Assembly: GCF_000685315.1 (NCBI RefSeq)
Contig: NZ_ARYM01000003.1
Coordinates: forward strand, 124,001-188,000
Reading direction: 5' to 3'
DNA: 64,000 nucleotides
Source: Hyphomonas polymorpha PS728
GTDB taxonomy: Bacteria; Pseudomonadota; Alphaproteobacteria; Caulobacterales; Hyphomonadaceae
Made by a program: the position numbers and the translations under genes
The notes under the pieces: generated by a model
What the model was told of the DNA's origin: nothing
The model's input: only the letters and a program-made list of their open reading frames with translations
Databases searched by the model: none
Shown here: positions 1-64,000 of the stretch, piece by piece
Numbering within the stretch: position 1 is the first letter of the stretch
How the letters are laid out: each line of letters starts with the position of its first letter

Positions 1-898
1 CTGTCCGCATATAGGTGATGCGGCCTTCTTCGTAGAGTTTCTGGGCGGCCTGCATGGTGCGCTTGGCCGAGAAGCCGAGTTTGCGGCTGGCTTCCTGCTG
101 CAGCGTGGAGGTGATGAAGGGCGGGGGCGGGTTGCGCTTGACCGGCTTTGCCTCAACCGTGCTGACCGAATAGCCGCCGGCCTTGACGATTTCCAGCGCC
201 CGGTCTGCGTCGCCCTTGTTGCCAAGGGTGAACTTCTTCAGCGTCTCGCCATCCAGCGAATGGAGCCGGGCCTCGAAATGCGACCCATCGGGCGCGCGCA
301 GCTCGGCGGCGATGTTCCAGTATTCCTGAGGCCGGAACATCTCGATCTCGTTCTCGCGGTCGCACACGATGCGAAGCGCGACCGATTGCACCCGGCCGGC
401 CGAGCGGGAGCCCGGCAGCTTGCGCCAGAGGACGGGAGAGAGGTTGAAGCCGACGAGATAGTCCAGGGCCCGGCGGGCGAGGTAGGCGTCGACCAGTTCC
501 TCGTCGATCTTGCGCGGCTGTTCCATGGCTTGGGTCACGGCGCTCTTGGTGATGGCGTTGAACACCACCCGCTCGACCGCCATGTCCTTTTTCAGCGCCC
601 GGCGCTTTTTCAGCGCCTCGATCAGGTGCCAGGAGATGGCTTCGCCCTCGCGATCAGGGTCAGTCGCGAGGATGAGCGTATCTGCATCCTTCAGGGCGTT
701 GGCGATGTCGGAGATCCGCTTGGCGGATTTGGCATCGGCCTCCCAGACCATTTCGAAGTCGTTTTCGGGGTCAACCGAGCCGTTTTTCGACGGCAGATCC
801 CGGATATGCCCGTAGGACGCGAGGACTTTATAGTCCTTGCCCAGGTACTTGTTGATCGTTTTGGCCTTTGCCGGAGACTCGACGACGACAAGTTTCAT
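1..898 (-). CDS. topA: DNA topoisomerase I, N-terminal part (runs off the window)
   Basis: Type IA topoisomerase that relaxes negatively supercoiled DNA by single-strand passage. About 299 codons are present, beginning MKLVVVESPAKAKTINKYLG, the standard start of the Toprim domain. The Toprim acidic motif follows (ATDPDREGEAISWH), then the SAGRVQSVALR region. The reading frame leaves the window inside the catalytic motif TYMRT; the tyrosine at about residue 296 should be the one that forms the covalent 5'-phosphotyrosine link. The start is the ATG at 898-896, preceded on the minus strand by GAGGTGG. The C-terminal zinc-finger region lies outside. lptG begins a new unit upstream of it. Confidence 0.97.
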   Translation of the reverse strand, partial: MKLVVVESPAKAKTINKYLGKDYKVLASYGHIRDLPSKNGSVDPENDFEMVWEADAKSAKRISDIANALKDADTLILATDPDREGEAISWHLIEALKKRRALKKDMAVERVVFNAITKSAVTQAMEQPRKIDEELVDAYLARRALDYLVGFNLSPVLWRKLPGSRSAGRVQSVALRIVCDRENEIEMFRPQEYWNIAAELRAPDGSHFEARLHSLDGETLKKFTLGNKGDADRALEIVKAGGYSVSTVEAKPVKRNPPPPFITSTLQQEASRKLGFSAKRTMQAAQKLYEEGRITYMRT

Positions 899-970
899 GC
901 GGGGGGTCCACCTCTTCAAGGGCGGCAGAGATGGTCTGCCACGGCAGGGGCTGTCAAGGCCGGGACAGCG

Positions 971-2092
971 TCAGCCGTCTTCGCGGTAGGCAATGAAGGC
1001 CAGGCTGACGAACAGGAAGAACAGCGGCGGAGACCATGCGGCCACCGCCGCGGGCGCCGCCCCGGTTGCCCCCAGGCTGGAGGAAAATTGCGTGAAAAAA
1101 TAAAGCCCAATGGCCGCCATGACGCCGGTGGCCAGCAGTCTGGAAGTGCCCCCCAGACGCTGCAGGCGCAGGCAGGCCAGCGCCCCGATAAGGGCCATTG
1201 CGGTAAATAGCACGGGTGTCGCCGTAAGGGTGAACCAACGCATCGTATAACGCGAAGTGTCCAGTCCTGCGGCGCGCGTTTCAAAAATGAAGCGCGGCAA
1301 ATCCCAGAAACCGATGGTGTTGGGCGTGGCAAACTCGTCCAGCAGGCGGACTGCGTCCAGCGAGGTTGGGATCGCCAGCGTGGCACGCCGTTCCGGCACC
1401 TGATTGGGCAGGTTCTCGACCAGGTTCTCGAGCTGCCAGAAACCATCGTTCAAAACGGCTCGCTGAGCGTCGATCCGGCGCACAAAGGCAAAGTCATTGG
1501 TCGGCTGACGCCCATTATAAAGACGTTGCTCCTCGATGATCTTCACGCCGGTCAGCGTCCGGCCGCCATCTTCAACCCGGCGCGCATGGATCACATACTG
1601 GCTGGTATCGTCGCCCTGGCGCAGCCAGATGCCGGTTTCGCCCACCGCAACCGTGCCCCGGCCAATGTTCAGCAACCGGGCGCGTTCGGCCTCGTAAGAC
1701 TGGGCAAGGCTGGCGGTAAACGGGTTCAGCACCATGGATGAGAACAGGCCCAACATGATGCCCAGCACGATCACCGGCGTGAGGAACCGCCAGGCCGACA
1801 GGCCGCTTGCGCGGATGATCGAGAGTTCGGAACGCCGGTTCAGCCGGGTAAACGCCATCATCGTCGCTGCCAGAAGGGCGAAAGGCAGGGTCTGTTCGAC
1901 AATCATCGGCAGTTTCATGGCCGACAGGCGCAACGCGTCCAGCAGCGTGATCTCCACGTCGCTGCCAACGGTGCGCATCTGCTCCACCACGTCGATCATC
2001 ATGATCGCCAGCAGCAGGATAGCCAGCACCAGCGCGAGGCCCGAAAGACACTCGCGCAGGATATAGCGCTGGATGCGGGAAAACAGGGGCAT
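971..2092 (-). CDS. lptG: LPS export ABC transporter permease LptG
   Basis: Inner-membrane permease of the LptB2FG transporter, which extracts lipopolysaccharide and drives it along the Lpt bridge to the outer membrane. It has 373 residues. Family layout is visible: N-terminal helices (about residues 12-32 and 60-85), a periplasmic beta-jellyroll in the middle (about 125-265), and C-terminal helices (about 280-370). The segment RRSELSIIRASGLS is the coupling-helix region shared with LptF. Its ATG overlaps the lptF stop codon by one base (TGATG at 2094-2090), so the pair is translationally coupled. Confidence 0.93.
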   Translation of the reverse strand: MPLFSRIQRYILRECLSGLALVLAILLLAIMMIDVVEQMRTVGSDVEITLLDALRLSAMKLPMIVEQTLPFALLAATMMAFTRLNRRSELSIIRASGLSAWRFLTPVIVLGIMLGLFSSMVLNPFTASLAQSYEAERARLLNIGRGTVAVGETGIWLRQGDDTSQYVIHARRVEDGGRTLTGVKIIEEQRLYNGRQPTNDFAFVRRIDAQRAVLNDGFWQLENLVENLPNQVPERRATLAIPTSLDAVRLLDEFATPNTIGFWDLPRFIFETRAAGLDTSRYTMRWFTLTATPVLFTAMALIGALACLRLQRLGGTSRLLATGVMAAIGLYFFTQFSSSLGATGAAPAAVAAWSPPLFFLFVSLAFIAYREDG

Positions 2093-3234
2093 CAGGCGCG
2101 CGCTCCGGGTATGTATCCCGGTGGGGGCGGGGCAATCCTTTGTTTCCGCCCGATCCGGGCACCGCGTCCGAAATAGATCCAGCCCAGCATCAGGCTGGTC
2201 AGCACAGGCACGGCCCAGAGGGCAATATTGAGCTGCGGATCATCTGCCGCTGCCGATTGCAGCGCCAGATGCACCACCAGCACGAAGATCGCTCCGCTTG
2301 TCGCGATGCCGATCCGCTTGCTGTAGCCCTGCCGGCTGAAATCCCCGCCCAGAACGGCAAAGATTGCCAGCAACGCCATGACGATGTTGAGCAGGGGCGA
2401 GGTGAGGCGCGCATTCGCTTCGGCCAGGAAGCTATCGGCCTCCTTGTTCTCGAAATAGTTCCTCCGGTCCACGAACAGCAGCTCAAACAGGAATTTGTCG
2501 GACGCCTTGAGTACCAGTTCGGAATCTTCCTTCATGAAGTCCGTCAGGTCGAACATGTACTGGTCAAATTCCAGGACCGACAGCTGCTGGTTGGCATCCA
2601 GCTGCTGGCTGAGCGCGTCGCGCAAGAGAAGGGTGGGGTGCCCGTCGACCGTCACCAGCGCCGCCGACCGGGCGAGAATATCGGTCGGATAGTCCGGATC
2701 GGTCATGTCCGAAATCAACACGCCGCGCAGTTCCCCACCCACCTGGTCGCGCGCATAGAATGTGAGCCGTTCGCCATTGGAGGTGAACTGACCGGCCCGG
2801 AAAAGGGCTGCGGCAAGGTCTGCCCGCGCGTCGGCCACCGCCTCGCGCATCGCCCGCTGGGACATCGGCTGAACCCACAGGTTCACCGACATATGCGCCA
2901 GCATGCACACCACCGCCAACCGCATGACGGGCGAGGCAACCTGCCAACGCGTCATCCCGGCAGCCTGCGCCACCACGATTTCCGAATCCTTGTGGATACG
3001 GTTCAGCGACCAGACCCCGGCGACGAACAGCGCCAGCGGCAACAGCAGGGCAATCACCTGTGGCGAGCCGAGCATGACGATATAGAAATATGTGAGCGCC
3101 GACTGCCGGTTTTCCAGGATTACATCCGTGCGGGACAATCCCTGCGCCAACAGTGCGACCATCACGAGGCTGCCCACGATGATCAGCACGGCCTGCAGGA
3201 CCTGCCGGAATAGGTGCAGCTGGATCTTGGTCAT
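2092..3234 (-). CDS. lptF: LPS export ABC transporter permease LptF
   Basis: Partner permease of LptG in the LptB2FG complex. It has 380 residues, with N-terminal helices around 12-30 and 50-75, a coupling segment HKDSEIVVAQAAGM, a large periplasmic domain and three C-terminal helices. It is first in the lptF-lptG pair and is transcribed divergently from pepA across a 120-base gap (3235-3355) that must hold both promoters. The lptFG/pepA divergent arrangement is common in alpha- and gammaproteobacteria, which supports the call. A proline-rich cytoplasmic tail follows the last helix. Confidence 0.92.
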   Translation of the reverse strand: MTKIQLHLFRQVLQAVLIIVGSLVMVALLAQGLSRTDVILENRQSALTYFYIVMLGSPQVIALLLPLALFVAGVWSLNRIHKDSEIVVAQAAGMTRWQVASPVMRLAVVCMLAHMSVNLWVQPMSQRAMREAVADARADLAAALFRAGQFTSNGERLTFYARDQVGGELRGVLISDMTDPDYPTDILARSAALVTVDGHPTLLLRDALSQQLDANQQLSVLEFDQYMFDLTDFMKEDSELVLKASDKFLFELLFVDRRNYFENKEADSFLAEANARLTSPLLNIVMALLAIFAVLGGDFSRQGYSKRIGIATSGAIFVLVVHLALQSAAADDPQLNIALWAVPVLTSLMLGWIYFGRGARIGRKQRIAPPPPGYIPGARA

Positions 3235-3355
3235 AAGCGGGGCGCGGGCACTCTAGCGTCCAGAAATCGAACCGGAATTGGCAGCATTTCTCTAGCTAAC
3301 GAGTTGCGCTTGGCGCGTCGATGCTTAGTTTCCGCTTCAAACGGAGTTTCCACAC

Positions 3356-4822
3356 ATGAAGATTACATTCGCAGAAGCCGCAAAGGCCGACATCGCCGCT
3401 TTCATCGCCGATGAAGGGGCTGGTCTGCCGGGCAGCGCAGAAGCGCTCGACAAGGCCGCGGGCGGTCTGATCGCTGAAGCCATCGAGGGGGGGCGATTCG
3501 ACGGCAAGGTTGGCCAGCAGGTGGCGGTTGTGCTGCCCAAGGGTTCGGACGCGCGCCGCGCTGTCGTTCTGGGCGGTGGCAAGCCGAAGAAGCGCGACGC
3601 TCGCGCCCTGGAGAATATCGGCGCCCATTTCATCAAGGCGTTTGCTTCCTCCGGCTTCAAGTCGGCCTCGATTACCGTTCACACCGCCGAGGAAGCTGCG
3701 CGTATCGCCGCCGGCGCCAAGCTCGCCGCCTACCGCTTCGACACCTATTTCACCAAACTCAAATCCGACCAGAAGCCCAGCCTTTCGGGCCTGACCATCG
3801 TGTGTGACGATCCCAAGGCCGCCAAGGCTGCTTTCGTCCTGCTGGACGCTGCTACGGACGGTACCTATCTGGCGCGCGACCTCGTCAACATGCCGCCCAA
3901 CGACCTTCACCCGGAAAGCTTTGCCGAGAAGATCAAGGAACTCGCCGATCTGGGCGTGGAAGTGGAAGTCCTCGGCGAGAAGCAGATGGCCAAGCTCGGC
4001 ATGGGCGCGCTGCTCGGCGTCGGCCAGGGTTCGGTGAAGGAAAGCCAGCTTGGCATCATGAAATGGAATGGCGGCAAGCCGGGTGAGGATCCGGTCATCC
4101 TCGTCGGCAAGGGCGTCTGCTTTGATACGGGCGGCGTCTCGCTGAAGCCTGGCCCCGGCATGGAAGAGATGCGCGGCGACATGGGCGGCGCGGCGGCAGT
4201 CACCGGCACGATGCGCGCGCTCGCCCAGGCCAAAGCCAAGGTGAACGTCGTCGGCCTCATCGGCCTTGTGGAAAACATGCCCGATGGCAACGCCATCCGC
4301 CCCGGCGATATTCTCCGCTCGGCCTCCGGCCAGACCATCGAAGTGCAGAACACCGACGCCGAAGGCCGTCTCGTTCTGTGTGACGTGCTCTGGTACGCGC
4401 AGGAGCATTTCAAGCCGAAAGCCATTGTGGACCTTGCCACGCTGACCGGTGCCATCGTCATCTCCCTCGGCCACCATCATGCCGGCCTCTTCACCAACAG
4501 TGATGACCTGGCCGACGAGCTGACCAAGGCGGGTCTCGCCGAAGGTGAGCGCGTGTGGCGCCTGCCGATGGGCTCGGAATACGACTCGCTGCTCAAGTCG
4601 AAGTTCGCAGACATGCGTAACATCGGCGGGCGCGCAGCCGGCTCGATCACGGCAGCGCAGTTCCTCAAGCGTTTCGTCAAAGACGGCGTGCGCTGGGCGC
4701 ATATCGACATCGCTGGCGTTGCCTGGGTCGAAGGCGAGAAGTCGCCAACTGATCCGAGCTGGGCATCGGGCTACGGTCCGCGCCTGCTCAGCCGCTGGAT
4801 TGTGGATAACTACGAGGCGTAA
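3356..4822 (+). CDS. pepA: Cytosolic leucyl aminopeptidase (M17)
   Basis: Dinuclear-metal aminopeptidase of family M17 that removes N-terminal residues from peptides in the cytoplasm. It has 488 residues with no signal peptide. The C-terminal catalytic half carries the metal and active-site motifs GKGVCFDTGGVSLK, MRGDMGGAA and the family signature NTDAEGRLVL. The N-terminal third is the variable macro-like domain. holC lies downstream, as in many proteobacteria. A second M17 enzyme with a signal peptide is present at 30135-31673. Confidence 0.95.
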   Translation: MKITFAEAAKADIAAFIADEGAGLPGSAEALDKAAGGLIAEAIEGGRFDGKVGQQVAVVLPKGSDARRAVVLGGGKPKKRDARALENIGAHFIKAFASSGFKSASITVHTAEEAARIAAGAKLAAYRFDTYFTKLKSDQKPSLSGLTIVCDDPKAAKAAFVLLDAATDGTYLARDLVNMPPNDLHPESFAEKIKELADLGVEVEVLGEKQMAKLGMGALLGVGQGSVKESQLGIMKWNGGKPGEDPVILVGKGVCFDTGGVSLKPGPGMEEMRGDMGGAAAVTGTMRALAQAKAKVNVVGLIGLVENMPDGNAIRPGDILRSASGQTIEVQNTDAEGRLVLCDVLWYAQEHFKPKAIVDLATLTGAIVISLGHHHAGLFTNSDDLADELTKAGLAEGERVWRLPMGSEYDSLLKSKFADMRNIGGRAAGSITAAQFLKRFVKDGVRWAHIDIAGVAWVEGEKSPTDPSWASGYGPRLLSRWIVDNYEA

Positions 4823-4846
4823 TTGCCCCGCTCTCATCGCTCGTCA

Positions 4847-4947
4847 CCCTCGACGGGCAACGCCCGTCTGAGGGCCCATCTCCAAACCTCACCGTCTGCG
4901 AAAGCGGAAGGGGCAGGAGATGGGCGCTCAGATGGCTTTCAGCCATC
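4847..4947. repeat. Composite REP-like hairpin element
   Basis: Three nested or adjacent inverted repeats lie in the pepA-holC gap. GACGGGC/GCCCGTC with a 3-base loop is at 4852-4868, flanked by CCCT/AGGG. The arms GCCCATCTCC (4874-4883) and GGAGATGGGC (4916-4925) enclose 32 bases. GATGGCT/AGCCATC with loop TTC is at 4931-4947. The density of perfect stems in non-coding DNA suggests a dispersed REP/BIME-type element or an RNA-level structure rather than a simple terminator, since no T-tract follows. Confidence 0.6.
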
Positions 4948-5000
4948 GGGCGTGAACAACGGGTAGGTTCCTTTATCCGTTGCCCCCGGCTTGCAACCCT

Positions 5001-5030
5001 GCTCATCCTGAGCGAAGTCCAAGGACGAGC
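5001..5030. repeat. REP-like imperfect palindrome
   Basis: The arms GCTCATCCT and AGGACGAGC flank GAGCGAAGTCCA. This CATCCTGAGCGAAGTC-type sequence resembles palindromic units dispersed in many alphaproteobacterial genomes (recollection, not searched here). It ends just before the holC ribosome-binding site (AGAGGAG at 5031-5037). Confidence 0.5.
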
Positions 5031-5048
5031 AGAGGAGCGCGCCGCAAA

Positions 5049-5522
5049 GTGTCCCAGCCAGCAGCCCCCGAATGGTGGTTCTACCATCTCTCGCGCAGCG
5101 CGCTGGAAGAGGCGGCCGCGCCGCTTCTGCAGAAATGCCTCGAAGTCGGCTGGCGCGTGCTGGCCGTTTCTCCGCGTGCGGAGCGCCTCGCCAAGCTCGA
5201 CGCGGTGCTCTGGACGTTTGAGGACGCTTCCTTCCTGCCGCATGGCCAGGCCGATGCGCCGGGGCTGGATGTCGCCCGCCAGCCGGTGCTGCTCTCAGCC
5301 AAGCTCGCCAACGCCAACAACGCCGAAGCCCTGATGCTGATGGACGGCGTGGAAGCGCCGGTGGACGCCGCCTTCAAGCGCTGCATGGTGATGTTCGAGG
5401 ACGCCGACACCGGCACCCGCAACAAGGCCCGCGCCCAGTTCAAAGCTGCCAAGGACGCTGGATTAGTGACGCGCTATTTTCAGCAGACGGAGCGTGGCGG
5501 CTGGAAAGAGGCGGGGGTTTAA
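5049..5522 (+). CDS. holC: DNA polymerase III chi subunit
   Basis: Chi subunit of the clamp-loader complex, which in the known family contacts single-strand-binding protein. It has 157 residues, begins VSQPAAPEWWFYHLSRSALE and matches the HolC pattern: YHL...ALE, the LLQKCLEVGWRVLAVSP stretch, a WTF...SFLPHG segment and QPVLLS. I choose the GTG at 5049 because AGAGGAG lies 11 bases upstream and the protein aligns from there. An upstream in-frame ATG at 4980 would translate the REP-like palindrome and is unlikely. Position after pepA is conserved. Confidence 0.85.
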   Translation: MSQPAAPEWWFYHLSRSALEEAAAPLLQKCLEVGWRVLAVSPRAERLAKLDAVLWTFEDASFLPHGQADAPGLDVARQPVLLSAKLANANNAEALMLMDGVEAPVDAAFKRCMVMFEDADTGTRNKARAQFKAAKDAGLVTRYFQQTERGGWKEAGV

Positions 5523-5527
5523 TCAAC

Positions 5528-5836
5528 ATGAAACGTCCCAAAGTGCGTCTGTCGCGTCTTAGAGACATCGGCTGGAGGCTCTGGGACCCAATCGGCTTGT
5601 TGGCAAATGCCGCGAGCTGGGAAACTTGCGGATTTGAAGACGAGTACGATGGCTATCTGATGCGTGCTGCAACGATGGTTCGAGATGGTGAAGCTGCAAG
5701 CGTTGTCGTAGATTACTTAATCTGGGCGGAGATAGAGAATATGGGTCTTTCTCTATCGCCGGACGCTCGAGAGAGGGCGGAGGCGGTTGTGAAGGCAATT
5801 CAGTCAGACGAACAGATTTGGTCCAACTTGTCCTAG
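5528..5836 (+). CDS. Conserved hypothetical protein, DUF1871-like
   Basis: A 102-residue soluble protein with no signal or membrane segment. The segments WDPIGLL, FEDEYDGYLMRAA and YLIWAEIENMGL recall a widespread small family with a WDPIG...DEYD..L pattern. I recognise it only as a conserved hypothetical, and the DUF1871-type assignment is tentative. It begins five bases after the holC stop, but its base composition is clearly more AT-rich than its neighbours and its codon use is less biased. That suggests later acquisition. It runs convergently into the yjdM gene. Confidence 0.6.
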   Translation: MKRPKVRLSRLRDIGWRLWDPIGLLANAASWETCGFEDEYDGYLMRAATMVRDGEAASVVVDYLIWAEIENMGLSLSPDARERAEAVVKAIQSDEQIWSNLS

Positions 5837-5838
5837 AC

Positions 5839-6177
5839 TCACCCCTTCTTCACAAACTCCGATTTCAGCCCCATCGCGCCCACGCCGTCGATCTTGCAGT
5901 CGATGTCATGGTCGCCGTCCACGAGGCGGATGTTCTTCACCTTGGTGCCGCGTTTCACGACCAGGGACGAACCCTTCACCTTCAGGTCCTTGATCACCGT
6001 CACCGTGTCGCCATCGGCCAGCACATTGCCGACCGAGTCCTTCACCACCTTCGGCCCGTCTTCAGCGGCGGCCTCGCCCGGCGCCCATTCATGCGCGCAT
6101 TCGGGGCACACCAGCAGGGCGCCGTCTTCATAGGTGAGGGTGGAGCCGCATTTGGGGCAGGAGGGAAGGTCGGACAT
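5839..6177 (-). CDS. yjdM: Zinc-ribbon protein of the PhnA/YjdM family
   Basis: A 112-residue protein with an N-terminal zinc ribbon ([21 protein letters not shown], about residues 7-27; ligands Cys-X2-Cys twice). It is followed by the compact C-terminal domain typical of PhnA/YjdM ([26 protein letters not shown]...[20 protein letters not shown]). The family is named from a phosphonate locus but has no proven role in C-P cleavage. The start at 6177 gives a protein beginning [11 protein letters not shown]. An upstream extension would run into non-conserved proline-rich sequence. It is convergent with the small hypothetical gene. Confidence 0.88.
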
Positions 6178-6331
6178 GGGCAGGGGTCTTTCGAATGGCG
6201 GGGCCTCAACGCCCCTAATCCCCGGCGGGCACCACTGCAACCCCCGGTATGTCCCCGCTTGCCCCGGCGGGCAGGCGCCGCTATAGGCCCGGCAAATCCC
6301 CGGAAACAACCAGAACTACAGGAAGCCCCTC

Positions 6332-6754
6332 ATGGCCGTGCAGCGCACCTTTTCCATCATCAAGCCCGACGCCACCGAGCGTAACCTCACCGGCGCCATC
6401 AACGCCGTGATCGAGAAAGCCGGCCTGCGCATCGTCGGCCAGCGCCGCATCCAGATGACGCGCGCCCAGGCTGAGCGTTTCTATTCGGTTCACTCGGCCC
6501 GCCCCTTCTTCGGCGAGCTGGTGGATTTCATGATCTCCGGCCCGGTCGTCGTCCAGGTTCTGGAAGCTGAAGACGCCATCGCGAAATACCGCGAAGTGAT
6601 GGGCGCCACCAATCCGGCCGACGCCGCTGAAGGCACCATCCGCAAGCTGTTTGCCAAGTCGATCGGCGAGAATTCGGTCCACGGTTCGGACTCGGCTGAA
6701 AACGCCGCCATCGAGATCGCTCAGTTCTTCTCCGAAGCTGACATCACCGCCTAA
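6332..6754 (+). CDS. ndk: Nucleoside diphosphate kinase
   Basis: Transfers the gamma-phosphate of ATP to NDPs through a phosphohistidine. It has 140 residues, the usual bacterial length. Motifs are [14 protein letters not shown] at the N-terminus, the Kpn-loop region [11 protein letters not shown], and the active-site signature NSVHGSDS with the phosphorylated histidine. AGGAAG lies upstream of the ATG. A strong intrinsic terminator follows at 6783, so it is probably monocistronic. Confidence 0.97.
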
Positions 6755-6782
6755 GCGGCGCGCCCCAGGGCGAAACATCAAG

Positions 6783-6815
6783 CCGGAGGCTGGGCCCGCC
6801 CGCCTCCGGTTTTTT
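6783..6815 (+). terminator. Rho-independent terminator of ndk
   Basis: A perfect 8-bp stem CCGGAGGC (6783-6790) / GCCTCCGG (6802-6809) with an 11-base loop is followed by six Ts at 6810-6815, 28 bases after the ndk stop. Confidence 0.9.
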
Positions 6816-6816
6816 G

Positions 6817-6862
6817 TGTCCGGAATTGTCCCATCGCTGTCCGAAACTGTCCGGATTTGTCC
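6817..6862. repeat. Five TGTCC motifs phased at one helical turn
   Basis: TGTCC occurs at 6817, 6827, 6838, 6848 and 6858, with spacings 10, 11, 10 and 10 bp. The fuller unit is roughly TGTCCGRAWY. All copies therefore face the same side of the helix. The array sits between the convergent ndk and DUF1003 genes, directly after the ndk terminator, where no promoter is expected. It could be a cooperative protein-binding array or a relic of tandem duplication. Confidence 0.65.
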
Positions 6863-6916
6863 ATGAGAGGGCTGGCGTTGTCACGGGAATGACGCCCGCT
6901 GACCCGGTTTTGAGGC

Positions 6917-7630
6917 CTAATTGCGGGCGCCGTCGCCCCGCGCGGCTTCTTCGAGAAGCTCGATCTGAAGCCTCTGGATCGAGGCAAGCCTTTCCCACTG
7001 GCGGTGCAGGTGAAGGTCCAGTTTCTCGTGCAGGTGCCGAATTTCCAGCTCCGCCTTGAGGTTCACCTTATAGTCGTTCTCCGAACGTAGCCTGTCCTTT
7101 GCCTCCTGGCGGCGCTGGCTCATCATGATGATAGGCGCCTGCAAGGCCGCAATACAGGAGAGGACCAAATTCAATAAAATGAAGGGGTAAGGGTCAAACC
7201 TGCCCAGGATGAATCCCGTGGCGTTTACCAGCATCCAGACTATCAGGATGAAGCAGAACAGCAGGATGAACGTCCAGGAACCGCCAAACCGCGCCACAGC
7301 GTCAGCGGCCCGCTCGCCAAAGCTGCGCGCATCGTCCCAGCCGGCATCTGGCTCATCGGCCACCAGGGTGCCCGTCTCCAGGCTCTGCAGAACCTGTTCG
7401 TCGAGCGCTGTCAGCTCGCCGCGCTCCTTTTCCAGCAACTGCTCAAGATACAGCCGCCGCATCCTCGCAATATCAGGCAGGCAGACATGCTGGTCCGGCT
7501 GGATGTCAGGCAATTGCGCGCGCAGGGCCGCCTGCGTGCCCGGCGTTGAGTCGCACACTCGCCGGACTTCCGCGAGAGAGAAGGTCTTGTGACATACCGC
7601 GCAGGTAACGTCGCCAGTATCCGCAGCCAT
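6917..7630 (-). CDS. DUF1003 inner-membrane protein
   Basis: A 237-residue membrane protein of the DUF1003 family, whose function is not established. The N-terminal part has CAVCHKTF (possible metal site, Cys10 and Cys13). Two transmembrane segments lie at about 117-139 and 147-168, with the conserved link RFDPYPFILLNLVLS. The C-terminal third is a charged, helical region rich in Arg, Glu and His (ELEIRHLHEKLDLHLHRQWE). It is divergent from the DUF883 gene across an AT-rich 105-base gap. Confidence 0.85.
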   Translation of the reverse strand: MAADTGDVTCAVCHKTFSLAEVRRVCDSTPGTQAALRAQLPDIQPDQHVCLPDIARMRRLYLEQLLEKERGELTALDEQVLQSLETGTLVADEPDAGWDDARSFGERAADAVARFGGSWTFILLFCFILIVWMLVNATGFILGRFDPYPFILLNLVLSCIAALQAPIIMMSQRRQEAKDRLRSENDYKVNLKAELEIRHLHEKLDLHLHRQWERLASIQRLQIELLEEAARGDGARN

Positions 7631-7735
7631 CAGCTTTTCCCATTCAGAGTAAAATTGGCCGGTTAACCTTCATCCAAAAACAATAAAAATCTGATATTGC
7701 AAATGCTGGAAGTAAATTTTCAGGTAGTATGTCCC

Positions 7736-8074
7736 ATGTCCAAAGCGCCCAAAAATACCGAAGCAAAACAAGGCTCAGAAGACCTGGAAGCCCGGCTGGT
7801 ATCGCTGCGTGCGGAGATTGATGAGATCATGGCGGCTCTCGCGGAAAAGGCACAGGCTGAGGCTGAAGAAGCAACGCAATCTGCTGCAGATACTGCAGAA
7901 GACATTGGCGAGGAAGTTCTCAAGGAAGCCCGCCGTGCCCTGAAACAGATCCACAAGCAGGCCAATTCGCTGGAGAAGACGCTGGGCGTGCAGACCCGCG
8001 CCAACCCGCTGCAGACACTGCTGATCGCCTTTGGCGCCGGCTTCGTTGTTTCGCTGCTGATGACGCGCCGCTGA
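7736..8074 (+). CDS. DUF883/YqjD-like membrane-anchored protein
   Basis: A 112-residue protein with a long alanine- and glutamate-rich amphipathic helix (about 14-85) followed by one C-terminal membrane anchor ending in MTRR. That is the architecture of YqjD/ElaB (DUF883), which in E. coli binds ribosomes in stationary phase. The start is taken at ATG 7736 (MSKAPKNTE); in-frame alternatives at 7697 (TTG) and 7703 (ATG) lack ribosome-binding sites. Its stop codon overlaps the ATG of the next gene by one base, as expected for a yqjD-yqjE-like pair. Confidence 0.7.
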   Translation: MSKAPKNTEAKQGSEDLEARLVSLRAEIDEIMAALAEKAQAEAEEATQSAADTAEDIGEEVLKEARRALKQIHKQANSLEKTLGVQTRANPLQTLLIAFGAGFVVSLLMTRR

Positions 8075-8493
8075 TGTTGTCTTTCTTGTCGTCGTTGCTG
8101 CAGGGCCAGGTAGGCGAGCAGGTGAACCGGGGCATCAAGGGCCTTGGCACGCTTGCCGTCGTCGGTGTCATGCTGCTCACGGCTTACATCGCGGCTGTGG
8201 CGGCGCTGGCATTGTTCCTGGCGGAACGGATGAGCCCCTGGGCCGCCGCTGCCTTCATCGCGCTCGGCTTTTCCCTGATGGCAGGGGCGATCCTGCTGGT
8301 CATGTCGATGAAGAATAACGCGGAGAACCGCGCCGAAGAGGCCGCTGCCAAAGCCCGTCAGGACGCGCAGCAACAGATGCTTTCGGCCCTCACGGGCGGA
8401 GAAGGCGGCGGCAAGCAGGCGATGGTGATCGCCGCGATTGCCGGCATCGTGCTTTCCAGCCTGCTCGGCAAGGGCGATGGCGACGACGACTAA
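8074..8493 (+). CDS. Phage-holin-family (YqjE-like) membrane protein
   Basis: A 139-residue protein with two adjacent transmembrane helices (about 26-50 and 58-82), an Ala/Gln/Glu-rich cytoplasmic helix, and a third hydrophobic segment near the C-terminus (about 116-130) ending in an acidic tail (GDGDDD). The layout matches the holin-like superfamily that includes E. coli YqjE, commonly encoded next to a DUF883 protein as here. The holin name reflects topology; there are no phage genes nearby. Confidence 0.65.
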   Translation: MLSFLSSLLQGQVGEQVNRGIKGLGTLAVVGVMLLTAYIAAVAALALFLAERMSPWAAAAFIALGFSLMAGAILLVMSMKNNAENRAEEAAAKARQDAQQQMLSALTGGEGGGKQAMVIAAIAGIVLSSLLGKGDGDDD

Positions 8494-9503
8494 TCCGCGC
8501 CGACCCTGACCACGCGGCGGCCGGTATTCTCGCCTCTGAAAAGCCCGCAGAAGGCTTCCGGCATCGCGGCGATGCCCTCGAAGCGTTCTTCCTGCGTCTT
8601 CAGCGTGTCGCCCGCGATCATCTTCGCCATGCTGCCGAGTGCTTCGGGGAAGCCGCGCGCAAAGTCGAACACGACGAGGCCCTGCATGTTTACCCGGTGG
8701 GTGATGAAGGGCTTGGTATTGACGATGCCGGGGGTCTCCTCGGGTGTCAGGTTATAGTCGGCGACCTGCCCGGAGATGCAGATGCGTCCGTTCAGCGCCA
8801 TCAGCGGCAGCACACGGTTGACCATCGCATTGCCGACATTGTCGAACAGGATGTCGACGCCTTTGGGAAATTCGGCGGCGATGGCGGCGGTGAGGTCGTC
8901 GGCGGACTTGTAATTGATCGCCGCGTCGAAGCCGGCGACCTCCGTCAGCCAGCGGCATTTCTCATCCGATCCCGCCACGCCGACGACTTTCGAGGCGCCC
9001 CAGCCTTTGGCGAGCTGGCCCGCCGTGGCGCCCACCGGACCAGCGGCGGAAGTGATAAGCACCGCGTCGCCTTCCTTGAAGCGGGCCACATCCTTCATGC
9101 CGAACCAGGCCGTCAGCCCCGGCACACCCAGGACGCCGATCCAGGCCGAAAGCGGAACGCCCGGCACATCGGCCACCTTGCCGATGAAACCTTTGCCGGA
9201 TTGGAGCGAATGGGTTTTCCAGCCGCCAGCGCAGAACACTTTCGTGCCCACCGGCCAATCGGAATGGTTGGAGGCATCAACCACACCCACGCTGAAGCCA
9301 TCAATGGGTTTGCCGAGCGGCAGTGCGGCGGCGTAGCTGTCTCCGCCAGAAAGGCGCGAACGGGTGCCGGGATCGACCGAGCACCAGGCATGGGCGACGC
9401 GAAACTGGCCGTCCTTCGGCTCTGGCAGGGGCAGGGTTTCGAGGCGGAAATCAGATGGTTTGGGCGCGCCCTCGCAATACTGGGCCAGCACGATCTGCTG
9501 CAT
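8490..9503 (-). CDS. NADP-dependent oxidoreductase, MDR superfamily (leukotriene B4 dehydrogenase-like)
   Basis: A 337-residue zinc-less medium-chain reductase like YncB/CurA and prostaglandin reductases, probably reducing alpha,beta-unsaturated carbonyls with NADPH. The Rossmann motif is AAGPVGATAGQLAKGWGASKVVGVAGSDEKCRWL. Other family segments are FDNVGNAMVNRVLPLM and ISGQVADYN. The start is ATG 9503, preceded by GAGGAG that overlaps the stop of the upstream acetyltransferase gene. A longer TTG start (9521) is possible but less likely. The two genes form an operon. Confidence 0.85.
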   Translation of the reverse strand: MQQIVLAQYCEGAPKPSDFRLETLPLPEPKDGQFRVAHAWCSVDPGTRSRLSGGDSYAAALPLGKPIDGFSVGVVDASNHSDWPVGTKVFCAGGWKTHSLQSGKGFIGKVADVPGVPLSAWIGVLGVPGLTAWFGMKDVARFKEGDAVLITSAAGPVGATAGQLAKGWGASKVVGVAGSDEKCRWLTEVAGFDAAINYKSADDLTAAIAAEFPKGVDILFDNVGNAMVNRVLPLMALNGRICISGQVADYNLTPEETPGIVNTKPFITHRVNMQGLVVFDFARGFPEALGSMAKMIAGDTLKTQEERFEGIAAMPEAFCGLFRGENTGRRVVRVGAD

Positions 9504-9517
9504 GGATTGGTCGCTCC

Positions 9518-9832
9518 TCAAGGATCTTCACCCGGCTTGGTTGTGAACAGATCGGACCATTCAGGATGCTTGGCATATTGCCCGCGCACATAGGGGCAAA
9601 CCGGCACGATCTTGAATCCCTTGGTGCGGGCGTCTTCCAGCATGAAATCGAGCAACGCGCGGGCCACGCCGCGCCCGCCCATCGCTTCGGGGACGCGAGT
9701 ATGGTTGGCGCTGATGATGCCGGGGGCGGGATAGGTGAACTCGATCTCGCCGACCGCATCAATGCCGTCGATGCGCGCGGCATAGCGGCCTTTAGGCTCG
9801 CCATCCTCGCGGTTGATCACGATGTCGCTCAA
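9518..9832 (-). CDS. GNAT-type N-acetyltransferase (short YjdJ-like)
   Basis: A 104-residue acetyltransferase of the minimal GNAT (N-acetyltransferase PF14542-like) kind. The acetyl-CoA loop VPEAMGGRGVARALLDFMLEDA and the terminal FKIVPVCPYVRGQYAKHPEWSDL are diagnostic. The start appears to be a TTG at 9832-9830: a perfect GGAGG (9842-9838) sits 5 bases upstream, and the family begins at LSDIVINREDG. A longer reading from 9922 has no Shine-Dalgarno and no homologous sequence. It is first in the operon with the MDR oxidoreductase. Confidence 0.82.
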   Translation of the reverse strand: MSDIVINREDGEPKGRYAARIDGIDAVGEIEFTYPAPGIISANHTRVPEAMGGRGVARALLDFMLEDARTKGFKIVPVCPYVRGQYAKHPEWSDLFTTKPGEDP

Positions 9833-9981
9833 GCCAGCCTCCGATGCCCTGTTCCGCCATGCCTTCGGGGATAGCGGCTGGAGGCTGCGGTGTCCACAAG
9901 GGCGCGGAACCGCCTCATGCATCCAGACTGAACCAACCTCCCGAACGGCTCACCCTGAGCGTTGCGCTGGGTGGCTTGGGG

Positions 9982-10566
9982 TCAGGTCCTCAGCCGCGCG
10001 CAGGCGATGGCGAGGGCGCGGGGATACAGCCTGTGCTCCTCCGGCAGCAGGCGCGCGGCGAGGCTGTCGGCGGTATCGCCCGGCAGGATGGGGATGGCGG
10101 CCTGCGCGATGATCTCGCCCTCATCCACGCCCGCGCTGACCCAATGCACGGTGCAACCGGCTTCGCGGTCGCCCGCATCAATCGCGCGCTGATGGGTATC
10201 GAGGCCTTTGTATTTGGGCAGCAGCGAGGGGTGGATGTTGATCATCCGGCCTTCCCAGCGGGTGACGAACCAGGGCGTCAGCACGCGCATGAAGCCCGCC
10301 AGCGCGATGATCTCGATGCCAGCATCGCTCAGCGCCTTGTCCAGTTCGCGTTCGAAGGCTTCGCGGTCTTTGCCGTAGAGTTTATGGTCGATGGCGAGGG
10401 TGGGGACGCCGGCGCGGGCGGCGGTTTCGAGACCTTTGGCATCCGGGCGGTTGGAGAGGACCAGCGCGGGCTTTGCCGGAAAGGCGGGATCTTCGGCAGC
10501 CTTCAGCAGGGCTTCCATATTGGAGCCGCGCCCTGAAATCAGGATCGCCAGTTTCAGGTGGTTCAT
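9982..10566 (-). CDS. purN: Phosphoribosylglycinamide formyltransferase
   Basis: Third step of de novo purine synthesis, formyl transfer from 10-formyl-THF to GAR. It has 194 residues. The N-terminal ISGRGSNMEALL binds phosphate. The catalytic triad can be seen in INIHPSLLP (Asn, His) and VSAGVDEGEI (Asp). The gene overlaps the purM stop by 4 bases (10563-10566), so the pair is translationally coupled. Confidence 0.96.
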   Translation of the reverse strand: MNHLKLAILISGRGSNMEALLKAAEDPAFPAKPALVLSNRPDAKGLETAARAGVPTLAIDHKLYGKDREAFERELDKALSDAGIEIIALAGFMRVLTPWFVTRWEGRMINIHPSLLPKYKGLDTHQRAIDAGDREAGCTVHWVSAGVDEGEIIAQAAIPILPGDTADSLAARLLPEEHRLYPRALAIACARLRT

Positions 10567-11591
10567 GCGCTGGCGAGCTCGCCGACCACGCGGGGGTCTT
10601 CACCGGCAGCTGTCAGCTCGGCCATAACGGCGTCTGCCTCTTCAGGCGCAACGGCCAGCACGAGGCCGATGCCCATGTTGAAGGTGCGGTGCATCTCTTC
10701 CAGGTCGACCTGACCGGCATCCTGCAGCCACTGGAACACCGGAGGCGGCGTCCAGGCGGCGCGGTCGATGCGCGGGACCAACTCGTCCGGGCACATGCGG
10801 GGGGTGTTCTCGGTGAGGCCGCCGCCTGTGATATGCGCGAGGCCTTTCAGCTTTCCGGCGCGGATCAGCGGCATGACGATGGGCGCGTAGAGGCGTGTCG
10901 GTGTCAGCAGCGCTTCGCCAAGGGTTTCCGAATTGGAGAAGGGCGAAGGGCCGCCATAGAACAAGCCCTCGCGCTCCACGATGCGGCGGATCAGCGAATA
11001 GCCGTTGGAGTGGGGGCCGGAGGAAGCGATGCCGATCAGCACATCGCCCGGTTTCATGTCGCCCATGCGGGGCAGCACTTTGGCGCGGTCCACAGCGCCG
11101 ACGACGAAACCGGCGAGGTCGTAATGGCCGGGGGGATACATACCGGGCATTTCGGCGGTTTCCCCGCCCACGAGGGCGCAGCCAGAGCGGCGGCAGCCTT
11201 CAGCGATGCCGGAGATGACGGCTTCAGCGATGCCGCCTTCGAGCTTTCCGGTGGCGAAATAGTCGAGGAAAAACAGCGGCTCAGCGCCTTGGGCGAGCAC
11301 ATCATTGGCGCACATGGCCACAAGGTCGATGCCGACGGTGTTGTGGATGCCGGTCTCGAAGGCCAGCATCAGCTTGGTGCCGACGCCGTCTGTGCCCGAG
11401 ACGAGGATGGGATCGTCATAGCCGGCAGCCTTCAGATCGAAGAGGGCGCCAAAGCCGCCGAGGCCGCCCATAACACCGGCGCGGGCGGTCGCTTTCGCCA
11501 TCGGTGAGATTGCATCGACGAGGCGTTCGCCTGCCTCAATATCGACACCAGCGTCACGGTAAGAGAGAGGCGTCTTGGATGGAGTGTTCAT
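10563..11591 (-). CDS. purM: Phosphoribosylformylglycinamidine cyclo-ligase (AIR synthetase)
   Basis: Fifth step of purine synthesis, ATP-dependent closure of FGAM to AIR. It has 342 residues. It opens with SYRDAGVDIEAGE and contains FDLKAAGYDDPILVSGTDGVGTKL, the GIDLVAMCANDVLAQGAEPLFFLDY signature and the HITGGGLTEN motif. It is the first gene of purM-purN and is divergent from the DUF2066 gene. No purine riboswitch or operator was recognised in the 144-base gap. Confidence 0.97.
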   Translation of the reverse strand: MNTPSKTPLSYRDAGVDIEAGERLVDAISPMAKATARAGVMGGLGGFGALFDLKAAGYDDPILVSGTDGVGTKLMLAFETGIHNTVGIDLVAMCANDVLAQGAEPLFFLDYFATGKLEGGIAEAVISGIAEGCRRSGCALVGGETAEMPGMYPPGHYDLAGFVVGAVDRAKVLPRMGDMKPGDVLIGIASSGPHSNGYSLIRRIVEREGLFYGGPSPFSNSETLGEALLTPTRLYAPIVMPLIRAGKLKGLAHITGGGLTENTPRMCPDELVPRIDRAAWTPPPVFQWLQDAGQVDLEEMHRTFNMGIGLVLAVAPEEADAVMAELTAAGEDPRVVGELASA

Positions 11592-11735
11592 CGGATTCTA
11601 GCCCCTCGGTTTGCCTGAATCGGCGCGTTAGCATGAGCAGGGGCCAAGTTCCAGTGAAGCTTCGGAAGTGAAGCAGCAGGTTCCCGCAGCCCGGATGGCT
11701 TGTTAGAAGGGGCACCGACAAGGAGTTTAACCACG

Positions 11736-12755
11736 ATGATTCGATGGGTACTTGCCGCCGCGTTCCTGATTTTTGCCGCAACGCCGCTGGCTTTCGCTGA
11801 CATCCGCGATGTTTACACGATCCGCGATATTGAGGTGGATCAGCAGGCCGCCACGGTGATTGAAGCGCGCGAAGCGGCGATGGCCTCGGCCCGTTCTGCT
11901 GCGGCGCGCGCCCTCATCAACAAGATCACGCTGGCGTCCGACCGGAATGCCGCCGGTGGCATCCCGATTGATGGCGCGCTGGCGGCCCGCATGACGGCGG
12001 CTGTCGATGTTCAGGAAGAGACCGCAGGCGCAGGCCGGTATCGCGGCAAGCTGGCCGTGGTGCTGAACCCGCAGATCGTGCGGGCGCATCTGGACTCCCT
12101 GAAAGTGCCCTATCTGGATGCCCAAGCCCCGCTGGCGCTGATGGTGCCGGTGACCTCCAACGCCGCTTCGGCAGATCTCTGGCGCCAGGCCTTTGGGGAA
12201 CGCAACAATGGTGCGCTGGTCCCCTATGTGACCGCTGTGGGCAATTTCTACACGGCCTACAGCGCCTGGCCCGAAATCTCGGCTGAGGCCGTGCCGGTGA
12301 ATGCCCGCCGCGCCCTGATCGCTGATCTTCAGGGCCGGGAAGGCGCTTGGCGCGTGGTTGTCTCGTCTGTAACCGCCGTGGGTAATGAGCCCGTAGGTGC
12401 AACGCCGCCGGTGGCAACGCTGGCAGATGCGGCGAAGGCGGTCTCGACCCTGCTGGGCGAAAGTTGGAAAGAAGCCTCCATCGTACGCGATGGCAGCCGC
12501 ACCAGCGTGGAAGCCTCGGTGCGCTACACCTCGCTGGCCGAGTGGAACACGCTGCGCGGGGCGCTGGCACGCTCGCCGCTGGTGTCGGATTTCCGTACCA
12601 AGGCTGTGGCCCGCGAAGGCGCGCTGGTATCGTTTGCCTATGCCGGTGATGAGAACCGCCTGCGCAGCGATCTGGTTCAGCGCGGTGTGAGTATCGGCCG
12701 CGAAGACGGCAGGCTGACGCTTCGTTCGGCCGTTTCAACGACCGGTATCCAGTGA
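11736..12755 (+). CDS. Secreted DUF2066 protein
   Basis: A 339-residue exported protein. The signal peptide is MIRWVLAAAFLIFAATPLAFA with a cleavage site after AFA. The mature part matches DUF2066: DVYTIRDIEVDQQAATVIEAREAAMASARSAAARALINKI near the N-terminus, then the ALMVPV and LIADLQGREGAWRVVV segments. The function is unknown. It lies directly before hdaA, a pairing that recurs in alphaproteobacteria. The start is ATG 11736, with AAGGAG 10 bases upstream. Confidence 0.85.
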   Translation: MIRWVLAAAFLIFAATPLAFADIRDVYTIRDIEVDQQAATVIEAREAAMASARSAAARALINKITLASDRNAAGGIPIDGALAARMTAAVDVQEETAGAGRYRGKLAVVLNPQIVRAHLDSLKVPYLDAQAPLALMVPVTSNAASADLWRQAFGERNNGALVPYVTAVGNFYTAYSAWPEISAEAVPVNARRALIADLQGREGAWRVVVSSVTAVGNEPVGATPPVATLADAAKAVSTLLGESWKEASIVRDGSRTSVEASVRYTSLAEWNTLRGALARSPLVSDFRTKAVAREGALVSFAYAGDENRLRSDLVQRGVSIGREDGRLTLRSAVSTTGIQ

Positions 12756-13483
12756 CATCTGATCCTAACGGACCGCAGGACAGTCCGGCGCAGCCCCTGC
12801 TTTCCTTCCCGGCACCCGAGGCGCACTGGGATGGGCTGGTGCGCGGCGCGGCCAATGATGTGGCCGCCGGGCTGGCAAGCCGGCCGGAGGCGTGGGCGAC
12901 CCATGCCCTCTGCGTGACGGGCCCGGCCTTCTGCGGGCTCAGCTATCTGGCGCGGGCGTGGGCAGACCGGTTTGGCGGGCAGTATTTGACCGCGGCAGAG
13001 TTCAATACGCTGAAACTCGGCGCGCTCGATGCGCTGGCGGCCGGGCACGTGTCGCTTGATGATGCTGATCTGATCGTGGCCAAGCGGGATGAGCAGTTTC
13101 TGTCCTTCTACAACATGGTCGGCGCCAAGGGCGGGCGGTTGCTGTTGGTGGCCCATTCCGGGCCGGCGGCCTGGCGCACGGGCATTGCCGATCTGCGCTC
13201 GCGGCTCAACGCCATGCCGCTGGCTGAAATCAGCCAGCCGGACGAGGATCACCTCCGGGCGCGGCTTCGAGCCGCAGCGGCGCAGCGTTTCATGAAACTG
13301 TCGCCGGAGACGGTCAATTACCTCGTGCCCCGTATTGACCTTTCCTATGAGGCGATTGAGACCCTGATGGACAGGCTCAGCGGGGCAGTGAGCATGGCCG
13401 GGAAGGCGCCGGGGCTGGCACTTGCCCGCGCGGTGCTTGAAGGTTTGGATGAAGACGGCGAAGAAGACGAGGGCGCAGGCTGA
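12752..13483 (+). CDS. hdaA: HdaA-like DnaA regulatory protein (Hda family)
   Basis: A 243-residue AAA+ protein of the Hda group, which with the loaded beta clamp stimulates DnaA-ATP hydrolysis to prevent re-initiation. A clamp-binding-like hexapeptide QPLLSF lies at residues 14-19. The P-loop is degenerate: GPAFCGLS (57-64) has no lysine. Other parts are LDDADLIVAKRDEQFLSFYN (Walker B region), LLLVAHSGPAAW (sensor 1), DLRSRLNAM with the arginine-finger position, and a C-terminal lid helix. The start is a GTG overlapping the stop of the DUF2066 gene. It precedes ppk. Confidence 0.82.
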   Translation: MTSDPNGPQDSPAQPLLSFPAPEAHWDGLVRGAANDVAAGLASRPEAWATHALCVTGPAFCGLSYLARAWADRFGGQYLTAAEFNTLKLGALDALAAGHVSLDDADLIVAKRDEQFLSFYNMVGAKGGRLLLVAHSGPAAWRTGIADLRSRLNAMPLAEISQPDEDHLRARLRAAAAQRFMKLSPETVNYLVPRIDLSYEAIETLMDRLSGAVSMAGKAPGLALARAVLEGLDEDGEEDEGAG

Positions 13484-13511
13484 ATGCCGGGCGCCGGAGC
13501 AGGGGTGACCG

Positions 13512-15689
13512 ATGCCGGACGGGCAACAGCAGCGCGCAATCAGACAGCTCATGGCGTCGCCGCAGAGATTCCTGAACCGGGAGCTTTCCTGGCTTCAGTT
13601 CAACCAGCGTGTGCTGGACGAGGCGGATAACCCCGCCCATCCACTACTGGAACGGCTGCGGTTCCTGTCGATCTCGGCCAGCAACCTCGATGAATTCGAT
13701 ATGGTGCGCTATGCGGGCCTGCGCGAGCAGGTGCGCGCCGGCGTGACCAGGCCCAGCCAGGACGGCCTGACCCCGGCCCAGCAGGTAGCCGAAATCGAGA
13801 CCGCGTCGCTGCGCCTGATCGCGGCGCAGCTTGACCAGTGGCGAAAGCTCAAGGCCGAGATGGCCGAGCAGGGCATTTTCGTGCTGGAGCCGAGTGAGCT
13901 GACCCGCAAGGAGCGGGCGGAGCTGCAGGAATATTTCAATACCAATATCTTCCCGATCCTGACGCCGCTGGCAGTGGACCCGGCACATCCCTTCCCGTTC
14001 ATTCCCAATCTCGGCTTCACCATTGCCTTCGACCTCGAGTCCGAGACCGGCGGGGAGGGGCAGGTCGGCATTGTGCCGATGCCGACTTTCGTGCGCCGGT
14101 TCATCCGCCTACAGACGGGTACCAAGCCGGGCATCCGGTTTATTCCGCTGGAGGATGTGATCGGGATGTTCCTGGGAAACCTATTTCCAGGATTCAAAGA
14201 GGTGGGGCGCTGTCTTTTCCGTATCGTACGCGACAGTGATATCGAGATCGAGGAAGAGTCTGAAGACCTTATCCGCGAATTCGAGGTGTTGCTGAAGCAG
14301 CGCCGCCGGGGCCGGATTGTCCGTCTGCGGATGCAGGCGAGCGCGCCGGAGAAGCTGCGCGAGTTCATCATGCGCGAGATGGGGGCGGAGCCCTCAGATA
14401 TCGTGCTTTATGATGGCATTCTCGGCATGGCGCGCCTGTCTGAGCTGATCGTGGATGACCGGCCTGAATTGTTGTTCCCGGCCTATGAGCCGCGGTATCC
14501 CGAGCGCATCCGTGAGATGGGCGGGGATATATTTGCGGCCGTCCGGGCGAAGGACATTCTGGTTCACCACCCCTTCGAGAGCTTTGACGTGGTGGTGGAA
14601 TTTGTGCGCCAGGCGGCGGCAGACCCGCTGGTGGTCGCGATCAAGCAAACGCTTTATCGCACGACCGTGAATTCCCCCATTGTGGGCGCGCTGATCGAGG
14701 CGGCGGAATCCGGCAAGACGGTGACGGCGCTGGTGGAGATCAAGGCGCGCTTTGATGAGGAGGCGAACCTGCGGCTGGCGCGCGACCTGGAACGCGCCGG
14801 TGTGCAGGTGGTTTACGGCTTCATCGAGTACAAGACGCATGCGAAGGTGTCGCTCGTGGTGCGCCGCGAGGGCAATGAACTTCGCACGTACACGCACTAT
14901 GGAACCGGGAACTACCACCCGATCAATGCGCGGATCTATACTGATCTTTCCCTGTTCACGGCGGATCAGGGGCTAGGGCGGGATGCCAACCGCCTCTTCA
15001 ACTATGTGACGGCGTATCGAGAGCCGCCCGAAGTGGCGCCGCCCTTTGAGGTGATCGGCATGTCACCCGTTACGCTCAAGAAGCAGTTGATCGAAATGAT
15101 CGAGGTGGAAGCCATGGCCGCCCGGAAGGGCAAGCCGAGCGGCGTCTGGGCCAAGATGAACAGCCTGGTTGATCCAGATGTGATCGACGCGCTTTACAAG
15201 GCCAGCCAGGCGGGCGTTCCGATTGTTCTGGTGGTGCGGGGCATCTGCTGTCTGCGGCCGGGCATTCCCGGCGTGTCGGAGAATATCACGGTCAAGAGCA
15301 TCGTTGGCCGTTTCCTGGAGCATTCGCGCATCCTCTGCTTTGCCAATGGCGAAGCGCTCCCCTCGGCGAATGCGAAGGTGTTCATGTCCTCGGCGGACTG
15401 GATGCCGCGCAACCTGATGCGCCGCGTGGAAGTGCTGGTGCCTCTGACGAATCCTACCGTTCATCGGCAGGTGCTCAATCAGATCATGGTTGCCAATCTC
15501 AACGATGAGCGCCAGACGTGGCTGATGCACTCGGACGGCACCTATGAGCGGTTTCCTGTGTCTTCGCCTGAAACAGCCTTCACAGCGCACGGATACTTCA
15601 TGGACAATCCCAGCCTATCTGGACGCGGCAGCGCGCTGGAAGTCAGCCTTCCGCCGCGCCTCTCCTATCGCGAGATCCAGCCTAAATGA
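13512..15689 (+). CDS. ppk: Polyphosphate kinase 1
   Basis: Reversible synthesis of polyphosphate from ATP. It has 725 residues with the four PPK1 domains in order. The N-terminal domain begins RFLNRELSWLQFNQRVLDEA. The head domain follows. The first catalytic domain carries YKTHAKVSLVVRRE, whose histidine is the expected autophosphorylation site, and YGTGNYHPINARIYTDLSLF. The C2 domain has SADWMPRNLMRRVEVLVP. It overlaps ppx by four bases (ATGA), so synthesis and hydrolysis enzymes are coupled. Confidence 0.97.
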   Translation: MPDGQQQRAIRQLMASPQRFLNRELSWLQFNQRVLDEADNPAHPLLERLRFLSISASNLDEFDMVRYAGLREQVRAGVTRPSQDGLTPAQQVAEIETASLRLIAAQLDQWRKLKAEMAEQGIFVLEPSELTRKERAELQEYFNTNIFPILTPLAVDPAHPFPFIPNLGFTIAFDLESETGGEGQVGIVPMPTFVRRFIRLQTGTKPGIRFIPLEDVIGMFLGNLFPGFKEVGRCLFRIVRDSDIEIEEESEDLIREFEVLLKQRRRGRIVRLRMQASAPEKLREFIMREMGAEPSDIVLYDGILGMARLSELIVDDRPELLFPAYEPRYPERIREMGGDIFAAVRAKDILVHHPFESFDVVVEFVRQAAADPLVVAIKQTLYRTTVNSPIVGALIEAAESGKTVTALVEIKARFDEEANLRLARDLERAGVQVVYGFIEYKTHAKVSLVVRREGNELRTYTHYGTGNYHPINARIYTDLSLFTADQGLGRDANRLFNYVTAYREPPEVAPPFEVIGMSPVTLKKQLIEMIEVEAMAARKGKPSGVWAKMNSLVDPDVIDALYKASQAGVPIVLVVRGICCLRPGIPGVSENITVKSIVGRFLEHSRILCFANGEALPSANAKVFMSSADWMPRNLMRRVEVLVPLTNPTVHRQVLNQIMVANLNDERQTWLMHSDGTYERFPVSSPETAFTAHGYFMDNPSLSGRGSALEVSLPPRLSYREIQPK

Positions 15690-17173
15690 GTTTTCCCAAG
15701 TCCAGGCTGGCGGGCGTTATCGATATCGGGTCGAACTCGGTGCGCCTGGTGATTTGCGAGGTCATGGGGGCCTCGATCCTGCAGACCTTCAATGAAAAGG
15801 TCATGGCGGGCCTAGGTGAAGGGATGCCGAAGACGGGCCATCTCTCCCCCAAGGGTGTTGAAGCGGCGCTACAGGCCTTGAGCCGTTACCGCGCGATCCT
15901 GCGCGCGCTGAATGTGGAGACGTATCAGGCTGTCGCGACGGCTGCCGTTCGGATGGCGGGCGATGGCGAGGTATTTCTCAAACAGGCCGCCAAGGTGCTT
16001 GGCCGGCCTGTCCGCCTGCTGAGCGGGGAGGACGAGGCGCGGCTTTCTGCGCGCGGCGTTGATCTCAGCATCCACAACCCCATGGGACTGATCGGGGATC
16101 TGGGGGGCTCCAGCCTGGAGCTGAAGCGCATCGGTTTGGAGAAGGGGCTGGACGCGGGCGAGAGCCTGATGCTGGGCCCCTTGGCGCTGGGCGATATCGT
16201 CAACGATCCCAAGGAGCTGCGCAAACGGGTGCGCGAGGCACTCAAGGCCAGCGAAGTGATCAAGGGAGCCAAGGGACGATTTTATGCCGTGGGCGGCGCA
16301 TGGCGCGCGTTCGGCCGGCTCGTGATGGAAATGGACAAGTATCCGCTGCATGTGCTGCAGGGTTTTCAGATCAATGAAGGGCAGGTGGCGCGGGCGGCAA
16401 AACTCTGCCTCGATTCATTGACCAACCCAGCGGCCCGCCAGCAGATCGAGACGATCGACAAGAAGCGCGCGAAACATTTCCCGATGGCGGCGGTGCTGAT
16501 CGAAGAGATCCTTTCTGTCAGCGCGCTGGAAGGGGTGACTATTTCTGCGGCGGGTGTTCGTGAGGGTGTCCTGCACGACCTTCTGAGCATGAGCCTGGAT
16601 GATCCGCTGGCGGATGGAATCATCGCCTATGCGCGGTTGGATCATAACCAGATTGCCTTCGGGCGCGCGCTGCACGATTTCATTTCGCCTGCGCTCATCC
16701 CGCAGCCTGACCTGTTCGGGTCGCCCGCCGCAGACATCCGTATAGAGATGGCTGCGTGCATGATGGCGGACAGCGCGGGACGGTTCCATCCTGATCACCG
16801 CGCCGAGATGGCCTATGATCAGGCGCTGCGCGCGCCCTATCTGGGTGTGACGCATCCTGAGCGCGCGATGATCGCCCATGCCATCGGCTGCCGCTATGAG
16901 AAGGATTTCAAACGCCCGGTCGAACATGTGGCCCTGACCACGGAGCAGCAGGCGGAACGGGCAAAGCAGATCGGCCTGCTGATGCGCCTGGGCGCGGTTT
17001 TCTCCGGCCGCTCTGGCCCCATTTTGCAGCGCGCTTCACTTCGCCGGGAAGGCGACGTCCTGGCGCTGGAGGTTCACCGCAAGGACGCCAACCTCATTTC
17101 AGAAACGGTCGAGCGGCGCCTTGCGCAGGCGGCGAACATGCTGCGCCTGAAATCAACCACGCTGGTGCGCTGA
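15686..17173 (+). CDS. ppx: Exopolyphosphatase / Ppx-GppA phosphatase
   Basis: A 495-residue ASKHA-fold phosphatase that degrades polyphosphate from the ends or hydrolyses pppGpp. Phosphate-loop motifs are GVIDIGSNSVRLVI and GDLGGSSLEL. The catalytic-glutamate region is LLSGEDEARLSA. The C-terminal third is the helical HD-like regulatory region. It overlaps ppk by four bases. It ends 7 bases from the convergent rnd stop. Confidence 0.94.
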   Translation: MSFPKSRLAGVIDIGSNSVRLVICEVMGASILQTFNEKVMAGLGEGMPKTGHLSPKGVEAALQALSRYRAILRALNVETYQAVATAAVRMAGDGEVFLKQAAKVLGRPVRLLSGEDEARLSARGVDLSIHNPMGLIGDLGGSSLELKRIGLEKGLDAGESLMLGPLALGDIVNDPKELRKRVREALKASEVIKGAKGRFYAVGGAWRAFGRLVMEMDKYPLHVLQGFQINEGQVARAAKLCLDSLTNPAARQQIETIDKKRAKHFPMAAVLIEEILSVSALEGVTISAAGVREGVLHDLLSMSLDDPLADGIIAYARLDHNQIAFGRALHDFISPALIPQPDLFGSPAADIRIEMAACMMADSAGRFHPDHRAEMAYDQALRAPYLGVTHPERAMIAHAIGCRYEKDFKRPVEHVALTTEQQAERAKQIGLLMRLGAVFSGRSGPILQRASLRREGDVLALEVHRKDANLISETVERRLAQAANMLRLKSTTLVR

Positions 17174-17180
17174 ATACGCC

Positions 17181-18347
17181 TTACACGTCGAACAGGCGAA
17201 CCTGGCCGCCGGCGAAGGACACAGCGAGCTTGCCTGACAGGAGGGCGATCGCCTTCTTGCCGAACATGTCATAGCGCCAGCCGGTCATGGCCGGGATGTC
17301 TTCGCTGGTCTCGCCGCGGGCGATCCGGTCGATGTCGCTGGAGTTGGCAATCAGGCGCGGCACGACATCGTGTTCGTCGGAGATGTGCTTGAGCAGCACT
17401 TTCAGCAGCTCCGGCGCACCTGCCGGGATCTGCGGGTTCTGCACCGGGCGTGTCAGCTCGGGCGCAAAGGCGTCCGGGTTGGCGAGCGCTTCCTTGATGG
17501 CCTCGATCAGGCCCTGGCCATGTTTGGAGCGGATGAAGCCGTTGGGCACCGCGCGCAGCTGGTTGAAGTCTTCTTCGGTGCGCGGCTTCTGGGCGGCGAT
17601 CTCCTGGATGGCGTCATCCTTCAGGATACGGCGGCGGGGTTTGTCCAGCTCCTGCGCCGTGCGTTCGCGCCAAGCGGCGACGGCGACGACGATGGCGGCA
17701 TAGTCTTTCTTGGGCATGCGCAGTTTCAGGCGCTGCCAGGCATTCATCGGGTCGGTGTCATAGGTGGCCGGGTCTTCAAGCTCGGCCATCTCTTCGCGCA
17801 CCCAGTTGAGGCGGTCAGTCTTCTCCAGCTCGTCGCGCATCTTCTGATAGGCGTCGCGCAGGTGGGTCACGTCGCCCAGCGCGTAGACCAGCTGTTTCTG
17901 GCTGAGCGGGCGGCGCATCCAGTCGGTAAACTGGCTGGACTTGTCGATATGCTTGCGCAGGACGCGCTGGATCAGGTTGTCGTAGGAAATCGAATCGCCA
18001 AAGCCGAGCGCCATGGCGGCAACCTGGGTATCGAACACCGGGCCGGGGGGATGGCCGATCAGCCGGTTGAAGATTTCAATGTCCTGACGGGCCGCGTGGA
18101 ATACCTTAGTCTGGCGGTCTGAGGCGATCAGATCCAGGAAGGGCCGGATATCAAGGTCTTCTGCCCTGGGGTCGATCAGGCCCTCAACGCCGGGGGCGGA
18201 GGCCTGGATCAGGCAGAGTTCCGGCCAATATGTCGTCTCCCGGTGGAACTCGGTGTCCACGCAGACAAAGTCGGATTCGGCGAGCGCGCCGCACAGATCT
18301 TCCAGTGCGGACTGCTCTGTGATGGGGGTCAGGGTGTTGTCAGTCAT
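17181..18347 (-). CDS. rnd: Ribonuclease D
   Basis: A 388-residue DEDDy 3'-5' exoribonuclease involved in tRNA 3' maturation. The exo motifs are FVCVDTEFHRETTYWPELC (Asp, Glu), VFHAARQDIEIF (Asp) and YALGDVTHLRDAY (Tyr and Asp). One or two HRDC domains follow (about 210-380; AWRERTAQELDKPRRRILKD is the first). It is divergent from aspS with 97 bases between. Confidence 0.95.
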   Translation of the reverse strand: MTDNTLTPITEQSALEDLCGALAESDFVCVDTEFHRETTYWPELCLIQASAPGVEGLIDPRAEDLDIRPFLDLIASDRQTKVFHAARQDIEIFNRLIGHPPGPVFDTQVAAMALGFGDSISYDNLIQRVLRKHIDKSSQFTDWMRRPLSQKQLVYALGDVTHLRDAYQKMRDELEKTDRLNWVREEMAELEDPATYDTDPMNAWQRLKLRMPKKDYAAIVVAVAAWRERTAQELDKPRRRILKDDAIQEIAAQKPRTEEDFNQLRAVPNGFIRSKHGQGLIEAIKEALANPDAFAPELTRPVQNPQIPAGAPELLKVLLKHISDEHDVVPRLIANSSDIDRIARGETSEDIPAMTGWRYDMFGKKAIALLSGKLAVSFAGGQVRLFDV

Positions 18348-18444
18348 CCCTTGAGCGCTTATCGCACCAACTTGACAAAGGCGAGGGGGTCTGTGCCCTA
18401 CGCCGCTTCTTTCTGATTCAGCGATTTTCCGGAGATTTCGCCCG

Positions 18445-20268
18445 ATGCATGCCTATCGCACCCATACCTGCGGCGAGCTGCGCAAATCCCATGTGGGAGA
18501 AACCGTAAAGATTTCAGGCTGGCTGCACCGCCGCCGGGATCATGGCGGGGTCATGTTCATCGACCTGCGCGATCATTACGGTCTCACCCAGATTGTCTTC
18601 AATCCGGGCTCGCCGGGCTTCGCCACGGTTGAGCGCCTGCGCGCGGAAAGCGTCATCACGGTTGAGGGCAAGGTGGTTGCCCGCGACGCTGAACTGGTGA
18701 ACGCAAACCTTGCCACCGGCGAGATCGAAGTGGTGGGCGGGGAAGTCTCCGTCCAGTCCGAAGCCGCCGAGCTGCCGATGCCCGTGTTTGGCGACCACTC
18801 CTATCCGGAAGAAATCCGCCTCAAGCACCGCTATCTGGACCTGCGCCGCGAGCAGCTGCACAAGAACATGATCCTGCGCAGCCAGGTGATCGCCAGCCTT
18901 CGCCGCCGCATGGTGGCCGAAGGCTTCACCGAATACCAGACGCCGATCCTGACGGCCTCCAGCCCTGAAGGCGCCCGCGACTTCCTCGTGCCGAGCCGCC
19001 TGCATCCGGGTGAATTCTACGCCCTGCCGCAGGCGCCCCAGCAGTTCAAGCAGCTGCTGATGGTGTCGGGTTTCGACCGTTACTTCCAGATTGCGCCCTG
19101 CTTCCGCGATGAAGACGCGCGCGCCGACCGCTCGCCCGGTGAGTTCTACCAGCTCGATATCGAGATGAGCTTCGTGACGCAGGAGGACGTGTTCGGCGCG
19201 ATTGAGCCGGTCATGCGCGGCGTGTTCGAGGAGTTTGCGGACTGGGAAGGCAAGGGGCGCACTGTGCCCGCCGGCCCGTTCCCGCACATTCCCTACGCTG
19301 AAGCGATGCTGAAATACGGCGTCGACAAGCCGGACCTGCGTAACCCGATCATTTGCTCGGATGTTTCCGACATCGTAACGCGCGATGACGTGACCCTCGC
19401 CGTGTTCAAGAAGATTGTGGCGGGTGGCGGCATCGTGCGCGCCATTCCGGCACCGAATTCCGCTGAGCAGCCCCGCAGCTTCTTCGACAAGATGGACGCC
19501 TGGGCGAAGAAGGAAATGCAGGCGCCGGGCCTCGGCTACATGCGATTCGTGGAAGAGAACGGCCAGCTGGCCGCGACCGGCCCGATTGCCAAGTTCTTCG
19601 AGCCGGCTGCCCTGGCGGCGCTGGCTGAGCGCGCCGGCATCAAGGCAGGCGACGCGCTGTTCTTCTCTGCCGGCGACAAGACCGCCGCCGTGAAGCTGCA
19701 GGGACAGGCCCGTATTCGCATCGGCGAGGAACTCGGCATCATTGAACCCGGCGTGTTCCGCTTCTGCTGGATTGTCGATTTCCCGATGTATGAATGGGAT
19801 GAAGACAACAAGAAGGTGGACTTCAGCCACAACCCGTTCTCGATGCCCCAGGGCGGCATGGAGGCCCTGCTGGCGGCCGATACGGTCGAGAAGCAGCTGG
19901 ACCTCAAGGCGTTCCAGTACGACATCGTGTGTAACGGTGTGGAGCTGTCTTCGGGCGCGATCCGGAACCACCGCCCGGATGTGATGCTGAAAGCGTTCGA
20001 GTTGGCCGGCTATGGCCCTGAAGTGGTCGAGGCGAAGTTCGGCGGCATGCTGAACGCGTTCCGCTATGGCGCCCCGCCCCATGGCGGCATTGCGCCCGGC
20101 GTTGACCGGATTGTCATGTTGCTGGCCGAAACCGACTCACTGCGCGATGTGATCCTGTTCCCGATGAACCAGCAGGCCCGCGACCTGCTGATGGGCGCGC
20201 CGAGCCCGGTAGACGAGCGCCAGCTGAAGGAACTCAACATCCGCCTCGCGCCGGTGGTGAAGGCGTAA
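18445..20268 (+). CDS. aspS: Aspartyl-tRNA synthetase, probably non-discriminating
   Basis: A 607-residue bacterial class IIb AspRS: N-terminal OB anticodon-binding domain (1-110), catalytic domain with motif 2 ([13 protein letters not shown]) and motif 3 ([14 protein letters not shown]), and the GAD insertion (about 290-420). The loop [10 protein letters not shown] places a histidine at residue 33, where non-discriminating AspRSs such as that of Pseudomonas aeruginosa have one and discriminating enzymes have leucine. If so it also makes Asp-tRNA(Asn) for GatCAB. GatCAB is outside the window. A terminator follows. Confidence 0.95.
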
Positions 20269-20299
20269 GCCTCACCCCTGAGCCTTGGGCCTGAAAACG

Positions 20300-20326
20300 A
20301 ACCGCCGGGCGACGAGCCCGGCGGTT
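20300..20326 (+). terminator. Intrinsic terminator after aspS
   Basis: An 11-bp perfect stem AACCGCCGGGC/GCCCGGCGGTT with loop GACGA ends in a short T run. The As on the other side could let it serve the convergent pentapeptide gene too. Confidence 0.8.
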
Positions 20327-20353
20327 TTGATTCGTGGCTGTGATCGGGCGGGA

Positions 20354-21091
20354 TCAGTCCTCAGTTTTTATGAGAGACACATCGCACATGGGCAGGCTCA
20401 TATTTGCCGGCAGGCGGGTGGTGAGTGAACCGCAGGCGCCGGCAAAGTCTGCCGTGGATGCGCCGGTGATACCGGTCAGGTCTGCGCCCGGCAGGCGGGC
20501 GTCCCGGAAGGAGGCGTTGGACACGTCTGCCCCGGCAAAGCTGGCATCTGTCAGGTTGGCGCCATTGAAAATGGTGCCGCGCAGATTGGCCCGGTCCATC
20601 ACAGTGTCGGTGCAGTTGGCGCCGGAGAGATCTGCGGTTTCAAGCCGTGCGAAGAGGAGCGTGGCGCCTTCGAAATTCACGCCGATCAGGCGGGCTTTCT
20701 CAAGGTTTGCGCCCTGCATGCGCGCGCGGCGGAAATCAGCGCCTGAGGCGAGTACGTCCTGCATACGGGCGTTGTTGAACACGGCATCGGCCAGGCGCCC
20801 GCTGGTCAGATCTGCCCCGCGCAGGTCGGCGCCGGTAACATTGGCGTTCTGCATATTGACCGCAGTGGCTCGCACGCCGCGCATGAAGGCGTAATCGAAG
20901 CGAGCACCGGAATAATTGGCGCCGTTCAGTGTCCATCCGGCGAGGTTGCGCCCGGAGAGATCACAATCAGCACATGCACCAATATAGCTGGGAGACCATG
21001 CAACGGGCTGGCTTTGAGCCAGAGCCGTGTTGGCAAACGCAGCCGTCATGAGACCGGCCAGTGAGATGAGACGCATTTGTGGCGCGAACAT
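20354..21091 (-). CDS. Secreted pentapeptide-repeat protein
   Basis: A 245-residue protein with a signal peptide (MRLISLAGLMTAAFANTALAQ, preceded by five residues if the first ATG is used). The rest is mostly tandem A(D/N)LXX-type pentapeptides from about residue 42 to 225, for example ADLRGADL, ANLEKARL and ADLSGANC, predicted to fold as a right-handed quadrilateral beta-helix. The cysteines in ACADCDLSG and near the C-terminus (ACGS, MCDV) could form disulfides, fitting a periplasmic location. No enzymatic role can be assigned. It is convergent with aspS. Confidence 0.85.
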   Translation of the reverse strand: MFAPQMRLISLAGLMTAAFANTALAQSQPVAWSPSYIGACADCDLSGRNLAGWTLNGANYSGARFDYAFMRGVRATAVNMQNANVTGADLRGADLTSGRLADAVFNNARMQDVLASGADFRRARMQGANLEKARLIGVNFEGATLLFARLETADLSGANCTDTVMDRANLRGTIFNGANLTDASFAGADVSNASFRDARLPGADLTGITGASTADFAGACGSLTTRLPANMSLPMCDVSLIKTED

Positions 21092-21253
21092 ATGACTTGG
21101 ATAATGGCAATTCTGAAAACTCTAAACTGAACAAACAGTAAGAAGTGTAAAAGCCGCGTAACTGTTGCATGCGTGCAATAACTCTTGCACTTGCCGCTTG
21201 GTTAATTGCCTGCCCCGAGGGGCAATTTACGGCTGGTCACTCGCGTGTGGGGA

Positions 21254-23506
21254 TTATTGGGTGGCTCTGCTTTCTTCACCGCAGGTGTCGCAGGCGTGGT
21301 GTCCGTCCGGGCCTGCTTCAAAAAGGGTAAAGCTTCCGCAGGCCGGGCAGGCTTGGGCGAGATAGGCCGGCGTCAGGTCAATCGTGCCGTCATCATCTGC
21401 ATCTGGCTCCTCCGCAGCCTTCTCGGCCCGCCGCTTGTTCAGAATCACGATGTTGTCCGGCAGCTGGCCACGGGAAAAACCGCGGGAGATAATCTGGGCT
21501 GCTTCTGTGGTGAACGCGGCAGTCTGCGCGCCGCGTGTGGCGTCGCCCGCGCCCCGGCCGAGGCCATCATGGGTGACATCGGCTTCGGCAAGATCATCGC
21601 GGCCCAGATAGGAGAGGGCAAGCTCGCGGAAGATATAGTCGAGAATCGAGGTGGCCTTGGTGATCCGGTCATTGCCGGTCACTTCCCCGGCCGGTTCAAA
21701 CCGGGTGAATACGAAGGCGTCTGCATACTCTTCCAGCGGCACGCCGTATTGCAGGCCCAGCGAGACGGAGATGGCGAAATTGTTCATCAGGCTGCGGAAG
21801 GCGGCGCCTTCCTTGTGCATGTCGATGAAGATTTCGCCCAGGCTGCCATCATCGAATTCGCCGGTGTGGAGATAGACCTTGTGGCCGCCGACGGTGGCTT
21901 TCTGGATATAGCCTTTGCGGCGATCCGGCAGGCGTGTGCGGCGCACGGGTGGGCCCTGCTCTGTGAGCACCGGCAAGGCGGGCAGGGCTTCAGCGTCCTC
22001 GGCAAGTTCTTCGGCGAGCGAGAGGATCTGTTCCATGCGCTCCCGCACGTCTTCCGAGGGCGGGGTGCGGTGGCCGGTAAGCAATACGGAGAGGCCAGCC
22101 GCCATCGCCGCCTCGGCCATGGCCAGCCCTTCCTGGGCAGGCACGCGGAGCATGGCCATGCCATTGAGGGCCCGGGCGGCTGCGGAGGTGAAGCGCAGCT
22201 CGGCATCCATCGAAACGTTCAACGAGAAGCCGGCAGTGGCGAGGCCTTTGCCGGCAATGTCTTCCACCGCGCCGTCGATGGCGGCTTCTGCCGAGGCAAT
22301 GTCTTTTTTGGAGAAGCCGACGGCGGACAGCAGCGCGCGGCCATCGGAGTCGAAACGCTCCGGCGACAGGCGCAGGTCATTGGTGATGATCTCGTCGCCC
22401 AGCACCCAGCGGGAGAAGGCCGCATTCAGCGGCAGGCCATCGCCAATGGCGCGGGTGACGCGCTCAAGGGCATCGTCACTGAAGCCGCGATCCCGCAGCT
22501 TTGAGCGGCCAAGGGCGGCGTCCAGATCCTGCTCACCGGCACTGGCTAGCCGGCCCAGCAGGACCGGGAGTTGTTCGGGCGCGCGGCGGGCAAGGCCGAG
22601 GCGGGCGGCCCGGCCGAGGGAGGGAGATTCCTCGCCATAGGCGAGCACGGTGCGGACCGGAGCGGCGCCTTCGCTTTCACAATCTGGCAGGACGCCGCCA
22701 AGATCGCTCAGCGGCAGGATAGCCACCTGGCAGCCCCGCCGTCCGGCAGCCTTGATGGCTTCAAGGCCCAGCACCCGGGCATGGGCGGCCGGCAGGGCAG
22801 CGCCGGTCGCGGCGGTGCGGACGAGCGCAGTGAGGGCGGCGCCAGCAGCGATGCCGGCTTCGGAAGCATAGTCGAGCCCGAGGGACATGACCGCCGCGCC
22901 AAGCCCGGCGATGACCAGCACGCCATCTGGCAGCGAGCGGGCAGCTGCGTCGGCAGCGCTCACGAGATAGTCCGCCTCAAGCCCGCCAGGGCCGATGGCA
23001 GCCGCCACATCAATCACGCGGCAGCGGGTGGCCGCGTCGGGCAGGGGCGCGCGGGCAAGATGGATCTCGGCGCCTTCGTCCAGCACCGCATCGAGGGCGG
23101 CGCGGACGGGCGCGTCGAGATGGCCGGTTTCGAACATGCCGGGGCGGGGCGAGGGCGTGCTGACGGCTGCCGCACGCAGGGCAGCCGCGGTTTTCTGGAT
23201 ACCGCCAGGCTGGCGGAGGGCCTCTTCCAGGACATCCTGCGGCAGGCCGGCGGCAATGGCTTCGGCAAGCTCGGCATTACGCGGCGCATCCCCGAGGCGC
23301 TCAAGCATTTCGGCGGTGGCCAATTGGGAGACCCCGAGGAGATTGGCAGCCGACCAGGCGGCCCGCACCTGTTCCAGAGCGGCGGGCGTCAGCGGCTGAA
23401 GGGCGCGTCCGGCCGAGCGGGAAATGTCCCGCATCCTTACCTCTCGGGAGATCAGCCCATCGGCTTCTGCTGCTTCGAGGATTTCCGAATGCGATTTTGC
23501 CGCCAT
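21254..23506 (-). CDS. Decayed class II ribonucleotide reductase paralogue (TSCPD-domain protein)
   Basis: A 750-residue protein whose C-terminal 230 residues match the tail of B12-dependent reductases (NrdJ). The TSCPD segment is [20 protein letters not shown]...[24 protein letters not shown]. The terminal four-cysteine motif has Cys720, 723, 739 and 742. The first 480 residues keep only faint traces of the catalytic barrel, for example [19 protein letters not shown] and [26 protein letters not shown] cannot find the NPCGE-type catalytic cysteine segment or other active-site cysteines. It is about 450 residues shorter than NrdJ. It probably has a regulatory or structural role. Confidence 0.75.
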
Positions 23507-23712
23507 CTGTCCCGTGCTCCTGCCGAATCAGTCCTGGTCAGGGTGCCTGCTCGCCCTCTTTGCGGCAACCGCTTTTCAGGCGCTCAAAGCAGTGGATTGC
23601 CTGTAATGACGCGCCCCGCGCGCCCAGGGCGCATTGCCTGCCTGCCATGGATGGATTAATCGCCGGGGCATCGCCATATTGCGGCCATCAAACACGGTCA
23701 GGAAAGCCTCAG

Positions 23713-24105
23713 ATGCTGAAGCAGATATTCACCTGGTGGAGCGGAAACACCGTCGGAGCCGCCTTCGACATCAAGCGGCGTTCGGCCTTTGTCGGCACCG
23801 ATGAATACGGCAACCGCTATTTCGAAGAGAAGAAACCCTCGATCGAAGGCCGCCGCCGCCGGTATGTGATGTATAACGGGTTGGCAGAACCCTCCAAGGT
23901 GCCCGCTGACTGGCATGGCTGGCTGCACCACACGCTGGACGCGCCGCCGACCAAGATGCCGCTGGAGCGCCGCGAGTGGGAGACCGACCACATGCCGAAT
24001 ATGACCGGCACGCCCTATGCGGTGAAGCCCAAGGGCTCTCTGTCCAACCAGCGTGAGCGTCAGCGCTCCGACTCCGATTACGAGGCGTGGACCCCGGATG
24101 CGTGA
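23713..24105 (+). CDS. Complex I accessory subunit NDUFA12 (B17.2)
   Basis: A 130-residue homologue of mitochondrial NDUFA12, one of the few supernumerary complex I subunits shared with alphaproteobacteria. Diagnostic segments are FVGTDEYGNRYFEEK, RRYVMYNGLAEPSKVPADWHGWLHH and ERREWETDHMPNMTGTPYA. The start is ATG 23713 (MLKQIFTWWSG). It overlaps the mlaD start by eight bases. NDUFA12-mlaD-DUF2155 is a recurrent alphaproteobacterial cluster, although the three have no obvious common function. Confidence 0.93.
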   Translation: MLKQIFTWWSGNTVGAAFDIKRRSAFVGTDEYGNRYFEEKKPSIEGRRRRYVMYNGLAEPSKVPADWHGWLHHTLDAPPTKMPLERREWETDHMPNMTGTPYAVKPKGSLSNQRERQRSDSDYEAWTPDA

Positions 24106-24649
24106 ATCGTTTTTTGAAACCCTGATCGGGGCCGTGGTCGTTGGTGTCGCTGGCTTCTTCCTCTGGTTTGCCCTGGCACGAGGCGGCGATTCGAGCGGCA
24201 TGGGCGCCAACCAGTACGAAGTGACCGCACGCTTCAACAGCGTATCGGGCATCTCGCGCGGATCAGACGTGCGCATTGCGGGCGTGAAGGCCGGGGTTGT
24301 GAAATCCATTGATGGCGACCCGCAGACCTTTGAAGCGGTGCTCAAGCTCGCGCTCGATTCGAAGTGGGAGCTGCCCGACGATACCGACGCGCGGATTTCC
24401 ACGGATGGTCTGCTCGGCGGCGCCTATATCGCGCTCGAGCCCGGCGCCGGTTTCGACAACATTGCGCAGGACGGCACGGGCGAAATCCAGTTCACGCGCG
24501 GCAGCGTCGATCTGCTGACCCTGTTTGCATCCTTCGCATCAGGCGGCGGTGGTGGCAGCAGCAATAGCGGCACGTCTTCTTCTTCGGCCGCAGATGATTT
24601 CGGCCCTGTGGATCCCCCGGAAGTTCCCTCTGATGGAGCTGGTGAATGA
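24098..24649 (+). CDS. mlaD: Phospholipid transport substrate-binding protein MlaD (MCE domain)
   Basis: A 183-residue inner-membrane-anchored MCE protein of the Mla system, which moves phospholipids between membranes. One N-terminal transmembrane helix (about 7-27) is followed by the MCE domain (YEVTARFNSVSGISRGSDVRIAGVKAGVV...ISTDGLLGGAYIALEPG). A low-complexity Gly/Ser tail (about 150-170) ends the protein. The start is ATG 24098 (MRESFFETL). Its stop overlaps the next ATG (ATGA). The other mla genes are not in the window. Confidence 0.92.
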   Translation: MRESFFETLIGAVVVGVAGFFLWFALARGGDSSGMGANQYEVTARFNSVSGISRGSDVRIAGVKAGVVKSIDGDPQTFEAVLKLALDSKWELPDDTDARISTDGLLGGAYIALEPGAGFDNIAQDGTGEIQFTRGSVDLLTLFASFASGGGGGSSNSGTSSSSAADDFGPVDPPEVPSDGAGE

Positions 24650-25197
24650 AAATTGCTTCGCGCCTTCTGGCAGCTACCGGCTTTGCCGTAGTGGTGGCTC
24701 TGACCGCTTCGGCGAGTACGATGGCGCAGAAGAACCAGGCGACGCTGCGCGCTCTGGACAAGATTACCGGGCGCTCGACGGACATTGTCGTGAAGGTGGG
24801 CGAGCCGGTGACCTTCGGGTCGCTGCGGGTGGAGCTGAAAACCTGTTATCAGGCGCCGCCTGAAGAAGTTCCCGAAAGCGCTGCCTTCCTGCGGATCGCT
24901 TCGACCCAGCCTGTGGCGGTGGAAACCATGGAGGCTGTCGCCGCCAAGGACGCGCCCGCTGCGGCCGCTCAGAACCCCACCCTGTTTTCAGGCTGGATGT
25001 ATGCCTCTTCGCCGGGTCTCAACGCGCTGGAACATCCGGTTTATGATATCTGGGTGATCCGTTGCACGGCGCCGGAGCCGGTAAAACTGCCGGAACGAGT
25101 AACCATCCCGGAAAGTGTCGAGCCGCTGTATGATGACATGCCGGCCGGTGTAACCGAAACTGAAACCCCGCCGGACGAGGACATCCCGATCGACTGA
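24646..25197 (+). CDS. Secreted DUF2155 protein
   Basis: A 183-residue exported protein: signal peptide MKIASRLLAATGFAVVVALT...AMA-like, then the DUF2155 core (LDKITGRSTDIVVKVGEPVTFGSLRVELKTCYQAPPEEVPESAAFL...FSGWMYASSPGLNALEHPVYDIWVIRC). Two cysteines in the core could form a disulfide. The acidic proline-rich tail (PPDEDIPID) is encoded opposite the 3' end of aat. The function is unknown; the family is restricted to alphaproteobacteria. Confidence 0.9.
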   Translation: MKIASRLLAATGFAVVVALTASASTMAQKNQATLRALDKITGRSTDIVVKVGEPVTFGSLRVELKTCYQAPPEEVPESAAFLRIASTQPVAVETMEAVAAKDAPAAAAQNPTLFSGWMYASSPGLNALEHPVYDIWVIRCTAPEPVKLPERVTIPESVEPLYDDMPAGVTETETPPDEDIPID

Positions 25198-25817
25198 TCG
25201 GAGAGCGCCTCCGGCAGGCTTCCATGAAAATCTGCATCGACCTTCAGCGCCGCCTTCAGGCGCGCCTTGAATGCGTCGCGGCTGATCTCGATCAGGCCGA
25301 ACTGCACGAGGTGCGGGTTGTGGAATTGCGCGTCCAGCAGCACATAACCCCGGTCAATGAGCCGGGCGACCAGATGCACCAGCGCAATCTTTGACGCGTC
25401 CGTCGCGCGGGAGAACATGCTCTCGCCAAAGAAAGCGCCGCCGAGGGCCACACCATAGAGACCGCCCACAAGCTCGTCGCCGTCCCAGCATTCCACCGAA
25501 TGGGCAAAGCCCTGCCGGTGCAGCGTGCTGTAGAGGTTCACGATGGGCGAGTTGATCCAGGTGTTCGGGCGATTGTCATGCGGCTCCCCGCAGGCTTCGA
25601 CGACGCGCGTGAAGGCAGTGTCAAAGCTGACCCGGAACGGGTCCTGGCAGACCCGGCGCTTCAGGCGTTTGGGAATGTGGAACGCGTCCAGGGGCAGGAT
25701 GCCCCTGAAGTCCGGGTCGACAAGGAACAGCCGCGGATCATCCCGCGAGTCGGCCATGGGAAAAACGCCCCGGCGGTAGCAGGCAAGCAGGTCTTCAGGG
25801 CCGAAGCGGGCGGACAT
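25041..25817 (-). CDS. aat: Leucyl/phenylalanyl-tRNA-protein transferase
   Basis: Adds Leu or Phe from aminoacyl-tRNA to N-terminal Lys/Arg, making an N-degron for ClpAP. It has 258 residues. Family motifs are LLACYRRGVFPMADS, WINSPIVNLYSTLHRQGFAHSVECWDGDELVGGLYGVALGGAFFGESMFSR and LLDAQFHNPHLVQFGLIEI. The catalytic domain ends at about residue 205; the last 53 or so residues are a Ser/Gly/Thr-rich extension read antisense through the end of the DUF2155 gene (157 bp overlap). It is downstream of accC with a 57-base gap. Confidence 0.92.
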   Translation of the reverse strand: MSARFGPEDLLACYRRGVFPMADSRDDPRLFLVDPDFRGILPLDAFHIPKRLKRRVCQDPFRVSFDTAFTRVVEACGEPHDNRPNTWINSPIVNLYSTLHRQGFAHSVECWDGDELVGGLYGVALGGAFFGESMFSRATDASKIALVHLVARLIDRGYVLLDAQFHNPHLVQFGLIEISRDAFKARLKAALKVDADFHGSLPEALSDQSIGMSSSGGVSVSVTPAGMSSYSGSTLSGMVTRSGSFTGSGAVQRITQIS

Positions 25818-25874
25818 CAGATCAAGATATGGGTTGCGCCGCGTTGACTGTAAACGCGGCGCAATGACGGGCCC

Positions 25875-27248
<1,374 letters not shown>

Positions 27249-27249
27249 G

Positions 27250-27723
27250 CTACTCGATCAGGACCAGGGCTTCGCCAAATTCGACCGGCTGGGCGTTCTC
27301 GACATAGATTGCCTTCACGGTGCCTGCGCGGTCTGCCTCGACGGGGTTGAACGTCTTCATGGCTTCGATGAGCATGAGCGTGTCGCCCTTTTTCACCTTG
27401 TCGCCAATGGCGATATAAGCCTTGGAGTTCGGGTCGGGAGACAGGTAAACCGTTCCGACCATTGGAGATTTTACGGCATTGTCTGAAGCCGCAGCCGCCG
27501 CTGGAGCGGCGGCGGGGGCTGGCGCGGCAAGCGCTGCGGGGGCCTGCATGGCCGCCGGCGCAGCCGGAGCCACGGCCTGAACCATGGTTGGTGCAGCCGG
27601 TTTGGAGACCCGCACACGCAGGCCTTCATGCTCGACTTCCAGCTCGCCCAGGTCGGCTTCGCGCAGGATTGCAGCCAGTTCCCGGATCAGGCCGGTGTCC
27701 AGCTTGTTCTTGGCAGTACTCAT
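27250..27723 (-). CDS. accB: Biotin carboxyl carrier protein of acetyl-CoA carboxylase
   Basis: A 157-residue BCCP. N-terminal helices ([28 protein letters not shown]) are followed by an Ala/Pro-rich linker of about 45 residues and the C-terminal biotinyl domain. The biotinylated lysine is in [12 protein letters not shown], a variant of the usual EAMKMMN. The partner gene accC follows immediately, and aroQ is 5 bases upstream. Confidence 0.97.
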
Positions 27724-27728
27724 GTTTT

Positions 27729-28172
27729 TTAGCTCCTCGCCTCTCCCGATAGCCTCAGGGCCGCGCTCAGCGCGAGTTCATATCCATAGGCACCTAGCCC
27801 GGCAATTGTACCAACTGCAACAGGCGCCACGTAGTTGACATGCCGGAAAGCCTCGCGCGCGGCGGGGTTCGACAGGTGTACTTCGATCAGCGGAATCTTC
27901 AGCGTTTTCAAGGCGTCATGCAGAGCGATCGACGTGTGCGTGTAAGCGGCTGCATTAAGGATCAGAGCCCGGCCCTCACGGGCGGCCTCCTGCACCCAGG
28001 ACACGAGCTCACCTTCAGAATTCGTCTGACGCGCGACAATTGCCACGTCGCCTGCAAGCGCCCTGAGTCGGGCGTGGATATCTTCGAGCGTATCCCGCCC
28101 GTAGATTTCCGGCTCGCGCGTACCCAAAAGGTTGAGGTTCGGCCCGCCGAGGACATATACCGGTTTCGACAT
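27729..28172 (-). CDS. aroQ: Type II 3-dehydroquinate dehydratase
   Basis: Third step of the shikimate pathway, dodecameric type II enzyme. It has 147 residues from the ATG at 28172. Active-site segments are [16 protein letters not shown] (with the catalytic Tyr and Arg), [12 protein letters not shown] and [18 protein letters not shown]. The residue before GPNLN is Gly instead of the common Asn. It heads the aroQ-accB-accC(-aat) operon, an arrangement found across proteobacteria, and is divergent from thiS. Confidence 0.95.
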
Positions 28173-28235
28173 GCGCCTTCGTTTGCGCTGTAACGGCCAG
28201 CGTGGCAAGAGGGCAACAGTCAGGGAATTTTACGG

Positions 28236-28448
28236 ATGCAGATCACGCTGAACGGTGAGGCGCTCGAGATCGCCCCGGGCACGACGGTTGCGCAGCTTGT
28301 CCACCGGATATCCGGCGAGACCGGCCGTGATCCGCGCGGGGTTGCCGTGGAGCGCAATCGCGAGATTGTGCCCAGGTCCGAACATGCCATGACCGTCCTC
28401 ACCGAGGGGGACAGGCTGGAGATCGTGCAGTTCGTAGGGGGTGGATAA
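28236..28448 (+). CDS. thiS: Sulfur carrier protein ThiS
   Basis: A 70-residue ubiquitin-fold carrier that delivers thiocarboxylate sulfur for the thiazole moiety of thiamine. It ends in VGGG, supplying the terminal Gly-Gly that is adenylated and thiolated. CAGGGA lies about 10 bases before the ATG. thiG follows after a 115-base spacer containing three CTCCAAC repeats. No TPP riboswitch is visible upstream in the short gap to aroQ. Confidence 0.92.
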
Positions 28449-28563
28449 GGGGCGAAAAAAACTCCAACGGTTCCTCCAACGAACGCCCGGATTCCTCCAA
28501 CAAAACGCCAACCGCAGCGCCCCTACGCGCCCCATTTTGAAGTTCAGTCAGGAGACACGCCCC

Positions 28564-29361
28564 GTGCCCGACACCGCCGCCCAGAGCCCCGTCAACGACC
28601 CGCTGGTGATCGCCGGCAAGACCTATGCCTCGCGCCTGATCGTCGGCACGGGCAAATATGCCTCCTATGAGCAGAATGCCGACGCCGCGCGCGCGGCGGG
28701 GGCCGAGATCGTCACCGTGGCGCTGCGCCGGGTGAACCTGTCGAACCCGAACGAGCCGCGCCTGACCGATCATGTGAAGCCGGACGAGTTCACCTATCTG
28801 CCCAACACAGCGGGCTGTTACACGGCCGACGAGGCGGTGCGCACGCTGCGCCTGGCGCGCGAGGCGGGGGGCTGGAACCTCGTGAAGCTGGAAGTGCTGG
28901 CTGATCAGAAGACGCTTTATCCGAACATGCCGGAGACGCTGAAGGCGGCTGAGGCCCTCATCAAGGATGGCTTCGAGGTGATGGTCTATTGTTCGGACGA
29001 TCCGGTCTATGCGCGGCTTCTGGAAGAGGCGGGCTGTGTGGCGATCATGCCGCTGGGCAGCCTGATCGGTTCTGGCCTCGGCATCATGAACCCGGTGAAC
29101 ATCCGCCTGATCATTGAGGCCGCGCGCGTGCCGGTGATTGTCGACGCGGGCGTGGGGACGGCATCTGACGCCGCGATTGCGATGGAGCTGGGATGTGACG
29201 GTGTGCTGATGAATACGGCCATCGCGCAAGCCAAAGACCCGATCCGCATGGCGCGGGCGATGAAGCATGCCGTGATTGCGGGACGCGAAGCCTATCTGGC
29301 TGGCCGGATGCCGAAGAAGCGGTATGCTGATCCGAGTTCGCCGCTGGCGGGGCTGATCTGA
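28564..29361 (+). CDS. thiG: Thiazole synthase ThiG
   Basis: Condenses DXP, glycine-derived dehydroglycine and ThiS-thiocarboxylate to thiazole phosphate. It has 265 residues. Conserved segments are [26 protein letters not shown] (Schiff-base Lys), [16 protein letters not shown] and [33 protein letters not shown]. The start is GTG 28564 with AGGAG nine bases upstream, fitting the family N-terminus (NDPLVIAGK). An in-frame GTG at 28441 overlapping thiS would add 41 unconserved residues. Confidence 0.95.
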
Positions 29362-29383
29362 GGGGAGTGTGAGGGGGGAGCAC

Positions 29384-30016
29384 ATGGCCACAAAACCTGA
29401 CCTCATCATCTTTGATTTTGATGGCACGCTGGCCGATAGCGTGGGGTTTTTCCGTGAGCTTTTGCCGGAGCTGTCGCAGAAGTTCCGGTTCCGGTTGCCG
29501 AGCTTTGAGGAGCAGGAGGCGATGCGGGGGCATCCGCCACGGGAGGTAATGCAGTCTCTGGGCATTCCGGGATGGAAGTTGCCGCTGATCGCCGTGCATG
29601 CGCGCAAGCGGGCAAAGGCGGCGGAGACGTTTCCGCTGTTTGAGGGCACGCGGGACCTCTTGGATACACTGATGGCGCGGGGCATTCCTGTGGCGGTGGT
29701 ATCATCCAATTCCGAAGCCGTTGTGCGCCGGGCACTGGGGCCGGAAATCAGTTCACGGATTTCTGCCTGGAGCTGCGGGGCGGGCATGTTCGGCAAGGCC
29801 AAGCATTTCCGCGATGTGATGAAGCGCCTGAAGGCAGACCCGGCGCGGACGCTGGCAGTGGGCGACGAGATCCGCGATATTGATGCGGCGCGGGAAGTGG
29901 GCATCCGCTGCGTGGCCGTGAGCTGGGGATTTGCGCCGCGCGAGGCGCTGACCGCCGCGCGGCCAGACCATGCCTTTGGCTGCGGGGAAGACCTCAAGGC
30001 TTTTCTGGCCGGCTGA
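29384..30016 (+). CDS. HAD-family phosphatase (phosphoglycolate phosphatase-like)
   Basis: A 210-residue HAD hydrolase. Motif I is IIFDFDGTLADS (both Asp), motif II is VVSSNSEA, the Lys is in GMFGKAKHFRDVM, and motif IV is AVGDEIRDIDAAREVGI. The cap is the small alpha-helical type. The substrate cannot be assigned from sequence. The start is ATG 29384, with GGGGGAG just before. It lies 22 bases after thiG and may be co-transcribed, but the position alone does not tie it to thiamine. Confidence 0.85.
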   Translation: MATKPDLIIFDFDGTLADSVGFFRELLPELSQKFRFRLPSFEEQEAMRGHPPREVMQSLGIPGWKLPLIAVHARKRAKAAETFPLFEGTRDLLDTLMARGIPVAVVSSNSEAVVRRALGPEISSRISAWSCGAGMFGKAKHFRDVMKRLKADPARTLAVGDEIRDIDAAREVGIRCVAVSWGFAPREALTAARPDHAFGCGEDLKAFLAG

Positions 30017-30134
30017 GGCAGCGCTTAGTTGCCCGCGTGCGGAATCTGTTGCGTCCATGCCCCAAAAGGGCTGGACAGGCGGCCAGATTTTTCCGAGGCA
30101 AAATGTAATATTAGAACAGAGAAGGACACCGCCC

Positions 30135-31673
30135 ATGAAAATATGGATCACCGCCGCTGTTTCCGCGATGGCGCTGGCGATGCCGGCGCTTGCCGAAGTG
30201 CCGGGCATCGATTTTGCCAAGGCGGAACGTCCCGCCAGAGGCGCTGTGGCGCTCCCTGTGGGCAAGGATGGCGCGCTGGAGGGGATTTCCCGCGACGCCG
30301 ACCGGGCTGCGAAGGGGGCGATTGCCGAGGCCATCAAGACGGCCGGTTTCAAGGGCGCTGCCGGGCAGACGCTCACACTGTACGGCGTTGGCCCCTACGG
30401 GGCGGTGCTGCTGGTGGGCACAGGTGAGGGACTGAAATCCGCCACCGACCTGCAGACCTATGGCGCCACAGTGGCCAAGGGGACCGCAGGCTGGACGGCG
30501 ACAGTGAATGTGGCCGTTCCGGACGCAAAGGATGTGGCCAATGACGCGGCCATTGCTGCGCAGGGCGCGATGCTGGGCGCCTATGATTTCGGCAAATGGG
30601 GCAAGGCTGCGCCGGCCAGCGAGCCCAAAGTGACACTCACCTTTCTGGCGCCCGACGCCAATGCCGCGCGGCGCGCTTGGGAAACCGATGCCCGCGCTGT
30701 GGCGGAAGGCGTGTTCTTTGCGCGCGATCTCGTCTCCACGCCGTCGAACATCAAGACGCCGGCCTGGTTTGCCGATCAGGTGGTGGAAAAGTTCCAGGGC
30801 TTGCCGAATGTGACGGTGACGGTGCTGGACGAGACGCAGATCGAGGCCCTCGGCATGGGCGCGCTTTACGGCACGGGGCAGGGCTCTGTGCGCCCGCCGC
30901 GCCTGGTGGCCGTGGAATACAAGGGCGGCACGGCAGGCGAGGCGCCGATTGCGTTCGTCGGCAAAGGCATCACCTTTGATACGGGCGGGATCTCGATCAA
31001 GCCGAGCGCCAATATGTGGCGTATGCGGATGGACATGGCCGGGGCGGCGGCATCGGCTGGCGCGGTCCTGACGCTGGCCAAGCGCGAGGCAAAGGTGAAC
31101 GTGGTGGCGGTTCTTCCGCTGGCGGAGAACATGCCGGATGGCAATGCGATCCGGCCCGGTGATGTGCTGACCTCGATGAGCGGCAAGACCATCGAGATCA
31201 TGAGCACAGATGCCGAGGGCCGCCTGGTGCTGGCCGATGGCCTCTGGTGGACACAGGAGCAGTACAAGCCGAAGCTGGCCGTGACGATTGCGACGCTGAC
31301 CGGCGCTGTCGGCGGTGCTCTGGGGTCTGATTATGCGGGCCTGTTCACGAACGACGATGCGCTTGCCCAGAGGTTCCTGGCGGCGGCGGATGCGTCGGGT
31401 GAGGGGCTTTGGCGCCTGCCGGTGCATCCCAATACGTTCAAGGCGATCCGCAGCGATGTGGCAGACGTGAAGAATGGCGGCGAGGGCGCGCCGGGCGCCT
31501 CGGTGGGCGCGGCGTTCATCATGGAGTGGGTGAAGGAAGAGACGCCCTTCGTTCACCTCGATATTGCGTCGATGGCCTGGCAGAACTCGGGCAATGCTGT
31601 CGACCCGAAGGGCGCGGTTGGCTATGGCGTGCGCCTGTTCGACGAGCTGTCGCGCACCTACGAAACCAAGTAA
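30135..31673 (+). CDS. Exported M17 leucyl aminopeptidase
   Basis: A 512-residue M17 peptidase with a signal peptide (MKIWITAAVSAMALAMPALA, cleavage after ALA), so probably periplasmic. The catalytic half has VGKGITFDTGGISIK, MRMDMAGAAAS and the signature STDAEGRLVL. The metal and catalytic residues are kept, so it should be active on imported or cell-wall-derived peptides. It is a diverged paralogue of the cytosolic PepA at 3356. The start is the first Met of the signal peptide. A terminator follows. Confidence 0.93.
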   Translation: MKIWITAAVSAMALAMPALAEVPGIDFAKAERPARGAVALPVGKDGALEGISRDADRAAKGAIAEAIKTAGFKGAAGQTLTLYGVGPYGAVLLVGTGEGLKSATDLQTYGATVAKGTAGWTATVNVAVPDAKDVANDAAIAAQGAMLGAYDFGKWGKAAPASEPKVTLTFLAPDANAARRAWETDARAVAEGVFFARDLVSTPSNIKTPAWFADQVVEKFQGLPNVTVTVLDETQIEALGMGALYGTGQGSVRPPRLVAVEYKGGTAGEAPIAFVGKGITFDTGGISIKPSANMWRMRMDMAGAAASAGAVLTLAKREAKVNVVAVLPLAENMPDGNAIRPGDVLTSMSGKTIEIMSTDAEGRLVLADGLWWTQEQYKPKLAVTIATLTGAVGGALGSDYAGLFTNDDALAQRFLAAADASGEGLWRLPVHPNTFKAIRSDVADVKNGGEGAPGASVGAAFIMEWVKEETPFVHLDIASMAWQNSGNAVDPKGAVGYGVRLFDELSRTYETK

Positions 31674-31696
31674 TCCACTGGCGGAATAAAATGGTG

Positions 31697-31728
31697 AGCC
31701 CCGGCTGGACGAATATCCGGCCGGGGCT
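31697..31728. terminator. Bidirectional terminator between M17 peptidase and aminotransferase genes
   Basis: The stem AGCCCCGGC (31697-31705) / GCCGGGGCT (31720-31728) extends inward by three more pairs including one G-T, with an 8-base loop. It lies between convergent genes. T-rich sequence (TCGCTTT) follows on the plus strand. Confidence 0.75.
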
Positions 31729-31749
31729 TCGCTTTAGGGGGGGCAGGGT

Positions 31750-32886
31750 TCAGGCGGCGATGCCTTTGGCGATGCGGCGCATCAGGAAGGTGGGATACTC
31801 CAGCCCCATATTGACGACGCAGGTGCGGTCCAGAATATCCAGCGTGCGGGCGCACATATCCGGGGTATAGGTGATCTCACGCTTGGCCCAGGCCCAGGGG
31901 CTCATCTTCGGATGGAAGGTGCGTTTGGAGAGAATGGGTTCCCAGTTGGTATAGATGTGCTTGGAGCTGTCGCGCAGGCGGTTCCAGATGCCTTTGCGTT
32001 CCTGCAGCGCGACAGCGGCCTCGACGGTGGGCGCAACCAGGGTGAGGCTGACGGCGCTGTCTGCGTCGTTGTGGGGCGTGAGCTGATAATCCGTGCCTGT
32101 GGCGAGGATTTCCGCCATGGCGGCGCGGCGTTTGCGCTTGCGCTCGAGCATGGGGACAACCTTTCGCAGCTGCACACGCGCCATCGCGCTCTGGATCTCG
32201 TTGACCTTCATGTTGACGCCGACGAAGGCAGGCTCGTTGTAGCGTTCCTCATGGCCGCGGATCATCGCGCCGAGATCGTGATAGGAACGGGCGCGGGCGT
32301 AATATTGGTCGTCATTGGTGAGGACGGCGCCGCCCTCGCCAATGTTGACGTTCTTCATCTTGTTGAAGCTGAAGGCGCCGAGATGGCCGATGGTGCCCAG
32401 GGCGCGGCCCTTATAGGTGATGCCGACGGATTGGCAGGCGTCTTCGATGACGATCAGGCCGTGCTTCTTCGCAATCGCCATGATCGCGTCCATGTCGCAG
32501 GGGGCGTTGCCCATATGCACGGGGATGATGGCGCGGGTGTAGGGGGTGATCTTCCGCTCGATGTCTTCCGGATCGATGGTGAGGGACTCGTCGATGTCCA
32601 CCAGGATCGGAACCGCGCCGACCATGACGGGCGCAGCCGCCGTTGCCATCCAGGTATAGGCCGGCACCAGGACTTCATCGCCTGGGCCGATGCCGGCAGC
32701 AGCGAGGGCAGCGATCAGCGCGCCGGTGCCGGACGTGACGGCCAGGCTGTGGCGGGCGCCTGTCAGCCGGCAGAGGTCCTGCTCGAACTCGTCGGTGAAG
32801 TGAGCCTTTTCGGAATAGCGCGTGAGTTGGCCCTCCGCGATCGCGCGTCCGGCGGCGATCCATTCGCAGATACCCATAGCTGGCAT
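31750..32886 (-). CDS. DegT/DnrJ/EryC1/StrS-family aminotransferase
   Basis: A 378-residue PLP enzyme of the sugar aminotransferase family. Features seen are TSGTGALIAALAAAGIGPGDEVLVPAYTWMATA, VIEDACQSVGITYKGRALGTIGHLGAFSFNKMKNVNIGEGGAVLTND (PLP lysine in the KMKN stretch), and YHDLGAMIRGHEERYNEPAFVGVNMKVNEIQSAMA. No nucleotide-sugar genes are adjacent, so the substrate is open. Orphan DegT proteins of this kind are often annotated for perosamine or related sugars without proof. It is 110 bases downstream of the oxygenase gene on the same strand. Confidence 0.85.
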   Translation of the reverse strand: MPAMGICEWIAAGRAIAEGQLTRYSEKAHFTDEFEQDLCRLTGARHSLAVTSGTGALIAALAAAGIGPGDEVLVPAYTWMATAAAPVMVGAVPILVDIDESLTIDPEDIERKITPYTRAIIPVHMGNAPCDMDAIMAIAKKHGLIVIEDACQSVGITYKGRALGTIGHLGAFSFNKMKNVNIGEGGAVLTNDDQYYARARSYHDLGAMIRGHEERYNEPAFVGVNMKVNEIQSAMARVQLRKVVPMLERKRKRRAAMAEILATGTDYQLTPHNDADSAVSLTLVAPTVEAAVALQERKGIWNRLRDSSKHIYTNWEPILSKRTFHPKMSPWAWAKREITYTPDMCARTLDILDRTCVVNMGLEYPTFLMRRIAKGIAA

Positions 32887-32996
32887 TTCGGCGCCTCCCA
32901 GATTGGCTCAGGCCATCCAGGGGACACTCAATTTATGTGCCAGAGGGCAAGTTTGGGAACGTCGGGTGGATTGGGCCCCCCGGGGAGGCCCGGTCT

Positions 32997-33944
32997 TCAG
33001 CTGCGTTCCTTGACCAGGCCGATCTCGCGCAGGCGCTCCATCAGGAAGTCCTGAGCGGTGATGGGAGGTTGTGCCTTGCCCCCTTCGGCGAGACAGCCGG
33101 GGAGGGCTTCAATCAGAAAATCCTGATTGAAATGAAGGAAGAAGGGCGTGGAGTAACGCGGGAACCGGGAGCGTTCGGGGGCCGGATTGACCACCCGGTG
33201 TGTGGTGGATGGCAGGATGCCGCCAGTGTAGCGCTGAAGCATGTCGCCGCAATTGATCACGAGCGCGCCGGGGGGCGGGTTGACCGCCAGCCAGGCACCA
33301 GAGCGGTGTTTCACTTCGAGACCGGCTTCCTCAGCGCCGAGGAGCAGGGTGATGACGTTGATGTCTTCATGTGCGCCAGCGCGGACCGAACCTTCCGGCG
33401 GCGGGTTCATCTGCGGGGGATAATGCAGCAGACGCAAAATGGAGTTACCGAAGTTAACCTTGTCGTCAAACCAGGTTTCCGGAAGGTTCAGATGCAGCGC
33501 GACACCTTTGAGGAGATCAGCGCCAAAATCATCCAGGGCGGCATAAAGGGCGCGGGTCGCCCGGTCGAAGTCTGCCACTTCGGCGACGCTGGGGGTATCC
33601 TTCATGGTGGTCCGGTAGGGCGAGCCGGGGGGAAGGTCGCGGCCGGTATGCCAGAACTCTTTCAGGTCGGCCTGTGCCTGGCCTTTGGCGTTTTCCGTGC
33701 CGAAGGGGGTGTAGCCGCGCTGGCGCCCGCCGGGAGCATCGTGATATTTTTCCTTCACATCCTCGGAGAGGGCGAAAAACGCCTTGGTGGCGGCAAGGTT
33801 TGCATCAATCACGGGCTGGGCCACGGGGTGGCCGGTGATGACGGCAAAGCCTGTTTCCCGGAAGGATTTTCCGAGCTTGTCCGCGAAGGCGGCCTTGTCG
33901 GTGTGCCACAGGGGGTAGGGGATGGGTTCGAAATATTGGGTCAT
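32997..33944 (-). CDS. Isopenicillin N synthase-like 2-oxoglutarate/Fe(II) oxygenase
   Basis: A 315-residue member of the IPNS/2OG-Fe(II) oxygenase family. The N-terminal domain contains FRETGFAVITGHPV. The jelly-roll domain contains the iron ligands AHEDINVITLLLGA (His, Asp) and STTHRVVNP (His), and the cosubstrate-binding Arg-X-Ser in RYSTPFFLHF. The substrate is unknown; bacterial relatives include ethylene-forming-like and lysine or flavonoid-type oxygenases. It may be transcribed with the downstream DegT gene. Confidence 0.87.
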   Translation of the reverse strand: MTQYFEPIPYPLWHTDKAAFADKLGKSFRETGFAVITGHPVAQPVIDANLAATKAFFALSEDVKEKYHDAPGGRQRGYTPFGTENAKGQAQADLKEFWHTGRDLPPGSPYRTTMKDTPSVAEVADFDRATRALYAALDDFGADLLKGVALHLNLPETWFDDKVNFGNSILRLLHYPPQMNPPPEGSVRAGAHEDINVITLLLGAEEAGLEVKHRSGAWLAVNPPPGALVINCGDMLQRYTGGILPSTTHRVVNPAPERSRFPRYSTPFFLHFNQDFLIEALPGCLAEGGKAQPPITAQDFLMERLREIGLVKERS

Positions 33945-34100
33945 GGAGAAAGTCTGCCAGAAGTAGCGCCGCGCCGATAGATGGCGGCCTGACGCGGGGG
34001 ATTCCAGCCTCCCTCTACAGTTCCTTGATGCTTAACGAAATCTCAAACGCGCCATGGCATCTGTGACAGGTTGAGTACCCGCAGGGAGCGGCGCGAACCC

Positions 34101-35516
34101 ATGTCCCCAGCCGATGCCGGCCAACCTGAAGCGCGGGCAGCGCAGCCGCGCTTGCGGCCACGCCTGGGCGCAGGGGATGTGTTGGTGCATCTGTGGCGGG
34201 CGAAATGGCTGATGCTGCTGGTGTTTCTGCCGCTGTTCGCGCTTGGCCTGTTTGCGGCACTGATGCTGCCCGAACGCTATGTGGCGCAGGCGCGGGTACT
34301 GGTTTTTCCGCCAACCGAGCGCGCGGACGCGGAGAGCGCCGCCCGGTCCGAAATCGAGCTGATGCGCAGCCCGGTGGTGGCGCGCGCGGCACTTGAGAAG
34401 GGGACCCTGGCGCGGGCTTATCCGGCACTTGCCGCCCAATGCGGCCGGAAGGACTGCGCCCGTATCGGCGCGGACCTTCTGGCGGATAATCTTCAGACGG
34501 AAGTTTTACCGGGGGGAAGGGCCGTCAGGCTGCAATTTGGCCATGCTGATCCTGAAATGGCCGCGGTCCTGCTCAACGCCCTGACGCGCGCTTATCTCGA
34601 TTATCGCCCGGCGGTGCTGGGGGAAGAGCCTGCCCTCAGTTTTGGCGCCCAACGTGAACGGTTTGAACGCGAGGTAGCCGACGCCGAAACGGCGATCCGG
34701 ACCTATCTTGCGCAGAACGGTCTGACCGGGCTCGAAACCGAACGGAGCACACAGCAGCGCCTGTATGAGGCTGCGAGCCTCGAGTTGATGATGGCGGGGG
34801 CCCAGAAAGCGCAGCTTGAGGCAGAGCTGGCAAGCTACCGGCGGAAACTTGCCGGGCTGCCGGCCGACCAGGTGATGTATACGGAAGACACCGCGCAACA
34901 GCGCCTGCAGGAACTTTACGTTCAGCGCGAAGAGTTGCGGGCCCGGCTGGCGCCCAATGCCCTGGCGCTGCGCGATCTGGACAACCGTATCGAGAGGATC
35001 GAGGGGCTGGTGGCGGCGCAGGGGGATACGGCGAGTGCTGCGCGCCGCGGGCCTGATCCGCTGTATCAGGAGGTTCGGTTGGCCATTGCGCGGCTTGAGG
35101 CAGAAGTCCAGGCGGCAGCCCGTCAGCAGGCGGAGCTGCATGCGCAGATCGCCAGCCTTGAGGCGCGGGATCAACACTTGCGGGAACTGGCACCAGGGCT
35201 GGCAGAATTGGTTCGCCGGCGGGATGTAGCGGCCGATGCGGCGCGCCAGTTTGGCGCCCGGGCCGCCGAAGCGCGGGCGCGCAGTGATCTTGCCCGGGAG
35301 GGCGCTGGAGATGTCCGCCTTGTAGAGAGCGCGGCGGTGCCAATGCGGGGGGAAAGTCTGCGGATTCCCGCTTCCTTCGCTGCGTTTCTCCTGGCGGCGC
35401 TGGCCGCGCTTGGCGCCGGCCTGGCGCATGCGTTCAGCCGCCGGGGCTTTGCCACGGCTGCCGCCCTGGAGCGGACAGTGGGACTGCCCGTGCTTGCCAC
35501 CGTCCGTCCGCGCTGA
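34101..35516 (+). CDS. Wzz/GumC-type polysaccharide co-polymerase, membrane part
   Basis: A 471-residue chain-length-determinant protein. One transmembrane helix lies at about 38-58 and a second at about 435-457. Between them is a long Arg/Glu/Ala-rich coiled-coil region in the periplasm (about 200-410). The C-terminus ends in LERTVGLPVLATVRP, the sequence that in fused PCP-2a proteins leads into the cytoplasmic kinase. That domain is encoded by the next gene, 78 bases on. An alternative TTG start at 34071 exists. No glycosyltransferase or polymerase genes lie nearby. Confidence 0.82.
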   Translation: MSPADAGQPEARAAQPRLRPRLGAGDVLVHLWRAKWLMLLVFLPLFALGLFAALMLPERYVAQARVLVFPPTERADAESAARSEIELMRSPVVARAALEKGTLARAYPALAAQCGRKDCARIGADLLADNLQTEVLPGGRAVRLQFGHADPEMAAVLLNALTRAYLDYRPAVLGEEPALSFGAQRERFEREVADAETAIRTYLAQNGLTGLETERSTQQRLYEAASLELMMAGAQKAQLEAELASYRRKLAGLPADQVMYTEDTAQQRLQELYVQREELRARLAPNALALRDLDNRIERIEGLVAAQGDTASAARRGPDPLYQEVRLAIARLEAEVQAAARQQAELHAQIASLEARDQHLRELAPGLAELVRRRDVAADAARQFGARAAEARARSDLAREGAGDVRLVESAAVPMRGESLRIPASFAAFLLAALAALGAGLAHAFSRRGFATAAALERTVGLPVLATVRPR

Positions 35517-35594
35517 GCGCCGGCGAGCGATTTTCCTAAAGACGCATTAACCATCGCATGCTAGCGCTCCTGCGAGAAGAAGCGAAGGCAAGTC

Positions 35595-36302
35595 ATGCGC
35601 GATCTGCGGCAGGATCTTTCCGGCCTCTGGCAGGCCGCAACGCGGATCACCCCGCGCGCGGGTGGCCGCGTGCTGATGTTCATGTCGGCCCGGGAAGGGG
35701 AAGGCACGAGCAGTGTTGCTGCTTCCTTTGCCCTGATGGCCGCCGCCCGGGCTGCCCGCATGACGTGGCTGATTGATCTCGATCTGCGCGAGAACCCTCT
35801 TTATACGGCCTTTTCAAAAGGAGTTCTGAGTGGCGTGGGCCGGCCGGGGCATCCGCTGGATGCCTCCCTTGGAGTGGAGCAGATTTACTCTGTCTCCGGA
35901 TCAGAAAAGGTGCCAGCCCTGACAAAGCTGCTGACAGCGCATCAGATTGATGGTCTGCGCCTTCTGGTGACGCGCTTTCGGAATGAGCGGCTGTCGCCGG
36001 GGCACAGTGTGCGCATGCTGGCGGCGCCCGGCTGGTGGGGGGCGCTGCGGCGCAGTGCGGACTGGGCCATCATCGATGCGCCATCGCTTTCGCGTTCTGC
36101 GGCGGGGCTGATCTATGCGCCTTTGACCGATGGGGTGGTGCTGGTGGTGCAGGCCGAAACGGTGGGCGCAGACGAGGTGGAGGACCTGCGCGCCGCCGTT
36201 GAAGCGGCGGGGGGGAATGTGATCGGGGTCGTCATGAACCGGTTGAAATCTGGCCGGGCACGTGCCGGTAATCAGCGAATGGGGGGCTGGCGGGCCTTTT
36301 GA
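35595..36302 (+). CDS. BY-kinase-like P-loop protein (CpsD/Wzc-kinase fold), degenerate
   Basis: A 235-residue protein resembling the cytoplasmic kinase of bacterial polysaccharide co-polymerases. The phosphate loop reads SAREGEGTSSVAASFA: the lysine normally following GEG is Thr. WLIDLDLRENPLY matches Walker A'/DXR, and WAIIDAPSLSRSAAG matches Walker B. The C-terminus (RARAGNQRMGGWRAF) has no tyrosine cluster, so autophosphorylation of the usual kind is unlikely. It is paired with the Wzz-like gene upstream, which is probably its membrane partner. Confidence 0.75.
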   Translation: MRDLRQDLSGLWQAATRITPRAGGRVLMFMSAREGEGTSSVAASFALMAAARAARMTWLIDLDLRENPLYTAFSKGVLSGVGRPGHPLDASLGVEQIYSVSGSEKVPALTKLLTAHQIDGLRLLVTRFRNERLSPGHSVRMLAAPGWWGALRRSADWAIIDAPSLSRSAAGLIYAPLTDGVVLVVQAETVGADEVEDLRAAVEAAGGNVIGVVMNRLKSGRARAGNQRMGGWRAF

Positions 36303-36475
36303 GGCGCCGGGCAGGCCTGTGGAATTACAGGCTGGCGGCCGGGGCTCCGGAGGGGACATGCCGTTTTCTTCTGCCTTATTGGGGCGTCTGGCGACTTTTC
36401 CGGCCCGATGGCGCCCAATCACCGCAATTCAGACTTGCCCCAATTCCCCCTCATCTATAGGGAATTCCGAGCGCT

Positions 36476-36565
36476 GGAGAGGTGGCCGAGTGGCTGAAGG
36501 CGCGCCCCTGCTAAGGGCGTATACGTTAACGCGTATCGAGGGTTCGAATCCCTTCCTCTCCGCCA
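36476..36565 (+). tRNA. tRNA-Ser (anticodon GCU)
   Basis: Acceptor stem GGAGAGG/CCTCTCC, discriminator G and encoded CCA at 36563-36565. The anticodon loop CTGCTAA has GCT at 36510-36512. A long class II variable arm (CGTATACG-type, 36518-36538 region) and the T-loop GGTTCGAATCC are visible. The length of 90 nt with CCA is typical of tRNA-Ser. It reads AGC/AGU codons. Confidence 0.97.
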
Positions 36566-36626
36566 CTTTTCTGGGAAAGTATTTCAAGGGTTCTCACATT
36601 TCATCTGTACCGCGTGTAGCCTTGCC

Positions 36627-37280
36627 TTAGAGGGCTCGGCGGAAGGTCAGATTTAGTCTTGCCCGCCCGACCTTCGGATGTTCGCCGTCTTTCAGGATCG
36701 GGACACCGTGATAGCAGAGGCGCGAGGGGCCGCCCCAAACGGCGACATCGCCATGGCGGAGTGCATATTTCTTGATTGGGTCGGCGCGCTTCAATCCCCC
36801 GAACTGGAAAATTGTGGGTAGCCCGAGGGACACAGAGACAATGGGATTGGCTAAGTCGCGCTCGTTCCTGTCCTGATGAAGCGACAGCCTTGCGCCAGGC
36901 TCATAGCGGTTGATGAGGCATGCATCGGGGCGGAACTTACAATATCCCGCCTCGGCCGCGGCTGAGACCGCAAGCGCGATGAAACTGCCGGGCATCGGAG
37001 GCCATGGTTTTCCGGTTTCCGGGTCAATTGCATCATAGCGATAGCCCTGGCGATTAGTCACCCAGCCCGCCTGACCGCAATTCGTCATCGCGACGGACAT
37101 CACGTGGCCGCCTGGCGTGATCATCCTGCGGAAGGGTGATAGTTGGGCAACTTCCCGGACCGCGGCGAGCAGATCTTCCTCGAGATGCCGTGCGAAGCCG
37201 CGCAGAATGACTGCTCCCTCAGCCATTTCCTCGCGCGTCGTCTGGTTAGGTTCCTCTCCTCCGAACAGGTCTATCATCAT
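36627..37280 (-). CDS. alkB: DNA/RNA oxidative demethylase AlkB
   Basis: A 217-residue Fe(II)/2OG dioxygenase that reverses N1-methyladenine and N3-methylcytosine. Iron ligands are LSLHQDRNE (His, Asp) and CYHGV (His). The 2OG-binding arginines are in RARLNLTFR. The N-terminal nucleotide-recognition lid includes MTNCGQAGWVTNRQGYRY. The start is ATG 37280 (MMIDLFGG) with GGGAG six bases upstream; a longer reading from 37427 has no support. The ada and alkA genes are not adjacent. Confidence 0.95.
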   Translation of the reverse strand: MMIDLFGGEEPNQTTREEMAEGAVILRGFARHLEEDLLAAVREVAQLSPFRRMITPGGHVMSVAMTNCGQAGWVTNRQGYRYDAIDPETGKPWPPMPGSFIALAVSAAAEAGYCKFRPDACLINRYEPGARLSLHQDRNERDLANPIVSVSLGLPTIFQFGGLKRADPIKKYALRHGDVAVWGGPSRLCYHGVPILKDGEHPKVGRARLNLTFRRAL

Positions 37281-37455
37281 CTTTGTCTCCCTGGTGAGCC
37301 GAAGGATGCAGGAGAGGCCTATAGCACGCCAGCGGCCCAGCAGAGGGCAATATTTGTACAGCGTTTCTCCCGCCTCAACTTCCAGGACAAGGCAGCAAAA
37401 AAAGTTCAGCAGGCGGCCCTGGGCCACCTGCTGATCAGGAGAGGAGGCGGGAGCC

Positions 37456-39807
37456 TCAGAATGAGCGGGACAGGGAAATGCCGAAGCTCCGCGGCGCGCC
37501 GGTGTACCGCCGGATCACATCAGAGGTGCGCGCAACGTTGTTCCAATAGTATTCGTCCGTGAGGTTTCGGACAAACACGCTTGCCTGCCACGCACCATCC
37601 GCCGCTTCGATACCAGCGCGGGCATCAACCACCGTATACGCATCAATATCAAGACGCGGGTCGTCTCCGAAGCCGGATGTTGTCGCACTGCGATAATTGG
37701 CGTTCACGCCTGCGAACGCATTGAGACCCGAAGTGATGGGGGTTGCGTACTGTCCGTCAAAGACCAGCTGATATTTTGGTGTGTAAGGGAACGCATCGCC
37801 CTTGAAGTTTGCCGCCAGGCCGAGGATGCTGAAATTGTTGAAATCCTCGGTGACTTCGGAGTCTATATACGTGCCCGCCAGGGTGAGCGTGAGGCCTTCG
37901 AGTGGGAAGACGTTGGCCTGAAGCTCTGCGCCACGGATTTCCGATTTGGGCACATTCACAAGGCCGGGCAGCACTCCGAGAATAGTGGGCAGGCGTCCTT
38001 GCAGCTGCTTGTCTTCATACTCATAGGCAAACACGGCGCCCGTGGCTTCGATCAGGTTACGGACGAGAGGGGCTTTGAAGCCGGCTTCATAGGCAAGAAC
38101 CGATTCCTGCGTAACAGGAGCGAGTTCGGATTGTTCGATTGCCGGGATGGTGGGCGAGCTTCCGGTCTTGTAGCCCTTGCTGATGTTAGCATAGAGCAGC
38201 ACGCCGTCTGCCGGGGTCCAGTCGAGCCCAGCACGCCAGGAGACGTTGTCTTCGTTCAGCTTGTCCCGGCGGAAGCCCGGCGTCAGCGTCTGATCAACCG
38301 AAACGCAATCGCCCACACCAATGACTACCGGCGCCAGACCGGCGCGGCCGCGGATCACATTGACCAGTGTACCGTAAGTGGCGGCCGACGTGGGGCTGCC
38401 GGCTGCCGCGCACCCAACCGAGGTAAGTTCAACCTCCGTATACCGCACACCTGCGTGTGCGGTGACCGTCGAGGTGAGGTCGTAGTCCAGATTGGCAAAG
38501 ATCGCGGACGTGTCAAATGTCTGGTCCCCGATCAGGCGGACTGCATCGGTGCGCATACCCGGGATCGTGGAGTAGGAGCTGGTTGTGTAGGGAAATTCGA
38601 ACAGATCGTCTTCGCTTGATTTGTCCCGGGAGTAGTTTCCACCAAGCACCACATTGCTCCGCTCTCCCTGCCAAGCCAGGCGCAGTTCTTGGGAAAAGGA
38701 AGACAGTTCCCCGGCGACTTCGGTAAGCGAGGCTTTGGCCGATGTTCCGTCCTGATCGACGAGCTGGTCGACGTCCATTGCGGAGTAAGCGGTCAGCGAG
38801 GTCAGCGTGAGGCTTGGCGACAGGTCATAGTCTGCCCGCACGGAGGCCTGCCAGAAGCTGTTGTCCTTTTTCAGCGCTTCGCCCTCGTCCCAGTCTGCAA
38901 TGCGGTTGTCTGACGGGGCGACGGGATAGTTCGCCACAATCGGAACCTGGCTGATATAGGCCGGCGCCGAGTAGATCGTATCGATCCGCTGGGCAGCCTG
39001 GGTTTCGGAATTGTCGACGAAGCCGTTGAGATTGATCAGCAGCGAGAGGTTTTCTGCAGCCTGCCAGTCAAACTGCAGGCGTCCCTGATAGAAGCTCTTG
39101 GCGCCAAGCGTATCATCGCGTGTGAGGCTCTCCTGCCATCCGTCGCTCACAAGGGCGCGTGCGGAGAAACGGGCATTGAGCGTATCCGAAAGCGGCGCGT
39201 TGACGTGGCCTGTTGCGTCCAGCGTGTTGAAGCTGGAATAGCTTGCCGCGATTTTTCCCGACATATCGGAGCGGGGCTTGGCAGCGATGTAGTTGATGGC
39301 GCCGCCGGTGGAGTTCTGGCCGAAGAGTGTGCCTTGCGGCCCTTTCAGAACCTCTACCCGGTCGAGGTCAAATGCGGCGCCCTGGGCCATGATCGAGAAA
39401 GGCAGCGACACTTCATCCTGATACACGGCAACGGTTGGCCGTGAGCCGAGCGTCGTGTCAAAGAAGCCGACGCCGCGCAGCGAATAAACCGGAACGCTGG
39501 CACCGCTTTCAACATAGCTGAGGCCGGGCGTGAACTTCACCAGAGACTCGATATCGCTCACGCCGCGTGCGGTCAGCTGATCGCCGGACAGGGCAGTGAT
39601 CGACATTGGCACTTCGTTCAGCGATTGTTCGCGCTTCTGCGCGGTGACAACGATGGTGCCGAGCGTGCGGGCCGTTTCTTCGCTCGCTGGCGCGGCTGTT
39701 TCTACGGTTTCCGGCGGGGAACTGGCTTCCTGCGCGAATGCAGGGGCGGCCAGGGCCATGACAGCGCTGGTGCTCAGAAGAATAGTCCGAATACAGATCT
39801 TATGCAT
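37456..39807 (-). CDS. TonB-dependent outer-membrane receptor
   Basis: A 783-residue receptor. Signal peptide MHKICIRTILLSTSAVMALAAPAFA; plug domain about 50-165 (LGTIVVTAQKREQSLNEVPMSI, EVLKGPQGTLFGQNSTGGAINYI); then a 22-strand barrel ending RSFGISLSRSF with the terminal Phe typical of outer-membrane proteins. It belongs to the large sphingomonad/caulobacter-type family for organic substrates rather than classical siderophore receptors. The start is ATG 39807 with GGGAGG eight bases upstream. It is divergent from the aldehyde dehydrogenase gene, suggesting uptake of that pathway's substrate. Confidence 0.93.
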   Translation of the reverse strand: MHKICIRTILLSTSAVMALAAPAFAQEASSPPETVETAAPASEETARTLGTIVVTAQKREQSLNEVPMSITALSGDQLTARGVSDIESLVKFTPGLSYVESGASVPVYSLRGVGFFDTTLGSRPTVAVYQDEVSLPFSIMAQGAAFDLDRVEVLKGPQGTLFGQNSTGGAINYIAAKPRSDMSGKIAASYSSFNTLDATGHVNAPLSDTLNARFSARALVSDGWQESLTRDDTLGAKSFYQGRLQFDWQAAENLSLLINLNGFVDNSETQAAQRIDTIYSAPAYISQVPIVANYPVAPSDNRIADWDEGEALKKDNSFWQASVRADYDLSPSLTLTSLTAYSAMDVDQLVDQDGTSAKASLTEVAGELSSFSQELRLAWQGERSNVVLGGNYSRDKSSEDDLFEFPYTTSSYSTIPGMRTDAVRLIGDQTFDTSAIFANLDYDLTSTVTAHAGVRYTEVELTSVGCAAAGSPTSAATYGTLVNVIRGRAGLAPVVIGVGDCVSVDQTLTPGFRRDKLNEDNVSWRAGLDWTPADGVLLYANISKGYKTGSSPTIPAIEQSELAPVTQESVLAYEAGFKAPLVRNLIEATGAVFAYEYEDKQLQGRLPTILGVLPGLVNVPKSEIRGAELQANVFPLEGLTLTLAGTYIDSEVTEDFNNFSILGLAANFKGDAFPYTPKYQLVFDGQYATPITSGLNAFAGVNANYRSATTSGFGDDPRLDIDAYTVVDARAGIEAADGAWQASVFVRNLTDEYYWNNVARTSDVIRRYTGAPRSFGISLSRSF

Positions 39808-39976
39808 TCTAATTGCCTCCCTGCGGACGTCGTCTGTGCCACGTCCTTGTTGATCTTTCCCGATCTGGTGAATTCCCGGCTGCCAATCGTCAAATTCTTT
39901 TCTGGGCGCTTCTATTCTTTCTGGGAATATTGCCGCGAGACAGAAATGCACTGCGGGAATAGGTGGTGCCTGATAT

Positions 39977-40005
39977 GAATTGGTTCATTCCCGGACCGAA
40001 TTGGT
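39977..40005. promoter_or_regulatory. Direct repeat GAATTGGT, candidate regulator site
   Basis: GAATTGGT occurs at 39977-39984 and 39998-40005, a 21-bp period (two helical turns), in the 241-base region between the divergent TonB receptor and aldehyde dehydrogenase genes. Direct repeats two turns apart fit AraC- or LysR-like binding, but no regulator gene is immediately adjacent. Confidence 0.4.
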
Positions 40006-40048
40006 AAGAGGACGGGCAAAAGCAAAGTGCGGGAAGGGACAAGCGAGG

Positions 40049-41533
40049 ATGTTGGAAGACCGACGGCTTTCGGAAGAAACGCGTCAGCGGATGAGCCGGC
40101 CATTCCAGATGCTCATCGGCGGAAAGTGGTGCGATAGCAGTTCGGGCAGAACACTCGCGGTGCTCAATCCGGCGACAGGCGAGCAGATTGCCGTCATCCC
40201 GGAAGGCGATGCGGGTGATGTGGATTTGGCCGTCGAGGCTGCAACCGCGGCGTTTGTGCGCAAGTTGTGGAGCGGGCTCGCGCCGGGCAGGAGATCAGCC
40301 ATTCTATGGCGTGCAGCTGACCTGATAGACCAGCGCGCGCGTGAGCTGGCCGAGCTGGAAACGCTTGATAATGGCAAGCCCCTGACCGCCGCGCTCGGCA
40401 TGGATTTACCCATGGCGGCGAGCGTTTTCAGATACTGGGCGGGATGGTGCACCAAGATAGCGGGCACGGCGCCCGTCGTGGACCTCCCGGGCGATTTCGC
40501 TGCGATGACGGTCAAGGAGCCTGTTGGTGTCGTGGGCCTGATCGTTCCGTGGAACTTTCCGCTGCTGAACGCTGCGGTCAAACTCGGGCCTGCGCTCGCA
40601 GCAGGCTGTACAGTTGTGCTGAAGCCGGCCGAGCAGGCTTCGCTGACGACCCTGTGTCTGGGGGAAATTCTTCTGGAGGCCGGTGTTCCCCCGGGCGCGG
40701 TGAACATCGTGACAGGGCTGGGGGCAGTGGCAGGCGCCCGCATTGCAGAGCATCCGGGCATTGCAAAGATATCATTCACAGGCTCGACGGCTGTTGGCAA
40801 ACAGCTGATCGCTGCCTCCCAGGGCAACCTGAAACGCCTGACCCTGGAGCTTGGCGGAAAATCGCCCGCGATCGTGTTGCCGGATGCGGACCTCAGCCGT
40901 GCGGTCCCGGCGGTAGCGAACGGCATTTTCCGGAATGCGGGGCAGATCTGTGCGGCGGCGTCCCGGCTGCTGGTGCATCGCAGCCTGTTTGATCAGACGG
41001 TTGAGGGCATCGTGCAGCTGGCGCGGCAGCATGTGCTGGGCGACGGGCTGGACCCGTCTACAACCCTCGGCCCGGTAATATCGCAGGCGCAGTTCCGGCG
41101 TGTGCTGGGGATGATCGAGGACGCGCGGCAGGCAGGTGGCGATATCATTACAGGCGGCGGCGCTGTCGAGCGGCCCGGATACTTTGTTGAGCCAACCGTC
41201 ATTGCCGGCGTTTCTGCGACAAAGGGAATTGCCGTAGACGAAGTGTTCGGCCCCGTGCTTGTGGCGCTGCCATTTGATGATGCCGAGGAGGCTGTCCAAC
41301 TGGCCAACACAACCGAGTATGGGCTTTCGGCGAGCATCTGGACACGGGATATCGGACAGGCCCATCGTCTTGCCCGCGCTGTTCATGCCGGGACGGTTAC
41401 GATCAATTCCGGGATGATTGCCGGCCCCGGGCTGCCATTTGGCGGGTTCAAACAATCAGGATGGGGGCGCGAAGGCGGCGCTGAAGGTCTCGATGCCTAT
41501 CTGGAAACCAAGACCATCGTGACCAGCTTCTGA
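40049..41533 (+). CDS. NAD(P)-dependent aldehyde dehydrogenase
   Basis: A 494-residue ALDH-superfamily enzyme. Seen: VVGLIVPWNFPLLNAAVKLGPALAAGCTVVLKPAEQ (substrate/cofactor region), SFTGSTAVGK (NAD loop), LELGGKSPAIV (catalytic Glu), FRNAGQICAAASRLLV (nucleophile Cys) and the C-terminal SGWGREGG. The start is taken at ATG 40049 (MLEDRRLSEE). It is convergent with the GMC dehydrogenase, so alcohol to aldehyde to acid steps are encoded side by side. The substrate is likely a large or aliphatic aldehyde. Confidence 0.92.
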   Translation: MLEDRRLSEETRQRMSRPFQMLIGGKWCDSSSGRTLAVLNPATGEQIAVIPEGDAGDVDLAVEAATAAFVRKLWSGLAPGRRSAILWRAADLIDQRARELAELETLDNGKPLTAALGMDLPMAASVFRYWAGWCTKIAGTAPVVDLPGDFAAMTVKEPVGVVGLIVPWNFPLLNAAVKLGPALAAGCTVVLKPAEQASLTTLCLGEILLEAGVPPGAVNIVTGLGAVAGARIAEHPGIAKISFTGSTAVGKQLIAASQGNLKRLTLELGGKSPAIVLPDADLSRAVPAVANGIFRNAGQICAAASRLLVHRSLFDQTVEGIVQLARQHVLGDGLDPSTTLGPVISQAQFRRVLGMIEDARQAGGDIITGGGAVERPGYFVEPTVIAGVSATKGIAVDEVFGPVLVALPFDDAEEAVQLANTTEYGLSASIWTRDIGQAHRLARAVHAGTVTINSGMIAGPGLPFGGFKQSGWGREGGAEGLDAYLETKTIVTSF

Positions 41534-41540
41534 GGTTTGG

Positions 41541-43148
41541 TCAGCGCCCGGCCCGAATGAAATCTGCGGCCCGTTCGCCGATCATCACGGCCGGCGCATT
41601 TGTGTGCCCCCCGATCAGGGACGGCATCACGGAAGCGTCAGCCACGCGCAGGTTTTCGGTGCCGTGAACTCGAAGCTCCGGACTGACGACGGCTACGGAT
41701 GGGTCGGTGCCCATCCGGCATGTCCCGACGGGATGCTGCGCCGTGACGACCGTTGAGCGGATGTAGGCGTCCAATGCCGCATCACTCTCAATGTCCTTGC
41801 CCGGAAATATTTCATCGCCGGCAAATTCCGAGAGTGGCGCGGTGCGCACCAGATCCCGGAACCAGCGAATGTTATAGCGGAGGCGGTCGATGTCCTCCTG
41901 CGCCTGCAGAATGTTGAGCCGGATGACCGGCGTGGCTTCGGGATCGGCAGAGCGCAATGTGACGCTGCCGGTGCTGGAAGGATGCAGCACCACGTTCAAA
42001 TTGGTGAGCACTTCAGGCTTTGGACTGACGATTCCCGGAAACCAGACGCGCGCATCCAGCGCCGTGGGCATGACGATGTTTTCAAGGTCAGGCCGCTCGA
42101 GGCCGGGTTGGGATTTGTGGTAGATGATGGCCGAGAGCGGAACGGTGGATGGGAAGCCCCTACCCGTGAGCATCCAGCCAAGCCCCGACAATGCCAGCCG
42201 ATCGGCCCGGATCTTTCCGGAAAAGCCAAGAGGTTGACGGGCCTGGAAGCCCATGGCGGCGAGCGGGTGCTCCTTCAGGTTCTGGCCGACGCCCGGAAGA
42301 TCGAGCACCGGAGTTACACCGGCCCGGCGCAGGTCGTCACCGCGTCCGATACCGGAGAGCATGAGGAGGTGGGGGGAGGCATAGGCGCCGCCGCACAGAA
42401 TGGCTTCCTGCCCGACGGCAACCCGCTGTGGGACGTTGTTCCGGACATATTCGATGTGGGTGACCCGCCCTCGATCCAGGACAAGCCGGGTGACCCGGGC
42501 AGAGGTGATGATCGTCAGGTTGGGGCGACTGCGGGCGGGATTCAGAAAAGCCTGGGAGGCGCTCGCCCTTTTGCCGCTCGCGGTTGTCAGATCGGGGAGG
42601 CCGACGCCCTCAGGCTGTTCCCCCTCGAAATCGTCGGTGACGGGCAGCCCTGCAGCCTGTCCGGCTGACTTGAGCGCGCGGGTGAGCGGCGTATCTGCGT
42701 CCGGCCGCGAGACGCCCAGGGGACCATCTGCTCCATGCCAGTGGGAAGCCCCGCGCCAATTTGATTCCGATTTCCGGAAGAAGGGCAGAACCTCTTCATA
42801 GGCCCATCCGGTTGCTCCCATTTGCGCCCATTGGTCATAATCGCGCGGATGCCCCCGGGAGTACATCATCCCATTGACCGAAGAGGAGCCACCGAGAACC
42901 TTGCCCCGGGCTGCCGGAATGGAGCGGTCCCGCGCCCACGGTTCGGGCTCCGTTTTCAGTCCCCAGTCGTAGAGATTGGTCATGCGCAACAGCCGGAACG
43001 CCAGCGGCATTTTCAGGAAGAGGTTATTGTCGCCCGGCCCGGCTTCCAGAAGCAGAACCCGCGCGCCAGGGTCTTCACTCAACCGCGCAGCCACCACGCA
43101 GCCTGCAGAGCCGCCCCCTGCCACGACAAAATCAAAGCCATCAACCAT
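41541..43148 (-). CDS. GMC-family FAD alcohol dehydrogenase
   Basis: A 535-residue flavoprotein of the glucose-methanol-choline family, oxidising primary alcohols to aldehydes. Seen: FVVAGGGSAGCVVAARLSED (FAD Rossmann fold), GKVLGGSSSVNGMMYSRGHPRDYDQW (GMC signature 1), GAYASPHLLMLSGIG (signature 2), and active-site His positions in TAQHPVGTCRMG and GGHTNAPAVMIGERAADFI. Its length equals that of sphingomonad PEG dehydrogenase as I recall it, and it is close to AlkJ and choline dehydrogenase, so the substrate is open. It is transcribed opposite to its flanking genes. Confidence 0.92.
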   Translation of the reverse strand: MVDGFDFVVAGGGSAGCVVAARLSEDPGARVLLLEAGPGDNNLFLKMPLAFRLLRMTNLYDWGLKTEPEPWARDRSIPAARGKVLGGSSSVNGMMYSRGHPRDYDQWAQMGATGWAYEEVLPFFRKSESNWRGASHWHGADGPLGVSRPDADTPLTRALKSAGQAAGLPVTDDFEGEQPEGVGLPDLTTASGKRASASQAFLNPARSRPNLTIITSARVTRLVLDRGRVTHIEYVRNNVPQRVAVGQEAILCGGAYASPHLLMLSGIGRGDDLRRAGVTPVLDLPGVGQNLKEHPLAAMGFQARQPLGFSGKIRADRLALSGLGWMLTGRGFPSTVPLSAIIYHKSQPGLERPDLENIVMPTALDARVWFPGIVSPKPEVLTNLNVVLHPSSTGSVTLRSADPEATPVIRLNILQAQEDIDRLRYNIRWFRDLVRTAPLSEFAGDEIFPGKDIESDAALDAYIRSTVVTAQHPVGTCRMGTDPSVAVVSPELRVHGTENLRVADASVMPSLIGGHTNAPAVMIGERAADFIRAGR

Positions 43149-43428
43149 CAGGCGCCCTTTCCGGTCAGCGTGTCCCCGGTGCGCCGGGAAACGGTGTGAT
43201 CTCAGCGTTTAGGTCCCGGCTGGCCGCTGCCAAGTCAAACAACCTTTTCGGCAGGCCCATTCCTGCGGCGCATACCGGGTCGCGCGCAGTCTGTCATTCC
43301 TCTGGCTCATGAAGGCAGAGAGCAATGAATTAGTAGAAATCTGAAGACCCGCTCTAGACTCCGGAAAAATAAATTGCCCGATGCGGCCGGACGTCGCCGG
43401 ACATCGGGTATGGGAGCACACAGCAGGC

Positions 43429-44907
43429 ATGAGCAGACAGGTTCCGCTAAGCGACATTCTGGCAGTGCACGCTGCCCGCGACCCTGAACATCCTGCAGTA
43501 ACCCAGGATGGGGTAACGCTGACACGGGCGCAGCTTGATGCGCGCTCCAGCCAGCGGGCGCGTAATCTTGCCCGGGAAGGCGTCGGCTATGGGGATACGA
43601 TCCTTCTGGCGCTTCCCAACTCGCTTGCCTTTTTCGAATACACCTTCGCGATCTGGAAACTCGGCGCGATCCCGTGTCCGGTGTCCCCGCGTTTGCCACA
43701 CCATGAACTTGCCGCGCTGGCCGGACTGGCAAAGCCAGCGGTGGTCATCGGGGCGCAGATCGAAGGTTTCCGGTGCCTGAAGGTGGAGGATCCTTTCGAG
43801 GCCGATGAAAGTATTGATCTGCCGGATAGCCCTGTCTCGCGCCATTGGAAGATCATGACCAGCGGGGGATCAACCGGCAGGCCCAAGCTGATCGTTACCC
43901 AGGCGAAGGCCGTGTTCCCGGCAGAGGGAACCGGATATCTTGGGCAGGAGCCGGAAGGAACTATCCTGAGCCCGGGCCCGCTCTATCACAATGCAGCTTT
44001 CAGCGCGGCGCATCATTGCCTCTTTTCGGGCGGACACGTCGTCTGCATGGGACGCTTTGATGCCGAGCAGGCCCTTCGCCTGATAGATCAGTACAAGGTG
44101 CATCATGTCGTGGTTGTTCCCACGGTCATGAGCCGCATATGGCGTCTGCCGCAGGAAGTGCGCGACAGGTATGACCTCTCCAGCTTGAAGACGGTGGTGC
44201 ATCTTGGGGCCGCCTGTCCGCCCTGGCTGAAGCAGGCCTGGATCGGGTGGATCGGGCCGGAGCGCCTGCTGGAGGTTTATGCTGGAACGGAAGGTATCGG
44301 CTCAACCGCTATCCGGGGGGATGAATGGCTCAGCCGGCCCGGATCTGTCGGCAGGCCAACGCCGGGTGTGCGGCTGCGGATTGCCGATGCCTCGGGGAAT
44401 ACGTGCGTACCCGGAGAGATTGGCGAGATACAGTTCCAGGCTGGCGAGGAAGGGTGTCTGGGCTTTCAGTATATCGGCGCCGTAGCCGGGGTGAGCGATG
44501 GCTGGATTTCGCTGGGGGATCTGGGGCATGTTGATGCCGACGGGTATCTCTATATTTCCGACCGGCGGACGGACATGATTGTTTCGGGCGGGGTGAATCT
44601 GTTCCCGGCCGAGATCGAGGCGGCGCTCGACCGGCATCCTGGCGTGCGCGCGAGTGTTGTCATTGGTTTGCCCGACGATGATCTGGGCAACCGGGCCCAT
44701 GCCATCATTCAGACCGATCCCGGAGGGCCGGTGCCTGGGGCCAAGGAGCTTGTCGCATTTCTCCGCGAGACACTCGCCGGATTCAAGATTCCCAAGACGT
44801 TCGAATTCACGACGCGTGAGCTGAAGGATGAGGCTGGCAAGGTGCGCCGTTCGGCCCTGCGGGCAGAAAGGATCGGCCCTGCCGCCGCGAACGAGGCTGG
44901 CCGCTGA
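43429..44907 (+). CDS. AMP-dependent acyl-CoA ligase
   Basis: A 492-residue ANL-superfamily ligase. The P-loop is KIMTSGGSTGRPKLIV, the adenine-binding motif is VYAGTEGIGST, the hinge Asp region is WISLGDLGHVDADGYLYISDR, and the catalytic Lys is in KDEAGKVRRSALR. The exact P-loop and missing N-terminal extension recall bile-acid-CoA-ligase-like enzymes, so a bulky carboxylate is possible. The start ATG 43429 has only a weak AGCAGG; an upstream in-frame ATG (43381) lacks any site. It heads a ligase-hydratase-transporter run. Confidence 0.88.
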   Translation: MSRQVPLSDILAVHAARDPEHPAVTQDGVTLTRAQLDARSSQRARNLAREGVGYGDTILLALPNSLAFFEYTFAIWKLGAIPCPVSPRLPHHELAALAGLAKPAVVIGAQIEGFRCLKVEDPFEADESIDLPDSPVSRHWKIMTSGGSTGRPKLIVTQAKAVFPAEGTGYLGQEPEGTILSPGPLYHNAAFSAAHHCLFSGGHVVCMGRFDAEQALRLIDQYKVHHVVVVPTVMSRIWRLPQEVRDRYDLSSLKTVVHLGAACPPWLKQAWIGWIGPERLLEVYAGTEGIGSTAIRGDEWLSRPGSVGRPTPGVRLRIADASGNTCVPGEIGEIQFQAGEEGCLGFQYIGAVAGVSDGWISLGDLGHVDADGYLYISDRRTDMIVSGGVNLFPAEIEAALDRHPGVRASVVIGLPDDDLGNRAHAIIQTDPGGPVPGAKELVAFLRETLAGFKIPKTFEFTTRELKDEAGKVRRSALRAERIGPAAANEAGR

Positions 44908-44965
44908 GAGCGGCGCTGGACACGGAGTATTCATGACGCGCATCTACCTAGGAGAGAGCAACGCC

Positions 44966-45724
44966 ATGCCGTTGTCTGACCATACTGTTTCTTTTCAACG
45001 GTCTGGCGCGGTGGCGCTGATCGAGTTTTCCCGTCCGCCGGCAAACTTTTTCAGCGCGGCGCTGCTGGCCGAGATTGTTGCCGCATTCGAGCGGGCCGAT
45101 GCCGACCCTGATGTGCGTGCGATCGTGCTCGCTTCGGAGGGAAAAAACTTCTGCGCCGGCGCGGACCTGGCTGGAGAGGACAATGACCCGTTCGAGCTCT
45201 ACGATCAGGCCGAACGTCTCTTTGCTATTCGCAAGCCAAGTGTTGCGGCTGTGCAGGGCGCCGCGATCGGAGGGGGGCTGGGACTTGCGCTGGCGGCTGA
45301 TTTCCGTGTCGTTACGACGGGAACGCGTCTATCTGCCAACTTCGTCAAGCTGGGGATGCATCCTGGATTTGCGATGACGGCGACGCTGCCCCGGCTCGTG
45401 GGGGATCAGTGCGCCGCACTGCTGTTCCTCACAGCGCGGCGCGTGAGCGGCGAAGAAGCGGTGAATATGGGGTTGGCTGATATCATGGCCCCGTCAGAGG
45501 ATCTGCTCAACGCAGCGCTCGCTCTCGCCGGGGAGATCGCGGAGAATGCGCCCCTCGCGGTGGAGGCGACGCGCGCCACGCTTCGCAGGGAGTTTTCTCA
45601 GCACGTGCGGCGCCATACGTCTGAGGAAGCGCGCCGTCAGCTGCAGCTGAAACGAACCGAGGATTTTGCCGAGGGGGTCGCGGCGGTCAATGCGCGGCGG
45701 CCGGGCAACTGGAAGCGCCGGTGA
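44966..45724 (+). CDS. Enoyl-CoA hydratase/isomerase-family protein
   Basis: A 252-residue crotonase-fold protein, presumably hydrating or isomerising the enoyl-CoA made from the ligase product. The oxyanion-hole segments are NFCAGADLAGE and AVQGAAIGGGLGLALAADFRV. The usual second catalytic-glutamate region reads KLGMHPGFAMTATLPRLVG, in which neither glutamate position is obvious, so it may act as an isomerase or hydrolase. The start is ATG 44966 because AGGAGAG lies 9 bases upstream; an earlier ATG at 44933 is possible. Confidence 0.85.
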   Translation: MPLSDHTVSFQRSGAVALIEFSRPPANFFSAALLAEIVAAFERADADPDVRAIVLASEGKNFCAGADLAGEDNDPFELYDQAERLFAIRKPSVAAVQGAAIGGGLGLALAADFRVVTTGTRLSANFVKLGMHPGFAMTATLPRLVGDQCAALLFLTARRVSGEEAVNMGLADIMAPSEDLLNAALALAGEIAENAPLAVEATRATLRREFSQHVRRHTSEEARRQLQLKRTEDFAEGVAAVNARRPGNWKRR

Positions 45725-45802
45725 CGGATTACCCTAAACAACTCCCTATCTGCTGACTGTGTCTTGAGCACAGAGGCAGCCACCCTTCGAGAGGCCAAAG
45801 CT

Positions 45803-47125
45803 GTGAACACTCCCGTAGTATCCGCTCCAACGGATGAGGCCGCCAGCACCCGGTACCGATACATCGTCGTCTTCGTGCTGGCCTTTGCCTACATGCTCAA
45901 CTATCTCGACCGGCAGATCCTTTCGGTTCTGGCTGAACCGGTCAAACAGGATCTCGGCCTCTCGGACACTCAGCTGGGGATGCTGACGGGCTTGATGTTT
46001 GCCTTGTTCTACACGGTCTTTGGCATTCCGATCGGTGCGCTTGCAGACAGATGGAACCGTGTGCGGATTATTGCGATATCCTGTGGCATCTGGAGTGTGT
46101 TTACGGCGCTGTCGGGCCTGGCCACAAACTTTGTTACACTCGCCCTGGCCCGGATCGGGGTCGGGGTTGGAGAAGCGGGCTGTTCGCCGCCTTCCTATTC
46201 GATCATCTCCGACTACTTTCCCCCCGAGCGGCGGGGCGGCGCGCTGGCACTTTATGTGCTGGGGGTGCCTGCCGGCAGCCTGATCGGCACCATGGCGGCT
46301 GGCTGGATCGCGGTGGAGTATGGCTGGCGGAGTGCGTTTATTCTCGTCGGCCTGCTGGGCGTGTTGTTTGCACCCATTATCGTCTGGGCCGTGCGGGAAC
46401 CTGTGAGGGGCCGCTATGACAACCCGGAAAAGGGCGGCGCGCAGGACACAGGCCAGAAAGCAGGGTTCTTCGAGGCGTTTCTGTTCTTCTGGAAATCCCC
46501 GACGCTTGTGCTCAACGCCATCGCGGCGGGCGCCACATCCTTTGTCAGTTACGGTCTCATGAACTGGGCGCCGGCTTTCCTGATCCGGGTCAGGGGGATG
46601 GAGCTCTCTGAGATCGCGCTCTATTACAGTGTGGCTCTGACGGGCGCTTTGGTTCTCGGCGCATGGCTTGGCAGTGTCATCTCCGACCGCTTTGGCGCGA
46701 AAAACCCGATCTGGTATTCGCTGCTGCCAGGGGCGGGGCTATTGGTGTCTACACCCTTCATATTCGGATTTACCTCTGTGGCAGCCTGGCCGGTTGCCAT
46801 GGCTTTCCTGATCGTGCCGCTGGTGCTCAAATCCGTCTATCTCGTTCCTGCGCTCGCCCTGTTGCAGAACCGGTCGCCAGCGCGCTACCGGGCAACGGCC
46901 AGCGCGGTGATGCTGTTCCTCCTCAACCTTATCGGACTGGGTTGTGGCCCGTTATTCGTCGGTATGATGAGTGACTATCTGGAACCGCGTTATGGCGTGA
47001 TGGCGCTGGGCTACTCGCTGAACTGGCTGGCACCGTTCATGGTACTCGCTTTCCTGCTGCAGTGCGCGACTGCGCTCAGCATGGTGCGGGATCGCCGCCG
47101 CAATGCAAACGCCGGCCACGCCTGA
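45803..47125 (+). CDS. MFS transporter, spinster-like
   Basis: A 440-residue major-facilitator protein with 12 predicted helices. YMLNYLDRQILSVLAEPVKQDLGLSDTQLGMLTGLMFALFY and GALADRWNRVRIIAI are the spinster-type N-terminal and loop 2-3 motifs. A central cytoplasmic loop lies around residues 200-225. I take the GTG at 45803 as start because GAGAGG lies 8 bases upstream; the TTG at 45764 has no such site. It probably moves the substrate across the inner membrane after TonB-dependent entry. Confidence 0.88.
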   Translation: MNTPVVSAPTDEAASTRYRYIVVFVLAFAYMLNYLDRQILSVLAEPVKQDLGLSDTQLGMLTGLMFALFYTVFGIPIGALADRWNRVRIIAISCGIWSVFTALSGLATNFVTLALARIGVGVGEAGCSPPSYSIISDYFPPERRGGALALYVLGVPAGSLIGTMAAGWIAVEYGWRSAFILVGLLGVLFAPIIVWAVREPVRGRYDNPEKGGAQDTGQKAGFFEAFLFFWKSPTLVLNAIAAGATSFVSYGLMNWAPAFLIRVRGMELSEIALYYSVALTGALVLGAWLGSVISDRFGAKNPIWYSLLPGAGLLVSTPFIFGFTSVAAWPVAMAFLIVPLVLKSVYLVPALALLQNRSPARYRATASAVMLFLLNLIGLGCGPLFVGMMSDYLEPRYGVMALGYSLNWLAPFMVLAFLLQCATALSMVRDRRRNANAGHA

Positions 47126-47138
47126 CTATCAGCGCGGA

Positions 47139-48062
47139 TCAGCTCTGCGCGATATGACTTTGTTCAGAGACCGCCGCCTCGCTATCCTTCATGGCGCGGA
47201 TGAAAGCGCGGACAGCCGGTTTGGGCTCCCACCGCTTGCGGGTTGCGCAACACATGACGGACGGGGGGAGCATGTCGCTGAGTTCGAGAATGGCAAACCG
47301 CTCCTGGAAACTGCGGCTCTGGGCGTAGATTGCAGACGTGATGCCGATGGCGTCAGAACGCTCGACGATGCGTTTGACGGCTGGAAAGTAATCAACCGTA
47401 TGCACACAATGCTGCCAGTCCAGGCCCCGGTCTTCGAATAGTTTCCGGATGGCAACGCCATAGGGTCTGCCTTCTGACGGGCTGATATAGGGGTAGTCGG
47501 TCACATCCCGAAGCGACAGGGACGGGCGGCTGAGGAGCGGATGCCCCTGCCGGACAAAATGCACCGAGCGCACCGGGGCAATCGGCTCGCGCCGGATATC
47601 TGGCCAGTCGGCGAAGGCAGCGTCAAAGCCCAGGGCCACATCAATCGCTCCCGTTCTGAGAAGCTGGACGGTGCGTTCAAAGGTGGAGCCGGAAATGTCA
47701 AACCGGATGGACGCATGGCGGCGCAGGAGGAGATTGAGGGCCGGAACCAGGCGCCACTCGATGGAGGCAGGGCCGACGCCGATACGCAGGGCGCCCGCCA
47801 GATGGTCAGTCGTTTTTCCCGGCCGCTGCAGAAGCTCCTTGGTGTCTTCCAGCAGGCGGGAGGCGCGGTCCACAAAATCCCGGCCTTCCTCAGTAAGGAA
47901 TGAGCCCCGCGAGGTTCTGTGGAAGATTGCATACCCAATCTGCTGTTCGAGATCCGCAATGCTCTTGGTGATCGCTGACTGGGTGACGCCAGCATCTTCC
48001 GCGGCCGCCGTAAAGGAACCGTTCCGGGCCACGGCCACTACGTATTTCAGCCTGGCATCCAT
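47139..48062 (-). CDS. LysR-family transcriptional regulator
   Basis: A 307-residue LTTR. The N-terminal helix-turn-helix is MDARLKYVVAVARNGSFTAAAEDAGVTQSAITKSIADLEQQIGYAIFHRTSRGSFLTEEG. The effector domain runs from about residue 90. The start is ATG 48062, preceded by GGAGGG 11 bases away. It is divergent from the SDR-HMGS-thiolase operon, with a palindromic element in between, so it very likely controls that operon and itself. It is convergent with the MFS gene. Confidence 0.93.
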   Translation of the reverse strand: MDARLKYVVAVARNGSFTAAAEDAGVTQSAITKSIADLEQQIGYAIFHRTSRGSFLTEEGRDFVDRASRLLEDTKELLQRPGKTTDHLAGALRIGVGPASIEWRLVPALNLLLRRHASIRFDISGSTFERTVQLLRTGAIDVALGFDAAFADWPDIRREPIAPVRSVHFVRQGHPLLSRPSLSLRDVTDYPYISPSEGRPYGVAIRKLFEDRGLDWQHCVHTVDYFPAVKRIVERSDAIGITSAIYAQSRSFQERFAILELSDMLPPSVMCCATRKRWEPKPAVRAFIRAMKDSEAAVSEQSHIAQS

Positions 48063-48105
48063 GCAGTGACATTCCCTCCAATCATGATGTCGCCAGATAA
48101 TGAAT

Positions 48106-48125
48106 TTGACGAACGTTCGCGTCAA
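48106..48125. promoter_or_regulatory. Candidate LysR operator
   Basis: The 20-bp element has TTGACG and CGTCAA as arms and an inner perfect palindrome CGAACGTTCG (48110-48119). It lies in the 133-base gap between the LysR gene and the SDR gene, 44 bases before the LysR start and 71 before the SDR start. That is where an LTTR recognition site with a T-N11-A-like core would be expected. Confidence 0.55.
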
Positions 48126-48195
48126 GTGAGACCCACGGTGGGCAAAACAACACACAAAGGGCCGCCGCCTGTGCGGCAGCTGTCTCAGGGTAGAA

Positions 48196-49101
48196 ATGCT
48201 GGAAGATAAAGTCGTCATCGTCACCGGGGCCGGCCGGGGGATCGGCCGGGCCATAGCCCGGCTCTGCGCTGCAGAGGGCGCGCGGGTCGTCGTCAATGAT
48301 TTGGGCGGAGATCCCGCCGGGCGTGGCGCGGATGCAAGCCCAGCTGAAACGGTCGTGGACGAAATCCGTGCCGCAGGTGGGCACGCGGTCGCCAATACGG
48401 GCAGTGTCGCTACGCAGGCGGGCGCCGCTTCAATCGTGCAGGCTGCAATTGACGCGTTTGGACGGGTGGACGCGGTCGTCAACAATGCGGGCTTTCTGCG
48501 GGACGCGATGTTCCACAAGCTGTCTCCTCAGGACTGGGCCGATGTGCTGGACGTGCATCTCAATGGCACCTTCCTCGTTTCCCGCGCTGCCGCGCCGTAT
48601 TTCCGGGCGCAGCAGTCAGGTACCTTTGTCCACTTCACCTCCACAACAGCGCTTTTGGGAAATCGGGGGCAGGCCAATTATGCGGCGGCAAAGTCCGGCG
48701 TCTTGGGGCTGTCTTATGCCATTGCCCTGGACATGGAGCGCTTCGGGGTGCGCTCCAACTGCATCGCACCGACAGCATGGACGCGCCTGGTTGGCACTGT
48801 GGCAACTGAGAGTGAGGCGGACCAGAAGCGGCTGGAGGCCGTTCGCGCAATGACGCCGGAGAAGATCGCGCCCCTGGTTGCCTATCTCTGCACGGACAGG
48901 TCCGCCGCGATTACCGGGCAGACGTTTGGTATACGGAAGGATGAAATTTTTTTATACAGCCGCCCGAAGATATTGCGGACGATGCACAATGCCAACGGCT
49001 GGACGCTCGATTCTCTGGACGCGCAGCTGGTGCCAGGCTTTCGCGGTAGTTTCGAGCCTCTACACACGACTCCTGATACAATCGCCTGGGAGCCTCTATG
49101 A
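48196..49101 (+). CDS. Short-chain dehydrogenase, HSD17B4-like 3-hydroxyacyl-CoA dehydrogenase
   Basis: A 301-residue SDR. TGAGRGIG is the cofactor loop, NNAG is present, and the catalytic motif is YAAAKS with Ser in HFTSTTALLG. The N-terminal VVNDLGGDPAGRGADASPAETVVDEIRAAGGHAVAN is typical of peroxisomal multifunctional-enzyme-2-like dehydrogenases that oxidise (3R)-hydroxyacyl-CoA. A C-terminal extension of about 60 residues follows the fold. It overlaps the HMGS-like gene by four bases, linking it to the thiolase step. Confidence 0.88.
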   Translation: MLEDKVVIVTGAGRGIGRAIARLCAAEGARVVVNDLGGDPAGRGADASPAETVVDEIRAAGGHAVANTGSVATQAGAASIVQAAIDAFGRVDAVVNNAGFLRDAMFHKLSPQDWADVLDVHLNGTFLVSRAAAPYFRAQQSGTFVHFTSTTALLGNRGQANYAAAKSGVLGLSYAIALDMERFGVRSNCIAPTAWTRLVGTVATESEADQKRLEAVRAMTPEKIAPLVAYLCTDRSAAITGQTFGIRKDEIFLYSRPKILRTMHNANGWTLDSLDAQLVPGFRGSFEPLHTTPDTIAWEPL

Positions 49102-50564
49102 TGGCTGGCATACTGTCCTATGGAAGTTACCTGCCGATGCGCCGCTTGCCGCGGCAGGTGATCGCCGATGCTACAAGCTGGTTCAACGGCGCCCTCTCAG
49201 GCCTTGGGCGCGGGGAACGCAGCGTTGCCAACTGGGACGAAGACACTTTGACGATGGCAGTGGAAGCCTGCCGGAATTGCCTGCCGGAAGCCGGCCGCGA
49301 TGCCATTGGCCAGCTGGTTCTTGCTTCGACAACACTGCCTTTTGCGGATCGCCAGAATGCGGGCATCGCGAAAGAAGCATTGTTGCTGAGCGACCGCACG
49401 CATACGCTCGACATAACCGGTTCGCAAAGGGGGGGCACGTCGGGCCTGATTGCGGCCCTCGAGGCAACTGTATCTGGCAAGACCACGCTGCTGGCGGCCG
49501 CTGACCGGCGCCACGCGCCGGCTGCTTCTGCGGCACAGATGATCAATGGCGACGCGGGCGCAGCGCTGCTTGTCGGCCCGGGCGAACCGCTGGCGGAACT
49601 CGTCTGTGCCCGTTCTATGTCTGTAGATTTCGTAGACCGGTTCCGGGCGAGTGACGCACGCCACGATTACGAGTGGGAAGGGCGTTGGATACGCGAAGAA
49701 GGCTATATGAGCCTTGTGACCCAACTGGTGACTGAGACCCTGGGCGAAGCCGGGCTTCGCGCAGAGGAGGTTGATCATTTCCTGTTTGAAACGCCGATGC
49801 CGGGCGTAGAGGCCCGGCTGGCAAAAGCTTTGGGCATTCGCGCGGGCGCAGTGGCCCGGCCCCTGTTCCTTGAGGTAGGCTACACCGGTTGCGCCCATCC
49901 ATTGCTGCAACTGGCCGCAACGCTGGAGCGGGCCACTGCGGGGGAGGTTATCTGTCTTGTGGGGTTCGGTCAGGGCTGTGACGTGCTGCTCCTGCGCGTG
50001 ACCGCCGCCAATGATGGCCGCAAGCCGGCAGCGAGATTTCAGGACCAGTTGGCACGGCGCAAGGTGGAAACCAACTATACGCGTTTTCTGTATTTTTCTG
50101 GAGAGTTGGAATTTGAAGAGGGCATGCGGGCGGAGCTGGATATCAAGACCCCGCCTTCGATGCTCTATCGCGACCGCAAGACGATTCTGGGGCTAGTTGG
50201 GGGAAAATGCCGTGAGACCGGCGTGGTGCAATATCCGCGGTCTGATGTGTCAGTGGCCGGTAATGCCCGCACGCGCGGCACGCAGGAAGATTATCCGCTC
50301 GCAGACCGAATTGCCCGTGTGCGGTCATTTACTGCAGACTACCTTGCCTATTCACCGGATCCGCCGAGCTGTTACGGTATTGTAGAGTTCGAGGGGGGCG
50401 GGCGGATGATTGCGGATTTTACTGACCTGCCGGAGCCTTCCCTGGAAGTGGGGCAGGCCGTCAGGATGGTTTTCAGATTAAAGCGCACAGACCAGCGCGG
50501 CTTCCGCCACTATTTCTGGAAGGCCGTGCCGGTCACCGATCAGAACACCGGAAGGCAGGATTGA
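49098..50564 (+). CDS. HMG-CoA synthase-like protein fused to a DUF35/OB domain
   Basis: A 488-residue two-domain protein. Residues 1-320 have the thiolase fold of HMG-CoA synthase (GILSYGSYLP, ERSVANWDEDTLTMAVEA, WEGRWIREEGYMS). Residues about 335-480 form an OB-fold of the DUF35 kind with a residual zinc-ribbon (GGKCRETGVVQYPRSD, one cysteine left). By eye the nucleophile Cys position is Gln110 (DITGSQRGGT), the general-acid His is Glu231 (FLFETPMPG), and the Glu79 position is not acidic. It therefore looks catalytically inert and scaffold-like. It is followed 3 bases later by a thiolase gene. Confidence 0.85.
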   Translation: MMAGILSYGSYLPMRRLPRQVIADATSWFNGALSGLGRGERSVANWDEDTLTMAVEACRNCLPEAGRDAIGQLVLASTTLPFADRQNAGIAKEALLLSDRTHTLDITGSQRGGTSGLIAALEATVSGKTTLLAAADRRHAPAASAAQMINGDAGAALLVGPGEPLAELVCARSMSVDFVDRFRASDARHDYEWEGRWIREEGYMSLVTQLVTETLGEAGLRAEEVDHFLFETPMPGVEARLAKALGIRAGAVARPLFLEVGYTGCAHPLLQLAATLERATAGEVICLVGFGQGCDVLLLRVTAANDGRKPAARFQDQLARRKVETNYTRFLYFSGELEFEEGMRAELDIKTPPSMLYRDRKTILGLVGGKCRETGVVQYPRSDVSVAGNARTRGTQEDYPLADRIARVRSFTADYLAYSPDPPSCYGIVEFEGGGRMIADFTDLPEPSLEVGQAVRMVFRLKRTDQRGFRHYFWKAVPVTDQNTGRQD

Positions 50565-50567
50565 ACC

Positions 50568-51761
50568 ATGGCAAGCGGCATCAGAGACAAGGTAGCCATT
50601 CTGGGAATGGGGTGCAGCCGGTTTGGGGAGCGCTGGGATACGGATGGGCCGTCGCTGATCGTTGAAGCGTTTCAGGAAGCCATCGCGGATGCCGATATTG
50701 ATCCGGGAGAGCTGCAGGCTGGATGGTTCGGACATGCCGGGAATGCGGTCGGACCAGGTGCCGTGCCGCTGGCCCTTGCGCTCAGATTGCACAATATTCC
50801 CGTGACGCGGGTGGAGAATGCCTGTGCTACCGGCACAGAGGCCCTTAGAGGCGCCGCTTATGCAGTCGCCAGCGGGGCGTGTGACTTTGCCTTTGCGCTG
50901 GGTGTCGAGAAGCTGAAGGATTCCGGGTACGGAGGGCTTCCGGGAGGATCGCGAGGGCCATTCTACGACGCCACGAATGCCAACATGACAGCGCCGGGAA
51001 CCTTTGCGCAACTTGCTTCAGGCTACCGGGCCCGTCACGGCATGGCAGCAGACGACCTGAAGCGGGCGATGGCCCATGTCTCCGTCAAAAGCCATGCGAA
51101 CGCGACCTTGAACCCGAAAGCCCATCTGCGAACACCGATCACGATGGAGCGGGCTGTAAACGCACCCCTCGTGGCGGCGCCGTTGGGGCTTTTTGACTGT
51201 TGTGGCGTGTCGGATGGGGCAGCTTGCGCCATCGTAACACGGCCGGAAATCGCCCGCGCTCTGGGCAAGAAAGACATCGTCACCATAAAGGCGCTGCAAC
51301 TGGCCGCAACAGGAGGCTGGGAAGCGCAGGGGGCGGGCTGGGACTATAGCTATGTTCCGACGACGCGCGCGGCCGCGGCGAGGGCTTACAGTGAGGCTGG
51401 CATATCCGATCCCGCGCGCGACATCGGACTTACGGAAGTGCATGACTGTTTCTCGATCACGGAACTGGTGACAATGGAGGACCTCGGCCTGAGCAAGGAC
51501 GGCGCGGCCTGGCGCGATGTTCTGGACGGTCGGTTCGATGCAGACGGCCAAATCCCCTGCCAGATTGATGGCGGTCTGAAATGCTTCGGGCATCCGATCG
51601 GTGCGACAGGGATCCGAATGGTCTATGAAAACTACCTCCAGCTTTTGGGGCGGGCTGGCGAACGCCAGGTCAGCAAAGATATCGGGTTCGCACTCTCTCA
51701 TAATCTGGGCGGGGCACCCTTTCACAACATCTGCTCTATCGCGATCGTGGGACGGGGTTGA
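50568..51761 (+). CDS. SCP2-type thiolase
   Basis: A 397-residue thiolase of the SCP-x/lipid-transfer group. The nucleophile is Cys86 in RVENACATGTEALRGA. The second-half motifs EVHDCFSITEL and KCFGHPIGATGIRM supply the Cys and His of the acid-base pair. It cleaves 3-ketoacyl-CoA or, as in steroid-side-chain Ltp2-like aldolases, does a retro-aldol with a DUF35 partner. The adjacent HMGS-DUF35 fusion gene (3-base gap) encodes the obvious partner. Confidence 0.9.
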   Translation: MASGIRDKVAILGMGCSRFGERWDTDGPSLIVEAFQEAIADADIDPGELQAGWFGHAGNAVGPGAVPLALALRLHNIPVTRVENACATGTEALRGAAYAVASGACDFAFALGVEKLKDSGYGGLPGGSRGPFYDATNANMTAPGTFAQLASGYRARHGMAADDLKRAMAHVSVKSHANATLNPKAHLRTPITMERAVNAPLVAAPLGLFDCCGVSDGAACAIVTRPEIARALGKKDIVTIKALQLAATGGWEAQGAGWDYSYVPTTRAAAARAYSEAGISDPARDIGLTEVHDCFSITELVTMEDLGLSKDGAAWRDVLDGRFDADGQIPCQIDGGLKCFGHPIGATGIRMVYENYLQLLGRAGERQVSKDIGFALSHNLGGAPFHNICSIAIVGRG

Positions 51762-51864
51762 GCCCTCTTGAGTGCGGCTCGCCGCTCCGCAGGAACCGCC
51801 TCAGGCAGCGTCTCGTGAGCATTGTGAGGGTACACACACCAGCCAAGAGCCTATGCTCATCTGG

Positions 51865-53229
51865 TCATGCAATCTCCCTGACGCGCCGCAGTACGGCCTC
51901 TATTTCCGATGGGGAGTTGCGGATGCTTGGTGTCAGGCGGGCATGGGGCACTGCATAGGGCGCCGCTGAAGCTATTATGCGATGATGGCGCAGACGTTCG
52001 ACAGTCTCGCGCGCGGATTGCCCTTCGATATCGAAAGAGACGATACCGGCAGAGAAGGCGCGGTCCAGGGGCGTATGGACAGTCACGCCGGGGATGGAGG
52101 CAAGCCCTTCCTTGAGCTGGGAAGCGAGCGCGTGGGTGCGATCGGCAACCGCCGCCTTTCCGATCTCCATTTGCCACGCAACGGCGGCTGGCACCGCGAG
52201 CTTGTGCTCGAACGCCTGAAAGCCGCCGGGCGTCATGCGTTCCGCATTGTTGTCCCGGACCTCATCATCGTCCAGAATCCACGCATCGAAAGCGCCGCTA
52301 TTTTCAATGAAACTAGGGACCGACGGGACCAGCATTTCATAGCCTTTTGACCCTGCCGCAATAAAGCCGGTGCCGCGCGGGCCAAACAGCCATTTGTGGC
52401 AACCCGACATGAAGAAATCACATCCCAGATCGGAGAGTTCAAAATCCTCGACGCCAAATCCGTGTACCCCGTCTATTCCGACGAGGATCTGGCGTGAAGC
52501 TGGCCGGCTGGCGTTCAGATCTGCGATGGCGCTGGTAATTGCATGGACTGGCAGCTTGTAACCGGTGCTGGAATGCACCCATGTGAGCGCGACGAGCCGT
52601 GTCGCATTGCTGACGCCGGAAAGTATTCGGGCAACAGCCTCTTCTTCAGTAAGGGTAGGTGGGCGGTCGTAAAGCGGCACAGTGCGGACGATGGCGCCAT
52701 ATCGGGACGTCATCTGACGGAGGGCTTCGAAGGTGACGTAATAATCCTGCTCGGTGGTCAGCACCTCGTCGCCTGGAGCGAGCACCAATCCGTTGTAAGT
52801 TATGCCTACGGCATTCGTCGTACTGTTGGTGAGGGCGATCCTGTCTGTTCGTGTTCCGAGATAGGTGGCGATTGCTTCGCGAGCGGCTGACAGGCCAGGC
52901 CGCATATGTTCTTCCAGATAAATGACGGGATTGCGGTCAAGGCCGTTGCGATGCTCCTCGATGGCGTTTCGAACGGGCGCGGGATGGGACGCCAGCAGCA
53001 TGGCGCTCATATGAATAAAATCCGTATCAAGATTGAAATCGGAACGGATACGGTCCCATACATCCGCAGCGGGCCCAGAATTTTGATCGGGCAGGTCTGT
53101 ACGGGCATCCGGCGCGGGTGCGCTTTGGTGCGGACTGTCCGGGTTCTGGCCGGAACCGCAGGCAGCAGCCAATCCTGTCAGCGCAATTCCTGTTCCTGCT
53201 CTCAGGACGCTCCGCCGGCTTACCACCAT
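51865..53229 (-). CDS. Tat-exported lipoprotein with class V aminotransferase fold
   Basis: A 454-residue PLP enzyme of the isopenicillin-N-epimerase/cysteine-desulfurase family. Twin arginines in VSRRSVLRAG (Arg5-Arg6) and a lipobox LAAAC with Cys24 predict Tat export and lipidation. That suits a protein that folds with its cofactor in the cytoplasm. A Pro/Asp-rich linker (26-52) follows. The PLP lysine is Lys279 in SGCHKWLFGPRGTGF, and VGIDGVHGFG holds the cofactor Asp. The substrate is unknown. It is divergent from cinA and convergent with the thiolase gene. Confidence 0.88.
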   Translation of the reverse strand: MVVSRRSVLRAGTGIALTGLAAACGSGQNPDSPHQSAPAPDARTDLPDQNSGPAADVWDRIRSDFNLDTDFIHMSAMLLASHPAPVRNAIEEHRNGLDRNPVIYLEEHMRPGLSAAREAIATYLGTRTDRIALTNSTTNAVGITYNGLVLAPGDEVLTTEQDYYVTFEALRQMTSRYGAIVRTVPLYDRPPTLTEEEAVARILSGVSNATRLVALTWVHSSTGYKLPVHAITSAIADLNASRPASRQILVGIDGVHGFGVEDFELSDLGCDFFMSGCHKWLFGPRGTGFIAAGSKGYEMLVPSVPSFIENSGAFDAWILDDDEVRDNNAERMTPGGFQAFEHKLAVPAAVAWQMEIGKAAVADRTHALASQLKEGLASIPGVTVHTPLDRAFSAGIVSFDIEGQSARETVERLRHHRIIASAAPYAVPHARLTPSIRNSPSEIEAVLRRVREIA

Positions 53230-53309
53230 CAGATCCGAACTTTCTCGCCTATTTGGAAATCATGTGGGTTCCAACCGCTGTTAGCGACATAAGTTCCGCG
53301 CGATCCCAA

Positions 53310-53341
53310 AATGAAGGGAGTCGTTAATGAAGGGAGTCGTT
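53310..53341. repeat. Perfect 16-bp tandem duplication
   Basis: AATGAAGGGAGTCGTT is present twice head to tail (53310-53325 and 53326-53341) in the PLP enzyme-cinA gap, 22 bases before the EcfG-type promoter. It may be a slippage product or a doubled regulator site. Confidence 0.8.
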
Positions 53342-53362
53342 GTTGAGGGGCGCGCTTTGGGG

Positions 53363-53387
53363 GGAACTTCCGGCCACTTTTTTCGTT
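53363..53387 (+). promoter_or_regulatory. EcfG-type (general stress sigma) promoter for cinA-SDR-GH15
   Basis: The -35 box GGAAC (53363-53367) and the -10 box CGTT (53384-53387) are separated by exactly 16 bases, matching the alphaproteobacterial EcfG/SigT consensus GGAAC-N16/17-CGTT. Transcription would start near 53394, about 87 bases before the cinA ATG. Confidence 0.72.
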
Positions 53388-53480
53388 AGCCACGTATCGT
53401 TGAGCGGATTGTATGCATGACGCTCGCTCATTTCGCCTTTCCCGACTGTTGCGGGTCATGGAGGGCGTAGGGAGGTTTCA

Positions 53481-54032
53481 ATGCGGCCGGTTGAAGAGGG
53501 TGAGCGACTGGCTTTCCGGCTGGCGAAGGATGTATTGCAGGCGGCCGATATCACTGGGGTCAGCTTGGTGACCGCTGAAAGCTGTACCGGCGGCTACATC
53601 GCATCTCTGCTGGCAGGTGTTGAAGGTCTGAGCCATCAGTATGAGGGCGGTGTTGTAGTCTATTCGGACCAAACCAAAATTGCGCTCTTGGGCATTTCAC
53701 CCGAAGCCCTGTCGCGGCATGGGTCGGTGAGCCGGGAAATTGTCAGCGAGATGGCGGTGAGAATCCGTGGTCTTACCTCTGCGCAGCTCGCGCTGGCTGT
53801 GAGCGGGAATACAGGCCCTCGCGGTGAAGCAGAAAATGGGCGGGTGCATATCGCGGTCGCAGACACCAGCGGCATACAGCATCGATATTATGAACTCGGC
53901 GATGTCGATCGGTACGAGGGCCGCTGGCTCGTAGCCATTCAAGCATTGGATATGCTGTTGCAGGCATTGACGGCCACGGAACGTCAAGCGTCCCGCAGGG
54001 AGGCTGGCGTGCTCAAGCAGGACGTTGGATGA
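53481..54032 (+). CDS. CinA-family nicotinamide-nucleotide amidohydrolase
   Basis: A 183-residue stand-alone CinA C-terminal domain (PncC type), which deamidates NMN in pyridine-nucleotide recycling. Seen: VSLVTAESCTGGYIASLLAGVEG (catalytic Ser/Thr loop), YEGGVVVYSDQTKIALLGI and LALAVSGNTGPRGEAENGRVHIAVAD. The usual SGIAGP reads SGNTGP. The start is ATG 53481 with GGGAGG upstream. It is first gene after an EcfG-type promoter and overlaps the SDR gene by four bases. Confidence 0.88.
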   Translation: MRPVEEGERLAFRLAKDVLQAADITGVSLVTAESCTGGYIASLLAGVEGLSHQYEGGVVVYSDQTKIALLGISPEALSRHGSVSREIVSEMAVRIRGLTSAQLALAVSGNTGPRGEAENGRVHIAVADTSGIQHRYYELGDVDRYEGRWLVAIQALDMLLQALTATERQASRREAGVLKQDVG

Positions 54033-55051
54033 GAAGGCGGCAAGAGAATTTTACGGGCAAGGTGGTTGTCATCACGGGGGCGTCGGCAGGCGTCGGCCGC
54101 GCCACAGCGATTGCCTTTGCCCGCGCGGGTGCTCATCTGGCCCTGATGGCGCGCGACGCTCGCGCGCTGGATAAGACAAGGCAGGAGGTGGAGGCGGCGG
54201 GCGGCTCCGCACAAGTATTTCCGCTGGATGTGAGCGATGCGCATGCAGTCTCGGTGGCTGCCGCGAAATGCGAGGCCGCATTGGGGCCCATCGATATCTG
54301 GGTGAACAATGCCATGGTCACCGTTTTTTCCAAGGTAGAAGATCTGACTGCGGAGGAGGTTGAGGCAGTCACCGCAACCACGTATCTTGGATATGTGCAC
54401 GGCACGATGGCCGCTCTAAACAGTATGCGGCCGCGCGGACGGGGGCTGATTATTCAGGTTGGGTCGGCGCTGGCTTACCGGGGTATCCCATTGCAGGCGG
54501 CCTATTGTGGCGCAAAGCATGCTATCCGCGGCTTCACAGATTCCCTCAGGGCGGAATTGATTGCCGACGACTGCGGTGTACAGATTACCGCACTACATCT
54601 TCCGGCAATCAACACGCCGCAGTTTGACTGGGCCCGTTCGCATCGAAAGCGTCTGCCCCGGCCAGTGGCACCGGTTTATGAGCCGGAAGTGGCCGCAGAG
54701 GCCATTTTGCACGCCGCACGCCGGCCGGCACGGGAATATTGGCTCGGAAGCAAGACGCCGCTCCTGATCATGGCGAATACGCTCTTTCCGGCTCTGATTG
54801 ATCGTCAATTGGCCGCTGAGGCTGTGACCGGTCAGGATCGTCCGCGCAGCCGTCTACCGGGCCGCAAGGACAATCTGGAATCGCCGGTTCCCGGCGGGCA
54901 TGGAGTAAGGGGGGCATTTGGCAGAGAGGCAAAGCCACGCGCAATGATTGTATCGGAAACCCGGATCCGGGCAGGATGCGCCATTGGAGGTGGGCTCCTT
55001 CTGCTCGCCGCTGGGATAGGTCTCGGCCGGTACTTTCTCCAGCAGCGCTGA
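54029..55051 (+). CDS. Short-chain dehydrogenase with C-terminal membrane anchor
   Basis: A 340-residue SDR: TGASAGVGRATAIAFARAGAHLALMARD (cofactor loop), DIWVNNAMVTVF, Ser in VGSALAYRG, and the catalytic YCGAKHA. Beyond the fold (about 265) a Pro/Arg-rich linker leads to a transmembrane helix at about 313-333 (AGCAIGGGLLLLAAGIGLGRYF). Similar tail-extended SDRs occur in general-stress regulons. It overlaps cinA by ATGA and precedes the GH15 gene, so it belongs to the same unit. The substrate is not inferable. Confidence 0.88.
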   Translation: MRRRQENFTGKVVVITGASAGVGRATAIAFARAGAHLALMARDARALDKTRQEVEAAGGSAQVFPLDVSDAHAVSVAAAKCEAALGPIDIWVNNAMVTVFSKVEDLTAEEVEAVTATTYLGYVHGTMAALNSMRPRGRGLIIQVGSALAYRGIPLQAAYCGAKHAIRGFTDSLRAELIADDCGVQITALHLPAINTPQFDWARSHRKRLPRPVAPVYEPEVAAEAILHAARRPAREYWLGSKTPLLIMANTLFPALIDRQLAAEAVTGQDRPRSRLPGRKDNLESPVPGGHGVRGAFGREAKPRAMIVSETRIRAGCAIGGGLLLLAAGIGLGRYFLQQR

Positions 55052-55071
55052 AAATCCTCACCCGGAATAAA

Positions 55072-56907
55072 ATGCCGAGACGAGCCCGCGCTCGGGCCGG
55101 CAATGATCAGAGGAAACACGGTAGATTGGTACATAGCACACCCATTGAAGACTACGCCTTGATCGGCGATTGCGAGACTGCTGCTCTGGTTGCGCGGAGC
55201 GGGTCCATAGACTGGCTCTGCTGGCCGAGATTTGACTCGTCTGCCTGCTTCGCTGCCCTCCTCGGCGCGCCGCAGCATGGGCGGTGGAAGCTGTCGCCCG
55301 CCGCAAAGGTCGTGGAAACGCGCCGCAGATATGCAGGTGAAACTCTGATCCTTGAAACCCGCTTTGAGTGCGCGGAAGGGGCGGTCATCCTGACGGATTT
55401 CATGCCGGTACGCAGACAGCATGAGATTTCCGAAATTGTGCGGATTGTGACAGGCGTCAGGGGGAGCGTGCCGATGCGGATGGAGCTGGATATCCGCTTT
55501 GATTATGGCCGGATCCGTCCCTGGATGACCTGGGAAAAGGGGCGGATGCGTGCGGTCGCCGGGCCCCATGCTGTCTTTCTTGCTCTGCCGGATAAGCTGG
55601 AAAGGGCCGAAGAGGTTGAACGACTGGAATTCACCGTCTCCGCGGGAGAAAGTGTGCCTTTCACCCTGTCCTATGAGGCATCCCATCTTCCGGCGCCCCG
55701 GGCCTGTGATCCGGAGGGGGCCCTCAGAGATACCCACCAGTTCTGGTCTGGCTGGGCCGAAAAATGCCGGTATGAAGGTCCCTGGCGAGAAGCGGTCATG
55801 CGCTCCCTGATCACTGTCAAAGCGCTGACTTACCGGCCGACAGGCGGCATTGTCGCGGCGCCGACAACTTCATTGCCAGAGAAGTTCGGCGAAGAACGCA
55901 ACTGGGATTACCGCTATTGCTGGCTGAGAGATGCTTCTTTCTGCCTTCTGTCGCTGATCAATGCCGGATACCGAGAGGAGGCAGAGGATTGGTGCAACTG
56001 GTTGCTGCGGGCCATCGCCTGCGACCCGGCCGGCGTGCAGCCTCTTTACGGACTGGGGGGCGAACAGCGGATATCTGAACAAACCCTCGACTGGCTCCCG
56101 GGCTATGCCGGTTCGCGTCCGGTGCGGATCGGGAACGCAGCTTACGACCAGCTCCAGATAGATGTCTTCGGGAACATTCTCGATGCGGTATACCAGGCGC
56201 GGCTGGCTGGCCTCTCCCTACATGCCGACTGGACCAGACTGATCCCGCAATTGCTGGATCATCTTGATGAGGTCTGGACTCAGCCCGATGAAGGCATCTG
56301 GGAAGTGCGTGGGCCGCCCCAGCATTTCGTGCATGCAAAGATGATGGCATGGGTTGCCTATGACCGGGCGATCCTGCTGGCGGAAGCGTTTGATCAGCCT
56401 GGGCCGGTGGCGCACTGGCGGGACCAGCGGTCGCTGATCCGTGCAGAGATAATGCAGCGTGGGTTTGACCGGGAGCGGGGTGTCTTCGTCCAGGCCTACG
56501 GGCGTCCCAGCCTGGATGCGGCGCTTTTGCTGATGCCTCTTATGGGATTCCTCTCCGCCGATGACCCGCGGATGGTGGCGACCGCAGAAGCGATTGAGCG
56601 TGAGCTTTCCCGTGCTGATCTGGTCCACCGGTATGACACAGATGAAGCCAGTGATGGTCTATCTTCAGAAGAGGGCGCCTTTCTTGCCTGCAGTTTCTGG
56701 CTGGCTGACAACAAGCTGAAACAGGGAAAGCGCGAGGCTGCTGAATCTCTCTTCAGGCGTCTCTTGTCTTTGCGTAATGATGTAGGGCTATTGGCCGAAC
56801 AGTATGACAGCGAGCGAGGGGCCATGACCGGCAATTTTCCACAGGCATTCTCGCACTTCGCCATGATCGATACGGCGTTGCGGCTGTCAGGTCATGAAGA
56901 ATGCTGA
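55072..56907 (+). CDS. Glycoside hydrolase family 15 (glucoamylase/trehalase-like)
   Basis: A 611-residue GH15 protein. The N-terminal beta-domain starts at HSTPIEDYALIGDCETAALVARSGSIDWLCWPRFDS. The (alpha/alpha)6 barrel carries EERNWDYRYCWLRDASF (general-acid region) and SSEEGAFLACSFWLADNKL (second catalytic Glu). There is no signal peptide, so it is intracellular; bacterial relatives hydrolyse trehalose or maltodextrins. The start is uncertain: ATG 55072, or TTG 55126 behind AGAGGA. It is the third gene of the EcfG-driven unit. Confidence 0.88.
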   Translation: MPRRARARAGNDQRKHGRLVHSTPIEDYALIGDCETAALVARSGSIDWLCWPRFDSSACFAALLGAPQHGRWKLSPAAKVVETRRRYAGETLILETRFECAEGAVILTDFMPVRRQHEISEIVRIVTGVRGSVPMRMELDIRFDYGRIRPWMTWEKGRMRAVAGPHAVFLALPDKLERAEEVERLEFTVSAGESVPFTLSYEASHLPAPRACDPEGALRDTHQFWSGWAEKCRYEGPWREAVMRSLITVKALTYRPTGGIVAAPTTSLPEKFGEERNWDYRYCWLRDASFCLLSLINAGYREEAEDWCNWLLRAIACDPAGVQPLYGLGGEQRISEQTLDWLPGYAGSRPVRIGNAAYDQLQIDVFGNILDAVYQARLAGLSLHADWTRLIPQLLDHLDEVWTQPDEGIWEVRGPPQHFVHAKMMAWVAYDRAILLAEAFDQPGPVAHWRDQRSLIRAEIMQRGFDRERGVFVQAYGRPSLDAALLLMPLMGFLSADDPRMVATAEAIERELSRADLVHRYDTDEASDGLSSEEGAFLACSFWLADNKLKQGKREAAESLFRRLLSLRNDVGLLAEQYDSERGAMTGNFPQAFSHFAMIDTALRLSGHEEC

Positions 56908-56994
56908 AGTGTCTGTGGGGCGAAAGCAGAGCGGGTCGCTTCCGCGCCCCGGTTTGACCAAGACTGGCCCTGAAAATTTTTTTGATGTGGGCGG

Positions 56995-57019
56995 GGAACC
57001 GGGAACAGACTTCTGCGTT
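56995..57019 (+). promoter_or_regulatory. EcfG-type promoter for the kinase-cheR-HWE operon
   Basis: GGAAC (56995-56999), 16-base spacer, CGTT (57016-57019). It is the second exact match to the general-stress consensus in 4 kb. A start near 57026 would give a very short leader if translation began at ATG 57046. Confidence 0.7.
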
Positions 57020-57045
57020 CAGTCACGCGTTTACTAAATGTTTGC

Positions 57046-60000
57046 ATGGGGTCTTTTCAGGTTTTGCCTTACCTTTCAGGGCCTGCGCCGGGGAATCCGG
57101 TGTGGCGGAAGGGGGTGAATAGGCTGAGCCACCGGCAATTTAATCAGGATGGACCGGTGCAGATTTTACCTAAAGACCGCAAAGAACTTGGCGCTTTGGC
57201 GGGGATCTTCGCATGCCTTGCCGGTGTCTTCATTCTGGATCTGATGACCCCGCTGGGGTTCGCTGTTTGGATTCTGTACCTTCTCCCCCTGCTGCTCGCT
57301 TTTCGTGGCAATGAGCCCACGGCGCCCGTAGTTGTGGGCGTCCTGGTATGGGTCGCTCTGGCAACGGGTTATTATCTGGGCGCCGATGGCATCAATCCGG
57401 AGATTGCCGGGATAAACCGGCTCATGGCTGCCGTCATCGTAGCCGGCGTAGCGCTCGCCGGCCGGGCCTTGATTCTGGGCCGCAACCGCTTGAGGGATGC
57501 CGACTGGGTACAGAAGGGCGAGGTGGACATCGCCCGCGCCGTTCAGGGCGACCTGACGCCCCGCACCCTCAGTAACCAGGCACTTGAAGTGCTCGGCGCA
57601 CGTCTGGGGGTCCGAGCAGCGGTCATCTATGAGTGCGGGGCGCGAGGTCTTGAGCGTGTCGCCACCTGGGGCGCCAATGCCGATGCGCTGCCCGAAGTGG
57701 TCCGGCCGGGCACGGGACATCTCTGGCGCGCCGTCAGTGAGGAGCGGTTGATCGAGATCGAGGCGACCCCTGAAACTGCGCTTGGTTGGATGTCCGGTCT
57801 GATGCAGGGCCGGGCCGCCTACAGCGCCCTGGTGCCCCTGCACGATGACAGCCAGATCAATGCGGTTCTCGAACTCGGCATGGATAGAGCCCTTACCGAG
57901 CGGGATCGCCGGATGCTGGAGCGTGTCGCCGAAAAGGTCGGCATTGCATTCCGGTCGGCGCTTTACCGGTCCCAGTTGCAGGAATTGTTGGAGGAAACCC
58001 GCCGCCAGTCTGAGGAGCTTCGCAGCCATGGCGAGGAACTCGCGGCGACCAATGAGGAGCTGGAAGAGCAGACCCAGGCGCTGAAGGAAAGTCAGCGTAT
58101 GCTGGAGGAACAGCAGTCCGAACTGGAGGAACAGAACGCCCAGCTGGAAAGCCAGACGCAGGAGCTGGAAGAGCAGCGCGATGCCCTGGTCCGCTCGCGC
58201 CAGGCACTGGCCGAGCAATCGGAAACCCTGGCGCGCGAGAGCCGCTACAAATCCGAATTCGTGGCCAACATGTCCCACGAACTGCGCACCCCGCTGAACG
58301 CCCTCCTGATCATGTCGCGTCTGCTTGCCGAAAATCGCGGTGGGACGCTGACCGAGGAGCAGATCCGGTGGGCTCAGACAATAGAAAGCTCGGGAAAGGA
58401 TCTCCTCGCCCTCATTAATGACATCCTGGATCTCTCGAAGATTGAAGCCGGCCGAATGGATCTCTCCGTCAACGAGGTTGATCCGCAACTGGTGGCAAGG
58501 AAGCTGGTGCGCAGCTTTGAGGCGCAGGCGAGGTCAAAAGGCATCAGCGTTACCGCAGAAGTTGCCGCCGACGCTGGTATGCTGCAAACGGATGAAGTTC
58601 GCTTGGAGCAAGTGCTCCGTAATTTCCTGTCGAATGCTCTCAAATTCACCGAAAAGGGCAGGGTGACGCTCGCTGTGCGCGCCCAGGGCGGCGATATTGC
58701 ATTCTCGGTGAAAGATACCGGTATCGGTATCGCGCAAACCCAGCAGGACACTATTTTTGAGGCCTTCCGGCAGGCTGACGGCACGATTTCCCGCCGCTAT
58801 GGAGGCACTGGCTTGGGCCTGTCCATTTCGCGGGAACTTGCCGACCTGCTTGGCGGCACAATTACGCTGGACAGCGCACCCGGCAAGGGCAGCACCTTCA
58901 CGCTGACCGTTCCGAGAAACATCGCCGCTCAGGCCAATGCGGCACCGGAAGTGGCGCCGCCGCCGCTGCGCGAAGGGATCGCGTCCGGTCCGGCCAAAGA
59001 GATATCTGATAACAATGCCCCACTTCATGCGCTTGCTGGACTGGAAGATGACCGGGCACACATCGCCGAAGGTGACCGGATCATGCTGGCGGTGGAGGAT
59101 GATCCGGCCTTTGCGCGGGTGTTGTATGAACTGGCGCATGAGCTGAAATTCAAATGTATTTGCGTTGGCCGCGCAGACGATGCGATTCGGGCCGCACGGA
59201 AATACCTGCCGCAGGCGATTGTGCTGGATGTCGGGCTCCCCGATCATTCCGGCCTGACGGTTCTGGACCAGCTGAAACGCGACGTGGCGACACGGCACAT
59301 CCCCGTTCACATGGTGTCGGCTGATGACTACACCCATGAAGCGCTATCCCAGGGCGCCATCAGCTACATGCTGAAACCCGTCCAGCGCGCAGATCTGTCC
59401 CAGGCGATGCAGAAGCTGGAGCAGCGCCTCGAACAGAGAATGCGCAGTGTGCTGATCGTCGAAGATGATGAAATTCAACTCGAAGGGCTGCAGGCGCTTC
59501 TCGGGAATGACGGTGTTGAGACCGTTGGTGCGACTACGGCCGCAGAAGCCCTTACCGCGTTCCGCGAGCGTAATTTTGACTGCATCGTCCTCGACATGAC
59601 GCTGCCGGATGCTACTGGGCTCGACCTGCTCGAAAAGCTCGCCGCTGATGAAGATACAAGCTTCCCGCCCGTGATCATCTATACCGCGCGCACGCTCAGC
59701 GAGGCGGAGGAGCAACGGCTGCGCCGCTACTCCAAATCCATTATTATCAAGGGTGCAAAATCGCCGGAGCGCCTGATCGATGAAGTAACATTGTTCCTGC
59801 ATCAGGTGGTGTCGGATCTGCCGGCCAAGCAGAGGGAAATGCTGGCCGCTTCGCTCAACCGGGACGCGCTGCTGGAAGGTCGCCGTATCCTTGTCGTTGA
59901 GGACGATATTCGCAATGTCTATGCGCTTACCGGCATATTTGAGCCGCATGGGGCCACCGTCCAGATAGCACGCAACGGCCGCGAGGCGCTGGACGTCCTT

Positions 60001-60261
60001 GGGCGGATCGCTGATGGAGCGCAGCCGCGGGTAGACCTTGTGCTGATGGATGTGATGATGCCGGAAATGGACGGTCTCACTGCCACGCGCGAAATCCGCA
60101 AGATTGACCGGTGGAAATCCCTGCCGATTATCATGCTGACGGCCAAGGCAATGGCCGAAGACGAAAACCAGTGCCTTGCCGCCGGCGCAAATGACTATCT
60201 GCCCAAGCCGGTGGATGTCGACAGGCTTCTCTCATTGACCCGTGTGTGGATGCCCCGATGA
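57046..60261 (+). CDS. Hybrid sensor histidine kinase with three receiver domains
   Basis: A 1071-residue protein. Four transmembrane helices (about 48-144); GAF-like domain (about 165-300); a 90-residue coiled coil rich in Glu/Gln (305-400); HisKA with phospho-acceptor His411 in NMSHELRTP; HATPase ([16 protein letters not shown]); then three receivers with Asp728, Asp850 and Asp1002. Receiver 1 follows a divergent linker; receiver 3 is canonical ([13 protein letters not shown]). ATG 57046 has no Shine-Dalgarno; GTG 57157 behind AGGA is a plausible alternative. It overlaps cheR by four bases. Confidence 0.93.
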
Positions 60262-61121
60262 CGACTGCGGCGATTACTTCCGCATCGGTGGAAATGGTCG
60301 AACTGGACCTGTTCCTCGAAGCTCTTTTCCGGCGTTACCATTACGACTTCAGGTCGTATTCGCGGGCCTCATTGCAGCGCCGGGCAGAGGTGGCCTGCAT
60401 GCGCTTGAATTGCCCAACCCTGTCCGATCTGCAGCGCCGTCTTCTGCATGAGCCTGATGTGCTGCCGGAGGTGATCGACGCAATGACGGTTCAGGTCAGC
60501 GCCCTGTTTCGAGACCCTGAATTTTATCTCAGCCTGCGGCAGGATGTGATCCCCTATTTGCGCACTTTTCCCTCGATCAAGGTTTGGGTTGCGGGTTGCG
60601 CGGATGGGGAGGAGCTCTATTCGCTCGCTATCCTCTTCCGGGAAGAAGGCCTGTTCGAAAGGACCGTATTCTACGCCACGGAAATCAATCGCCGTGCGTT
60701 GGCGAAGGCGGAGACGGGTGTCTACGACATAAGCCGGATGACGGAGTTTTCCCAGAACTACCAGCAATCAGGCGGGCGTTCCTCGCTCTCGGATTACTAC
60801 ACTGCCGGGTATGGCCGCGCTGTGTTCGACCGGACCCTGCGCAGCCGGACGGTATTCACGGAGCATAATCTGGCGACGGATCAGGTTTTCTCCGAAGTCC
60901 ATCTCGTATCCTGCCGGAATGTTCTCATCTATTTCGATCATGCGCTGCAGGAACGGGCAATTGGCCTGTTTGCGGAGTCGCTCGCGCGCGGAGGGTTCCT
61001 TGGTCTCGGCGCGCATGAGACATTGAGATTTTCCGGCCACGCACAGGCTTTCATTCCATTTGATGAGACCCAGCGCATCTGGCGCCGTTCTGCCGTTCAG
61101 GAGGTACACCATGCCCGATAA
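60258..61121 (+). CDS. CheR-type SAM methyltransferase
   Basis: A 287-residue CheR-family protein. The N-terminal helical domain has the [10 protein letters not shown] region. The SAM loop is [19 protein letters not shown], followed by [18 protein letters not shown] and [22 protein letters not shown]. No chemoreceptor or cheW/cheB genes flank it. Its setting between two sensor kinases suggests modification of a non-chemotaxis receptor or a kinase partner. The start is ATG 60258, overlapping the hybrid-kinase stop. Confidence 0.9.
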
Positions 61122-62946
61122 AGCCATCCGCTTCCTGATCGTAGATGATATGGTCGAAAATTTGATGGCGCTGGAAGCGCTGCTCCGCCGAGACGGGCTG
61201 GAGGTCCATCAGGCGCAGTCGGCGGCTGAGGCGCTGGAGCTTTTGCATGTCAATGACTACGCCCTGGTGCTTCTCGATGTCCACATGCCTGAAACGGACG
61301 GGTACGAACTGGCAGAACTGATGCGCGGGGCAGAGCGGACGCGTCTTGTGCCGATTATCTTCGTGACCGCTGTGGAGAAGGACGAAACACGACGTTTCAG
61401 GGGCTATGAGGCCGGCGCCGTCGATTTCATTTTCAAGCCCATTGATCCGGTTATTCTGAAATCCAAGGCAGAAGTTTTCTTCCGCATCGGCCAACAGGCA
61501 CGCGATCTTGCAAAGCAACGCGATGAAATGCGCGCCATCGCCCAGCACCGTGACCAGGCAATGGCCCGGCTAAGGGCGCATACGGATAATTCTCCGCTTG
61601 GCTTTGTCGAACTGGATGGCGGACTGGTGATACGCAGCTGGTCACAGGGGGCCGAGCGGATATTCAGCCGGCCCGCCCGCCATATGCTTGGTCAGGCCCT
61701 CAAGGCGAGCGGATGGCTTCCGGACGAAGCCACGGAAACGTTGAAAGGGTGGGTCGATGAACATAGCGACTCTGATCGCTCGCTGCGACATAGCCTCGAG
61801 GTGGTTGCAAGAACGGCTGATGGCCGTGAAGTGACCTGCGAAGTTTATGGGTCTGTGCTGATCGAGGCGGATGGACAACATCGTTCGCTGAGCCTGCAGG
61901 TGCTCGATATATCCCCGCGGCGGCAGGCCGAGGAAGTGCGCTCGCTGCTCATCGGGGAACTCAATCACCGTATCAAGAATACACTCGCCAATGTTCAGGC
62001 GATTGCGCGTCAGACCTTGCGCCAGTCCGCAGATCTTGCGGAGTTCGATCGCAGCTTTTCAGGGCGGCTTCAGGCCCTCGCGCGGGCGCACTCGATTTTG
62101 TCGGATGCAACCTGGTCCAGCGCGCCTCTGGATGATCTCATCGAAGACCATATCCGGGCCGGCACGCTGGCAGCGGATCGCCTGCGCCGCACTGGGCCAA
62201 CGGTCGAAATTTCTCCCGAGAATATGCTCCGCATGGCGCTCACCCTGCATGAGCTGACCACCAATGCCCAGAAATATGGCGCGCTCTCGGTGCCGGGTGG
62301 CGAAGTTCATCTCGACTGGAAACTGGAAGGAGAAGGGCTTGTGCTGCGCTGGCAGGAAAAGGGTGGCCCGCCCGTGACCGCGCCTGCTCGCACTGGGTTT
62401 GGTCTGACGCTGATTGCGTCCAGTGCCGGGGGCGAGGAAGGAACCGTTGCCGCTGAATGGAGCCGTGAAGGTGTCGTATGGACCATCCGTCTCCTGAGGG
62501 GTGTCTCGCCCCTTAAAGGCGTGCCGGCAGCGCCCAAGCCTTCTTCCGTCTTGGCCGTCGCGCCCGGGGAGGAGCTCGCCGGCCTCCACGTACTGGTGGT
62601 AGAGGACGAGCCGCTGGTTGTGCTCGACCTGACACATGAAGTCGAGGACGCCGGAGCTGAAGTGGTCGCCGTCGCAAGAACGCTTTCGGAGGCGCTCGAT
62701 GCCGCCAACGGCGACGGAATAGACCTGGCCATTCTCGATGGTAATCTCCGAGGTGAGAAGGTGGACGCCGTCGCTGAACTGCTGGCACGGCGTGATATCC
62801 CGTTCTGCTTTGTGTCCGGCTATGGACCCGAGCATCTTCCGAGCGCATTCCGCTCTGTGCCAGTCATACAGAAACCGTTCAGTTCAGCGGGCCTGCGTGC
62901 CGTCCTTCGCCGCTTGGCAAAACCCCGGCAAGCTCAGGTGGCCTGA
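61111..62946 (+). CDS. REC-PAS-HWE histidine kinase-REC
   Basis: A 611-residue protein. The N-terminal receiver has Asp56 in LVLLDVHMPETDG. A coiled link leads to a PAS domain (about 155-275). The HWE/HisKA2 kinase has His286 in LIGELNHRIKNTLANVQ, HELTTNAQKYGALS (N-box) and the WQE that names the family. The C-terminal receiver has Asp543 in LAILDGNLRGEK. HWE kinases commonly feed the PhyR-NepR-EcfG cascade. The start is ATG 61111 behind AGGAGG (61099-61104), overlapping cheR by 11 bases. Confidence 0.92.
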   Translation: MPDKAIRFLIVDDMVENLMALEALLRRDGLEVHQAQSAAEALELLHVNDYALVLLDVHMPETDGYELAELMRGAERTRLVPIIFVTAVEKDETRRFRGYEAGAVDFIFKPIDPVILKSKAEVFFRIGQQARDLAKQRDEMRAIAQHRDQAMARLRAHTDNSPLGFVELDGGLVIRSWSQGAERIFSRPARHMLGQALKASGWLPDEATETLKGWVDEHSDSDRSLRHSLEVVARTADGREVTCEVYGSVLIEADGQHRSLSLQVLDISPRRQAEEVRSLLIGELNHRIKNTLANVQAIARQTLRQSADLAEFDRSFSGRLQALARAHSILSDATWSSAPLDDLIEDHIRAGTLAADRLRRTGPTVEISPENMLRMALTLHELTTNAQKYGALSVPGGEVHLDWKLEGEGLVLRWQEKGGPPVTAPARTGFGLTLIASSAGGEEGTVAAEWSREGVVWTIRLLRGVSPLKGVPAAPKPSSVLAVAPGEELAGLHVLVVEDEPLVVLDLTHEVEDAGAEVVAVARTLSEALDAANGDGIDLAILDGNLRGEKVDAVAELLARRDIPFCFVSGYGPEHLPSAFRSVPVIQKPFSSAGLRAVLRRLAKPRQAQVA

Positions 62947-63181
62947 CGGACTTGCGGCACTTTGAGCGCCGGGCTGGGGCGCCAGCTAAACCGGGATTGA
63001 GGTGCGCAGATCTGCGGCCTGGAGGCTGTGTTGTCGCAATCGGGCTTCAACATAGACCCGCTTGATTTTCCTTACGGATACGTGGGTAATCAGATGGAGA
63101 AACCTGATACGTGCAGGTGCAGCCCTGTCGGCTAGACATCCGGGCAGCCCCTGTTCCTGTTGAACTGACGCCGGAGAAGGC

Positions 63182-63874
63182 ATGACATCCGAAACTAAAA
63201 AACCACCAAGACGGTCGAAGAAGGCCGAGCAGAGAGCAGAGATGACTGAACAGATTCTCGATGCTGCCGAGTATCTGTTTTCCATCCACGGCCTGCATGG
63301 TGTCACGCTTCGGGATGTCGCCAAACGCGTTGGCGTCCACCACAGCCTGCTGAACTATTACTTCACCGACAAGCGAGAGCTGTTTGACGAGGTGTTCAAG
63401 CGGCGCGCCGAAGTGACCCGGTCGCTGCGCATGAAGGCGCTGGACGAATATGAGGCTTCATGCGGTGGAAAACCGACCGTGGAGGGCGCGCTGCGGGCGT
63501 TTCTGGATACTGACCTGGATCTCTACATCCAGGGCGGAGAAGGCTGGCAGAACTTTGCCAGCCTTGGCGCGCAGGTGGCCAATACGCCGCTCGGCGCCGA
63601 ACTGTTCGACGAACATTTCGACGAACTGGTGCTGCGCCTGGTGGGCATTCTGAAGCAGGCGCTTCCGGAGTGCGATGATGTGGATATCTTCTGGGGCTAT
63701 CACTTTGTCACCGGCGGATTGATGCTCACCCTGGCCCGGACCGGCCGGATTGACCGCTTGTCCGGCGGGCTGTGCAAGTCCGATGACTTCGCGGCAGTCA
63801 AAGAGCGGATGGCGCGGTTCATGGCGGCGGGCTTCATCGACATCTGCAGACAGTCGGCCGCTTCGCGCGGCTGA
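63182..63874 (+). CDS. TetR-family transcriptional regulator
   Basis: A 230-residue TetR/AcrR protein. The N-terminal DNA-binding domain is TEQILDAAEYLFSIHGLHGVTLRDVAKRVGVHHSLLNYYFTDKRELFDEVF. The ligand domain is large and helical, similar to regulators of fatty-acyl metabolism. The start is ATG 63182 with GGAGAAGG just before. The 235-base upstream region shows no clear operator, but a perfect palindrome lies downstream at 63926. The regulated genes are probably beyond the window. Confidence 0.93.
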   Translation: MTSETKKPPRRSKKAEQRAEMTEQILDAAEYLFSIHGLHGVTLRDVAKRVGVHHSLLNYYFTDKRELFDEVFKRRAEVTRSLRMKALDEYEASCGGKPTVEGALRAFLDTDLDLYIQGGEGWQNFASLGAQVANTPLGAELFDEHFDELVLRLVGILKQALPECDDVDIFWGYHFVTGGLMLTLARTGRIDRLSGGLCKSDDFAAVKERMARFMAAGFIDICRQSAASRG

Positions 63875-63925
63875 CGGCGGTGTTGGAGCGCTCGCAAGAA
63901 GAGTGAGTTTGTCCGGTTCGAAAAT

Positions 63926-63953
63926 AATATTCACTCACGGGTGAGTGAATATT
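63926..63953. promoter_or_regulatory. Perfect 28-bp palindrome overlapping a -35-like box
   Basis: The arms AATATTCACTCAC (63926-63938) and GTGAGTGAATATT (63941-63953) are exact inverted repeats around GG. The right arm overlaps TTGACA at 63952-63957, a consensus -35 element for a gene reading out of the window. The TTCACTCAC/GTGAGTGAA core is like operators of TetR regulators of lipid metabolism. It is 52 bases after the TetR stop. Confidence 0.8.
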
Positions 63954-64000
63954 GACAGTGCGCCCGGAATGGCGCACCAAACTCCCAAGCGCCCATCAAC

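Follow-up and report, generated by a model that had tools for sequence, protein, structure and literature searches.

In the 64,000-nt stretch of the Hyphomonas polymorpha PS728 genome analysed here (the window), a 488-aa protein consists of an HMG-CoA synthase (HMGS) fold fused in cis to a DUF35/OB_ChsH2_C domain, and its gene is followed immediately by a thiolase gene. We propose, with a probability of roughly 0.6, that this fusion serves the adjoining thiolase as an accessory subunit without catalysis of its own, working in catabolic, often (3R)-type, beta-oxidation. At the sequence level, the loss of the HMGS catalytic triad, the fusion in cis, the intact active residues of the thiolase and the steady co-occurrence of the two genes are all evident. 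The fusion is thus probably a helper subunit of the thiolase and a widespread variant of an arrangement found in one antibiotic pathway.

Table 1. Features of the fusion-thiolase region, in window positions.
Feature	Position	Strand	Basis
AMP-dependent acyl-CoA ligase	43381..44907	+	domain and curated profile match
Enoyl-CoA hydratase/isomerase family protein, taken from an internal ATG (longest ORF from 44828)	44963..45724	+	ORF, domain match
MFS transporter	45764..47125	+	domain match
LysR-type regulator, divergently oriented to the SDR-fusion-thiolase genes	47139..48056	-	sequence
SDR, nearest solved relatives (3R)-hydroxyacyl-CoA dehydrogenases of MFE-2	48196..49101	+	profile and structure matches
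HMGS-like/DUF35 fusion protein, 488 aa	49098..50564	+	ORF; HMGS-type matches; OB_ChsH2_C match
HMGS-like (thiolase-superfamily) domain, ~residues 1-335	49098..50102	+	aligned to 6esq_I, PhlA, 9vbo; hhalign with archaeal HMGS
T78 codon, opposite catalytic Glu of HMGS (Glu82 of 6esq_I)	49329..49331	+	alignments; Thr in 340/345 rows
Q110 codon, opposite nucleophile Cys of HMGS (Cys114 of 6esq_I)	49425..49427	+	alignments
E231 codon, opposite general-acid His of HMGS (His238 of 6esq_I)	49788..49790	+	alignments
DUF35 domain (remnant zinc ribbon + OB fold), residues 357-481	50166..50540	+	matches 6esq_E; PF01796 at residues 405-460
Degenerate zinc ribbon, residues 366-396, single C371, no further Cys	50193..50285	+	sequence
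SCP2-type thiolase (NCBIfam PRK06157), 397 aa, C86/H292/C294/H342	50568..51761	+	profile, structure matches, alignment

Domain organization of the fusion protein

The N-terminal ~335 residues match solved HMGS-type chains (9skh_A, 3.2e-28; 5m3k_A, 3.2e-23; 6esq_I, 1.3e-19), and a profile-profile comparison with 18 archaeal HMGS (hhalign) returned a probability of 99.85 and an E-value of 6.5e-31. Towards its C terminus the fusion is similar to OB_ChsH2_C/DUF35 (1.3e-9) and, over residues 357-481, to the DUF35 chain 6esq_E (E 3.6e-5), which agrees with an earlier note on this DNA that had placed a DUF35 domain in cis; its OB fold scores 38.3 bits against PF01796 (cut-off 27.1). The coordinates of the earlier note hold: the fusion gene occupies 49098-50564, its start overlapping the SDR gene by 4 nt, and the thiolase gene (50568-51761) begins 3 bases past the fusion stop codon.

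The zinc ribbon of the DUF35 domain is degenerate: of the four zinc-binding Cys, C371 alone is present in the window fusion. Among 171 filtered family rows the zinc-ribbon Cys follow an all-or-none pattern, with 4-5 in 83 rows and 0-1 in 88. Such an all-or-none loss, affecting about half of the sequences sampled, is apparently new.

Loss of the HMGS catalytic residues

Glu82, Cys114 and His238 are invariant in 18/18 archaeal HMGS, and three concordant alignments pair them with T78, Q110 and E231 of the fusion, in line with the loss of catalytic residues described previously. Judged by these alignments, the HMGS half of the fusion is devoid of any HMGS catalytic residue. The earlier note had also called the region around residue 79 non-acidic; this holds for all 345 aligned family rows, none of which has an acidic residue at columns 77-80, but the exact counterpart of the Glu is T78 (Thr in 340/345). 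Cys is found at column 110 in none of the 345 rows, and His at column 231 in a single one (L107). We also looked for a recurrent Cys near column 110 (columns 104-116) and found it only sporadically in the four sets (1/120, 4/118, 7/99 and 2/8 rows), so that a triad relocated elsewhere, the objection foreseen in the earlier note, finds no support in these columns. An HMGS half that still forms HMG-CoA with residues sited elsewhere would fit the match at the fold level and the names given to family members in several sources ('HMG-CoA synthase' or '3-hydroxy-3-methylglutaryl CoA synthase'). Nevertheless, we consider it extremely unlikely: the three catalytic columns are all substituted, no Cys recurs nearby, and the fusion scores far under the curated HMGS cut-offs (150.9 vs 244 bits for NF003274; 104.3 vs 353.35 for TIGR00748).

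The residue that replaces the nucleophile depends on the clade, being mostly Gln or Leu in proteobacteria and Ala in actinobacteria. Over the 345 family rows, column 110 holds Q in 176, A in 112, L in 37, M in 6 and R in 6, with five others. The GSQRGGT stretch, suggested earlier to be family-wide, keeps its Gln in the closest homologs of the window fusion (102/120), but Ala takes this position in 111/118 homologs of the Rhodococcus member. Gln as a family-wide catalytic residue was ruled out by the same mixture. The Cys-less HMGS-like chain 9vbo/9vbt has Glu at the nucleophile column.

In polyketide synthases, KSQ domains are decarboxylases with Gln in place of Cys, and the HMGS half could be imagined as a similar decarboxylase feeding the thiolase. 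The frequency of Gln in close homologs would suit this idea, as would the conservation that persists around the dead site, where D105 is invariant, R111 is Arg or Lys and T78 is nearly invariant. We regard it as very unlikely, because a required Gln should not drift, whereas Leu, Met, Arg or Ala occupy column 110 in other clades with the same type of partner; moreover, the catalytic His is gone. The conservation of the dead site, and of Thr78 above all, could have another sense, that of a chemical role. Since these surroundings stay conserved, the view of the HMGS half as a scaffold only may be an understatement.

The thiolase and its linkage with the fusion

The thiolase exceeds the curated score of PRK06157 (648.1 vs 403 bits). 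Its best solved match is the thiolase of 6ESQ (6esq_A, 2.9e-55), and among solved structures 6esq_A and 7yvy_A are closer to it than PhlC; the BbsAB-type chain 7pxp_C also matches (2.2e-44). In keeping with the active thiolase assumed in the earlier note, the catalytic residues are intact, with Cys86, His292, Cys294 and His342 invariant in 87/87 aligned thiolases. These residues bear on whether the pair could be a retro-aldolase of the Ltp2-ChsH2 or Sal-Shy type, which would likewise place a thiolase-fold enzyme beside a DUF35-bearing partner in a catabolic context. This appears quite unlikely, as Cys86, His292 and His342 are kept throughout, whereas the available text of PMC12329534 names paired Tyr (Ltp2) or Tyr302/Cys304 (Sal) as the catalytic residues of the aldolases; in addition, the adjoining upstream dehydrogenase would supply the 3-oxo substrate of a thiolase.

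The pairing of fusion and thiolase, proposed from the window, proved nearly constant in our samples. A thiolase lies downstream on the same strand in 95/99 fusion loci; in three of the four misses the sequence ends 15, 35 or 277 nt after the match, and in the fourth genome the thiolase is found 1954 nt downstream. Among 190 alphaproteobacterial genomes, whose co-occurrence rows are phylogenetically non-independent, the 32 with a full-length fusion are the identical 32 with an orthologous thiolase, located within 200 nt of the fusion gene in 30/34 cases and 865-1954 nt away in the other 4. Mirror-tree correlations over the same 33 rows (fusion-thiolase, 0.893; fusion-SDR, 0.861; thiolase-SDR, 0.86) do not single out the thiolase, since its value with the fusion barely exceeds those of the SDR pairs.

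We found no single ORF joining fusion and thiolase among the ORFs of the 99 loci, where no fusion exceeds 509 aa. Three-domain fusions of 892-913 aa at three loci were ruled out, a stop codon lying between both genes in each. Long open frames were noticed in the genome search in G150 (890 aa, interrupted by a stop) and G544 (759 aa).

Comparison with known complexes

The 2,4-diacetylphloroglucinol acyltransferase PhlACB resembles the window pair in combining a Cys-less HMGS fold with the DUF35 protein PhlB and the Cys-active, thiolase-fold PhlC (PMC6392133). According to the available text of that study, the HMGS-like PhlA lacks the catalytic Cys and Glu (Gly115 and Cys83 there), all three proteins are required, and they line a single continuous cavity (PMC6392133). 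The window pair likewise has a Cys-less HMGS-like half and a Cys-bearing thiolase partner. In contrast, PhlB is a separate protein, whereas the DUF35 of the window is fused in cis, and the role of PhlACB is biosynthetic. One might envisage a PhlACB-like complex, biosynthetic rather than degradative, that forms C-C bonds or acts as a CoA-independent acyltransferase; the three folds in common, the Cys-less HMGS half in both systems and the presence of the PhlC chain 9skh_I (9.6e-22) among the thiolase relatives speak for it. We nonetheless find this unlikely. In our tree, PhlA branches with archaeal HMGS (99/96), apart from the fusion family, and forcing the two into one clade gave a borderline p-AU of 0.042; 6esq_A and 7yvy_A are nearer to the thiolase than PhlC, and the neighbouring genes encode a ligase, a hydratase, a dehydrogenase and a transporter. 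Loss of the HMGS triad in the fusion family thus appears, with borderline support from sequence trees, to be independent of PhlA, and is apparently new.

The archaeal acetoacetyl-CoA thiolase/HMGS/DUF35 complex (6ESQ) shares the three folds with the window pair, but its HMGS is active (Cys114, Glu82) and its components are described as three separate proteins (PMC6392133, PMC12329534). In the steroid side-chain complexes ChsH1-ChsH2-Ltp2 and Shy-Sal, a domain-fused DUF35 docks onto a thiolase-fold enzyme (PMC12329534, PMC11321319), although MaoC is the domain fused there, with an aldolase as the partner. The MaoC domain of ChsH2 is itself reported, in the available text, to be without catalytic residues, to be adapted to steroid rings and to be fused to a DUF35 that binds Ltp2 (PMC11321319).

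The benzoylsuccinyl-CoA thiolase BbsAB and IpfDE also unite DUF35 with a catabolic thiolase-fold enzyme, but have no HMGS half. BbsA is presumably a separate subunit. IpfE was considered as a characterised member of the fusion family and ruled out, being a stand-alone 132-aa DUF35 protein encoded on pIBU218.

The earlier suggestion of an undescribed class of thiolase accessory subunit cannot be maintained as worded, as both PhlA (PMC6392133) and DUF35 fusions (PMC2954200) precede it; the available text of the latter had noted DUF35 fused to thiolase-superfamily members already in 2010. What does appear to be new is a cis fusion that steadily accompanies a catabolic thiolase.

Proposed role and gene context

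By analogy with the archaeal and PhlACB complexes, in which DUF35 bridges HMGS (or PhlA) and thiolase, we infer a physical complex in which the DUF35 domain of the fusion would dock onto the thiolase and keep the pseudo-HMGS half at its active-site entrance. The dead HMGS pocket could then form part of a CoA/acyl-binding vestibule for 3-oxoacyl-CoA substrates, possibly bulky or branched, which the active thiolase would cleave with its own Cys86. Docking need not alter catalysis, since DUF35 is apparently unimportant for the activity of Ltp2 or of the hydratase, as far as the available text of PMC11321319 goes.

The pair would act downstream of an (R)-specific MFE-2-type hydratase/dehydrogenase, as seen in some relatives and in part in the window, and would thus perform the last step of a beta-oxidation turn, presumably in the degradative direction. 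The SDR matches MFE-2 structures (2et6, 4.4e-103 over two stretches; 1zbq, 1e-55), and in a relative the MaoC protein resembles hydratase 2 of MFE-2 (1s9c, 3.3e-53, second behind 3khp). Among 70 loci with 3 kb of upstream sequence, SDR and MaoC are both there in 19; SDR is missing in 43 and both are missing in 40, so the (3R) reading cannot be extended to all loci.

Beyond the window, we tentatively suggest a large, PhlA-independent class of pseudo-HMGS/DUF35 subunits that are steady partners of catabolic thiolases, in which the dead pocket would be a vestibule for the acyl tail that sets the substrate range, and about half of which lack the zinc ribbon, mostly with one Cys kept. If true, bacteria would here have a counterpart of peroxisomal MFE-2 and SCPx, with a dead enzyme in the sterol-carrier role.

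Distribution and significance

Searching with the fusion retrieved at least 3708 clustered proteins at an E-value of 1e-10 or better, some of them maybe outside the family. If the members are thiolase subunits, a mevalonate step is wrongly predicted in these genomes and the thiolase is studied without its partner. The family would be a test case for a dead enzyme retained as a binding partner, and it offers natural contrasts in the varied residues at the dead nucleophile and in the presence or absence of the zinc ribbon. Matches also occur in 45 plasmid records, and genes of acyl-CoA metabolism were present in 8/8 of the plasmid regions inspected.

Domain make-up and catalytic site

In the fusion, residues 405-460 match OB_ChsH2_C (DUF35; Pfam) and residues 357-481 resemble the DUF35 chain 6esq_E of the archaeal thiolase/HMGS/DUF35 complex. 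The first ~335 residues hit HMG-CoA synthase (HMGS) models of NCBIfam with scores far under the cut-offs, and ACP_syn_III_C (Pfam, residues 216-294) stays sub-threshold (25.7 versus 26.6 bits). Among solved structures, this half comes closest to two PhlA chains, to 9vbo and to the archaeal HMGS chain 6esq_I. The thiolase is PRK06157 (NCBIfam, 648.1 bits against a cut-off of 403) and, of the solved structures, matches 6esq_A at 2.9e-55. As the earlier note had it, its gene follows the fusion gene with a spacing of three bases. The fusion gene start itself overlaps the end of an SDR gene by 4 nt.

Features of the fusion locus in window coordinates
Feature	Position	Strand	Remark
HMGS-like/DUF35 fusion gene	49098-50564	+	ORF, 488 aa
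Thiolase gene	50568-51761	+	starts 3 bases past the fusion gene
Class V aminotransferase-family protein	51865-53229	-	

Glu82, Cys114 and His238 are invariant in 18 of 18 aligned archaeal HMGS. Opposite them the window protein has T78, Q110 and E231, a correspondence on which the 6esq_I alignment, profile comparison and joint alignment agree, and which bears out the claim that the nucleophile Cys and the His are lost and the Glu region is non-acidic. Columns were counted over 345 rows (the 120 closest homologs among the matches listed, 118 Rhodococcus-member homologs, 99 loci with a fusion relative and 8 plasmid loci), which overlap (locus L105 is protein P0121) and were left unthinned; the 118 came from the best 120 homologs, two of 430 aa or less being left out, and the named ones are actinobacteria. 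None of the 345 has Cys at column 110 (Q 176, A 112, L 37, M 6, R 6, G 2, S 2, P 2, T 1, V 1) or an acidic residue at column 78 (T 340, V 2, A 2, S 1). The residues P, V, A, G, S, T and E account for 342 rows at column 231, and the remaining three rows have I, C and H. Among the 171 rows left by filtering at 75% identity, D105, G261, G264 and G293 never vary, and R111 is replaced by Lys in 14 and kept as Arg in 157. Our reading is that this family abandoned the chemistry while retaining the pocket frame, a fixed Thr replacing the catalytic Glu. Four members (P0013, P0015, P0054, P0191) are named 3-hydroxy-3-methylglutaryl CoA synthase or hydroxymethylglutaryl-CoA synthase in source databases, in a family without the catalytic residues. 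In PDB 9vbo/9vbt, an HMGS-like chain of known structure carries Glu at the nucleophile column, and a thiolase-like chain is present in the same entry.

The zinc ribbon is all-or-none: 83 of the 171 filtered rows have 4-5 ribbon Cys, 88 have 0-1 and none has 2 or 3. This requires three changes of state on the tree (FastTree; one long branch, L107). The window protein belongs to the ribbon-less rows; its single Cys, C371, is shared by 111 of the 120 closest homologs among the matches listed. L107 (Sphingopyxis macrogoltabida plasmid, 9980-11410) is divergent: its nucleophile column is occupied by Arg and column 231 by His, and its ribbon has no Cys. It adjoins a long acyl-CoA gene cluster.

Origin and novelty

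Rooted with three KAS III-like proteins from the window's own genome, the fusion family forms one clade (support 97/93), and PhlA clusters with active archaeal HMGS (99/96). At face value, this topology suggests two or more losses of the nucleophile, in the PhlA and fusion lineages. Constraining the two together costs 11.07 log-likelihood units (p-AU 0.042), a borderline result because the outgroup branches are long.

The earlier note's proposal of an undescribed class of accessory subunit does not stand in that form. PMC2954200 noted that DUF35 occurs fused to members of the thiolase superfamily and also pointed out the active/inactive pair in phlABC, so the general kind is already known. What sets this variant apart is a presumably catabolic role, the cis fusion, an apparently independent origin and, in part of the family, the missing zinc ribbon.

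Linkage to the thiolase

A thiolase lies downstream on the same strand in 95 of 99 loci (tblastn). In 93 of these the distance from the fusion stop is 300 nt or less; in the other two, L010 and L015, it is 1189 and 826 nt. In three of the remaining loci (L088, L092, L097) the sequence runs out 35, 277 and 15 nt past the match, and the genome of the fourth (L021) carries a thiolase 1954 nt downstream. The fusion was matched in 37 of 190 alphaproteobacterial genomes at E 0.001: near full length in 32 (3.6e-81 or better), and weakly or in part in the remaining five. The 32 near-full-length genomes are exactly the 32 with an orthologous thiolase at E 1e-100 or better (Fisher 5e-37, a value that ignores relatedness among the genomes). 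Genome G082 has an additional orthologous thiolase, near a contig start (C21:916-2103), for which there is no fusion match. Across the phylum, 10 of 398 genomes, the window's own counted, have the fusion at 1e-30.

All 87 rows compared (86 loci plus the window, 9 of the 95 having been dropped as too short) share the thiolase residues C86, H292, C294, C339 and H342. Mean identity over these paired rows rises from 0.526 in the HMGS half through 0.559 in DUF35 to 0.730 in the thiolase; within these pairs the HMGS half is thus the fastest-changing part. Locus L022 of the gammaproteobacterium Hydrocarboniphaga effusa shares 0.83 (thiolase), 0.72 (DUF35) and 0.51 (HMGS half) identity with the window, and four genomes of the window's genus or family (G183, G392, G479, G492) gave no fusion match at 1e-30; horizontal transfer is a possible reading.

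Proposed role and genomic context

In the acyltransferase PhlACB, the HMGS-like PhlA is described as lacking the Cys and Glu, with the DUF35 subunit PhlB bridging it to the thiolase-fold PhlC around a continuous cavity, and PMC6392133 concludes that the acting residues come from PhlC only. In the steroid side-chain protein ChsH2, as presented in PMC11321319, the MaoC domain has no catalytic residues and is fitted to steroid rings, and the DUF35 domain binds the aldolase Ltp2. By analogy, the fusion would unite both ideas: an inert HMGS-like domain that could grip the acyl tail is joined in one chain to the DUF35 docking domain.

The gene order in the window is acyl-CoA ligase, enoyl-CoA hydratase, MFS transporter, divergent LysR, then SDR-fusion-thiolase; genes for an aldehyde dehydrogenase, a GMC oxidoreductase and a TonB-dependent receptor are situated upstream. 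The acyl-CoA dehydrogenase N-terminal domain has 44 matches in the 4.05 Mb genome and none within the window. The top solved relatives of the SDR are (3R)-hydroxyacyl-CoA dehydrogenases of MFE-2. In relatives, a MaoC hydratase often lies between SDR and fusion; that of locus L102 resembles hydratase 2 of human MFE-2 (1s9c), ranked second behind 3khp. Seventy of the 80 named-genome loci extend 3 kb or more upstream; of these, 19 carry SDR and MaoC, 8 SDR only, 3 MaoC only and 40 neither. Eight annotated plasmid regions viewed, out of 45 matching records, hold hydratases, dehydrogenases, CoA ligases or CoA transferases, and two of the eight hold ring-hydroxylating dioxygenases. In the window, the N-terminus of the class V aminotransferase-family protein resembles, by eye, a twin-arginine or lipoprotein signal, which is odd for a PLP enzyme.
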